A stretch of 33,966 nucleotides of DNA from Gemmatimonadales bacterium (GTDB taxonomy: Bacteria > Gemmatimonadota > Gemmatimonadetes > Gemmatimonadales > GWC2-71-9). Location: assembly GCA_025928645.1 (NCBI GenBank), contig JAICJD010000017.1, forward strand, positions 1 through 33,966, read 5' to 3'. The position numbers and the translations under genes are program-made. Positions within the stretch are counted from its first letter, which is position 1. The number at the start of each line of letters is the position of its first letter. Positions 1 through 33,966 of the stretch are shown one piece after another. The notes beneath the pieces are model-generated. The model saw only the letters and a program-made list of their open reading frames with translations, was not told the origin of the DNA and searched no databases.

Positions 1-56
1 GAGCTCGCTGCCGCAAGGGTGATCGAACGAACCCCGACCGATCTCGTGGAGGAACG

Positions 57-329
57 ATGATTCGCCGTCGCCCGGCCGACGAGCTGCAGACGCTGCCCGG
101 CATCGGGCCCAGCCTGGCCGCCGATCTTCGCGCGCTCGGCGTTCGCCGCGTCGCCGACCTGCGGCGGCGCGATCCCGAACGGCTCTACCAGCGGCTGAAC
201 CGCCTGCGCGGCACGCGACAGGACCCGTGCGTGCTCTACGCCTTCCGCTGCGCCGCCTACGCGGCGCGCACGGCGCGGCCCCGGCCGGCGCTCCTCCGCT
301 GGTGGAACTGGAAGGATCGCACGCTGTGA
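57..329 (+). CDS. Cdd1-type helix-hairpin-helix protein
   Basis: A 90-residue protein with a helix-hairpin-helix segment (LPGIGPSLAADL, residues 13-24) followed by the pattern of the Cdd1/'pathogenicity locus' family, including the C-terminal WWNWKD block (82-87). HhH motifs bind DNA backbone non-specifically, so a DNA-binding or repair-accessory role is the inference; the family has no proven reaction. The ATG follows a good GGAGGA ribosome site at a normal distance. Length matches the family. It overlaps the next gene by 4 nt (GTGA). The family assignment is from memory of the conserved pattern; the function is not known. Confidence 0.85.
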   Translation: MIRRRPADELQTLPGIGPSLAADLRALGVRRVADLRRRDPERLYQRLNRLRGTRQDPCVLYAFRCAAYAARTARPRPALLRWWNWKDRTL

Positions 330-781
330 GCGATGCTTCGCCGCCGCTCGTCCGCCCCGCGACCGCGGGCGACGCACCGCGCCTTGCGCAGCTGAGCGGC
401 CAGCTGGGCTACCCGGTCGCGGCGGACACGATCGCCGGGCGGCTCACGCGCCTGCTCGGCCGAGCCGGCGACGTCGTCCTCGTGGCGGAGACCGACGGCG
501 AGGTGGTCGGCTGGGTTCACGGGTCGGAGCAGGACCTGCTGGAGTCGGCCACCCGCTGCGAGCTGCTCGGCCTCGTGGTCGACGCGCGGCACCGGACCCG
601 GGGCGTGGGGCGCCGGCTCGTGGCCGCCGTGGAATCCTGGGCCGCCGGGCGCGGTCTCGAGCTCGTGTCCGTGCGAAGCAATGTCAGCCGAACCGAATCG
701 CATCCCTTCTACGAGCGGCTGGGCTATTCGCGGGTGAAGACCCAGCACGCCTACCGCAAGCGGCTCGTCCTTCGGCCATGA
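326..781 (+). CDS. GNAT family N-acetyltransferase
   Basis: A 151-residue GNAT protein, a cytoplasmic acetyl-CoA-dependent N-acetyltransferase. The acetyl-CoA loop RTRGVG (residues 90-95) follows the beta-4 strand CELLGLVV, and the late FYERLGY motif (118-124) is the usual C-terminal GNAT signature. The GTG start is chosen because it overlaps the previous stop by 4 nt and places the N-terminal LVRPATAGD strand as in related proteins. A longer reading from 227 would run through the preceding gene in another frame and is rejected. The substrate cannot be told from sequence. Confidence 0.9.
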   Translation: MSDASPPLVRPATAGDAPRLAQLSGQLGYPVAADTIAGRLTRLLGRAGDVVLVAETDGEVVGWVHGSEQDLLESATRCELLGLVVDARHRTRGVGRRLVAAVESWAAGRGLELVSVRSNVSRTESHPFYERLGYSRVKTQHAYRKRLVLRP

Positions 782-790
782 CAGCCCGGT

Positions 791-820
791 GGCCCGTCGG
801 CTTGACCGCGGGCCCGTCGG
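791..820. repeat. Spaced direct repeat with a nested hairpin
   Basis: GGCCCGTCGG occurs at 791-800 and again at 811-820, exactly 20 bp apart. Within this, GGCCCG (791-796) can pair with CGGGCC (809-814). It lies in the 101-nt gap between two acetyltransferase genes, where neither reading frame is convincing. It could be a weak terminator or a binding site, or chance in GC-rich DNA. Confidence 0.3.
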
Positions 821-882
821 GAGCATTCCTTCGCTGGTGCGCGCGCCGTCCCGATGGGCGGCATGGGCGCCGGGAGATTCGT

Positions 883-1317
883 GTGAGCGTTGAGATCCGT
901 CATCTCGAAGCGGGCGACGAGAAGGTCCTGGAGCGGGTCGATCCGGGCGTGTTCGATCACGCCATCGACCCCGCGCTGGTGGCCGAGTTCCTGGGCGACC
1001 GACGGCACCACCTGATCGTGGCCGTGGACGGGGGCACCGTTGTCGGGTTCGCGTCGGCCGTGCACTACGTCCATCCCGACAAGCCCGCCGAGCTCTGGAT
1101 CAACGAGGTGGGAGTCGCGCCCTCGCACCAGCGGCAGGGGCTGGGCAAGCGCCTGCTCCAGGCCCTGTTCGAGCGGGGCCGCGCCCTGGGCTGCCGCGAG
1201 GCCTGGGTGCTGACGAGCCCGGCGAACGGGCCGGCCGTGCGGCTGTACGAGGCCGTCGGTGGCGTGGACATGGCCGACCCGCCGGTGATGTTCACCTTCC
1301 GGCTCACCGAGCCGTGA
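883..1317 (+). CDS. GNAT N-acetyltransferase, AAC(3)-I-like fold
   Basis: A 144-residue GNAT enzyme. The acetyl-CoA loop is QRQGLG (83-88), preceded by the strand LWINEVGVAP and followed by the PAVRLYEAVGG helix (117-127). The order and spacing resemble the aminoglycoside 3-N-acetyltransferase I group, but many non-resistance GNATs share this, so no drug substrate is claimed. The GTG at 883 is preferred over the upstream ATG at 778 because a GGGAG element lies just upstream and the extra 35 residues are arginine/glycine-rich and unlike a GNAT N-terminus. It overlaps the next gene by 4 nt. Confidence 0.88.
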   Translation: MSVEIRHLEAGDEKVLERVDPGVFDHAIDPALVAEFLGDRRHHLIVAVDGGTVVGFASAVHYVHPDKPAELWINEVGVAPSHQRQGLGKRLLQALFERGRALGCREAWVLTSPANGPAVRLYEAVGGVDMADPPVMFTFRLTEP

Positions 1318-1637
1318 GCCAGGCCTCCACCGGAGCCACGGTGGCCAAGGGCTACTGGGTCACGTTCTATCGCTCGGTTTCCGACCCTGACGCGCTTGCG
1401 CGGTACACCCGGCTGGCAGGACCGGCGATCGAGGCGGGTGGCGGGCGGTTTCTCGCGCGAGGCAACCCAGCGCGTTCGTTCGAGGCCGGACTCGCGCAGC
1501 GGACGGTCGTGATCGAGTTCGACTCCGTCGCGCGGGCGCTGGCCACCTACGAGAGCCCGGACTACCAATCGGCATTGCGTCACCTCGGCGGGGCGGTGGA
1601 GCGGGACGTTCGCATCCTCGAAGGCGTGACGCGATGA
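1314..1637 (+). CDS. DUF1330 family protein
   Basis: A 107-residue ferredoxin-like alpha/beta-barrel protein of the DUF1330 family. The diagnostic run is KGYWVTFYRSVSDPDALARY near the N-terminus, then GGGRFLARG, TVVIEFDS and the YESPDYQSALRH segment typical of the family. The biochemical role is unknown, although the fold is shared with antibiotic-biosynthesis monooxygenases. It starts on GTG overlapping the previous stop by 4 nt, and its own stop overlaps the flavin reductase start by 4 nt, so the three genes are probably co-translated. Confidence 0.88.
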   Translation: MSQASTGATVAKGYWVTFYRSVSDPDALARYTRLAGPAIEAGGGRFLARGNPARSFEAGLAQRTVVIEFDSVARALATYESPDYQSALRHLGGAVERDVRILEGVTR

Positions 1638-2140
1638 CCGGGTCGCCCGCCGAAGTGTTTTCCCGCCTTTCCAACGGCGTCTACGTGGTGGGCGTCGCCC
1701 ATGGCTCGCGGGTGAACGCATTCACGGCGGCGTGGCTTACCCAGGTGTCCTTCGATCCGCTCCTCGTGGCGCTCAGCATCAGCCCGGACCATGCATCGTA
1801 TCCGCTGCTGACGGCGAGCGGGCTCTTCGGCGTGAGCGTGCTGGGCCAGGGCCAGATGGAGCTCGCGCGCCAGTTCGGCACTCGCTCGGGCCGCGAGCTC
1901 GACAAGCTCGCGGGCGTGGCGTGGCGGCGCGGGTCGCTCGGGGCACCGCTTCTGCTCGAGGCCGCCGCATGGCTCGAGTGTCGCGTGGTGGGGACGATGC
2001 CCGCGGGAGATCACGAGCTCATCGTGGCCCGCGTGGTGGGTGGCGCGGTTCGCGAAGCATCGCTCGCCCCGATGGCCTACGCCGACACGGGCAATCTCGA
2101 CCAAAGCGACGCGCTGTACCCGCCCGCCTTCCCGACCTGA
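1634..2140 (+). CDS. Flavin reductase family protein (FMN-binding split barrel)
   Basis: A 168-residue protein of the flavin reductase-like domain family, which bind FMN and commonly supply reduced flavin to monooxygenases. Visible family elements are NGVYVVGVAHGSRVNAFTAAW at the N-terminus, the VSFDPLLVALSI strand, FGVSVLG, and the C-terminal HELIVARVVGG strand. Length is typical for the single-domain form. The neighbouring DUF1330 protein has a fold related to small monooxygenases, so a reductase/acceptor pair is possible but not shown. The ATG overlaps the previous stop by 4 nt. Confidence 0.9.
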   Translation: MTGSPAEVFSRLSNGVYVVGVAHGSRVNAFTAAWLTQVSFDPLLVALSISPDHASYPLLTASGLFGVSVLGQGQMELARQFGTRSGRELDKLAGVAWRRGSLGAPLLLEAAAWLECRVVGTMPAGDHELIVARVVGGAVREASLAPMAYADTGNLDQSDALYPPAFPT

Positions 2141-2144
2141 CGGA

Positions 2145-2711
2145 ATGCCCCGCGCCGCCCGGCCCGAGCGGCCGACGCCGGCGGAGATCGCCGGCGCGGC
2201 CGGCCGGCGGGTCCCCGATCTGATCGCCCCGGATCTGCACGTGCTGTTTTGCGGGATCAATCCCGGTCTCTACTCGGGCGCGACCGGTCACCACTTCGCC
2301 CGTCCGGGCAACCGCTTCTGGCCCGCTCTCCACGCCTCCGGCTTCACCGACGGGGTCGTGCGCCCGCGCGACGAGGCCGAGCTGCTCAGCCTGGGCGTCG
2401 GCATCACCAACCTGGTAGCGCGCGCGACCGCGGGCGCCGCGGAGCTCACGCCCGATGAGCTCAAGCGGGGACGCCGGCGGCTCGCGGCGAAGGTTCGCCG
2501 GCTGCACCCGCGCTGCGTCGCCGTGCTCGGTGTCGGTGCGTACAGAACCGCGTTCGGCCGGCCGCGGGCCGGGATCGGCCGGCAGGCCGAAACGCTGGGC
2601 CCCGCCGCGCTCTGGGTGTTGCCCAATCCGAGCGGCCTCAACGCCCACCATCAACTTGCCGATCTCGCCCGCGCGTTCGCCGCCATGAGGCGGTTCGCCT
2701 TCGAGCGCTGA
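2145..2711 (+). CDS. mug: G/U(T) mismatch-specific DNA glycosylase (Mug/TDG family)
   Basis: A 188-residue uracil-DNA glycosylase superfamily enzyme that removes uracil or thymine opposite guanine, starting base-excision repair. The active-site GINPGL motif is at 37-42, HFARPGNRFW at 50-59, and the second catalytic/intercalating motif NPSGLN at 161-166, all in Mug/TDG order and spacing. The ATG at 2145 is chosen because the longer reading from 2040 lies inside the flavin reductase gene. It begins 4 nt after that gene's stop. The N-terminal extension of about 25 residues is arginine-rich. Confidence 0.93.
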   Translation: MPRAARPERPTPAEIAGAAGRRVPDLIAPDLHVLFCGINPGLYSGATGHHFARPGNRFWPALHASGFTDGVVRPRDEAELLSLGVGITNLVARATAGAAELTPDELKRGRRRLAAKVRRLHPRCVAVLGVGAYRTAFGRPRAGIGRQAETLGPAALWVLPNPSGLNAHHQLADLARAFAAMRRFAFER

Positions 2712-2832
2712 GGGCAGCGCTGAGCAGTACGCCTCCCGGCGCACGGCGGCCTTCCGAGCGGCCCGTACCACGCGGCGAGCGACGAAGCCCGAGGGCTGGC
2801 GCGCGCGCACGCGCCCCGCCACTATCCCCACC

Positions 2833-3420
2833 ATGACGATCTCGACCGACCAGCTCGATGGCATCCTCGAGTTTCTGCGCGAGGCCGAGCGGCTCAAGAC
2901 GGTCACGCGAAGCGGGTGGACGTCCCAGGGCCGGCGCGAGAGCGTCGCCGAGCATACCTGGCGGCTCTGCCTCATGGCCATGCTGCTCTACGGCGACGCT
3001 CCTCGCGTCGATCTCGCCCGGCTGCTCCGCATGTGTCTGGTCCACGACCTCGGCGAGGCGCTGGGCGGCGACGTGCCCGCGCCCGAGCAGCAGGCGAGCG
3101 CGCCCAAGGCGGGGCAGGAGCGCGCCGACCTGGTCCGGCTTACGGAGCCGCTGCCCGAGAGCCTCCGCGGCGAGATCCTGGCGCTGTGGGACGAGTACGA
3201 AGCCGCGGCGACCCCCGAGGCGCGCATCGCGAAAGGGCTCGACAAGCTGGAGACCATTCTCCAGCACACCCAGGGCCGGAACCCGGCCGACTTCGACTAC
3301 GCGTTCAATCTGAACTACGGCCGCCGGTACACTGCCGGCGACCCGTTGCTCGAGGCGTTGCGCGCGCGGCTCGATGCGGAGACGGCCAGGCTGGCGGGCG
3401 GGCCGCGGGACGATGGCTGA
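2833..3420 (+). CDS. HD domain hydrolase (YfbR/HDDC2-like)
   Basis: A 195-residue HD-superfamily metal-dependent phosphohydrolase. Metal ligands are visible: H41 in SVAEHTW, the HD pair at 71-72 in VHDLGE, and D137 in KGLDKLE. This arrangement is that of the HDDC2/YfbR branch, known 5'-deoxynucleotidases, so a nucleotide-pool role is likely and would fit the neighbouring Mug glycosylase. The gene has no clear ribosome site. CACTAT at 2820-2825 lies just before the ATG, so it may be transcribed leaderless. The 121-nt gap upstream holds no gene. Confidence 0.88.
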   Translation: MTISTDQLDGILEFLREAERLKTVTRSGWTSQGRRESVAEHTWRLCLMAMLLYGDAPRVDLARLLRMCLVHDLGEALGGDVPAPEQQASAPKAGQERADLVRLTEPLPESLRGEILALWDEYEAAATPEARIAKGLDKLETILQHTQGRNPADFDYAFNLNYGRRYTAGDPLLEALRARLDAETARLAGGPRDDG

Positions 3421-4065
3421 GTGGTGATCGCGGAGGACCTGCCGCGCTTCGCGCTGGTCACCTTTACCTCGGTCCTGTTCATCGTGGACCCGATCGCGGC
3501 CATTCCCACCTATCTGGTGATCACGCAGCGGGAGACCCGGGAGGAACGCCGACGTACCGCGCGCCGTGCCTGCGTTGCGATGACGGTGCTGCTCATCGTG
3601 TTCGGGACGAGCGGCACGATGCTGTTCCGCGCGTTCGGCATCACCCTGGCCGCGTTTCGCACGGCGGGCGGCCTCATCCTGTGGTTCGTCGCCATGGACA
3701 TGCTGCAGGGCGAGCGGCGAACCCAGGAGGGCCGCGACGAGGTGTACGAGGGGCAGATCAAGGAGGACGTGGCGGTCACCCCGCTCGCGATCCCGATGCT
3801 GGCCGGTCCCGGCGCGATCTCGACCGCCATCGTGGCCGCCGGACAGGCCCGCGGCCCCGCGCAGACGGCGGTCGTGTACGGGGCCATCGTGCTCACGGGC
3901 ATCATCTCGTATCTCTCGCTCCGGCTCGGCGAGCCGCTGCTCAGCCGGCTGGGGAAGACGGGGATTCGCGTGGTGACCCGTATCATGGGCCTCATCCTCG
4001 CCGCCGTGGCCGTGCAGTTCGTCTTCAGCGGCGTGCACGAGGCGTTCGGAGGCGCCGCCCGGTGA
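3421..4065 (+). CDS. MarC family integral membrane protein
   Basis: A 214-residue inner-membrane protein of the MarC/UPF0056 family with about six hydrophobic segments. Family marks are FIVDPIAAIPTYL near the N-terminus, FRTAGGLILW in the middle, and TPLAIPMLAGPGAIST at the start of the second half, reflecting the internal repeat. Transport function in this family is unproven despite its name. GTG codons at 3421 and 3424 are both usable, directly after the HD gene stop, so the two are probably in one operon. Confidence 0.92.
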   Translation: MVIAEDLPRFALVTFTSVLFIVDPIAAIPTYLVITQRETREERRRTARRACVAMTVLLIVFGTSGTMLFRAFGITLAAFRTAGGLILWFVAMDMLQGERRTQEGRDEVYEGQIKEDVAVTPLAIPMLAGPGAISTAIVAAGQARGPAQTAVVYGAIVLTGIISYLSLRLGEPLLSRLGKTGIRVVTRIMGLILAAVAVQFVFSGVHEAFGGAAR

Positions 4066-4090
4066 CGCCGCACGGTCGGGCAGCGCCGTG

Positions 4091-4552
4091 ATGTCCGGCG
4101 CGCCGTTCGTGACCCGGCGGCTCTCACTTCTCCCGTCCGGCCGCGCCGTAGTTGTCGAGGTCGATGCACCGGTCGAGGGCCCGCGCGGCCGCTGGCGCTG
4201 CGCCTACCGCATCCGGGGTGTCGGGCGTGGCCGAGCGGGCCGCGTCGACGGCGAGGACGGGATCCAGGCGCTCCAGCTCGCCCTGGCCCGGATCCGCCGT
4301 GAGCTCGAGCCCTACGCCGCTCGGCTGACCTGGGCCGGCGAGCCCGGCGAGCTCGGCCTCACCGAGAGCGTCCCCGACTATTTCGGCGGCGCCTTCCGCC
4401 GCCGGGTCGAGGCCCTGGTCCGTCGCGAAACCGAAGCGGAGGCGCGCCGCCTCCGCGCCGCGGTCGGCGACGGCGACGGGGCACCCGGCTATGATCCAGA
4501 CATGCGCGGACGCGGAACGGCGCGCCCGGCCGCCGGCGGGGGGAGGCGATGA
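4091..4552 (+). CDS. Conserved protein, DUF6968-like
   Basis: A 153-residue protein. The core WRCAYRIRGVG, then GEDGIQALQLALARIRREL and LTWAGEPGELGL, matches what I remember of DUF6968, a small family without known function. The last 25 residues are Arg/Gly/Ala-rich and look disordered. ATG at 4091 is preferred; a GTG sits one codon upstream. The stop overlaps the start of the next gene by 4 nt (ATGA). The family call is moderate; that it is a real gene is well supported by codon use and packing. Confidence 0.72.
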   Translation: MSGAPFVTRRLSLLPSGRAVVVEVDAPVEGPRGRWRCAYRIRGVGRGRAGRVDGEDGIQALQLALARIRRELEPYAARLTWAGEPGELGLTESVPDYFGGAFRRRVEALVRRETEAEARRLRAAVGDGDGAPGYDPDMRGRGTARPAAGGGRR

Positions 4553-5109
4553 GCCACCCGGGCCGAACGCTGCTGTGGCGGCGCCTCGACCAGCCGGGGC
4601 ACGAGGCCGCGCGGCTGGTGTTTCACGAGCCCTTCTGGCAGCTCAGCGGCATGGCCGTTTTCGGCCACGACGACCAGGCGTGCCGGCTCGAGTACGCGGT
4701 AGTCTGCGACGGGGGCTGGCAGACCCGGCATGCCTGGGTTGTCGGATGGATTGGGCTCCGGCACGTGCGGGTGGACCTGCTGGTCACAGCCGATCGACGC
4801 TGGCACCTCGACGGCCGCGCGCAGCCCGAGCTCGGAGGCTGCCTGGACATCGACCTGGCCTTCAGCCCGTCGACCAACATGCTGCCCATCCGCCGCCTCG
4901 CCCTGCAGCTGGGCCAGGCAGGCGCCGCGCGCGCAGCATGGCTCGCGTTCCCGGCGTTTCAGCTCGAGGCGCTCGACCAGACGTACCGGCGGACCGGCGA
5001 GGCCACGTATCGCTACGAGACGAACGGCTCGCGCCCCACCGAGCTCGAGGTGGACGCGGATGGTTTCATCCGCCGATACCCCGGGCGCTGGGAATTGGAA
5101 AGCATGTAG
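4549..5109 (+). CDS. Putative glycolipid-binding protein (PF06475-like)
   Basis: A 186-residue protein that resembles the putative glycolipid-binding family typified by Pseudomonas PA1994. Characteristic stretches are the early LLWRRLDQPGHEAARL, the CRLEYAVVCD strand, the paired beta strands RHVRVDLLVTADRRWHLDG, and LDIDLAFSPSTNMLPIRRL, followed by the YRYET and GFIRRYPGRWE strands. The fold is a long beta barrel related to LolA-type carriers; the ligand is unknown. There is no signal peptide, which is usual for the family. It is coupled to the preceding gene by a 4-nt overlap. Confidence 0.85.
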   Translation: MSHPGRTLLWRRLDQPGHEAARLVFHEPFWQLSGMAVFGHDDQACRLEYAVVCDGGWQTRHAWVVGWIGLRHVRVDLLVTADRRWHLDGRAQPELGGCLDIDLAFSPSTNMLPIRRLALQLGQAGAARAAWLAFPAFQLEALDQTYRRTGEATYRYETNGSRPTELEVDADGFIRRYPGRWELESM

Positions 5110-5133
5110 ACGCGTCTGAACCAGGGAGGGCCC

Positions 5134-5457
5134 ATGCATCGGATGTACCTGCTTCCGCTCCTGTTGCTCGCCGCATGCGGCGGCGGAACCGACGGCTGGG
5201 TGACGCCGCCCTCGAGCAACTCGGAAACCGTGGGGTCGAGCATGACCATCGTCGGAATCGTCCGCCGCGTGCCGCTGGAGGGCGGGTTCTTCACGATTGT
5301 GGGCGCGGACGGGGTCACCTATGACCCGACGAACCTGCCGGCCGCGTTCCGGAAGGACGGCCTCGCGGTCGAGGCGGTGGCGCGCCCCCGCCCCGACCGA
5401 CTCGGCACCCATCAGGTGGGCCAGATCGTCGAGCTCGAGCGCATTCGCACCCGCTGA
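5134..5457 (+). CDS. Small lipoprotein with an OB-like domain
   Basis: A 107-residue predicted lipoprotein: positively charged start, hydrophobic run, and lipobox LAAC with the lipidated Cys at 15. The mature part contains a compact beta-rich stretch (MTIVGIVRRVPLEGGFFTIV, then DGVTYDPTNLPAAFRKDG) reminiscent of small OB-fold envelope proteins; the role is unknown. The ribosome site is GGGAGGG just before the ATG. There are no other cysteines. It lies between the glycolipid-binding-like gene and a DUF3574 gene, so an envelope cluster is possible. Confidence 0.82.
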   Translation: MHRMYLLPLLLLAACGGGTDGWVTPPSSNSETVGSSMTIVGIVRRVPLEGGFFTIVGADGVTYDPTNLPAAFRKDGLAVEAVARPRPDRLGTHQVGQIVELERIRTR

Positions 5458-5465
5458 TCGACGCC

Positions 5466-5909
5466 GTGCATCGGCCGCGCCGTCTCGCGTCCGGCTTCTG
5501 GCTCGCGCCGCTCGTCGCGCTCGCGTGCGCGCCCCGCCATGAGCCGGCCGCCGCCGCTCCGGCGGCTTCGTGCCCGGCCGGCGACTCGACGCTGGTGCAT
5601 GAGGTCGTGTACTTCGGCAGGAATCGGCCCGGGGGCGGCACGGTGAGCGACGCCGAGTGGCAGACGTTTCTCGACGAGGTCGTGACGCCGCGGTTTCCCC
5701 GCGGGTTCAGCGTCGTCGAGGCCATCGGGCAATGGCAAGGGCAGAGCGGCACCGTCGAGCGGGAGCGATCGAAGATCCTCACGCTGCTCCACGGCGGGAG
5801 CGAGGCCGACCGCCGGGCGGTGGCGGAGCTGGCCGCCGAGTACAAGCGCCGTTTCAGCCAGGAGGCGGTGCTCCGAGAGCAGACCCCCACCTGCGCGCGG
5901 TTCGAGTAG
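5466..5909 (+). CDS. Exported DUF3574 family protein
   Basis: A 147-residue protein with an N-terminal signal (hydrophobic run to residue 20) and Cys21 in VALAC, an imperfect lipobox, then an Ala/Pro-rich linker. The mature domain has the DUF3574 pattern: YFGRNRPGGGTVSDAEWQTF, a VTPRFPRGF turn, QWQGQSGTVERERSKIL, and a final KRRFSQEAVLREQ helix. The family function is unknown; such proteins are exported. The GTG start is weakly placed, with no clear ribosome site. The stop shares one base with the GTG of the next gene. Confidence 0.84.
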   Translation: MHRPRRLASGFWLAPLVALACAPRHEPAAAAPAASCPAGDSTLVHEVVYFGRNRPGGGTVSDAEWQTFLDEVVTPRFPRGFSVVEAIGQWQGQSGTVERERSKILTLLHGGSEADRRAVAELAAEYKRRFSQEAVLREQTPTCARFE

Positions 5910-6400
5910 TGCGCATCCGCTCGGCCGTTGCAGCTGATGCCGAGATCATCGCCGAGCATCGCGCCCGCATGTTCGCCGACATGGGCCAGCTGCCGCCGGA
6001 GACGTTCGCCACCTTTCGCGCGGCCGCCGCCGCCCGGCTCCGGCAGATGCTGGGACGCGGCGAGTACGTCGGCTGGCTCGCGACGCCGCCTCATGCGGAC
6101 ACTGTCATCGGCGGGGCGGGCGTGCAGCGCCGGCTGGTGCAGCCGCACCCGCTTCGCCGCGCGGACGGCGGCGTGGCCGTGGCCGAGGGACGCCACGCCA
6201 TCGTGGTGAATGTGTATACCGACCCGGGGTGGCGCCGCCGCGGCGTGGCCGAGATGCTGATGCGTCGCGTGCTCGAGTGGGCGGCGGCGGAGCGGCTCGA
6301 TCGGCTGGTGCTCCACGCGTCCGACGAGGGCCGACCGCTGTACGAGCGTCTGGGCTTCGTGCCCACCAACGAGATGCGCTTCGCCGATCGACCAACCTGA
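5909..6400 (+). CDS. GNAT family N-acetyltransferase
   Basis: A 163-residue GNAT enzyme. The conserved strand IVVNVYTDPGWRRRGVAEML carries the acetyl-CoA loop RRRGVA (109-114), and DEGRPLYERLGF supplies the C-terminal GNAT motif. The GTG start immediately follows the stop of the DUF3574 gene (TAGTG) and gives a normal N-terminus (VRIRSAVAAD). A reading from 5657 would overlap that gene by 250 nt and is rejected. The substrate is unknown. Confidence 0.88.
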   Translation: MRIRSAVAADAEIIAEHRARMFADMGQLPPETFATFRAAAAARLRQMLGRGEYVGWLATPPHADTVIGGAGVQRRLVQPHPLRRADGGVAVAEGRHAIVVNVYTDPGWRRRGVAEMLMRRVLEWAAAERLDRLVLHASDEGRPLYERLGFVPTNEMRFADRPT

Positions 6401-6432
6401 CCGTCTGCCAGTCCCAGCAAGGAGACGAATCT

Positions 6433-7020
6433 ATGCCCTACCAGTCCGAGCCCGAAAGCCTGCCTGCCGCCCGCTACGATCCCATCGCCGAGCGCCTCCT
6501 GCGCGCACGGACCGTCGTCATCAGCGGCGAGATCACCCAAGGTCGGGCCGCGACGGTCTCGGGCCAGCTGCTCGCGCTCGAGGCCGACTCCGACGCGGGC
6601 ATCACGGTCTTCATCAATTCCCAGGGAGGCCACGTCGAGGCGGGCGACACCATCCACGACCTGATCCGGTTCATCCGGTCGCCGGTCCGGATGATCGGCA
6701 CGGGATGGGTCGCGAGCGCGGCCGCGCTCATTTACGTCGCAGTGCCGCGCGAGCGCCGCCTCTGTCTCCCCAATACGCGCTTCCTGCTCCACCAGCCGGC
6801 CGGCGGCGCGGGCGGCTCGGCCAGCGATATCGACATCGAGGCGCGCGAGATCCTGCGCATGCGCGATCGGCTCAACCGCATCTTCGCGCGGGAAACGGGG
6901 CAGCCGCTGGAGCGGATCGAAGAGGACACCCACCGGAACTTCTGGCTCGGGGCCGAAGCCGCGGTCCGCTACGGGCTGGTGGGACGGATCGTCGAACGGT
7001 CCCTCGACATCGACGTGTGA
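6433..7020 (+). CDS. clpP: ClpP-like serine peptidase with Asn in the triad
   Basis: A 195-residue protein of the ClpP family, which form the proteolytic barrel of ATP-dependent Clp proteases. The nucleophile is S95 in WVASAAA and the base H120 in LLHQP, 25 residues apart as in Escherichia coli ClpP (S97/H122). The third triad position, exactly 49 residues further on, is N169 in DTHRNFW where ClpP has Asp171. The oxyanion glycine pair is kept (SQGGHVEAG, 63-71). It has a short N-terminal extension. A good GGAGA ribosome site precedes the ATG. No ClpX or ClpA gene is nearby, so this is probably a paralogue and not the housekeeping copy. Confidence 0.9.
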   Translation: MPYQSEPESLPAARYDPIAERLLRARTVVISGEITQGRAATVSGQLLALEADSDAGITVFINSQGGHVEAGDTIHDLIRFIRSPVRMIGTGWVASAAALIYVAVPRERRLCLPNTRFLLHQPAGGAGGSASDIDIEAREILRMRDRLNRIFARETGQPLERIEEDTHRNFWLGAEAAVRYGLVGRIVERSLDIDV

Positions 7021-7025
7021 GACCG

Positions 7026-7499
7026 ATGCCCCAAATACGTGTCTCCCAGTCGTCCATCATTTCGGCGCCGGCGCCGGTGGTGTACGGCATCATCGCGGAC
7101 TACCGCGAGGGACACCCGGCGATCCTGCCGCCTCGCTACTTCGAGAGCCTCGAAGTCGAGCGGGGCGGCTCCGGCGCGGGGACACGCATCCGGTTTCGCA
7201 TGCGGGCGTTCGGGACCGCGCGCACGGTCCGGGCCGACATCACGGAGCCCGTCCCCGGGCGCGAGCTGCTCGAAACCGACCTCGCCACCGGCGCCGCCAC
7301 CCGCTTCCTGGTCGAGCCGGCCCAGGACGGCCGGGCCTCGCGGGTGACGTTCGAGACCACGTGGACGAAGGACGGCGTGAGCGGCTGGGTCGAGCGCTGC
7401 CTCGCGCCGCGCTATTTGCGCCAGGTGTACCGCGCGGAGCTGGTGCTGCTCGACGCGGAGGCCAGGGCCCGCCTGCCGCGGCAAGGCGCCGGCCACTGA
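7026..7499 (+). CDS. SRPBCC family protein
   Basis: A 157-residue START-like/SRPBCC protein. The N-terminal strand VSQSSIISAPAPVVYGIIADY is typical, followed by strands around FESLEVERGG, TRIRFRMRAFG and RVTFETTW, with a long C-terminal helix (residues 120-150) that would close the cavity. Such proteins bind small hydrophobic ligands or act as cyclases/dehydratases; the ligand here is unknown. The ATG starts 6 nt after the ClpP-like stop, so the two are likely co-transcribed. Confidence 0.85.
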   Translation: MPQIRVSQSSIISAPAPVVYGIIADYREGHPAILPPRYFESLEVERGGSGAGTRIRFRMRAFGTARTVRADITEPVPGRELLETDLATGAATRFLVEPAQDGRASRVTFETTWTKDGVSGWVERCLAPRYLRQVYRAELVLLDAEARARLPRQGAGH

Positions 7500-7585
7500 T
7501 CATCCCTCCGGAGTCCCGGAGCGTCCATGTCTCGCCCGATCCGCTTCGAGATCCACGCCGGCCAGCCCGCGCCGGCGCGATAGAC

Positions 7586-8053
7586 GTGAGGCGGGGCTCA
7601 CGCCGTACCGTGGCCACTATCGGATACCAAGCCGCCACCGTCGATTCCTTCCTCCGCGCGTTGCGCGAGGCCGACATCAGCCTGCTGGTGGACGTCCGCG
7701 CCGTCGCGAGCTCCCGCCGGCCGGGGTTCAGCAAGTCCCGCCTCGCGGCCAATCTCGCCGAGGCAGGCATCGGCTACGTCCACCTCCGCGCCCTGGGAAC
7801 GCCGGCCGAGGGCCGCGCGGCGGCGCGGGCCGGCCGCCACGCCCGCATGCGGGCCGTCTATTTGCGCCACCTGGCCACCCACGAGGCGCAGGCCGAGCTG
7901 TCGGAGCTGGCGGAGCTCGTGGGAGCCAACCGGTCCGTGTGTGTCCTGTGCTTCGAGGCCGATCCGGCGCACTGCCACCGCAGCATGGTGGCGGCCGCCT
8001 TGGCCGAACGCCTTCCCGTCGACGTCGTTCATCTGCACCCGTCCGAAAGCTAG
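7586..8053 (+). CDS. DUF488 family protein
   Basis: A 155-residue DUF488 protein. Marks are TIGYQAATVDSFLRALREA near the start, LLVDVRAVASSRRPGFSK, GIGYVHLRALG, and the cysteine motif CFEADPAHCHRSMVAAAL near the C-terminus. The family is widespread and uncharacterised; the Cys/His cluster suggests metal or redox chemistry (inference). GTG codons at 7586 and 7610 are both in frame; the first is used for completeness but neither has a strong ribosome site. The gap of 86 nt after the SRPBCC gene carries no obvious ORF. Confidence 0.86.
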   Translation: MRRGSRRTVATIGYQAATVDSFLRALREADISLLVDVRAVASSRRPGFSKSRLAANLAEAGIGYVHLRALGTPAEGRAAARAGRHARMRAVYLRHLATHEAQAELSELAELVGANRSVCVLCFEADPAHCHRSMVAAALAERLPVDVVHLHPSES

Positions 8054-8081
8054 GACCTCTGGCGGGGCGGCGGTCGCGCGC

Positions 8082-8088
8082 TAGCTTG
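8082..8088 (+). promoter_or_regulatory. TAnnTTG promoter-like element (TAGCTTG)
   Basis: TAGCTTG sits 8 nt upstream of the ATG of a 17-codon leader ORF and 58 nt upstream of the membrane-protein GTG. It matches the element seen before several other genes in the window and resembles the Bacteroidetes -7 box. If active, transcription would begin near 8093-8096. Confidence 0.45.
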
Positions 8089-8095
8089 ACTGCCC

Positions 8096-8149
8096 ATGCT
8101 TCGGGCATCTCACCGGCCGTGCGAGCGCCGTCGTGCGTGGGCGCCGTGA
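8096..8149 (+). CDS. Possible 17-codon leader peptide
   Basis: An ATG at 8096 opens a 17-codon frame rich in Arg and Ala, ending in TGA at 8147-8149. That stop overlaps the GTG of the following membrane-protein gene by 4 nt, the arrangement used by most real gene pairs in this window. The ATG lies at the expected start of transcription from the box at 8082. The peptide has no recognisable family; it may serve only to couple translation. It could also be chance. Confidence 0.35.
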   Translation: MLRASHRPCERRRAWAP

Positions 8150-8553
8150 AGTCTCTCGCGATCGCCTTCGCGCTGATCAGTCTCCTGTTCGCGGTGCTCG
8201 CGGCGAACGAATGGGCCGAGCCCCCAGCGGAGACGCGGGAACGCGACGGGCCCGACCGGCGTGGACGCACGGGTGGGCTCATTTTGTTCATGGTGTCGAT
8301 CTTCTCGGCGGCTGTCCTCTACGCCGGCGCGGACGTGCTGGGCTGGCCGCGGGACCGCACGCTCTGGGTGGGCATCGGCGCCATCCTGGCGCTCATGACG
8401 CTGGCCAGGCCGTGGTGGTTCTGGGAGAACTACCGGGCCCGCTGGCTGCGAGGTCTGATCGGCGACGAGCCGACGGCGGGACTCTACCTCGCCCTCGCCG
8501 CCGCGATGATGTGGGTGGGCCTGTTCACCGAGTGGACGTTCGGGCCGCGGTAG
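8146..8553 (+). CDS. Four-helix membrane protein, unknown
   Basis: A 135-residue integral membrane protein with four hydrophobic segments, roughly residues 3-22, 45-68, 75-95 and 110-130. The loop between the first two is charged (EPPAETRERDGPDRRGR). Aromatic-rich RPWWFWENYRARW follows the third segment. I do not recognise the family. GTG at 8146 is chosen because it begins directly at the first membrane segment and overlaps a short leader ORF; GTG at 8137 is also possible. It converges with the minus-strand lipoprotein gene and overlaps its 3' end by 29 nt. Confidence 0.75.
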   Translation: MKSLAIAFALISLLFAVLAANEWAEPPAETRERDGPDRRGRTGGLILFMVSIFSAAVLYAGADVLGWPRDRTLWVGIGAILALMTLARPWWFWENYRARWLRGLIGDEPTAGLYLALAAAMMWVGLFTEWTFGPR

Positions 8554-8794
8554 CGATGAGCCCCGGCGGGATCGGAGGCCTCGTCTTCGCCTCCGATGGC
8601 GCGCAGCCGAGCCGGATGCGGCCGCCATCGCCGAGCACGTACACGTCCACCCGGGAGGCCGACTGATTCTCGATCTGGACGACGGCGCCCGCGGGCGCCT
8701 CGGGAGGCGGCGCGGCCTCGGCGCGCGAACCAGGCGAGGCGCAGGCGGCGAGCAGCGCGAACAGCAGGGGCGGAAACGGACGGGACACGGTCAC
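8525..8794 (-). CDS. Small lipoprotein, possibly C-terminally altered
   Basis: An 89-residue predicted lipoprotein on the minus strand: GTG start, hydrophobic run, lipobox LAAC with Cys18. The mature part has a short beta-like stretch (VVQIENQSASRVDVYVLG, then GGRIRLG) seen in small envelope lipoproteins of this kind of genome. The last 25 residues (from about residue 64) are Pro/Arg/Thr-rich, run through an inverted repeat at 8571-8597 and overlap the converging gene, so the original protein may have been longer and in another frame. Confidence 0.6.
   Translation of the reverse strand: MTVSRPFPPLLFALLAACASPGSRAEAAPPPEAPAGAVVQIENQSASRVDVYVLGDGGRIRLGCAPSEAKTRPPIPPGLIATAARTSTR
8571..8597. terminator. 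Hairpin at a convergent gene end
   Basis: ATCGGAGGC (8571-8579) and GCCTCCGAT (8589-8597) form a perfect 9-bp stem with a 9-nt loop. It begins 18 nt after the stop of the plus-strand membrane protein, a good position for its terminator, but no T-run follows. It lies inside the 3' part of the minus-strand lipoprotein frame. Confidence 0.5.
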
Positions 8795-8804
8795 GCTCGC
8801 CAGT

Positions 8805-8811
8805 TACTTTG
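8805..8811 (+). promoter_or_regulatory. TAnnTTG promoter-like element (TACTTTG)
   Basis: TACTTTG lies in the 120-nt gap between two divergent lipoprotein genes. A TATATC follows at 8820-8825. Either could drive the plus-strand lipoprotein gene at 8915, which would then have a leader of about 100 nt. The region is noticeably more AT-rich than its surroundings. Confidence 0.35.
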
Positions 8812-8914
8812 GTGAACGGTATATCATCGAAGCACCGGGAACCGGGCGCCGGCTCGAGCGTCGCCCGGCTGAGGGCAACCGGACGACTCAGCGAACGATG
8901 ACGCAGGAAGAACG

Positions 8915-9502
8915 ATGAACCATCGCCAGCCAGTTGCCGCCCTGATGCTGCTGCTCGTCATCGGCTGCGGGGGTGACCGAGCGCGCGCGGCCGGCGAGTC
9001 CCACCCGGGCGCCGCGTCCCGCGACGGCCGGGCGGCGCCGTCCGCCGAGCCGGGCGCTACGGCCCCCGCGCCGCCATCAGCCACGATCACCGACCCGGTC
9101 GAGCTCAGCGCCACGGCCCGGGTGGCCGATGGCTCGGCGGCCTTCGCGGGCATGGGTGAATGCCACGCCACGCACGACGCGTCCATCTACGACGTGCCCG
9201 CCACGATGTGGAGCGCGCGGGTCGACGCCCCATCGGGCGAGCTGCCCTACGTCAACCTCACGCTGTGGCACCCCAAGGGCACGAGCGAGCTCCAGGTGTC
9301 GCTCGGACTGACGCTGCGCGGGCAAACTCACCGGATCGCCACGGTGAAGGGCGCGGAGCAGCATGGCTCCGCGCGGGCGCGCGTCGAGCCGACCGGTGCA
9401 GGCGGCATGCTCCGAGTGGAAGGCGTCGACGCCGAGGGACAGCCGCTCACGCTCTCGGTGCGCTGCAGCCGCTTCACCGAGCCCGTGGCGGAGGGCGGAT
9501 GA
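8915..9502 (+). CDS. Lipoprotein of unknown function
   Basis: A 195-residue predicted lipoprotein with a clean signal and lipobox VIGC (Cys18), then a 45-residue Ala/Pro/Gly-rich linker and a C-terminal beta-rich domain. Two further cysteines occur in MGECHATHD (about residue 83) and VRCSRF (about 187) and could form a disulfide. I do not recognise the domain. AGGAAG precedes the ATG at a normal distance. A 6-codon ORF at 9499-9519 links its stop to the next start. Confidence 0.8.
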   Translation: MNHRQPVAALMLLLVIGCGGDRARAAGESHPGAASRDGRAAPSAEPGATAPAPPSATITDPVELSATARVADGSAAFAGMGECHATHDASIYDVPATMWSARVDAPSGELPYVNLTLWHPKGTSELQVSLGLTLRGQTHRIATVKGAEQHGSARARVEPTGAGGMLRVEGVDAEGQPLTLSVRCSRFTEPVAEGG

Positions 9503-9519
9503 CGCCGGGCAAGCGGTGA
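9499..9519 (+). other. Six-codon bridging ORF
   Basis: ATG at 9499 overlaps the lipoprotein stop (ATGA). Six codons (MTPGKR) later, TGA at 9517-9519 overlaps the GTG start of the next gene (GTGA). The double 4-nt overlap would let ribosomes step from one gene to the other. It may be chance. Confidence 0.3.
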
Positions 9520-9827
9520 GCCCCGATTCCACCCCGCCCCCCGCGGTGCCGGATGGCGTGCCGGGCGATCCCGTCGTGCGGGTCGCGCGGCTCAAAGCCG
9601 AGTACGCTGATCAGTACCCGGGCCTCGACGCCGGCGCGTGGTACCCCGCGGCCGGACTGGCGGCGTACTACCGCGCCTGGCTCGGGCGTCATCCTGAGCG
9701 CACCGGCCCGGGCGCCCCGCTTCGCGGGCTCGACACCGCGCACTTCGAGTTCCGTGGCGGCGTCCCGCGTGGGGAGCCGTGGATACCCGGACGCTCGGCT
9801 GACGAGCGCCGCTCGCCCGAGCCCTGA
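9516..9827 (+). CDS. Small conserved-looking protein, unknown
   Basis: A 103-residue protein, Pro-rich at the start, with a well-formed central stretch RVARLKAEYADQYPGLDAGAW and later DTAHFEFRGGVPR. Aromatic and charged residues are distributed as in a folded protein, and third positions are G/C-rich. No signal or membrane segment is present. I do not recognise the family. The GTG start overlaps a six-codon ORF by 4 nt. It is followed by the DinB remnant after one base. Confidence 0.6.
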   Translation: MSPDSTPPPAVPDGVPGDPVVRVARLKAEYADQYPGLDAGAWYPAAGLAAYYRAWLGRHPERTGPGAPLRGLDTAHFEFRGGVPRGEPWIPGRSADERRSPEP

Positions 9828-9828
9828 C

Positions 9829-9933
9829 ATGGATCCTCGCGTCGCGCCGTTCGCCCGCCTCTACGACCTCAACACCAGCCTGCTCCTCAACTGCGTGGAC
9901 GGCCTCACGGACGAGGAGGGGCAATCCCTATGA
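9829..9933 (+). pseudogene. DinB family gene fragment (5' part only)
   Basis: An ATG opens a 34-residue frame beginning MDPRVAPFARLYDLNTSLLLN and continuing CVDGLTDEEGQ. This resembles the first helix of DinB/YfiT-type metal-binding proteins, which are normally about 150 residues. The frame then stops and the next gene starts inside the last codons (4-nt overlap). No DinB metal-binding histidines follow in any frame, so the 3' part seems to have been lost. It could instead be a short independent peptide. An intact DinB gene lies at 30964-31506. Confidence 0.5.
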
Positions 9934-10307
9934 CGGAGGCGGAAGCCCAGGACTTCGCGCAGCAATGGATCGCGGCCTGGAACAGTCACGATCTCGACCG
10001 CATTCTCGACCACTACACCGACGACGTGACGGTGACCTCGCCGCTGGTCGAAGTCGTGCTGGGCCCCGGCGAGGTGACGGTGCACGGGAAGGCGGCGCTC
10101 CGGGACTACTGGGGCAAGGCCCTTGGGCGCTTTCCCGATCTCCGCTTCGTCCTGTACCGCGCCTACGCGGGCGCGGGCAGCGTCGTGCTCCACTATCAGA
10201 GCGTGCAGGCCCTCGTCGGCGCCGAGTGTATGGAGCTCGATGCCGACGGCCGCGTTCGCCGGGTGCTCGCCCACTATGCCCTCGGGCCCGATCCCGCCGC
10301 CGCCTGA
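9930..10307 (+). CDS. SnoaL/NTF2-like protein
   Basis: A 125-residue NTF2-like protein. The N-terminal helix DFAQQWIAAWNSHDLDRILDHYTDDVTVTSP is the standard SnoaL-like opening, followed by the KAALRDYWGKAL helix, FPDLRF, and strands SVVLHYQSVQAL and ECMELDADGRVRRVLAHY. Such proteins are small cavity enzymes or ligand binders; the ligand is unknown. GAGGAGGGG lies at 9913-9921, a strong ribosome site for the ATG at 9930; it is also the end of the DinB fragment. Confidence 0.88.
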   Translation: MTEAEAQDFAQQWIAAWNSHDLDRILDHYTDDVTVTSPLVEVVLGPGEVTVHGKAALRDYWGKALGRFPDLRFVLYRAYAGAGSVVLHYQSVQALVGAECMELDADGRVRRVLAHYALGPDPAAA

Positions 10308-10992
10308 GCTCCTGGTCTGCGATCTCGCCGGCACCACGATCCGCGACCGCGGCGAGGTGCCGGCGGCGTTTCAGGCGGCGCTCCAGGAGGCAGGCGTGGC
10401 CGTCGAGGCCGCGGACCTCACGCGCTGGCGCGGTGCTTCGAAGCGTGAGGTGCTCGCCCGGCTGCTGACAGGGTCCGGTGACCCGGGCCGGGCCGAGGCG
10501 GTCTACGGCCGCTTCCGCGGGCTGCTGCTCGAGCGGCTCACCGCAGACGGCTCGCTGTCACTGCCCGGTGTGGCGGCGGCGCTGGAGCGGCTCAGGGCGG
10601 CGGGCGTGCGGCTGGCGGTGACGACGGGGTTCGACCGTGAGATCGTCGAGCGGGTGCGCGCCGCCGTGAGCTGGGCGCCGCTGATAGAGACCTGGATCTG
10701 CGCGGACGACGTGCCGCGGGGCCGGCCCGCGCCGGACATGATCTACCGAGCCATGGAGCACTGCGGCATGAGCGACGGCGAGCGGGTCGCGGTCGTCGGA
10801 GACACCCGTCTCGATCTCGAGGCGGCGCGAAACGCGGGGGCGCGCTGGCGCATCGGCGTGCTCACCGGCGCGCACGACCGCGCGGCCCTCGAAGACGCGC
10901 CTTCGACCCACGTGGTGGAGGCGGTGTCCGCTCTGCCCGCGCTCTGGTCGGCGCCCCCGACCGCGGGGGTCAGGCCGCCGTCTGAACGGTGA
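10276..10992 (+). CDS. Phosphonatase-like HAD hydrolase
   Basis: A 238-residue HAD-superfamily hydrolase. Motif I is DLAGTT with nucleophile D16; the usual second Asp is Ala18, as in phosphonoacetaldehyde hydrolases and their relatives. Motif II is TTG (116-118), motif III Arg150 in GRPAPD, and motif IV VGDTRLD (184-190). A helical cap occupies residues 25-95. The cap does not show an obvious catalytic Lys, so true phosphonatase activity is uncertain and phosphonatase-like hydrolase is the safer name. The ATG at 10276 lies inside the end of the SnoaL-like gene (32-nt overlap). The 3' end overlaps the OsmC gene on the other strand by 23 nt. Confidence 0.87.
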   Translation: MPSGPIPPPPELLVCDLAGTTIRDRGEVPAAFQAALQEAGVAVEAADLTRWRGASKREVLARLLTGSGDPGRAEAVYGRFRGLLLERLTADGSLSLPGVAAALERLRAAGVRLAVTTGFDREIVERVRAAVSWAPLIETWICADDVPRGRPAPDMIYRAMEHCGMSDGERVAVVGDTRLDLEAARNAGARWRIGVLTGAHDRAALEDAPSTHVVEAVSALPALWSAPPTAGVRPPSER

Positions 10993-11476
10993 CGGTCGGC
11001 GGAACGCGCAGCGTCTGCAGCACCACGCAGTAGCGCTCGGTGAGCTTCTCCAGCGTGGCGATCTGGTCGGGCGTCGCATCGCTGTCGAGGTCGAAGCGGA
11101 GCCGGATGGCGCGGAATCCGACGGGTGCGTCCTTGCTCACGCCCAGCGTCCCCCGGACGTCGAGATCGCCTTCCGCCCGCACCTGGCCCCCGCGGACGGG
11201 CAGAGCGAGCGCCACCGCCACGGCGCGAAGCGTCACGCCGGCGCACGCCACCAGCGCCTGCAGCAGCAGATCGCCGGAGCAGGCGAGCATGCCGGTACCG
11301 CCCGTCGCCGGGTGGAGGCCCGCGTCGACCAGCGCGCGTCCAGTGTCCACCCGGCAGCTGATCTCCTGGGCATCCAGCTCGCCGCTCGCCGTGAGCGTGA
11401 TGAGCGCGCGCTCGGGCGCGGTGCGGTAGGTGTCCTTCAGCGGCGCCTGCAGGGCCTTGAGCTCGTCGGACTGCAC
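10970..11476 (-). CDS. OsmC family protein
   Basis: A 168-residue OsmC/Ohr-superfamily protein, thiol-dependent peroxidases that reduce organic hydroperoxides. Likely redox cysteines are C78 (ALVACAG) and C150 (ERYCVV), with another at C66 (LACSGD); the TGGTGMLACSGDLLLQALVACAG block is typical of one OsmC subgroup. The GTG start at 11474-11476 has GGGAG just upstream on the minus strand. A longer reading to 12019 runs into the divergent gene and is rejected. It overlaps the HAD gene tail by 23 nt. Confidence 0.88.
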   Translation of the reverse strand: MQSDELKALQAPLKDTYRTAPERALITLTASGELDAQEISCRVDTGRALVDAGLHPATGGTGMLACSGDLLLQALVACAGVTLRAVAVALALPVRGGQVRAEGDLDVRGTLGVSKDAPVGFRAIRLRFDLDSDATPDQIATLEKLTERYCVVLQTLRVPPTVTVQTAA

Positions 11477-11587
11477 AGCTGACTCCCGTCGGGGGTGAGC
11501 GCGAACGGTAGACCGGGCTCGCGCAATCGCCAAGCCCGCGCCATCATGCCAGGCTCGTTCCCACGTCCACGCATCGGAGGAAAGGTG

Positions 11588-12070
11588 ATGGTGCGCTCGC
11601 TCGGGCTCGTGACGCTCGTGATCGCCGCGGCCGGTTGGCCCGCGGCCCTGGCCGCGCAGTCCTCGACCGGCGGCGTCATGCAGCTGGCGTGGCTCGCGGG
11701 CTGCTGGGAGCAGCGCACGGGCCGGCAGATCGTCGAAGAACAGTGGAACCGGCCGCGAGGCGGTCTCATGCTCGGCACCGGCCGCACGCTTCGGGGCGAC
11801 AGCCTGGTCGAGTACGAGCAGGTCCGGATCGAGGAGCGGGGCGGCCGGCTGGTGTACGCGGCGCAGCCGTCGGGGCAGGCGCCGGCGGACTTCACGGGCA
11901 TCGCGGTGTCGGATATCGCGGTCACCTTCGAGAATCCGACCCACGATTTCCCACAGCGCGTCATATACCGGCGCGCGGGCCGAGATTCCCTCGTGGCGCG
12001 GGTCGAGGGCAGCCGACACGGTACGATCCGCGGCGTGGACTTTCCCTATCGCCGCGTCACCTGTCCCTGA
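11588..12070 (+). CDS. Exported DUF6265-like protein
   Basis: A 160-residue exported protein: signal peptide with Ala-rich cleavage region (LAAQSS near residue 22). The mature domain has LAWLAGCWEQRTGRQIVEEQW, GLMLGTGRTLRGD, YEQVRIEERGGRLVYAAQP, and VTFENPTHDFPQRVIYRR, which is the pattern of DUF6265, a lipocalin-like beta barrel of unknown role. GGAGG lies at 11576-11580, 7 nt before the ATG, deciding this start over upstream ones. Confidence 0.86.
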   Translation: MVRSLGLVTLVIAAAGWPAALAAQSSTGGVMQLAWLAGCWEQRTGRQIVEEQWNRPRGGLMLGTGRTLRGDSLVEYEQVRIEERGGRLVYAAQPSGQAPADFTGIAVSDIAVTFENPTHDFPQRVIYRRAGRDSLVARVEGSRHGTIRGVDFPYRRVTCP

Positions 12071-12077
12071 CGCCGGG

Positions 12078-12536
12078 ATGGAGGCCTCGGTCCGCTACTA
12101 CGTCAAGCGGTTCGTGATCCCCGAGAGCGCGATGGACGGCCAGGGGCATGTGAACAACCTCGCCTACGTGGCCTGGATGCAGGACGTGGCGATCGAGCAT
12201 TCCGCCGCCGCGGGATGGCCCATGGAGCGCTACCGCACACTCGGCGCCGGCTGGGTCGTGCGGTCGCACTTCGTCGAGTACCTGCGTCCGGCGGTCGCGG
12301 GCCAGCGCATGGCGGTGTATACCTGGGTGCCTGAGTTCAGCCAGCGCTCGACGCCGCGGCGCTACCTGTTCGTGCGGGAGGACGATACCGCCCTGCTGGC
12401 GCGGGCCGAAACCCGCTGGGTGTTCGTCGATCTCGCCTCCGGCCGCCGCCGGGCCTTGCCCGATGAGCTGCTCGCCTCATTCACGGCCGTGCCCGACGAC
12501 GCCGAGGTGCGCCGGGCCGCGGGGCTCGAGGCATGA
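12078..12536 (+). CDS. Acyl-CoA thioesterase, hotdog fold
   Basis: A 152-residue single hotdog-domain protein of the 4-hydroxybenzoyl-CoA/acyl-CoA thioesterase group. The catalytic region is MDGQGHVNNLAYVAWMQD (residues 19-36), with D20 and the GHVNN turn that binds the thioester carbonyl; the core FVEYLRPAVAGQ and RAETRWVFVDLASGRRRALP strands follow. The acyl substrate is unknown. It starts 7 nt after the previous stop and overlaps the next gene by 4 nt. Confidence 0.9.
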   Translation: MEASVRYYVKRFVIPESAMDGQGHVNNLAYVAWMQDVAIEHSAAAGWPMERYRTLGAGWVVRSHFVEYLRPAVAGQRMAVYTWVPEFSQRSTPRRYLFVREDDTALLARAETRWVFVDLASGRRRALPDELLASFTAVPDDAEVRRAAGLEA

Positions 12537-13165
12537 GCACCGACGCCATGAGCTTCGACCTCGTCCCCGTGACGCTCGAGGGAGCGCACGTCCGCCTCGA
12601 GCCGCTCACCCTGGCGCACCTCGAGGGCCTGTGCGAGGTCGGCCTCGACCCCGAGCTCTGGCGGCTCACCGTCTCGCGACTGCACGACCGCGCCGCCATG
12701 GAGCGCTACGTCGCCGAGGCGCTCGAGGAGCAGCGGGCCGGCACGGCGCTCCCCTTCGCGACGGTCTCGCGTGCCACCGGCCGGGTCATCGGGAGCACCC
12801 GCTTCGGGAACGCCAGCCGGCCCCATCGCCGGGTCGAGATCGGCTGGACCTGGCTCGCCCGCCCCTTTCAGCGCACGGCGGCCAATACGGAGGCCAAGCT
12901 GCTCATGCTGCGCCATGCGTTCGAGGGCTGGGGGTGCATCCGGGTCGAGCTCAAGACCAGCGCGCTCAATCACCGCTCGCGCGCCGCCATCCTCAGGATC
13001 GGCGCCCGCGAGGAAGGCGTGCTCCGACACCATATGATCAACGACGACGGCACGCTGCGCGACTCCGTGTTCTTCTCGATCCTGGCGGAGGAATGGCCCG
13101 AGGCGCGCCGTCGCCTGGAAGCCAGGCTCGCGGTGCCGCGCGGCGCGGGGACGGCGTCCGCGTGA
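12533..13165 (+). CDS. GNAT acetyltransferase, RimJ/RimL type
   Basis: A 210-residue protein of the ribosomal-protein acetyltransferase-like GNAT branch. Marks are VRLEPLTLAHLEGL at the N-terminus, TGRVIGSTRFGN, VEIGWTWLARPFQRTAANTEAKLLML (the acetyl-CoA-binding region of this branch), VELKTSALNHRSRAAILRIGAREEGVLR and a C-terminal DSVFFSIL strand. The ATG overlaps the previous stop by 4 nt. It is followed in the same way by a second RimJ-type gene. Actual acceptor unknown. Confidence 0.9.
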   Translation: MSTDAMSFDLVPVTLEGAHVRLEPLTLAHLEGLCEVGLDPELWRLTVSRLHDRAAMERYVAEALEEQRAGTALPFATVSRATGRVIGSTRFGNASRPHRRVEIGWTWLARPFQRTAANTEAKLLMLRHAFEGWGCIRVELKTSALNHRSRAAILRIGAREEGVLRHHMINDDGTLRDSVFFSILAEEWPEARRRLEARLAVPRGAGTASA

Positions 13166-13743
13166 GCGCCCCGGCCGTCGGGGCCACGCTGCCCGAGCAC
13201 GCCATCGCGGAGGGCGTCAGCGTCCGTCCGCTCGACCAGCGCGACGCGGCGGAGATGTACACGGTGCTCCAGCGCAGCCGCGCGCATCTGGACCGCTGGT
13301 TGCGGTGGTCGTCGTCGCTGCGCGCGCCGGAGGAGGTGGCGGAATTCATTCGGGGCTTCGAGCACCGGCTGGCGGCCGGAGACGGCTTTCACTGCGGCAT
13401 CCGGGTCGACGGCGCCCTGGCCGGCGGGGTGGTGTGCTGGTACATCCACCGCCAGAATAGAAACGCGGAGGTCGGGTACTGGCTGGGTGCCGGCCGCACC
13501 GGCCGCGGCCTGGCCACGGGGGCCGCGCGCTGGGCCGTGGACCGGCTGTTCCGCGTGGAGGGCCTGCACCGGGTCGAGATGCAATGCGCGGTCGAGAACC
13601 GGGCCAGCCGCGCGGTCGCGGAACGCCTCGGATTCCAGGCTGAAGGCATCCGGCGCGAATCGCACTGGATCACCGACCGCTTCCTCGATCACGTCGTCTA
13701 TGGGATGCTGAATCGAGACTGGGAGACGCACGGCCATGGATGA
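13162..13743 (+). CDS. GNAT acetyltransferase, RimJ/RimL type
   Basis: A 193-residue RimJ-like GNAT protein. It shows the RPLDQRDAAEMYTVL opening, HLDRWLRW, FHCGIRVDGALAGGV, the AEVGYWLGAGRTGRGLATGAARW acetyl-CoA region, HRVEMQCAVENRASRAVAERLGF and a DHVVYGML strand, all as in RimJ/RimL. It resembles the adjacent gene in type but not in close sequence, so recent tandem duplication is unlikely. The GTG overlaps the previous stop by 4 nt; a reading from 12463 would overlap the whole previous gene and is rejected. Confidence 0.9.
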   Translation: MSAPAVGATLPEHAIAEGVSVRPLDQRDAAEMYTVLQRSRAHLDRWLRWSSSLRAPEEVAEFIRGFEHRLAAGDGFHCGIRVDGALAGGVVCWYIHRQNRNAEVGYWLGAGRTGRGLATGAARWAVDRLFRVEGLHRVEMQCAVENRASRAVAERLGFQAEGIRRESHWITDRFLDHVVYGMLNRDWETHGHG

Positions 13744-14089
13744 AAGCATGACCTCGACCACCTTCGCGCTCGACGGCTACCGGATCGTGCAATCGCTCGG
13801 CGTCGTCCGGGGTGTGACGGTGCGGTCGCGCTCGTTGTTCGGCACGATCGGCGCGAAGCTCGAGACGATGCTCGGCGGCCACATCACGATGCTCACCACG
13901 CTCTGCGACCGCGCCCGCGGCGAGGCCTTCGACATCCTGCTCGCCCACGCGCAGCACCGGGGCGCCAACGCCGTCGTGGGCATCCAGTACGACGCCACCG
14001 AGATCATGGCCGGGGTGACCGAGGTGCTGTGCTACGGGACCGCGGTCGTGGTCGAGCCGCTCGACGGCGAGGGTGAGTCGTCGCTCTAG
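13736..14089 (+). CDS. YbjQ family (UPF0145) protein
   Basis: A 117-residue YbjQ/UPF0145-type protein, small proteins proposed to bind heavy metals and to form pentameric rings. Family marks are YRIVQSLGVVRGVTVRSRS, then LCDRARGEAFDILLAHAQHRGANAVVGIQYDATEI and the final strand VLCYGTAVVV. ATG at 13736 overlaps the previous stop by 8 nt; ATG at 13748 is an alternative that would begin at MTSTTF. Confidence 0.88.
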   Translation: MDESMTSTTFALDGYRIVQSLGVVRGVTVRSRSLFGTIGAKLETMLGGHITMLTTLCDRARGEAFDILLAHAQHRGANAVVGIQYDATEIMAGVTEVLCYGTAVVVEPLDGEGESSL

Positions 14090-14177
14090 CGCGCGCGGCC
14101 GCGGCGGCCTTACATCCACTGCCTGCCAGGCCACATTTGGCCCGACCGTCAGCCCTCTTTCCGGAGCATTCTTGCCT

Positions 14178-14702
14178 ATGTCAAGCGGTCTCCTCCTGCT
14201 GCTTCGCCTGCTCCACATCGTCATCGGCGTCTTCTGGGTTGGCGCCGTCACCTTCATCGCCTTCTTCCTCATCCCGAGCGTCCGGAGCATCGGCCCCGCC
14301 GGCGGAGCCCTGATGCACCAGCTCACCCAGATCCGCCGGATGCCGGCCTGGCTCGGCGGCGCCGGCGTGCTGACCATGCTGGCCGGCCTCCTGCTCTACT
14401 GGCACGATTCGGCCGGCTTCGGGTCGGTCGAGTGGATGCGTTCGGGGCCAGGCGTCACCTTCGGCCTCGGCGCGCTGCTTGCCATCGCGGGCACAGGCTT
14501 CGGCACGGCGGTGAACGCGCCGGCGGCCCGCGAGCTCGGCGCGATCATGGCTCGGGCGCAGGCCGCGGGCGGTCCGCCGTCAGGCGATGATCTCGCAACC
14601 GTGCAGCAACTCCAGGCGCGGCTCGCCTGGGGGGCTCGCGCCTCGGCCGTCCTGCTCCTGCTCGCGGCAGCGGCCATGTCGGTCGCCCGCTACGTCGGTT
14701 AG
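14178..14702 (+). CDS. Integral membrane protein, DUF2269/CopD-like
   Basis: A 174-residue membrane protein with about four helices: residues 4-31, 55-75, 93-112 and 150-172. The first helix has RLLHIVIGVFWVGAVTF, a pattern seen in CopD/DUF2269-type membrane proteins where the His can bind haem or metal. Length fits that group. A 60-residue hydrophilic stretch lies between helices 3 and 4. The 88-nt gap upstream contains CCTTACAT but no clear promoter. Confidence 0.78.
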   Translation: MSSGLLLLLRLLHIVIGVFWVGAVTFIAFFLIPSVRSIGPAGGALMHQLTQIRRMPAWLGGAGVLTMLAGLLLYWHDSAGFGSVEWMRSGPGVTFGLGALLAIAGTGFGTAVNAPAARELGAIMARAQAAGGPPSGDDLATVQQLQARLAWGARASAVLLLLAAAAMSVARYVG

Positions 14703-14715
14703 GCCGGACGACTCC

Positions 14716-15141
14716 ATGGCACATGTGCGCGAGACCCGCACCCTGACGCTCGAGGGCGCGAGGGCCATGGCCGCCGCGGCGGAGGCGTTCGCCGCCGAGC
14801 GGAGCTGGACCGTTGCCGTCGCGGTGGTGGACCCGGCCGGCGGCCTGATACTCTTTCACTGCCTGGACGAGACCCAGCCGGGCAGCCAGGACATCGCGGT
14901 GCTCAAGGCGCGCACCGCGGCGCGGCTTCAGCGGCCTACCAAGGCCCTGGAAGACGGTGTTGCGGGCGGGCGCGCCGCCCTGATGACCTTACCCGGCAGC
15001 GTCCTGCTCGAGGGCGGCCTGCCGGTACGCGTGGACGGCCGCGTGGTGGGCGCGATCGGCGTGAGCGGCATGACCTCGGCGCAGGACGGCGAGGTTGCGG
15101 CGGCCGGGCTCACGGCGTTCGCGCCGCGCGCGCCGGCGTGA
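14716..15141 (+). CDS. GlcG/HbpS-like protein
   Basis: A 141-residue protein of the GlcG/HbpS (haem-degrading/DUF336) family. The order LTLEGARAMAAAAEAFAAE, TVAVAVVDPAGGLILFHCLDET, SQDIAVLKARTAARLQRPT, then GGLPVRVDGRVVGAIGVSGMTSAQDGEVA is diagnostic. Some members bind haem or corrinoids; no specific ligand can be assigned. There is no signal peptide. It starts 13 nt after the membrane protein stop and overlaps the DUF1272 gene by 4 nt. Confidence 0.9.
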   Translation: MAHVRETRTLTLEGARAMAAAAEAFAAERSWTVAVAVVDPAGGLILFHCLDETQPGSQDIAVLKARTAARLQRPTKALEDGVAGGRAALMTLPGSVLLEGGLPVRVDGRVVGAIGVSGMTSAQDGEVAAAGLTAFAPRAPA

Positions 15142-15317
15142 GCCTCGAGATGCGGGTGGAATGCGAGCGCTGCCGCGCCGGGCTCGCCCAGGGCGACCTC
15201 GCCTTCATCTGCAGCTACGAGTGCACCTTCTGCCCCTCGTGCACCATGACCCTCGGCCAGCGATGTCCCAATTGCGGCGGTGAGCTGGTGCGGAGACCTC
15301 GGCGGGCGGACGGATAG
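15138..15317 (+). CDS. DUF1272 eight-cysteine protein
   Basis: A 59-residue protein. It carries eight cysteines at 9, 12, 25, 29, 32, 35, 43 and 46, in the pattern CxxC, CxxxCxxCxxC and CPNCGGE, which is the DUF1272 zinc-ribbon-like family. It likely binds two metal ions (inference); the role is unknown. The GTG start overlaps the preceding stop by 4 nt and the TAG is one base before the start of the next gene. Length is normal for the family. Confidence 0.88.
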   Translation: MSLEMRVECERCRAGLAQGDLAFICSYECTFCPSCTMTLGQRCPNCGGELVRRPRRADG

Positions 15318-15318
15318 G

Positions 15319-16734
15319 GTGCGCCGCGCCCTGACGCTGGCGCTCGCGACGCTCGCTCCCATGCGCGCGCTCGCCGCCCAGGACGGCGCGACGCGCGCGG
15401 CGGTGGACCGGTTCGTCCGCCAGGAGCTCGCCCGCCAGCGGATTCCGGGCGTCTCGGTCGCGGTGCTGCGCGGCGATCGCATCGTGCTCATGCGCGGGTG
15501 GGGAGAGGCCAACGTCGAGCTCCGCGCGCCCGCCACCGACAGCACGGTGTACCAGTCGGGCTCGCTCGGCAAGCAATTCACGGCGGCGCTGGTGCTCCAG
15601 CTCGCGGCGGAGGGGAAGCTCGGGCTCGACCAGCCGATCCGCCGCTACCTGGCCGAAGGCCCGCCGGCCTGGGACTCCATCACCGTCCGGCACCTGCTCA
15701 CCCACACGTCGGGCATCCCCGACTATACCGACAGCGTCGTCGACCTCCGGCGCGACTACACCGAGGCGGAGCTGGTGCGGGTCGCGGCCGGGCTCAGGCC
15801 GCTGTTCCGGCCCGGCGAGCACTGGCGCTACAGCAACACCGGCTACGTGCTGCTCGGCGTGATCATCCGCCGCGTCACCGGGACCTTCTACGGCGATCTG
15901 CTCCGCCGGCGGATCTTCCTGCCGCTCGGCATGCGCAGCGCGCGCATCATCTCCGAGGCGGATATCGTACCCAACCGGGCGGCGGGCTACCGGCTCTCGG
16001 GCGACACGCTGCTCAACCAGGAGTGGGTGGCGCCGATGCTCAACACAACCGCCGACGGCTCCCTCTATCTCACCGTGCGCGACCTCGCCCGTTGGGTGAT
16101 GGGGTGGGATGCGGGCGCCGTCCTCTCCGCCCGCGACCGAGACCAGGCGTGGACGCCGGTCCGGCTCGAGGACGGGACGAGTTATCCCTACGGCTTCGGC
16201 TGGGAGCTGAACGAACTCCGAACGGTGCGGCGGATCGGCCACACGGGCTCGTGGCAAGGCTTCCGCACGGCGCTCGAGCGCTTTCCGGCCTCCGGCCTCA
16301 CGGTGATCGTCCTCGCCAATCTGGCCGAGGCGCACCCCGAAGCCATGGCGCTGGCCATCGCCGGACTGCTGGATTCGGCGCAGGTGCCGCCGCATCGGCT
16401 CGAGCGGCCGGTGTCCGGCTCGCGCCCCCCGGTGCCGCTGGAGACGCTGCTCGGCCGACTCGCCGACGGCGCGGACTCCGCCCTCACGGTCCCGGCGCTG
16501 CACGGGTTCCTGGGCGACGCGGAGCGGAGTGACTGGCGCGAGGCGCTGGCGGGCATCGTGCGCTGGACCGCGCTCGGCTGCGAGCGCGCGCGGGACCACC
16601 CGATCGAACGCCACGGTGCGTCTGTCGCCTGGATCTGCTACGCCCGGGGCGAGCGGCGCCGGGGCGGCATGGCCGCGAGCGTCCTGTTCACCGCTGACTG
16701 GCGCGTGGCCGACGCCGAGGCATACGACTACTGA
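15319..16734 (+). CDS. Exported serine hydrolase, beta-lactamase class C family
   Basis: A 471-residue exported protein of the class C beta-lactamase/penicillin-binding-protein-like hydrolase family. It has an N-terminal signal (LTLALATLAPMRALAAQ) and the three active-site motifs SLGK (82-85), YSN (171-173) and HTG (308-310). The domain ends near residue 360, and a C-terminal part of about 110 residues follows. Members are peptidases or esterases acting outside the cytoplasm; no antibiotic activity is implied. The GTG start is taken 2 nt after the DUF1272 stop because it opens directly on the signal peptide. Confidence 0.9.
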   Translation: MRRALTLALATLAPMRALAAQDGATRAAVDRFVRQELARQRIPGVSVAVLRGDRIVLMRGWGEANVELRAPATDSTVYQSGSLGKQFTAALVLQLAAEGKLGLDQPIRRYLAEGPPAWDSITVRHLLTHTSGIPDYTDSVVDLRRDYTEAELVRVAAGLRPLFRPGEHWRYSNTGYVLLGVIIRRVTGTFYGDLLRRRIFLPLGMRSARIISEADIVPNRAAGYRLSGDTLLNQEWVAPMLNTTADGSLYLTVRDLARWVMGWDAGAVLSARDRDQAWTPVRLEDGTSYPYGFGWELNELRTVRRIGHTGSWQGFRTALERFPASGLTVIVLANLAEAHPEAMALAIAGLLDSAQVPPHRLERPVSGSRPPVPLETLLGRLADGADSALTVPALHGFLGDAERSDWREALAGIVRWTALGCERARDHPIERHGASVAWICYARGERRRGGMAASVLFTADWRVADAEAYDY

Positions 16735-16760
16735 CGGGCGCTGGGGAGAAAGGAGGGCGA

Positions 16761-17057
16761 GTGTTCCACATCCTCTGGCAGTTCGAGACCAGCGACGAGC
16801 GGACGCCGGAGTTCGCGGCGGCCTATGGGCACGAGGGTCCCTGGACGGAGTTCTTCCGGCGCGCGCCGGGCTACCTCGGCACCGAGCTGTTTCGCCGAAG
16901 CGTGGGGTCGCCGTGCTTCCTGACGGTTGACCACTGGGAGAGCCGAACCGCCTACGAGACCTTCCGTCGCGAGCGGGCGACCGACTACGCGTCGTTGGAT
17001 CAGGCCTGCGAGGCGCTGACCACGAGCGAACGGTTCCTGACCGCCTGGGAGGACTAG
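16761..17057 (+). CDS. Antibiotic biosynthesis monooxygenase-like protein
   Basis: A 98-residue small alpha/beta-barrel protein. VFHILWQFETSDERTPEFAAAYG, FFRRAPGYLGTELFR, PCFLTVDHWESRTAYETFRRE and the final ERFLTAWED strand match the ABM-like dimeric barrel group. Whether it oxidises anything is unknown; many members do not. AGGAGGG sits just upstream of the GTG, a strong ribosome site that decides the start. Confidence 0.85.
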   Translation: MFHILWQFETSDERTPEFAAAYGHEGPWTEFFRRAPGYLGTELFRRSVGSPCFLTVDHWESRTAYETFRRERATDYASLDQACEALTTSERFLTAWED

Positions 17058-17130
17058 CGGACGCAACCTTTTCGGCCCGAGCCACGTCCAACACGGGGTC
17101 GCGCTCTCCTTCCCGCACCCCGAGCGAGCC

Positions 17131-19578
17131 ATGGACAGCCTGCTTCAGGATCTGCGCTACAGTCTCCGCCGCCTCCTCAAGAGCCCCACCTTCAGCCTCG
17201 TCGTGGTCCTCACGCTGGCCCTCGGCATCGGGGCCAATACCGCGATCTTCAGCGCCGTGAACGCGGTGCTGCTGCGCCCGCTCGGATACGGCGATCCCGG
17301 CCGGCTGGTCACCATCGAGCACTACTATCCGTCGCTCGGGGGCATGAAGGCGCCGGTGTCCGCGCCCGGCTTCGTGGACTACCAGCATCGGGCGCGCTCG
17401 ATCGAGTCCATGGCCGTCGAAGTCAACTGGGGTCCGAACCTGACCGGCCGGGGCGAGCCGGTCCGGCTCGTCGGCGCGCGGGTGAGCGGGCGGTACTTCG
17501 GGACCCTCGAGGTGCCGGCGCTGGCCGGCCGCACGCTGCTCCCGGGCGAAGACAGCGCTGGGCGGGACCATGTCGTGGTCCTGAGCTACGGCCTGTGGCA
17601 GCGGCAGTTCGGCGGGTCGGCCGCGGTGATCGGCCGGTCGCTCTCGCTCAACGGCGAGAGCTACGAAGTCGTGGGCGTCATGCCGCACGGCTTCCGCGAT
17701 GTCCAGAACCGCAACGTCGAGCTGTGGGCGCCGCTCTCGTTCCGGCCCGAGCAGCTGACAGACGACAACCGCACGAACGAGTACCTGAACCTGGTCGCCC
17801 GTACGCGGGTCGAGGTGCCGATGGAGCAGGCCGTCGCCGAGATGCGCACCATCGCCGAGCAGCTCAAGCGCCAATATCCCGACCAGTACATGTCCGACTG
17901 GAGCTTGATGGTGACGCCGCTGGCGCAGCGCATGGTCGGCAACGTGCGCCCGGCGCTGCTCGTGCTGCTGGGCGCCGTCGGGTTTGTGCTCCTCATCGCG
18001 TGTGCCAACGTCGCCAACCTCTTGCTGGCGCGGGCCGCGGCGCGCTCGAAGGAGATTGCGGTCCGCACCGCGCTGGGCGCGAGCCGTGACCGGCTGGTCC
18101 GCCAGCTCCTCACCGAGAGCGTCCTGCTCGCGCTCGCGGGCGGCGTGCTGGGCCTGTTCCTCGCCTTCTGGGGCGTGCGCGCGATCGTCGCCGTCAATCC
18201 CGCGAACCTGCCGCGCGCCGAGGAGATCGGGGTGGACGGCCCGGTCATGGTGTTCACGCTGGCGATCTCGCTGGTGACCGGCCTGATCTTCGGGCTGGCG
18301 CCGGCACTCCACACCGCCGCGGCCGACCTGCACGGCATGCTCAAGGAAGGCGGCCGCGGCAGCGCGGGCGACCGGAGCGGCCAGGGGCTGCGCCGGACGC
18401 TGGTGGTCGCGGAGGTCGCGCTCGCGCTGACGCTGCTCACCGGCGCGGGCCTGCTCATCAAGAGCTTCGCCCGGCTGCAAGGCGTGGACCCCGGCTTCGA
18501 GCCCGACCATCTGCTGACGTTCAACCTCGCGCTGCCGCCCGCGCGATATCCGTCGGATACCGCTCAGATCGCGTTCTTCGACCAGGCGTTGCCCGCGCTC
18601 GCGGCCGTGCCGGGCGTTCGGGGCGTGGGCGCCACCTCCGTGATGCCCTTCAGCGGCGGGTGGACCACCGGAAGCTTCGAGATCGAAGGCTATCAGCCGC
18701 CTCCCAAGCAGCCCAATCCCTGGGGCGACATCCGCGTCGTGAGCCCGGGCTACTTCGAGACGCTGCGGATCCCGCTGCGCCGGGGCCGCCTCCTGAACGA
18801 CCAGGACCGCGCCGGCGCGCCGCCCGTGGCGGTGATCGACGAGGAGTTCGTGCGGCGCTACTGGCCGCACGACGACCCCGTCGGCAAGCGGATCACCTTC
18901 GGCCCGCCGGCGGGCGCCGCCGACACCTCCGCGCGCGAGTGGATCCAGGTCGTGGGCGTGGTGGGGCACACCAAGCAGGAAGGGCTCGACGCGGAGAACC
19001 GGCTCCAGCTCTACCTGCCGCTCAGCCAGACCGGAAGACCGTTGCTGACCGTCGCCGTGCGCACGGCCGGCCAGCCCGAGACGTACGCCAACGCCGTCCG
19101 TCGAGCGGTCCGCTCGGTGGATCCGGACCAGCCGATCGCGAACATCGCCTCCATGGAGGAGCTGATGGCGAAATCGGTCGGGCAGCGGCGGCTGTCGATG
19201 ATGCTGCTGAGCCTGTTTTCGGGGATCGCGCTGGTGCTGGCCTCGGTGGGCATCTACGGGCTCATGAGCTATTCGGTGGCGCAGCGCTCACGCGAGCTCG
19301 GTGTGCGCATCGCCCTGGGCGCGGACCGCGCGGACGTGCTGCGGCTGGTGCTCCGCCAGGGCATGGTGCTGGCCGGTGCCGGCATTCTGCTCGGCGTGGC
19401 AGCGGCGTTCGCCCTCGGCCGCCTGATCGAGAGCCAGCTCTACGGCGTCCATGCGGACGACCCCGCCACCATCATCGCCGTCGCGCTCCTGCTCGGCGTC
19501 ACCGCGCTGGTGGCGAACCTGCTTCCCGCCTGGCGGGCGACCCGGGTGGATCCGGCCGTGGTCCTTCGCGAGGAGTGA
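17131..19578 (+). CDS. ABC transporter permease, ADOP type (duplicated MacB/FtsX)
   Basis: An 815-residue inner-membrane permease. It opens with DLRYSLRRLLKSPTFSLVVV and LALGIGANTAIFSAVNAVLLRPL, the signature of acidobacterial duplicated orphan permeases. Layout: helix 1 (21-46), extracytoplasmic MacB-like domain (50-270), FtsX helices near 275-297, 331-352 and 372-391, helix at 420-440, second extracytoplasmic domain (445-690), second FtsX set at 690-713, 745-767 and 779-800. Typical coupling motifs RTALGASRDRLVRQLLTES and RIALGADRADVLRLVLRQG are present. These act in MacB-type export or envelope signalling with an ATPase; none is encoded here. Confidence 0.93.
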   Translation: MDSLLQDLRYSLRRLLKSPTFSLVVVLTLALGIGANTAIFSAVNAVLLRPLGYGDPGRLVTIEHYYPSLGGMKAPVSAPGFVDYQHRARSIESMAVEVNWGPNLTGRGEPVRLVGARVSGRYFGTLEVPALAGRTLLPGEDSAGRDHVVVLSYGLWQRQFGGSAAVIGRSLSLNGESYEVVGVMPHGFRDVQNRNVELWAPLSFRPEQLTDDNRTNEYLNLVARTRVEVPMEQAVAEMRTIAEQLKRQYPDQYMSDWSLMVTPLAQRMVGNVRPALLVLLGAVGFVLLIACANVANLLLARAAARSKEIAVRTALGASRDRLVRQLLTESVLLALAGGVLGLFLAFWGVRAIVAVNPANLPRAEEIGVDGPVMVFTLAISLVTGLIFGLAPALHTAAADLHGMLKEGGRGSAGDRSGQGLRRTLVVAEVALALTLLTGAGLLIKSFARLQGVDPGFEPDHLLTFNLALPPARYPSDTAQIAFFDQALPALAAVPGVRGVGATSVMPFSGGWTTGSFEIEGYQPPPKQPNPWGDIRVVSPGYFETLRIPLRRGRLLNDQDRAGAPPVAVIDEEFVRRYWPHDDPVGKRITFGPPAGAADTSAREWIQVVGVVGHTKQEGLDAENRLQLYLPLSQTGRPLLTVAVRTAGQPETYANAVRRAVRSVDPDQPIANIASMEELMAKSVGQRRLSMMLLSLFSGIALVLASVGIYGLMSYSVAQRSRELGVRIALGADRADVLRLVLRQGMVLAGAGILLGVAAAFALGRLIESQLYGVHADDPATIIAVALLLGVTALVANLLPAWRATRVDPAVVLREE

Positions 19579-19614
19579 GCCCGTCGCCGGAAGTGAGCCC
19601 TCCGGTGCGCCGCC

Positions 19615-19836
19615 TCAGGACGTGAGATGCCCGCGGCCCTGGCGCCGCTCGGGGCCGTGGTAGGTCAGGAGCTTGCCGTGGCGGCGCTCGATGGCCGCAT
19701 CGCCGGCGGCGGGCTCGGGCAGTGGTGCCGCGTCGGGATTGGAGGCGGGGTGGCGGCCGTGGGCGCCGCTGTCGCCCGCGCCGCCCATCGCGGACTCGGG
19801 GGCGGGCGGAGGAGACTTCGCGCGGTCATCGGACAT
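19615..19836 (-). CDS. Small hydrophilic protein, unknown
   Basis: A 73-residue protein on the minus strand, Pro/Ala/Gly-rich in its first 50 residues and ending ERRHGKLLTYHGPERRQGR. The ATG has GAGG at a normal distance, and TAGCTTCG lies about 30 nt further upstream. It is likely disordered apart from the C-terminal motif. A 75-residue frame on the opposite strand covers the same DNA but lacks a ribosome site. I do not recognise the family. Confidence 0.6.
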   Translation of the reverse strand: MSDDRAKSPPPAPESAMGGAGDSGAHGRHPASNPDAAPLPEPAAGDAAIERRHGKLLTYHGPERRQGRGHLTS

Positions 19837-19864
19837 GTGAACCTCGGTGAATGAGTCGCTCGGC

Positions 19865-19872
19865 CGAAGCTA
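19865..19872 (-). promoter_or_regulatory. TAGCTTCG promoter-like element
   Basis: On the minus strand the bases read TAGCTTCG, about 30 nt before the ATG of the small hydrophilic protein at 19836. It is one mismatch from the TAnnTTG element found before several other genes here. Confidence 0.35.
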
Positions 19873-19918
19873 GGCCCGGGCCCCGGCGGTCGATGGGGCG
19901 CGCGTCACATCTGGCCGA

Positions 19919-20392
19919 ATGCATGCCATGATGTCACATTTCGGTCCATTCGACTTTCAACCAGGGCTTGTCGTGACCGAACCCCTCCCCGGGACGCATT
20001 GCATTCTCGTCGTCGACGACGAGGCCGCCGTACGCCGATTCGTGACCCGCGCCTTGCACGAGCAGGGCTTTCTCGTGCTCGAGGCGTTGGACGGCCTCGA
20101 GGCGCTCGACAGGGTGCGGGCCGCCCAGGTCGACGTACTCGTAAGCGACATCGTCATGCCGCGCCTCAATGGCGTTCAGCTCATGCAGGCGCTGGCCGCC
20201 TCGCATCCGCAGCTCCCGGTGGTCCTCATGTCCGGATACGCCACGCACGAGCTGGCGGGCATGGGCATCGCGGCTCCGTGCGCGCTGCTGACGAAGCCCT
20301 TTTCGGCCGAGCGATTGGTCGAGGAGGTACGACGGTGTCTCGGGGACGCGGATCCGATGGCCGTGGCGCCGCCGGGACGTGCGGAGGAGTAG
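19919..20392 (+). CDS. Single-domain response regulator receiver
   Basis: A 157-residue protein made almost entirely of a CheY-like receiver domain. The acidic pair is D33/D34 (VVDDE), the phosphoacceptor D77 (VSDIVMP), the switch Ser S105 (MSGY) and the conserved Lys K126 (TKPF). There is no output domain, so it would act by phosphorelay or protein binding. Start is uncertain: ATG at 19919 gives a 25-residue leader, while GTG at 19973 starts just before the domain. No histidine kinase is nearby. It converges with the next gene, leaving only 3 nt between stops. Confidence 0.88.
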   Translation: MHAMMSHFGPFDFQPGLVVTEPLPGTHCILVVDDEAAVRRFVTRALHEQGFLVLEALDGLEALDRVRAAQVDVLVSDIVMPRLNGVQLMQALAASHPQLPVVLMSGYATHELAGMGIAAPCALLTKPFSAERLVEEVRRCLGDADPMAVAPPGRAEE

Positions 20393-20395
20393 CGG

Positions 20396-20824
20396 CTAGA
20401 ACGCGGCCTGATCCTGGGCGACCGTATCCGAGGCCGGATTCGGATCGCCTTTCCACGTCGCCCAGGTGAGCGGACAGGGACTGCCGAACGGCGGGTCGGG
20501 GTGCCCGCTGTGTCCCACCAGATCGTGCAGCATCTCGTGCCGTACGACCATCTCGTTCATCTTCCAGTCCTGCGCCAGGTAGACCTTGTGACTCGGCTCC
20601 CAGTGCCCGGCGCATGTGCCGCTCGAGCACTTGAAGCCGTAGCCCGGCACTTCCGACCACTGGATCCGGTCGAAGTCGCCGCTCAGCCCGGAACACGCTT
20701 CCGTCTTCGCCCACCACTCGCGATAGACCGCCGGCGGCGCCATGGGCGAGTCGTCACCCGGGTCGAAGCCGCAGGCGGCAAGCGCGAGGAGCGCAAGGCT
20801 GAGCACGAAGCGACGGGCGGGCAC
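20396..20824 (-). CDS. HExxH lipoprotein, putative zinc metallopeptidase
   Basis: A 142-residue predicted lipoprotein: signal with lipobox LAAC (Cys18). The mature part has four more cysteines (44, 66, 71, 117), allowing two disulfides, and the motif HEMLHDLVGHSGHP at 96-109. HExxH with a nearby third His (105 or 108) is a zincin-like metal site, but spacing differs from the metzincin consensus. The small size implies a minimal domain. The GTG start has GAGG upstream on the minus strand. The protein family is unknown to me; peptidase activity is an inference. Confidence 0.78.
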   Translation of the reverse strand: MPARRFVLSLALLALAACGFDPGDDSPMAPPAVYREWWAKTEACSGLSGDFDRIQWSEVPGYGFKCSSGTCAGHWEPSHKVYLAQDWKMNEMVVRHEMLHDLVGHSGHPDPPFGSPCPLTWATWKGDPNPASDTVAQDQAAF

Positions 20825-20872
20825 GCCCGCCTCGAGGGCAACGGACGTGCCGCCTGGGGTCAGACACCTAAA

Positions 20873-20889
20873 GCGTTGCGCGACAACGC
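20873..20889. promoter_or_regulatory. Palindrome between divergent genes
   Basis: GCGTTG (20873-20878) and CAACGC (20884-20889) form a perfect inverted repeat around CGCGA, in the 122-nt space between the divergent HExxH lipoprotein and amino-acid permease genes. Its position and symmetry suit an operator, though it could be a hairpin. Confidence 0.4.
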
Positions 20890-20946
20890 GTCATCATTCC
20901 GGCTCGGACGCGCGTCGCCCCGCCATCTCTCAAGTTGCGAGGCGGC

Positions 20947-22293
20947 ATGACGACTTACGCTCGCCGGCTCGGTCTCTTCTCCGCCACCATGGCGGTCGTG
21001 GGTGGGATCATCGGCGGCGGCATCTTCCGAACGCCGGCCGCGGTGGCTGCGCGCGTCGAGTCGCCGGGCATGGTGCTGGCCGTCTGGGCGACCGGCGCCC
21101 TGGTTGCCCTCGTGGGAGCGTTCTGCTACGGCGAGCTCGGCCGGCGCCGGCCGAGCGCCGGTGGCGGTTACGTGTATCTCCGCGAGGCCTGGGGACCGTT
21201 GCCGGCGTTTCTCTACGGCTGGGCCCTGCTGCTCGTGATCGCCACGGGTGCGATCGCCGCCGTGGCCGTGACCTTCGCCGACTACATGGTGGCGCTCACC
21301 GGCCTGCCCACGGGATGGACGCTCCCGCTCGCGGTGGCGGCGATCGTGCTGCTCGCCGCCATCAACTGCGCCGGGGTGCGTCCCGGCGCGGTCACGGTCA
21401 ACCTGTTCACCGTGCTCAAGCTCGCGGCGCTTGCGGGGCTCATCGGCGCGGGGTTCGCGCTGGCGGCGCCGGCGGGAAGCCGTCCCGTTCCGATCCCGGC
21501 CGGCGGCGCGGGGCAGGGACTCCGTGCGTTCGGCGCGGCCCTGGTGCCCGTGTTGTTCACCTACGGCGGCTGGCAGCAGACCAACTTCGTCGCCGAGGAG
21601 ATCGTCGCGCCGGAGCGGACCCTCCCCCGCGCGCTCGTGCTCGGCGTGACGATCGTGGCCGCCGTCTACCTGCTCGCCAATCTCGCCTATCTGCGCGTGC
21701 TCGGCGCGGCCGGGCTCGCCGCGAGCACCGCGCCGGCCGCCGACACCATGCGCGATCTGCTGGGGCCCCTCGGCGCCACCTTCATCGCGGCGGGGATCGC
21801 GGCCTCGACCTTCGGCTTTCTCGACCTCGTGATCCTGGTGACGCCGCGGGTGCTGCAGGCCATGGCCGCCGACGGCGTGTTCTTTCCCCGGCTTGCCGCG
21901 TTGCACCCGCGCTACCGCACCCCCCTCGCCGCGATCGTCGCCGAGTCGGCGTGGGCGATCGTGCTCACCCTCACCGGCACGTTCGCGCAGCTGGTGGACT
22001 ATGTCTCCTTCGGCGATTGGATCTTCTTCGGGCTGACCGTGGCGGGGCTTTCGCGCATTCGCGCGGCCGACCGGCGCCGGCATGGCGACGCAGACCCTTC
22101 GAGCGTCCCGGGCTACCCCTGGACGCCGGCCCTGTTCGTGGCGGCGGCGGCGTTCGTGGTCGTGAGCGCGGTGCTGGAGAGTCCGCTGAACTCGGCGATC
22201 GGCACCGGGCTCCTGCTCCTCGGCGTGCCGGTGTACCTGTGGTGGCGACGCCCCGCGGCGGGGCGCGTCGGTGGGGCGGGGGAGACCGCATGA
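20947..22293 (+). CDS. APC family amino acid permease
   Basis: A 448-residue membrane transporter of the amino acid-polyamine-organocation superfamily with about 12 helices. The glycine-rich first helix GGIIGGGIFRTP (19-30) is the substrate-binding unwinding motif, CYGELGRRRPSAGGGYVYL (helix 2-3) is family-typical, and FTYGGWQQTNFVAEEI marks helix 6. ATG at 20947 is preferred, with GAGG upstream, over TTG at 20935. The substrate is unknown. The stop overlaps the lipoprotein start by 4 nt. Confidence 0.92.
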   Translation: MTTYARRLGLFSATMAVVGGIIGGGIFRTPAAVAARVESPGMVLAVWATGALVALVGAFCYGELGRRRPSAGGGYVYLREAWGPLPAFLYGWALLLVIATGAIAAVAVTFADYMVALTGLPTGWTLPLAVAAIVLLAAINCAGVRPGAVTVNLFTVLKLAALAGLIGAGFALAAPAGSRPVPIPAGGAGQGLRAFGAALVPVLFTYGGWQQTNFVAEEIVAPERTLPRALVLGVTIVAAVYLLANLAYLRVLGAAGLAASTAPAADTMRDLLGPLGATFIAAGIAASTFGFLDLVILVTPRVLQAMAADGVFFPRLAALHPRYRTPLAAIVAESAWAIVLTLTGTFAQLVDYVSFGDWIFFGLTVAGLSRIRAADRRRHGDADPSSVPGYPWTPALFVAAAAFVVVSAVLESPLNSAIGTGLLLLGVPVYLWWRRPAAGRVGGAGETA

Positions 22294-22964
22294 GGCCCCG
22301 ACTGCTCCTTGCCGGGCTGCTCGGCGCCTGCGGCGGCCGCGCACCGGGCACCCCTGCGCCGGCTCCTCCGCTCCGATTCGAGCTCCTGGGCAATGCGAGC
22401 GCGAGCGACAGCGGCCCTCCGACGCTGCGGGTGGACAGCCAGATCGTGACGATCCGCGGGGTCGACGTCCTCACCGAGGGCGCCGGCCTCTACGGCGACG
22501 TGGACCTCTCCGAGCCGCACACCCTGCGGCTCACGCTCTACGACTCAACGGCCGGGCGGCCGATCACCGATCCGCTGCCTCCTGCGCCCAGGTCCGCGCG
22601 GCGGCAGGTACTTTATGTCGCGCGGATCGGCCCGGTGCCGGCGGGACGCTACGAGGTGTGGGTTGGCCGGTACGATGCCCGCCGCAGGCTCGTCGAGGTG
22701 TCGCACCAGCCGCTGCGCATCGCAGTACCGCCGGCGCCCAAGCGCCGAGACGAGCGTCCTCGGCTCTTGCGCGAGCGACGTCCGTCACCGACACTCTGGA
22801 TGCCGCGTGTTAGTTGTGCGGCGCACCTCGAGGAGCTCCAATGCCGCTCACCCGGGAAGACGTACGCGCCTCCATCGAGCGCGCCGGTGACGAACACTGG
22901 CGTGCGCTCGTCGCTCACCACGAGGAAGCCTATCCAGCCAGCCGCCCCACTCCCGGCGACGTGA
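22290..22964 (+). CDS. Lipoprotein with an abnormal C-terminal extension
   Basis: A predicted lipoprotein with lipobox LGAC (Cys14) and a beta-sandwich-like mature domain: TLRVDSQIVTIRGVDVLTEG, HTLRLTLYDSTAGRPI, VLYVARIGPVPAGRYEVWVGRYDA and VSHQPLRIAVP, ending near residue 150 (about 22740). The frame then continues for about 75 residues of low-quality, Arg/Pro/Ser-rich sequence, passes a probable promoter at 22810 and overlaps the next gene by 124 nt. A frameshift or lost stop near 22740-22813 is likely; another frame stops with TAG at 22811-22813. The 22290-22740 part is secure. Confidence 0.7.
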   Translation: MRPRLLLAGLLGACGGRAPGTPAPAPPLRFELLGNASASDSGPPTLRVDSQIVTIRGVDVLTEGAGLYGDVDLSEPHTLRLTLYDSTAGRPITDPLPPAPRSARRQVLYVARIGPVPAGRYEVWVGRYDARRRLVEVSHQPLRIAVPPAPKRRDERPRLLRERRPSPTLWMPRVSCAAHLEELQCRSPGKTYAPPSSAPVTNTGVRSSLTTRKPIQPAAPLPAT

Positions 22965-23137
22965 GCCGCCGCGAGGCCGCGCGGCTGAACCAGATGGGCT
23001 ATGGCGACAGCAGGCGCTGGGAGCTGCTCGACTCGCGCGTGCGCAGAGAGGGCGACCAGGTGACGCTGGTGCACCGGCTGCGTGATCGTCAAGCCGACAG
23101 CACCGTCGAGACGCCGCCGTACGCCAACTATGGCTGA
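22841..23137 (+). CDS. Small charged protein, unknown
   Basis: A 98-residue hydrophilic protein, mostly helical by composition: EDVRASIERAGDEHWRALVAHHEEAYPASRP, then RREAARLNQMGYGDSRRWELLDSRVRREGDQVTLVHRLRDR. There is no signal or membrane segment. I do not recognise it. GAGGAG just before the ATG at 22841 is a strong ribosome site, and TTAGTTGTG about 30 nt upstream is promoter-like, so it may be transcribed on its own. Its stop overlaps the start of the permease by 8 nt. Confidence 0.72.
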   Translation: MPLTREDVRASIERAGDEHWRALVAHHEEAYPASRPTPGDVSRREAARLNQMGYGDSRRWELLDSRVRREGDQVTLVHRLRDRQADSTVETPPYANYG

Positions 23138-24944
23138 ATCGGGACGACCCGCCCTGGCCGGTGCGCTCACCGCGTGGTGGGGCCTTTGCGCGTATCGCGG
23201 CTCCGCGGCGCTGCTGATCGTCGTCGCGGCCCTCGGGCTTGCCGCCGCCGTGCCGGCGGTCGCGTTCGGCGGGTGGTGGGCGCCCCGCCTGCATCAGGCG
23301 CCCGCCATGGAGCTCCTCGCGGCGGCTGGAGGACGGTTTCTCCGATCGCCCGCGTGGCTCCGGGGCGAAGCCCTGCGACTCCTCGCGAGCGCGTTCGGTG
23401 GCGTGGCGGCCGCCGCGTTCGCCGCCGGCGCGCTGGGCGCGCTGCTGCTCTTCGCCTCGCGTGCCGGCGTTCGCGCCGGCGAGATGGTGATTCGGCGTTC
23501 GGTGGGCGCCACGCGCCGAACTCTGCTCGCGGCGGCGCTGCTGGAGGGCGGTGTGGTGGCCGCGGCCGCGCTGGCGATCGGCCTGCCGGCAGGCATGGCT
23601 TGGACCCGCGCGGCCGCGGGCGGCTGGCCCGGACGCGTGGGCGACGGCTCGGGTGCGTCGCTCGTCCCGCTCGCGCTCGCTGGGGCCGTGGTGGTCCTGG
23701 CCGGAGCGGCGGCGGCGTTCGTCTTCGCGCCGGGGCGGCGCCTGACCGACGCCGAGCCGCGTCCACTCGGCCTGGTCATCCCCACCCTCCAGCTTGGCCT
23801 CGCGCTGGTGGCGCTCACCGCCGGAGCGCTGGTCGCGCGCGGCGCGCGCCTCTCGGCGGCGCCCGGCGGCCCCGCGTCCGGCGGCCGGGTGTTCCGCACC
23901 GTCGCGCCGGAGGACGGACCCGCGGCGCGCTCCCGCCGCTACGCCTCGCTTCTCAGCGCACTCCATCAGGGAGCGCGATACGATACGGTGAGCCTGAGCG
24001 GCCAGGGCTCGGTCGTGGGCCTCGGCACGGTGGGCATGGTGACCACGGAATGCGGGCGCTGCCCGTATGGCGGGCTCGAGGTGCCCCAGCACAGCGTGGC
24101 CGCCGCCCAGCAGTACGTGAGCGCGGATTCCTTTCAGGCCCTCGGCGTCCATCTCGTGGCGGGGCGCGGCATCAGCGACCGCGACGATTGGAACGCTCCC
24201 CGGGTGGCGGTGGTGAGTCGGGGCTTGGCGCGACGTCACTTCCAGGACGGCGAGGCGGTGGGCCGCCGGCTGCTGCTGAGCGACGACCCGCGGCACTGGT
24301 ATACGGTCGTCGGCGTGGTGAACGATCCGCCCGCACGCGGACTCGGCGCCGCCCTCTTGCCACCATTCACCGTGTATGCCAGCGTGTTGCAGCACCCGCC
24401 ACGCGCGGTGGAGTTGCTGGTGCGCACCCGGCTCGCCGCGGCGGGAGCGAGGGACGCGCTGCCGGCGCTCGTGGCCCGGACGCTCGCGGTCGATGGCCGA
24501 GACGTCGTGGGCGGGACGGAGGCCGCCGTCCTCGCCGACGACCAGGCGCCCCTGGCCTGGTTCGGGCGGATGTTCACCATCGAGGGTTGGCTCACGCTGC
24601 TGCTTGCGGTGCTGGGAACGGTCGTGCAGATGCGCATCTGGGTCCGCTCGCTGGCGCCCGAGCTTGGCGTGCGGCGTGCGCTGGGCGCGAGACGCTCCCA
24701 TACCCTGAGCCTCGTGCTCGTCCGGGCGGCAATCGTCGGGGCGGGGGGAGCGGCGCTCGGCCTCTGCCTCGGGCCGGCGGTCTGGGGCGCGCTGGGAACC
24801 ATCGTCCGGGGCCTGCCCGGCTGGGACACCGGTCTCGTGCTCGGCAACGCGGGCATCCTCGTGGCCACGACGGTGGTCGCGGCGCTCGAGCCCGCCTGGG
24901 CGGCGGCGCGCGCGGTTCCGGCGCGGTTGCTGGCAGCAGCCTGA
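23130..24944 (+). CDS. Reduced ADOP-like FtsX permease
   Basis: A 604-residue membrane protein with FtsX-type features: RRSVGATRRTLLAAALLEGG after helix 2 and RRALGARRSHTLSLVLVRA after helix 6. Helices lie near 28-50, 89-113, 131-157, 178-201, 219-240, 484-506, 530-555 and 569-592. Only about 40 residues separate helix 1 and helix 2, against about 230 in the 815-residue permease at 17131, so the first extracytoplasmic domain is missing. The second (245-485) is present, with VSADSFQALGVHLVAGRGI and VAVVSRGLARRHF as in MacB-like domains, and a CGRC pair (C308, C311). No ATPase is nearby. Confidence 0.88.
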   Translation: MAESGRPALAGALTAWWGLCAYRGSAALLIVVAALGLAAAVPAVAFGGWWAPRLHQAPAMELLAAAGGRFLRSPAWLRGEALRLLASAFGGVAAAAFAAGALGALLLFASRAGVRAGEMVIRRSVGATRRTLLAAALLEGGVVAAAALAIGLPAGMAWTRAAAGGWPGRVGDGSGASLVPLALAGAVVVLAGAAAAFVFAPGRRLTDAEPRPLGLVIPTLQLGLALVALTAGALVARGARLSAAPGGPASGGRVFRTVAPEDGPAARSRRYASLLSALHQGARYDTVSLSGQGSVVGLGTVGMVTTECGRCPYGGLEVPQHSVAAAQQYVSADSFQALGVHLVAGRGISDRDDWNAPRVAVVSRGLARRHFQDGEAVGRRLLLSDDPRHWYTVVGVVNDPPARGLGAALLPPFTVYASVLQHPPRAVELLVRTRLAAAGARDALPALVARTLAVDGRDVVGGTEAAVLADDQAPLAWFGRMFTIEGWLTLLLAVLGTVVQMRIWVRSLAPELGVRRALGARRSHTLSLVLVRAAIVGAGGAALGLCLGPAVWGALGTIVRGLPGWDTGLVLGNAGILVATTVVAALEPAWAAARAVPARLLAAA

Positions 24945-24986
24945 CTCTCGAGGGCTCGTCACTTCTTCCGGGGAGTCCGCTCGTTC

Positions 24987-25134
24987 ATGTCGAACCGCGC
25001 TGGAGATCTCGACCTTCGTCCGGAACCGGAACTCCTTCGCGGCCCAACACCGATTCGAGGAGGCCTGCGAGGTGCACGGCATCCTGTTCGCGGTGAAGGA
25101 GCAGATCGGCGGGATCGAGTGGGTCTGCGCGTGA
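24987..25134 (+). pseudogene. Frameshifted small gene
   Basis: From 25000 to the TGA at 25132-25134, frame 1 reads LEISTFVRNRNS, then FAAQHRFEEACEVHG and ILFAVKEQIGGIEWVCA, with almost every third base G or C, which is strong evidence for coding. It has no ATG/GTG start at its head. An ATG at 24987 (MSNR) lies in another frame, and dropping one base near 24999 would join them into a protein of about 48 residues. This is either a frameshift, a sequencing error, or a 3' remnant. The 203-nt gap between the permease and the next gene holds nothing else. Confidence 0.5.
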
Positions 25135-25147
25135 GGGCGGCAGCCCC

Positions 25148-25570
25148 ATGAGCGCGCCGCCGCCCCCGCCGACTGCGGAAGACGCGAGCCCCAGGGAACT
25201 ACGTCGCGCCTCGGGCCGCCTGCTGCTCATGCTGCTCGCCCTCGGGCTCATCCTGGTGCCCCTGATCCGGGATCTGCCGCTCGGGCACAGCACGCGGATC
25301 GGGCTCCTGGCCTGGCTCCTGGTGGCGCTCGCGCTCTACTGGATGTACCAGGGCATGGGCTACCGTCCTCTCCTCCTGCTTCAACTGCTCATCTTTTCGG
25401 TGGCGGCCACGCTCCTCAGCGCCAAGGTGCTCCTCGTCATCGTCGACGTGAACCAGGTCAGATTCCTTCGCGTCGTGGCGCGATGGCTCATCGTGCTGGG
25501 CGCGCTCAGTGCGGTGGCCAACCTCCTCGGGATGCTGGTGGGGCTGGTTCAGCGCCGTCACCCCCACTGA
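25148..25570 (+). CDS. Four-helix membrane protein, unknown
   Basis: A 140-residue integral membrane protein with four hydrophobic segments (about 24-41, 52-72, 74-100 and 113-135) and a Pro-rich N-terminus. The third segment has RPLLLLQLLIFSVAATLLSAKVLLVIVD. Conserved family unknown to me. The ATG at 25148 follows a weak ribosome site. It is followed by a strong hairpin at 25592-25623 and converges with the DUF3072 gene. Confidence 0.75.
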   Translation: MSAPPPPPTAEDASPRELRRASGRLLLMLLALGLILVPLIRDLPLGHSTRIGLLAWLLVALALYWMYQGMGYRPLLLLQLLIFSVAATLLSAKVLLVIVDVNQVRFLRVVARWLIVLGALSAVANLLGMLVGLVQRRHPH

Positions 25571-25591
25571 GCGCAGTCGCCCTCGAGAACC

Positions 25592-25623
25592 ACCCCGGCC
25601 TATGCCGCGCCTGGGGCCGGGGT
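25592..25623. terminator. Bidirectional terminator hairpin
   Basis: ACCCCGGCC (25592-25600) and GGCCGGGGT (25615-25623) form a perfect 9-bp GC-rich stem with a 14-nt loop. It sits 22 nt after the plus-strand membrane protein and 18 nt beyond the stop of the minus-strand DUF3072 gene, so it can serve both. No T-run follows on either side. Confidence 0.55.
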
Positions 25624-25640
25624 GACTCCGAGGCCTGGCG

Positions 25641-25871
25641 TCAGGCGTCCTTTCCTCTCCCGGTCTTGTCCTGCAGTTCGTCGATCCGCTTGGAGGCCTC
25701 GGCCTTCGAGAGGTGCTCGTCCACTTCCTCGCCGGCCTCGCTCGCGAGGGTGTGCAGGTAGGAGGACTGGGCGCCCGTCATGGGCTCCTCGCCGGTCTTC
25801 CAGTCGTCCGGATCCTTGATCGTGTTGCTGGTTTCCGGCTCATCCTGCGGCCGGTTCTTTTGCGCTCCCAT
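25641..25871 (-). CDS. DUF3072 family protein
   Basis: A 76-residue hydrophilic protein. KDPDDWKTGEEPMTGAQSSYL followed by HTLASEAGEEVDEHLSK and AEASKRIDELQ is the full DUF3072 signature, a small domain of unknown function. The ATG at 25871 is chosen because a GGGGGTG element precedes it on the minus strand, and the upstream 31 residues of the longer reading are not DUF3072-like. Base composition of the upstream 240 nt is more AT-rich than the rest of the window. Confidence 0.88.
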   Translation of the reverse strand: MGAQKNRPQDEPETSNTIKDPDDWKTGEEPMTGAQSSYLHTLASEAGEEVDEHLSKAEASKRIDELQDKTGRGKDA

Positions 25872-25949
25872 CGGGCACCCCCCCGTGCGAAGAAAAACCG
25901 AACTACTTCGAAACGAGTGGAGACAGTAATAGCCAATGGGCGTCGCCGG

Positions 25950-25965
25950 AGTGAGTTGCATCACA
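25950..25965. promoter_or_regulatory. CRP/FNR-like operator candidate
   Basis: AGTGA-N6-TCACA at 25950-25965 matches the CRP half-site pattern TGTGA-N6-TCACA at 9 of 10 positions. TCACA recurs at 25968-25972 and 25975-25979, each 7 bp apart, giving three phased copies. It lies in the AT-richer gap between the divergent DUF3072 and RidA-like genes, about 80 nt upstream of the former's start. Confidence 0.45.
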
Positions 25966-26062
25966 GATCACAATTCACAGGAACTCCGCTGCCTGCCGGG
26001 TCTACTGGGGGGAGGCGCGCGGCGACGCGGGTCCGTTCATCGCCTTTTCGGTCCGCCCGACC

Positions 26063-26069
26063 TACGTTG
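26063..26069 (+). promoter_or_regulatory. TAnnTTG promoter-like element (TACGTTG)
   Basis: TACGTTG lies 44 nt before the ATG of the RidA-like lipoprotein, giving a leader of roughly 38 nt with a GAGGAG ribosome site. TTTT at 26045-26048 is an upstream T-rich patch. This is one of five exact TAnnTTG matches noted in intergenic DNA. Confidence 0.45.
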
Positions 26070-26112
26070 TCCGCTCTGAGCTGTCGCACCAATCATCCAC
26101 CGAGGAGCCTCC

Positions 26113-26586
26113 ATGCGCTGGCTTCGCTCCATGACTTGTCTGCTGATGGCCGGATGGACGCTGCCCGGCTGTTCCGGGCCGTCCGAGGGCCGCCCGGGCG
26201 GGCCGTCCGCCCCCGAGTTCGTGCCCATGCCGGGTCGGAGCGATCTTCCGTTCTCGGCGCTGGTGCGGGTCGGCCCCATGCTCTATCTGTCCGGGCAGCT
26301 CGGAACTGACAGCACCGGCCATCTCGTACCGGGCGGGATCGGTCCTGAGACCGCTCAGGCTCTGGCGAACATCGCGGCGCTGCTCGAGGCGCACGGCTCG
26401 GCAATGGACCGGGTGATCAAGTGCACCGCGATGCTGGCGGACATGGGCGAGTGGGGGGCGATGAATCAGGAATACGTGAAGCACTTTCCCGCCCATCGCC
26501 CGGCGCGGAGCGCGTTCGGGACGACCGGGCTCGCGATGGGCGGGCGCATCGAGCTCGAGTGCACCGCCCTGGCTGGGCGGGTCTGA
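26113..26586 (+). CDS. RidA-like protein with a lipoprotein signal
   Basis: A 157-residue protein of the RidA/YjgF family (enamine/imine deaminases). The RidA active-site Arg is R132 in RPARSAF and the matching Glu E147 in GRIELEC, 15 residues apart as in Escherichia coli RidA (R105/E120). MLYLSGQLG and TAQALANIAALLEAHG are also family blocks. The first 20 residues form a signal ending LPGC (Cys20, with an atypical Pro in the lipobox), so it appears exported and lipidated, unlike the usual cytosolic RidA. GAGGAG precedes the ATG. Confidence 0.87.
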   Translation: MRWLRSMTCLLMAGWTLPGCSGPSEGRPGGPSAPEFVPMPGRSDLPFSALVRVGPMLYLSGQLGTDSTGHLVPGGIGPETAQALANIAALLEAHGSAMDRVIKCTAMLADMGEWGAMNQEYVKHFPAHRPARSAFGTTGLAMGGRIELECTALAGRV

Positions 26587-26622
26587 GCGCTCGCACCGGT
26601 TCCGCGTGTGGCCAGGACAGCC

Positions 26623-26629
26623 TAACTTG
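26623..26629 (+). promoter_or_regulatory. TAnnTTG promoter-like element (TAACTTG)
   Basis: TAACTTG lies 44 nt before the ATG at 26667, in the gap after the RidA-like gene. Predicted transcription start is about 26634-26637, leaving a leader of about 30 nt that contains the GAGGAG ribosome site. Confidence 0.5.
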
Positions 26630-26666
26630 AGTCTTGGACGCGGCCACCCCGACCACCGAGGAGCGA

Positions 26667-26870
26667 ATGGCTACCAAACTGGACAAGACGATCAAGCGGG
26701 AGCTCGAGCTGGAAGGCAAGCTCTACACGGTCACCATGTCGCCTGAGGGCGTGAAGATCACGCCGAAGGGGGCGCGCAAGGGCCAGGAGATCACCTGGGC
26801 CACGCTCCTGAGCGGTGACGCCGAGGTTCGCCGCGATCTCAACGTGTCGGTGGACGCCTACCGGGGTTGA
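26667..26870 (+). CDS. Small conserved-looking protein, unknown
   Basis: A 67-residue basic protein, MATKLDKTIKRELELEGKLY, then TVTMSPEGVKITPKGARKGQEITW and ATLLSGDAEVRRDLN. It looks like a helix followed by a small beta sheet, and the pattern is familiar from short hypothetical proteins of similar genomes, without a function. GAGGAG sits before the ATG at 26667, which decides the start over TTG at 26634. It has its own promoter-like box. Confidence 0.8.
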   Translation: MATKLDKTIKRELELEGKLYTVTMSPEGVKITPKGARKGQEITWATLLSGDAEVRRDLNVSVDAYRG

Positions 26871-26899
26871 CGGTAGCTGCCTGACAGGTCCTTCGCCGC

Positions 26900-28192
26900 G
26901 TGATCTCGAGGCGAGCCTCGCCGCACCGCTCGCCCGCGACAGGGGTCATCGACATCGATAACACCACACGCCGCCCCCGGCTCTCGTTCGCGGTATTCTT
27001 GGCGGCGGCGGCCCTGGTGCTGGCAGGCTCGCCCTCGCCGGGACGCGCCGGCCGCGCGATCGCGCAGAGCCGGCCTCCGTCTCGGTGGGCGGCCTTTACC
27101 CGCTCGTTCGACGAGTACGCCCGGGCCGACGGGATCGTCGGTGGCCGGATCCTCTCGCTCCGGAACGGCCGTGTCGTGGCCGATCACGTCTTCGGGCTGG
27201 GCGATCGCGCCCGCGGCACTCCCCCGGAGCGGGAGGCGGTGTATCACTGGGCGTCGATCACGAAGACGCTCACCGCGATCGCGATCATGCAGCTGCGCGA
27301 TCACGGACGGCTCCGGCTCGGCGATCCCATCACCCGCTGGGTGCCCGAGCTGCGGCAGGTGCACGACACGTTCGGCCCGATGGACGACGTGACGCTCCGG
27401 ATGCTGCTCTCCCACTCCGCCGGTTTCCAGAATCCGACCTGGCCCTACGGCCATGGCCGGCCGTGGGAGCCGTTCGAGCCGACCCGCTGGGAGCAGCTCG
27501 TGGCGCTGATGCCGTACCAGGAGCTGGGCTTCCGCCCGGGGTCGCGCTTCGGGTACAGCAATCCCGGCTTCATCTATCTCGGCCGCGTGGTCGAGGCGCT
27601 CTCCGGGGACCCCTGGGCCGTCTACATCCAGAAAAACATCTGGACGCCGCTCGGGATGACGCGCAGCTTCGTCGGAACGTCCCCGTACCAGCTCGCGCCG
27701 CTTCGGGCGGGGAGCTACACCGTCCGCGCCGACAGCGGGCGGACGCGAACCGATTCGAACCCGCGGGAGTTCGACCCCGGGATCACCCGGTCGAACAGCG
27801 GGTGGAATGCGCCGATGAGCGACCTCGTCACCTATGTGGCCTTCCTCACCCGTGCGGCGGGCGGCGATTCGGCGCTCGCGCGGCGCTACGACGGGGTGCT
27901 CCGCCGGACGACGCTCGAGGAGATGTGGCGGCCCGTCGTCCCCCTCGAGGCGGGCGGCGGCAGGGATGACGCCTTCGGGCTCTCGTTCTATCTGTACCGC
28001 CGCGGCGGGCACACGGTCGTGGGACACACCGGCGAGCAGTCAGGCTTCCGCAGCTTTCTCTACTTCGACCCGGCCACGACGGCGGCGGTGATCGGCGTGG
28101 TGAACACGACGAACGAAGCGGATCCCGACGCCTCGAATCAGGGGTGGGATGACCTGACGCAGCAGGCCGTGGCCATGGTGGCAGCGCCGTGA
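26900..28192 (+). CDS. Exported serine hydrolase, beta-lactamase class C family
   Basis: A 430-residue protein of the class C beta-lactamase-like hydrolase family. Motifs: SITK (119-122), YSN (219-221), HTG (376-378). The N-terminus carries a hydrophobic stretch, LSFAVFLAAAALVLAGS (about 29-45), so it is probably exported after a long basic n-region or starts further downstream. It differs clearly from the hydrolase at 15319 and lacks that protein's C-terminal part. The substrate is unknown. The stop overlaps the next start by 4 nt. Confidence 0.88.
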   Translation: MISRRASPHRSPATGVIDIDNTTRRPRLSFAVFLAAAALVLAGSPSPGRAGRAIAQSRPPSRWAAFTRSFDEYARADGIVGGRILSLRNGRVVADHVFGLGDRARGTPPEREAVYHWASITKTLTAIAIMQLRDHGRLRLGDPITRWVPELRQVHDTFGPMDDVTLRMLLSHSAGFQNPTWPYGHGRPWEPFEPTRWEQLVALMPYQELGFRPGSRFGYSNPGFIYLGRVVEALSGDPWAVYIQKNIWTPLGMTRSFVGTSPYQLAPLRAGSYTVRADSGRTRTDSNPREFDPGITRSNSGWNAPMSDLVTYVAFLTRAAGGDSALARRYDGVLRRTTLEEMWRPVVPLEAGGGRDDAFGLSFYLYRRGGHTVVGHTGEQSGFRSFLYFDPATTAAVIGVVNTTNEADPDASNQGWDDLTQQAVAMVAAP

Positions 28193-28686
28193 GGACACCC
28201 CGCGGGCGGGGCCGGTCCGAAGACGAAGGAGTGCCTCGCCCGCCGCGGCCATCGTACGAGACGCCCGAAGCGGTCCTCGAGCTCCAGCCGGCCGAACAGC
28301 CGGCGCCGGCGGTGCCCACGCGCCCGGGCCGAGTCCATCTCGTCGTGGTGGTCACCCGCGCGGCCACGCCCGCGGACCGGGCGCCCGCGCGCATCGCACT
28401 GGTCTCCCGCTTCTGGCACCCGTCGCTGCACCGCTGGAACGAGAACGCCTTCGAGTCGCTCGAGCACGCCATGCACCTGTTCGTGGACGAGAGCGGCTGG
28501 GTCCTGCGCCAGCAGCAGGCCCTCGACGGGCCGCATGCCTACGAGCTCGTCTTCGAGGCGCGGCGCGAGGATTTCAGCCGGCCGAGTACCGAGGCGATCC
28601 TGCAGGATGTGGGGCTGACGCCCGAGGACGTGGCCGACCTCATGGGCCGGGTCGAGCGCGAGAACGGCCCGGGTGAGCAGCGTTGA
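28189..28686 (+). CDS. Unknown protein, Pro/Arg-rich N-terminus
   Basis: A 165-residue protein. Residues 1-48 are Pro/Arg/Glu-rich and probably disordered; the rest looks folded: RVHLVVVVTRAATPADRAPAR, RFWHPSLHRWNENAFESLEHAMHLFVDE, ELVFEARREDFSRPS and a C-terminal EAILQDVGLTPEDVADLMGRV helix. I do not recognise the domain. The GTG overlaps the serine hydrolase stop by 4 nt. It heads a tightly packed set of five genes to 30460. Confidence 0.7.
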   Translation: MRTPRGRGRSEDEGVPRPPRPSYETPEAVLELQPAEQPAPAVPTRPGRVHLVVVVTRAATPADRAPARIALVSRFWHPSLHRWNENAFESLEHAMHLFVDESGWVLRQQQALDGPHAYELVFEARREDFSRPSTEAILQDVGLTPEDVADLMGRVERENGPGEQR

Positions 28687-29470
28687 GCGTTCACCGCCGG
28701 TGAGCGACGGCCCTCCGTCCCAGCTTCCTTTCGCCGATCACTTCTCCGCCATCGCGGCCGCCTACGCGGCGGCTCGGCCCACCTATCCTCCCGCGCTGTT
28801 CGCGTGGCTGGCCGAGCTCGCCCCGGCCAGGCGGCGGGCCTGGGACTGCGCCGCGGGCAACGGACAGGCGTCGCTTCCGCTGGCCGAGCACTTCGCGGAG
28901 GTAGTCGCGACGGACGCGAGCCGGGCACAGCTCGCCCGGATGCCGCCGCACGGCCGGGTGCGGCGCTACGCCTCCATGGCGCACGCGTCGGCGCTGCGCG
29001 ACGCGTCCTCGGAGCTCATTACGGTCGCCCAGGCCCTCCACTGGCTATCGCGGCCGGCGTTCTGGGCCGAGGCCCGGCGGGTCCTGGTCGACGGCGGCGT
29101 GGTGGCGGTCTGGTGCTACGGCATCCAGCGCATCGTGGATGCGCCGGAAGCGGACCGGCTCGTCGGGCATTTCTACCACGACGTGGTGGGGCCGTACTGG
29201 GCGCCCGAGCGACGGCTCGTGGAGAGCGGATACGACGCCCTCGAGTTACCCTTCGACGAGCAGCGGCCTCCCGCATTCCAGATGTTCCGCGACTGGCGTC
29301 TACCCGAGTTCCTCGCCTACCTTCGCACCTGGTCGGCGACGCACCGGTTCGTCACCGAGCGTGGCGTCGATCCTGTGCTCGAGCTCGAGGCCGCCCTCGC
29401 GCCGCGCTGGGGCGCGGGCATCCGGCGCGTGCAGTGGCCGCTCAGCCTGCGGGTCGGCGTTTCGCGGTGA
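28673..29470 (+). CDS. Class I SAM-dependent methyltransferase
   Basis: A 265-residue methyltransferase of the Rossmann class. Motif I is WDCAAGNGQAS (57-67), the SAM-binding glycine loop; VVATDASRAQL follows as the acidic strand-2 motif, and VAQALHWLSRPAFWAEARRVL is the post-II/III region typical of small-molecule and ubiquinone-type methyltransferases. The acceptor is unknown. GTG at 28673 overlaps the previous gene by 14 nt; GTG at 28700 is the other possible start. The stop overlaps the cupin start by 4 nt. Confidence 0.9.
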   Translation: MSSVERSPPVSDGPPSQLPFADHFSAIAAAYAAARPTYPPALFAWLAELAPARRRAWDCAAGNGQASLPLAEHFAEVVATDASRAQLARMPPHGRVRRYASMAHASALRDASSELITVAQALHWLSRPAFWAEARRVLVDGGVVAVWCYGIQRIVDAPEADRLVGHFYHDVVGPYWAPERRLVESGYDALELPFDEQRPPAFQMFRDWRLPEFLAYLRTWSATHRFVTERGVDPVLELEAALAPRWGAGIRRVQWPLSLRVGVSR

Positions 29471-29718
29471 CGTTCACCCCGACGGAGCACACGTTCACCA
29501 CAAGGAGCCGCATGCCGTTCGAGGAGATCACGCTGGTGCTTCGCGGCATGCTTCGGGTGGAGCACCGGGACGGCATGCTCGAGGTTCGCGCCGGACAGGC
29601 GGTAGTGGCCCAGCCGGGCGAGTGGGTGCGCTGCTCGAGCCCGGAGCCGGGCGGCGCCGACTACCGCGCCGTGTGCGTCCCCGCCTTCGCCCCATCCACG
29701 GTGCACCGCGACTCGTGA
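29467..29718 (+). CDS. Cupin domain protein
   Basis: An 83-residue single cupin. PFEEITLVLRGMLRVEHRDGMLEVRAGQAVVAQPGEWVRCSSPEPGGADY is split here into its parts: a LVLRGMLRVEH strand pair, the LEVRAGQAVVAQPGEW motif, and a final YRAVCVPAF strand. The His residues of the metal motif are mostly absent, so metal-dependent catalysis is doubtful. The GTG overlaps the methyltransferase stop by 4 nt and its own stop overlaps the next gene by 4 nt. Confidence 0.82.
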   Translation: MTFTPTEHTFTTRSRMPFEEITLVLRGMLRVEHRDGMLEVRAGQAVVAQPGEWVRCSSPEPGGADYRAVCVPAFAPSTVHRDS

Positions 29719-30005
29719 CCCGCCCGGTGAGTTCGCGCCTGCTCGTGATTCTCGTGCTCCTCGTCGGCCTCGGACTCGTGCTGCTCACGAGAACGGTCGC
29801 GCGTTCGTCGCGGGTGCAGCGCATGCGCGCCGACCTCGCCGAGGTTCTCGGCGAATGCCGGGCGCGCTACGCGGCGGCCCGCTCCCCGGCGGACAGCGCG
29901 GCGGCCGATGCATGGCGGCCGCCGCTCCATGGCGCGCCCCGGCCGGACGACCCGCCGTGCGAGTCGTATCGCCGCCGCAACATGCTTCCGGCAGGCGGCT
30001 CGTGA
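29715..30005 (+). CDS. Small single-pass membrane protein
   Basis: A 96-residue protein with one N-terminal hydrophobic segment (about 8-25, LLVILVLLVGLGLVLLT) and a hydrophilic remainder containing a Cys in GECRARYAAARS and another in PPCESYRRR, suggesting a disulfide outside the membrane. The DCR-YxAA helix plus later Cys pattern is one I associate with small proteins in this kind of genome; no function is known. GTG overlaps the cupin stop by 4 nt and the stop overlaps the MOSC start by 4 nt. Confidence 0.7.
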   Translation: MTRPVSSRLLVILVLLVGLGLVLLTRTVARSSRVQRMRADLAEVLGECRARYAAARSPADSAAADAWRPPLHGAPRPDDPPCESYRRRNMLPAGGS

Positions 30006-30460
30006 GCGGGCGCCTCGAAGGGATCTGGATCAAGCGCGCCCACCGCGGTCCCATGAACGCCGCGGAGCGGGGCACGCTGGTTGCCGGACGCGGGCTGGTG
30101 GGCAATGCCGACCAGGGCCGCCGGCGTCAGGTGACCATCATCGAGCGCGAGGTCTGGGCCCGGCTCATGCGCGAGCTGCGCGCCGATGCGGCCCCGTCCG
30201 CGCGCCGGGCCAACCTCATGATCAGCGGCGTGAGCCTGGCCGGCCGGCGGAACGCGGTGCTGCTGATCGGCGGGTGCCGGGTGCGGGTCCTGGGCGAGAC
30301 GAGGCCGTGCGAGCGGATGGATGAGGCGCTGCCGGGGCTGCGCGAGGCGATGAAAACCGGCTGGGGCGGCGGGAGCTTCGGGGAAGTGCTCGACGACGGC
30401 GAGATTGCCGTGGGGATGGCGGTCCGCTGGGTGGAAAACGACGGCGGCCGGCCCGAGTGA
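30002..30460 (+). CDS. MOSC domain protein
   Basis: A 152-residue MOSC (molybdenum cofactor sulfurase C-terminal) domain protein. Family features are the WIKRAHRGPMNAAERGTLVAGRGLVGNAD opening (split blocks WIKRAHRGPM and GRGLVGNAD), RRRQVTIIEREVW, and GETRPCERM with the conserved Cys103 that carries the labile sulfur. Bacterial MOSC proteins act with molybdenum cofactor or as hydroxylaminopurine-detoxifying reductases. The GTG overlaps the previous stop by 4 nt. It converges with cspA across a shared hairpin. Confidence 0.88.
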   Translation: MSGRLEGIWIKRAHRGPMNAAERGTLVAGRGLVGNADQGRRRQVTIIEREVWARLMRELRADAAPSARRANLMISGVSLAGRRNAVLLIGGCRVRVLGETRPCERMDEALPGLREAMKTGWGGGSFGEVLDDGEIAVGMAVRWVENDGGRPE

Positions 30461-30477
30461 CCTCGAGCCGGCCGCCG
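30442..30477. terminator. Hairpin between convergent MOSC and cspA genes
   Basis: CGGCGGCCGGC (30442-30452) and GCCGGCCGCCG (30467-30477) form a perfect 11-bp stem with a 14-nt loop. It straddles the MOSC stop and lies 15 nt beyond the cspA stop on the minus strand, so it is well placed for both. No T-run follows. Confidence 0.55.
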
Positions 30478-30492
30478 CGTTACGCGCGGTCG

Positions 30493-30705
30493 TTATCGTC
30501 CGAGCTTCACGACGTTCTCCGCGGCGGGACCCTTCTGGCCCTGAACCACGTCGAACTCGACCCGCTCGCCCTCGGCGAGGGTCTTGAAACCCTGACCCTG
30601 GATCGCCGAGTGATGGACGAAGCAGTCCTTCTGGCCGCCTTCGGGCGTGATGAAGCCGAAGCCCTTGGCGTCGTTGAACCACTTGACCGTGCCGGTGGTG
30701 CGCAT
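30493..30705 (-). CDS. cspA: Cold shock protein
   Basis: A 70-residue CspA-family protein, an OB-fold single-stranded nucleic-acid chaperone. Both RNA-binding motifs are present: RNP1 KGFGFIT (14-20) and RNP2 CFVHHSAI (28-35); the start [19 protein letters not shown] is highly typical. The ribosome site is AGGAG on the minus strand. No nearby TAnnTTG box sits immediately upstream; the nearest on this strand is at 30911-30917, beyond an intrinsic terminator, so a long leader is possible. Confidence 0.97.
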
Positions 30706-30798
30706 TGTTCCTACTCCTTGCTATGCTGTAATCGGAGTTCGGTCATGCCGCACCTACCCGACTACGCGATGTGCGTGACGTCGCCCTCACGCCGGGCC

Positions 30799-30814
30799 GC
30801 TGCCGGTCGGCAGC
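30799..30814 (-). other. Small perfect hairpin in the cspA leader
   Basis: GCTGCC and GGCAGC (6-bp stem) flank a 4-nt loop, lying just downstream (minus strand) of the T-run of the intrinsic terminator and about 95 nt before the cspA ATG. It could be part of a structured cold-shock leader. Confidence 0.35.
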
Positions 30815-30815
30815 A

Positions 30816-30853
30816 CAAACAAAAAGGGAGCCGGCGCGAACTCCGCCAGCTCC
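30816..30853 (-). terminator. Intrinsic terminator on the minus strand
   Basis: On the minus strand, GGAGCTGGCG pairs with CGCCGGCTCC (10 bp, one G-U pair; plus-strand positions 30844-30853 and 30827-30836) around a 7-nt loop, and CTTTTTGTTTG follows directly. In the plus-strand transcript the G-U position would be a C-A mismatch and there is no T-run, so it works in the minus direction. It is the best terminator in the window. No minus-strand protein gene lies immediately upstream. Confidence 0.8.
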
Positions 30854-30905
30854 TCGTGTCCTGTCCTGGAACCTTGGCTACGCCGCCCGCCTATGCGGCG
30901 GAAGT
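30821..30905 (-). ncRNA. Candidate small RNA or attenuated leader upstream of cspA
   Basis: Between a TAnnTTG box and an intrinsic terminator on the minus strand there are about 85 nt with no start codon in a useful frame. The segment can fold: CCGCC-GCATA-GGCGG near its 5' end, then the terminator stem near the 3' end. It could be a free small RNA, or the start of a roughly 200-nt cspA leader controlled by termination. The ends are estimates. Confidence 0.45.
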
Positions 30906-30910
30906 GCGCG

Positions 30911-30917
30911 CAAGATA
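30911..30917 (-). promoter_or_regulatory. TAnnTTG promoter-like element (TATCTTG)
   Basis: Read on the minus strand the bases are TATCTTG, matching the element found upstream of other genes. A start of transcription is expected at about 30903-30906, giving either a short RNA ending at 30821 or a leader reaching cspA. GACGGC-GCTCG-GCCGTC, an inverted repeat just upstream, could be a binding site. Confidence 0.45.
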
Positions 30918-30963
30918 GACGGCCGAGCGCCGTCTCGCAAGTCCCTTCACCCGGAGTCCGCCA

Positions 30964-31506
30964 ATGCCTACGAGCGCACCGCGCGCCCGCATCGCCCCTC
31001 CCGGCCCGGATGAGTACGGGGCCAGCTATGCCGACTACGTCAGCCGGGTGCCGGCCGGAACGGACATTCTCGACCTGCTCGAGCGCCAGCGCGAGAGCAC
31101 GCTCGCCCGCATCGGCAAGGTGCCCGAGTCGCGAGGCGCGTACCGCTACGCGCCGGGCAAGTGGAGCATCAAAGAGGTGGTGCTTCACGTGAGCGACACC
31201 GAGCGCATCATGGCTTACCGGGCGCTCCGCGTCGGGCGGGGCGACGGGACGCCGTTGCCGGGGTTCGACGAGAACGTCTACGCCCCCGCATCCGGCGCGG
31301 ACGCCGTTCCGCTGGCGGAGCTGGCGCAGGCGCTGAGCGACGTGCGCCGCACGACGCTCGCGCTGTTGCGCCATCTGCCGCCCGAGGCGTGGACCCGCCG
31401 AGGCACGGCCAGCGGAGCGCCGGTGAGCGTCCGCGCGCTGGCCTGGATCATCGCGGGGCACGAGCACCACCACGTCGAGGTGCTCGCCGAGCGCTACGGA
31501 CTCTGA
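30964..31506 (+). CDS. DinB family protein
   Basis: A 180-residue DinB/YfiT-like four-helix protein. The metal triad is visible: H75 in VVLHVSDTER, and H166 and H170 in GHEHHHVEVL near the C-terminus. YAPGKWSIKEVVLHVSDTERI is the standard DinB block. Members are metal-dependent thiol transferases or of unknown role. GGAG precedes the ATG at 7 nt. The 258-nt gap before it contains the minus-strand RNA features described above. Confidence 0.9.
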   Translation: MPTSAPRARIAPPGPDEYGASYADYVSRVPAGTDILDLLERQRESTLARIGKVPESRGAYRYAPGKWSIKEVVLHVSDTERIMAYRALRVGRGDGTPLPGFDENVYAPASGADAVPLAELAQALSDVRRTTLALLRHLPPEAWTRRGTASGAPVSVRALAWIIAGHEHHHVEVLAERYGL

Positions 31507-31517
31507 GCCCGCACATC

Positions 31518-31679
31518 GTGGACGAATACGAGTTCGAGAGCCTCGCCGATTTCGAGGCCGCGCTCGCCGGCATGGGCGGCGCGCAGTTCAAGCGTCATTC
31601 GGACGCGCTCGCTCCCCTCATCGTGCCGGGGTCGCAGCGCTGGGTCGTGTATCGCGTCCTGGAGGAGCGCCGGGGGTGA
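31518..31679 (+). CDS. Small protein, unknown
   Basis: A 53-residue acidic protein: VDEYEFESLADFEAALAGMG, then GAQFKRHSDALAPLI and QRWVVYRVLEER. It resembles a short ferredoxin-like half-domain with an alternating strand-helix pattern. GTG at 31518 is the only sensible start; no strong ribosome site is seen. The stop overlaps the acetyltransferase start by 4 nt, and third positions are G/C-rich. I do not know its family. Confidence 0.68.
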   Translation: MDEYEFESLADFEAALAGMGGAQFKRHSDALAPLIVPGSQRWVVYRVLEERRG

Positions 31680-32206
31680 CCGCCGCCGTCCGCCCGGCCG
31701 GTGTGGCCGACGCGCCGTGGCTCGCCGCGCTCGCCGAGCGCACCTTTCGCGAGACCTACGCCGCCGAGAACACGCCCGAGAACATGGAACGCTACGTCGC
31801 GGTGCACTTCGGCGCGGCCCGGCAGGCCCGCGAGCTGGCGGATCCAGCGCGGTTGACGCTGGTCGCCGAGCTCGACGGTCACGCGGCCGGCTACGCGCAG
31901 CTCCTCTGGTCTCCGGCGCCGCCGTGCGTCGCCGGTGAGGCTCCCATCGAGGTCGCCCGGTTCTACGTGGACCGTCCGTGGCACGGCCGCGGCGTGGCGC
32001 AGTCGCTCATGGCGGGCCTGCTCGAGCGCGCGTCGGGAGTGGAGGCCCGCACCGCCTGGCTGGGAGTGTGGGAGCGGAATCCGCGCGCCATCGCGTTTTA
32101 TCGCAAGTCTGGATTCGTCGAGGTCGGGGTCCATGAGTTTCTGCTGGGAACCGACCGCCAGCGCGACCTCGTGCTCGCGCGGCCGCTGCCGTCTCGGCAT
32201 GGCTGA
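31676..32206 (+). CDS. GNAT family N-acetyltransferase
   Basis: A 176-residue GNAT enzyme. RPAGVADAPWLAALAERTFRETYA is the typical opening of a subgroup acting on small amines, followed by VEVARFYVDRPWHGRGVAQSLM with the acetyl-CoA loop HGRGVA, AWLGVWERNPRAIAFYRKSGF (strong GNAT C-terminal block) and a last FLLGTDRQRDLVL strand. The GTG overlaps the previous stop by 4 nt. The stop overlaps the next acetyltransferase start by 8 nt. Confidence 0.91.
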   Translation: MTAAVRPAGVADAPWLAALAERTFRETYAAENTPENMERYVAVHFGAARQARELADPARLTLVAELDGHAAGYAQLLWSPAPPCVAGEAPIEVARFYVDRPWHGRGVAQSLMAGLLERASGVEARTAWLGVWERNPRAIAFYRKSGFVEVGVHEFLLGTDRQRDLVLARPLPSRHG

Positions 32207-32657
32207 CCGGGTCCGGCGTGCCGGGCCGGCCGACGCGGACGCGGTTGCGCCGCTGTTCGATGCCTACCGCGGGTTCTACGGGCGTCCGTCCGATCCAGCG
32301 CTCGCGCGCCGGTTCGTGGCGGAGCGGCTCGAGCGCGGCGAATCGGTGATCTTCGTGGCCGAGCGCGATGAACGCCCCATCGGCTTCGTGCAGCTCTATC
32401 CGGTCTTCTCCAGCACCGCGGCCCGCCCGGGGCGGCTCTGGCTGCTCAACGATCTCTACGTGGCGCCCGAGGCACGGGGCCGCGGCGCCGCGCGCGCGCT
32501 GATGGCGGTGGCCCGGCGGCTGGCCGAGGAGACCGGCGCCTGCGGCCTCGAGCTTGCGACCGGCCGGACCAACGCGGCGGCGCAGCGCCTCTACCGATCG
32601 CTCGGGTGGCGGGAGGACGACGCGTTCCTCCACTTCGAGCTGCACCTCGACTCATGA
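32199..32657 (+). CDS. GNAT family N-acetyltransferase
   Basis: A 152-residue GNAT enzyme. RRAGPADADAVAPLFDAYRGFYG opens it; LWLLNDLYVAPEARGRGAARALM contains the acetyl-CoA loop RGRGAA, and GRTNAAAQRLYRSLGWREDDAFLHFEL is the C-terminal GNAT block. The ATG overlaps the previous gene by 8 nt. It is one of a tandem pair, but the two proteins are different subgroups. The substrate is unknown. Confidence 0.91.
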   Translation: MADRVRRAGPADADAVAPLFDAYRGFYGRPSDPALARRFVAERLERGESVIFVAERDERPIGFVQLYPVFSSTAARPGRLWLLNDLYVAPEARGRGAARALMAVARRLAEETGACGLELATGRTNAAAQRLYRSLGWREDDAFLHFELHLDS

Positions 32658-32950
32658 GCCGGGCCGCGCTGCTCGCCGCGTTCGACGAGACGATCGCCGC
32701 CGTTCGGCGGCTCCAGGCCGGCGCGCTCCGCACGACCGAGGGCGAAGGTGCGGGCGGCGAGCTGGCCCGCCTGCTCGGGGAGCTCGAGGCGCAGCGGGCC
32801 GAAGCGGCGGCCGGGCAGGGGTTCGACGCGGAGTGGGCCCGGCGCACTGTGCGCTGGGTCGCCGGCTGGCTGCCCGACGGGGAGCTGCCACTGCTGGCCC
32901 GGCTGGGCGCGATCGTGCGCGCGGCGGCGGAAGCCCCGGACGCGCCCTAG
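32654..32950 (+). CDS. Helical protein, unknown
   Basis: A 98-residue, Ala/Arg/Glu-rich protein that is predicted mainly helical: LLAAFDETIAAVRRLQAGALR, ELARLLGELEAQRAEAAAGQG, then RTVRWVAGWLPDGELPLLARLGAIVRAA. Not a clear coiled coil, no membrane segment, no family I recognise. The ATG overlaps the acetyltransferase stop by 4 nt, which supports a real gene. Confidence 0.65.
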   Translation: MSRAALLAAFDETIAAVRRLQAGALRTTEGEGAGGELARLLGELEAQRAEAAAGQGFDAEWARRTVRWVAGWLPDGELPLLARLGAIVRAAAEAPDAP

Positions 32951-32970
32951 GGGGCGTGGCCGGCGCGCGC

Positions 32971-32976
32971 TATACT
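32971..32976 (+). promoter_or_regulatory. TATACT -10 element
   Basis: TATACT lies 6 nt before the ATG of the carbonic anhydrase gene, in otherwise GC-rich DNA. With normal spacing the first transcribed base would be at or next to the A of the ATG, so the message may be leaderless. No clear -35 hexamer is seen 17 bp upstream. Confidence 0.55.
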
Positions 32977-32982
32977 CCCCCC

Positions 32983-33666
32983 ATGACCGTGCCGTCTTCC
33001 GCTTCCGACCGCGACCTTGGCGACCTGTTCGCGCGCAACCGCGCCTGGGCCGCCGCGGTCCAGCAGCGCGAGTCCGACTTCTTTCAGCGGCTCGCCAAGC
33101 AGCAGAACCCGCGCTACTTCTGGATCGGCTGCTCCGACAGCCGGGTGCCGGCGAACGAGATCGTCGGGCTCCTGCCCGGCGAGATGTTCGTGCATCGGAA
33201 CGTCGCGAACATCGTGGTGCACACCGACCTCAACTGCCTCTCAGTGCTCCAGTACGCCGTGGACGTGCTCGAGGTGGATCACGTGATGGTGGTGGGGCAC
33301 TACGGCTGCGGCGGCGTGCGCGCGGCGTGGGACGGGCGGCCGCTCGGCCTCATCGACAACTGGCTCCGTCATGTGCAGGACGTCGCCGCCACGCACGCCG
33401 ACGAGCTTCGCGGCCTCGCCGATACGTCCGCGCTGTACGATCGGCTGTGCGAGCTCAACGTGGTGGAGCAGGCGGTGCACGTCTGCCGCACGACCATTGT
33501 GCAGGACGCCTGGCGCCGGGGCCGCGACGTCACGGTGCACACCTGGGTGTACGGACTCCGCGACGGCCTGCTCCGCGACCTCGGCTTCGCCGCGGCGGCG
33601 CCCGGGCAGGTGGCCGAGCACTACGCACGCGCGGTGGCGCGGGGCTTCACCCCGCGTCCGGGCTGA
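32983..33666 (+). CDS. can: Beta carbonic anhydrase, Can type
   Basis: A 227-residue beta-class carbonic anhydrase, catalysing CO2 hydration. Zinc ligands are C50, H106 and C109; the D52/R54 dyad is in CSDSR (50-54) and the second motif is HYGCGG (106-111). HRNVANIVVHTDLNCLSVLQYAVDVL is very close to Escherichia coli Can. Residues corresponding to the allosteric bicarbonate site (Trp47, Arg72, Tyr190) are present, so it is a type II enzyme switching with bicarbonate and pH. TATACT just upstream suggests a leaderless message. Length is normal. Confidence 0.96.
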   Translation: MTVPSSASDRDLGDLFARNRAWAAAVQQRESDFFQRLAKQQNPRYFWIGCSDSRVPANEIVGLLPGEMFVHRNVANIVVHTDLNCLSVLQYAVDVLEVDHVMVVGHYGCGGVRAAWDGRPLGLIDNWLRHVQDVAATHADELRGLADTSALYDRLCELNVVEQAVHVCRTTIVQDAWRRGRDVTVHTWVYGLRDGLLRDLGFAAAAPGQVAEHYARAVARGFTPRPG

Positions 33667-33670
33667 GCCA

Positions 33671-33966
33671 GTGGACCTGGTCGAGGCGTCGACCGAGCGC
33701 ACCACGGCCGCCACCGACGCGCTGATCGCGCTCGCGGCCATCGCCGCCATCGTGGCGATCCGACGCCGCACCGATCCATCCTTCGCCCGTGCCGTCTGGC
33801 TGTCGGCGCTCGGCGCCACCGCGGCGGCGTCGGCGCTTGGCGCCGTGGCCCATGGCATCGCCCTTCGAAACGGGGTGCGCGACCTGCTCTGGCAGCCGCT
33901 CTACGTCGCGCTCGGCGCCACCATGGCGCTGTTCGTGGTCGGCGCGGTGAACGACTGGCGGGGGGC
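33671..33966 (+). CDS. Membrane protein, DUF6962-like (3' end outside)
   Basis: The first 98 residues of a membrane protein cut by the window end. GTG starts 4 nt after the carbonic anhydrase stop. EASTERTTAATDALIALAAIAAIVAIR forms the first helix, AVWLSALGATAAASALGAVAHG the second, and RDLLWQPLYVALGATMALFVVGAV the third. The TTAATDALIAL opening with a later AHG and LLWQPLY pattern resembles DUF6962. Function unknown; only partial evidence is available. Confidence 0.72.
   Translation, partial: MDLVEASTERTTAATDALIALAAIAAIVAIRRRTDPSFARAVWLSALGATAAASALGAVAHGIALRNGVRDLLWQPLYVALGATMALFVVGAVNDWRG

Follow-up and report, generated by a model that had tools for sequence, protein, structure and literature searches.

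Introduction

The nearest published case to the leader described here is that of cspB and cspG of E. coli, which undergo premature Rho-dependent termination (PMC7815308). Both systems would share an early cut in csp transcription, within the 5' UTR or the ORF, but the E. coli genes depend on Rho, whereas the leader in Gemmatimonadota, another phylum, is conserved across its class and carries a strong intrinsic hairpin and a U-tract soon after the start of transcription, which argues for intrinsic rather than Rho-dependent termination. The cspA 5'-UTR thermosensor family (RF01766; E. coli, Listeria, Agrobacterium, and Corynebacterium) likewise has a long structured leader with hairpins before the ribosome-binding site; leaders of this type reportedly work through translation or the stability of the mRNA, and an intrinsic terminator is not described for them in the published accounts consulted. 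The csp leader of Listeria is a thermosensor acting on translation (PMC8079631), thermosensors have been proposed for the csp leaders of Agrobacterium (PMC3738593) and Corynebacterium (PMC3890552), and the csp leader of S. aureus is processed by RNase III (PMC3386247). In B. subtilis, the 5' UTRs of cspB and cspC contain cold-shock boxes, and cspC expression rises when point mutations fall within or close to one such box (PMC8307031); judged by their description, these boxes resemble the present leader in being conserved leader elements, but an intrinsic terminator is not described for them.

Attenuation of genes encoding RNA-binding proteins is already known. According to the main text of a survey of premature intrinsic terminators, such genes are enriched among attenuated genes (PMC2965389), and neither "csp" nor "cold" occurs in that main text. 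The rimP leader and the ribosomal protein leaders, as presented there (PMC2965389), share with the csp leader the order of promoter, leader, intrinsic terminator and RNA-binding-protein gene, together with possible self-control; unlike in those leaders, any binding site for the cold-shock protein (CSP), or any other ligand, is putative in the csp leader. CSPs themselves act at intrinsic terminators (PMC9765468, PMC7858274, PMC8307031): in E. coli, CspA, CspC, and CspE lower termination at metY-rpsO, as does CspD overproduction at other terminators (PMC9765468), while loss of CspB and CspD in B. subtilis mostly raised read-through (PMC8307031). These cases involve the same protein family and the same type of RNA target as considered below, but the targets lie in other operons and not in the csp gene's own leader. 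Our search of the open-licence literature turned up no previous account of a csp leader with an intrinsic terminator, which does not prove that none exists. An earlier note on this DNA had likewise taken such a terminator to be undescribed, in agreement with this limited search, in which the Rho-dependent termination of cspB and cspG (PMC7815308) was the known case.

Anatomy of the csp Leader

The DNA analyzed, called the window below, is a stretch of 33,966 nucleotides from a Gemmatimonadales bacterium with a genome of 3.9 Mb in 294 contigs. Nearly all of the named csp loci closest to that of the window belong to Gemmatimonadota, which places the window in this phylum. The features of the locus are, in the direction of csp transcription:

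30964-31506, plus strand: divergent DinB-family gene (PF12867), upstream of the leader
30935..30940, minus strand: -35-like hexamer TTGCGA (from the sequence)
30911..30917, minus strand: -10-like box TATCTT(G) (from the sequence; promoter score 15.3)
30854..30905, minus strand: 5' untranslated segment from the predicted start to the terminator, with one optional hairpin; contains TTCCAG
30827..30853, minus strand: intrinsic terminator hairpin, stem GGAGCTGGCG/CGCCGGCTCC of 10 bp, one of them U-G, and a loop of 7 nt
30816..30826, minus strand: terminator U-tract CTTTTTGTTTG (from the sequence)
30773..30792, minus strand: hairpin H2, GCGTGA..TCACGC, 3' of the terminator (covariation counts, helix 1)
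30728..30765, minus strand: hairpin H3, GTAGTCGG..CCGATTAC, inner stem GTnCGG/CCGnAC (covariation counts, helices 2-4)
30713..30719, minus strand: ribosome-binding site AAGGAGT (from the sequence; conserved in the leader alignment)
30493..30705, minus strand: csp, encoding a cold-shock domain protein of 70 aa (PF00313, E 7.8e-32)

The earlier note had pointed to a TAnnTTG box at 30917-30911 on the minus strand, and TATCTTG is indeed present there. Exactly 17 bp upstream of this -10-like box lies the hexamer TTGCGA, which was absent from that note's list, and TTGCGA-N17-TATCTT forms a sigma-70-like promoter that would place the transcription start near 30905. The first two bases of the -10-like box are invariant among 42 aligned leaders, in an alignment that was anchored on that same box. 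The 17-bp spacer of the promoter in the window (30918-30934) is a perfect inverted repeat, GACGGC-GCTCG-GCCGTC, which is absent from the other leaders compared by eye and which is possibly an operator or a product of chance. Downstream of the promoter, the sequence of the 5' segment is weakly kept among relatives except for an ACCAG/TTCCAG-like motif.

The terminator hairpin has a folding energy of -20 kcal/mol (z = -4.2), equalled by none of 200 shuffles, and all of the parts that had been attributed to it (a 10-bp stem, one G-U pair, a 7-nt loop, and a T-run) are found at 30853-30816 on the minus strand. The terminator is also directional, with a T-run on the minus-strand side only. The csp start codon is at 30705, and the distance from the end of the T-run to the ATG is 111 nt, close to the 115 nt or so that had been estimated. 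The DinB-family gene upstream is divergent, and a 228-codon minus-strand ORF (30787-31473), which crosses the leader site and is antisense to the DinB-family gene, is taken as spurious. The closest solved structures to the csp product, by sequence, are of the CspC/CspE type. Beyond the gene, csp and a MOSC gene end convergently, and the interval between their ends holds a long inverted repeat (about 30445-30480; CGGCGGCCGGC...GCCGGCCGCCG) that is GC-rich and lacks a T-run; similar hairpins are also seen 3' of csp in several relatives (L004, L010, and L017).

A scan of the window for tRNA and tmRNA genes gave none. The Rfam search gave no family at the gathering threshold; with E-values up to 5 allowed, the matches were no better than chance, and the cspA thermosensor RF01766 was not among them.

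Conservation of the Terminator

When the first 50 csp loci of the same order were scanned with one threshold, terminators were present in 33 of 49 leaders, compared to 3 of 49 on the antisense strand and 44 of 839 random segments. Across the class, a strict intrinsic terminator was found in 71 of 128 non-redundant csp leaders, with its end 27-166 nt (median 126 nt) ahead of the ATG; the approximately 45% of leaders that fail the strict test include some with bulged stems and some that truly lack a terminator.

The stem was compared in a family-level alignment, in which 96.2% of positions were paired and three pairs were doubly changed, a count that 24 of 500 shuffles reach; pairing was lost upon sliding. 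As an example of such variation, the third pair is A-U at the window locus and G-C in the close relative L002. Exchange of 3' arms among 57 distinct stems lowered the pairing from 96% to 61% (maximum 68%), a test that is partly circular since the stems had been picked for pairing. In the MAFFT terminator alignment, the 3' arm was mis-registered and the pair counts were not significant, and a structure-anchored count and the family-level alignment were used instead. Conservation of the stem in relatives had been named beforehand as a test of the proposed element, and the outcome, with pairing conserved and sequence not, points to a terminator that is kept by selection.

Promoter, Terminator, and csp as a Probable Single Unit

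A promoter with a score of at least 13 was located just upstream of the terminator in 65 of these 71 csp leaders (92%), while 11% of the other terminators in the same DNA (n = 75) had a promoter directly upstream. The spacer is 17 bp in 60 of the 65 promoter-bearing leaders, and in these the median distance between predicted start and terminator end is 70 nt. Promoter and terminator are found jointly in 65 of the 128 class-level csp leaders, related leaders being counted separately and not as independent events, compared to 6 of 4275 background windows (0.14%). Since the leader unit is moreover the sole promoter-plus-terminator pair within the 34-kb window, we take it as more than chance. The order of promoter, terminator, and csp stays intact though the neighboring genes differ; by sequence, an intrinsic terminator with a promoter upstream and a gene downstream forms one unit, as in an attenuator.

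Downstream of the csp-leader terminators, promoters were near the background level (10% of cases versus 5%), and a promoter search of the region from terminator to ATG in the first 40 leaders gave scores no better than those of shuffles. Four compact leaders (L059, L141, L143, and L146) have only 27-75 nt from the end of the terminator to the ATG, and nothing promoter-like stands between their stem and ATG; csp is therefore probably transcribed by read-through in these leaders.

Hairpins H2 and H3

Covariation in H2 and H3, counted over 47 leaders and 19 pairs, gave 66 doubly changed cells compared to 31 in shuffles, none of 500 shuffles being as high, and sliding lowered the pairing from 87.5% to 44% or less. 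A covariance model of this part of the leader, R1, which includes H3 and the ATG, scored 84.6 bits at 30703-30808 of the window, whose own leader was part of the model. Of 200 genomes from the phylum, 129 were matched by R1, and the matches listed and compared by eye with csp positions end at the csp ATG, which is part of the model; the csp loci of other phyla that were included in the comparison gave no match with R1. The H2/H3 part is separable from the terminator, as the compact leaders and another csp copy of the source genome (C108) are without some or all of it, and some leaders have H3 while a terminator is undetected. In many leaders, a purine-purine mismatch is kept at the third position of the H3 inner stem GTnCGG/CCGnAC, as if this were a structured binding site.

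Other csp Copies and Other Lineages

Three of the four csp genes of the source genome have a leader terminator, namely the window copy, C216, and C108, and the fourth, C137, is without one. The csp of C108 is 66% identical to that of the window and carries a hairpin and T-run 84 nt before its ATG, followed by a different downstream leader. Outside the phylum, 5 of 58 csp loci passed the joint promoter and terminator scan, and a search of plasmids gave a single weak match. A promoter-like site together with a terminator-like hairpin was observed in the csp leaders of L125 (Terriglobia), L069, L076, L087, and L089, and also of L196 and L202 from another class of Gemmatimonadota; some of these may be due to chance or be part of upstream genes. 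The csp at 2001 of L117 (Streptomyces sp. HNM0574, another phylum) has a strong hairpin and U-tract (GCGCCTGAAGGC ATCT GTCTTCAGGCGT TTTTG) about 100 nt before the ATG.

Discussion

The feature is most probably a csp 5' leader that acts as a transcription attenuator by means of an early intrinsic terminator. While the anatomy of the leader and its conservation are read directly from the sequences compared, premature termination in the cell is what we infer from that anatomy. RNA polymerase would start near 30905 and meet the strong intrinsic terminator after about 80 nt, where much of the transcription would end and release a short RNA, and polymerase that reads through would make the csp mRNA. 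The remaining csp leader would then fold into H2 and H3 beside the ribosome-binding site, which would probably affect translation or stability.

A different arrangement, with a stand-alone small RNA gene between the divergent genes and a second promoter, downstream of that unit, driving csp, would also account for a promoter and an intrinsic terminator of its own, with a released RNA of about 80-90 nt, and the 5' segment often holds a hairpin (mean z -0.5). However, the region between terminator and csp gives no promoter signal above background, the compact leaders are too short for a second promoter, and the unit recurs before csp despite differing upstream neighbors, with the joint pattern concentrated there. 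Moreover, the 5' segment drifts fast, with a mean column identity of 35% and a short motif only, a pattern that argues against a separate gene for a trans-acting RNA, and a conserved seed independent of the downstream gene was not found. We consider this arrangement improbable; where the earlier note had offered both a free RNA and a csp leader, comparison with relatives favors the leader, and a free RNA survives mainly as the terminated product of that leader. Even less credible is a hairpin with no regulatory role that insulates csp or the DinB-family gene from stray transcription or ends an upstream gene. Intergenic terminators are common, and some relatives seem to have a co-directional upstream gene, but the upstream gene in the window is divergent, and the promoter stands directly before the terminator in 65 of 71 leaders, so that an insulator in this position would shut off csp as well.

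Within the attenuator reading, read-through would be regulated, and the likeliest regulator would be the cold-shock chaperone, in a feedback on the nascent leader of its own gene. This is our leading inference as to the regulator, since proteins of the CSP family alter read-through at intrinsic terminators. The direction of the effect could go either way, because E. coli CSPs mostly promote read-through and CspB and CspD of B. subtilis termination. Another account, which competes only with the feedback step and is compatible with the leader reading, is a mutually exclusive antiterminator helix in which an upstream CCAG pairs with CUGG of the terminator arm; temperature or the speed of transcription, and not CSP, would tune it directly. 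Before the stem, no 5-mer is more enriched than ACCAG (19 compared to 3.1 expected), and CCAG and CUGG co-occur (24 of 38 versus 5 of 27; Fisher p 4e-4, with relatedness ignored), a co-occurrence that we regard as a weak lead. On the other hand, such a helix has only four base pairs, the window has TTCCAG and CTGG, whose pairing would be weak, and the energy-based antiterminator test was null: the 5' segment and the terminator arm paired no better than shuffled sequences did (mean z 0.2). We consider this helix unlikely as the regulatory device. Long-range pairing of the 5' end with the post-terminator region was good in a few leaders but not overall (mean z 0.37).

A terminator hairpin that alone senses temperature directly would work in the wrong direction for cold induction. 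A cold-stabilized hairpin would by itself favor termination, which fits poorly with induction in the cold and counts against the attenuator reading, cold induction itself being assumed here. Attenuation by a leader peptide was rejected, the segment before the stem being usually only 20-60 nt, too short for such a conserved peptide, and without a conserved reading frame.

That cold-shock chaperones of Gemmatimonadota autoregulate through read-through of their leader terminator, with the attenuator operating class-wide, is a claim that we put forward tentatively, as a real possibility rather than as a probable one. If such autoregulation is true, the terminators in Streptomyces, Terriglobia, another class of Gemmatimonadota, and the C108 paralogue would mean repeated origin. 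An early stop of transcription would join the modes of csp control that work mainly through translation and the stability of the mRNA, and Gemmatimonadota, in which RNA regulation has received very little study, would gain a leader element. The terminator in the csp gene's own leader would also be a natural test object for the unsettled role of CSPs, between antitermination as in E. coli and promotion of termination as in B. subtilis.
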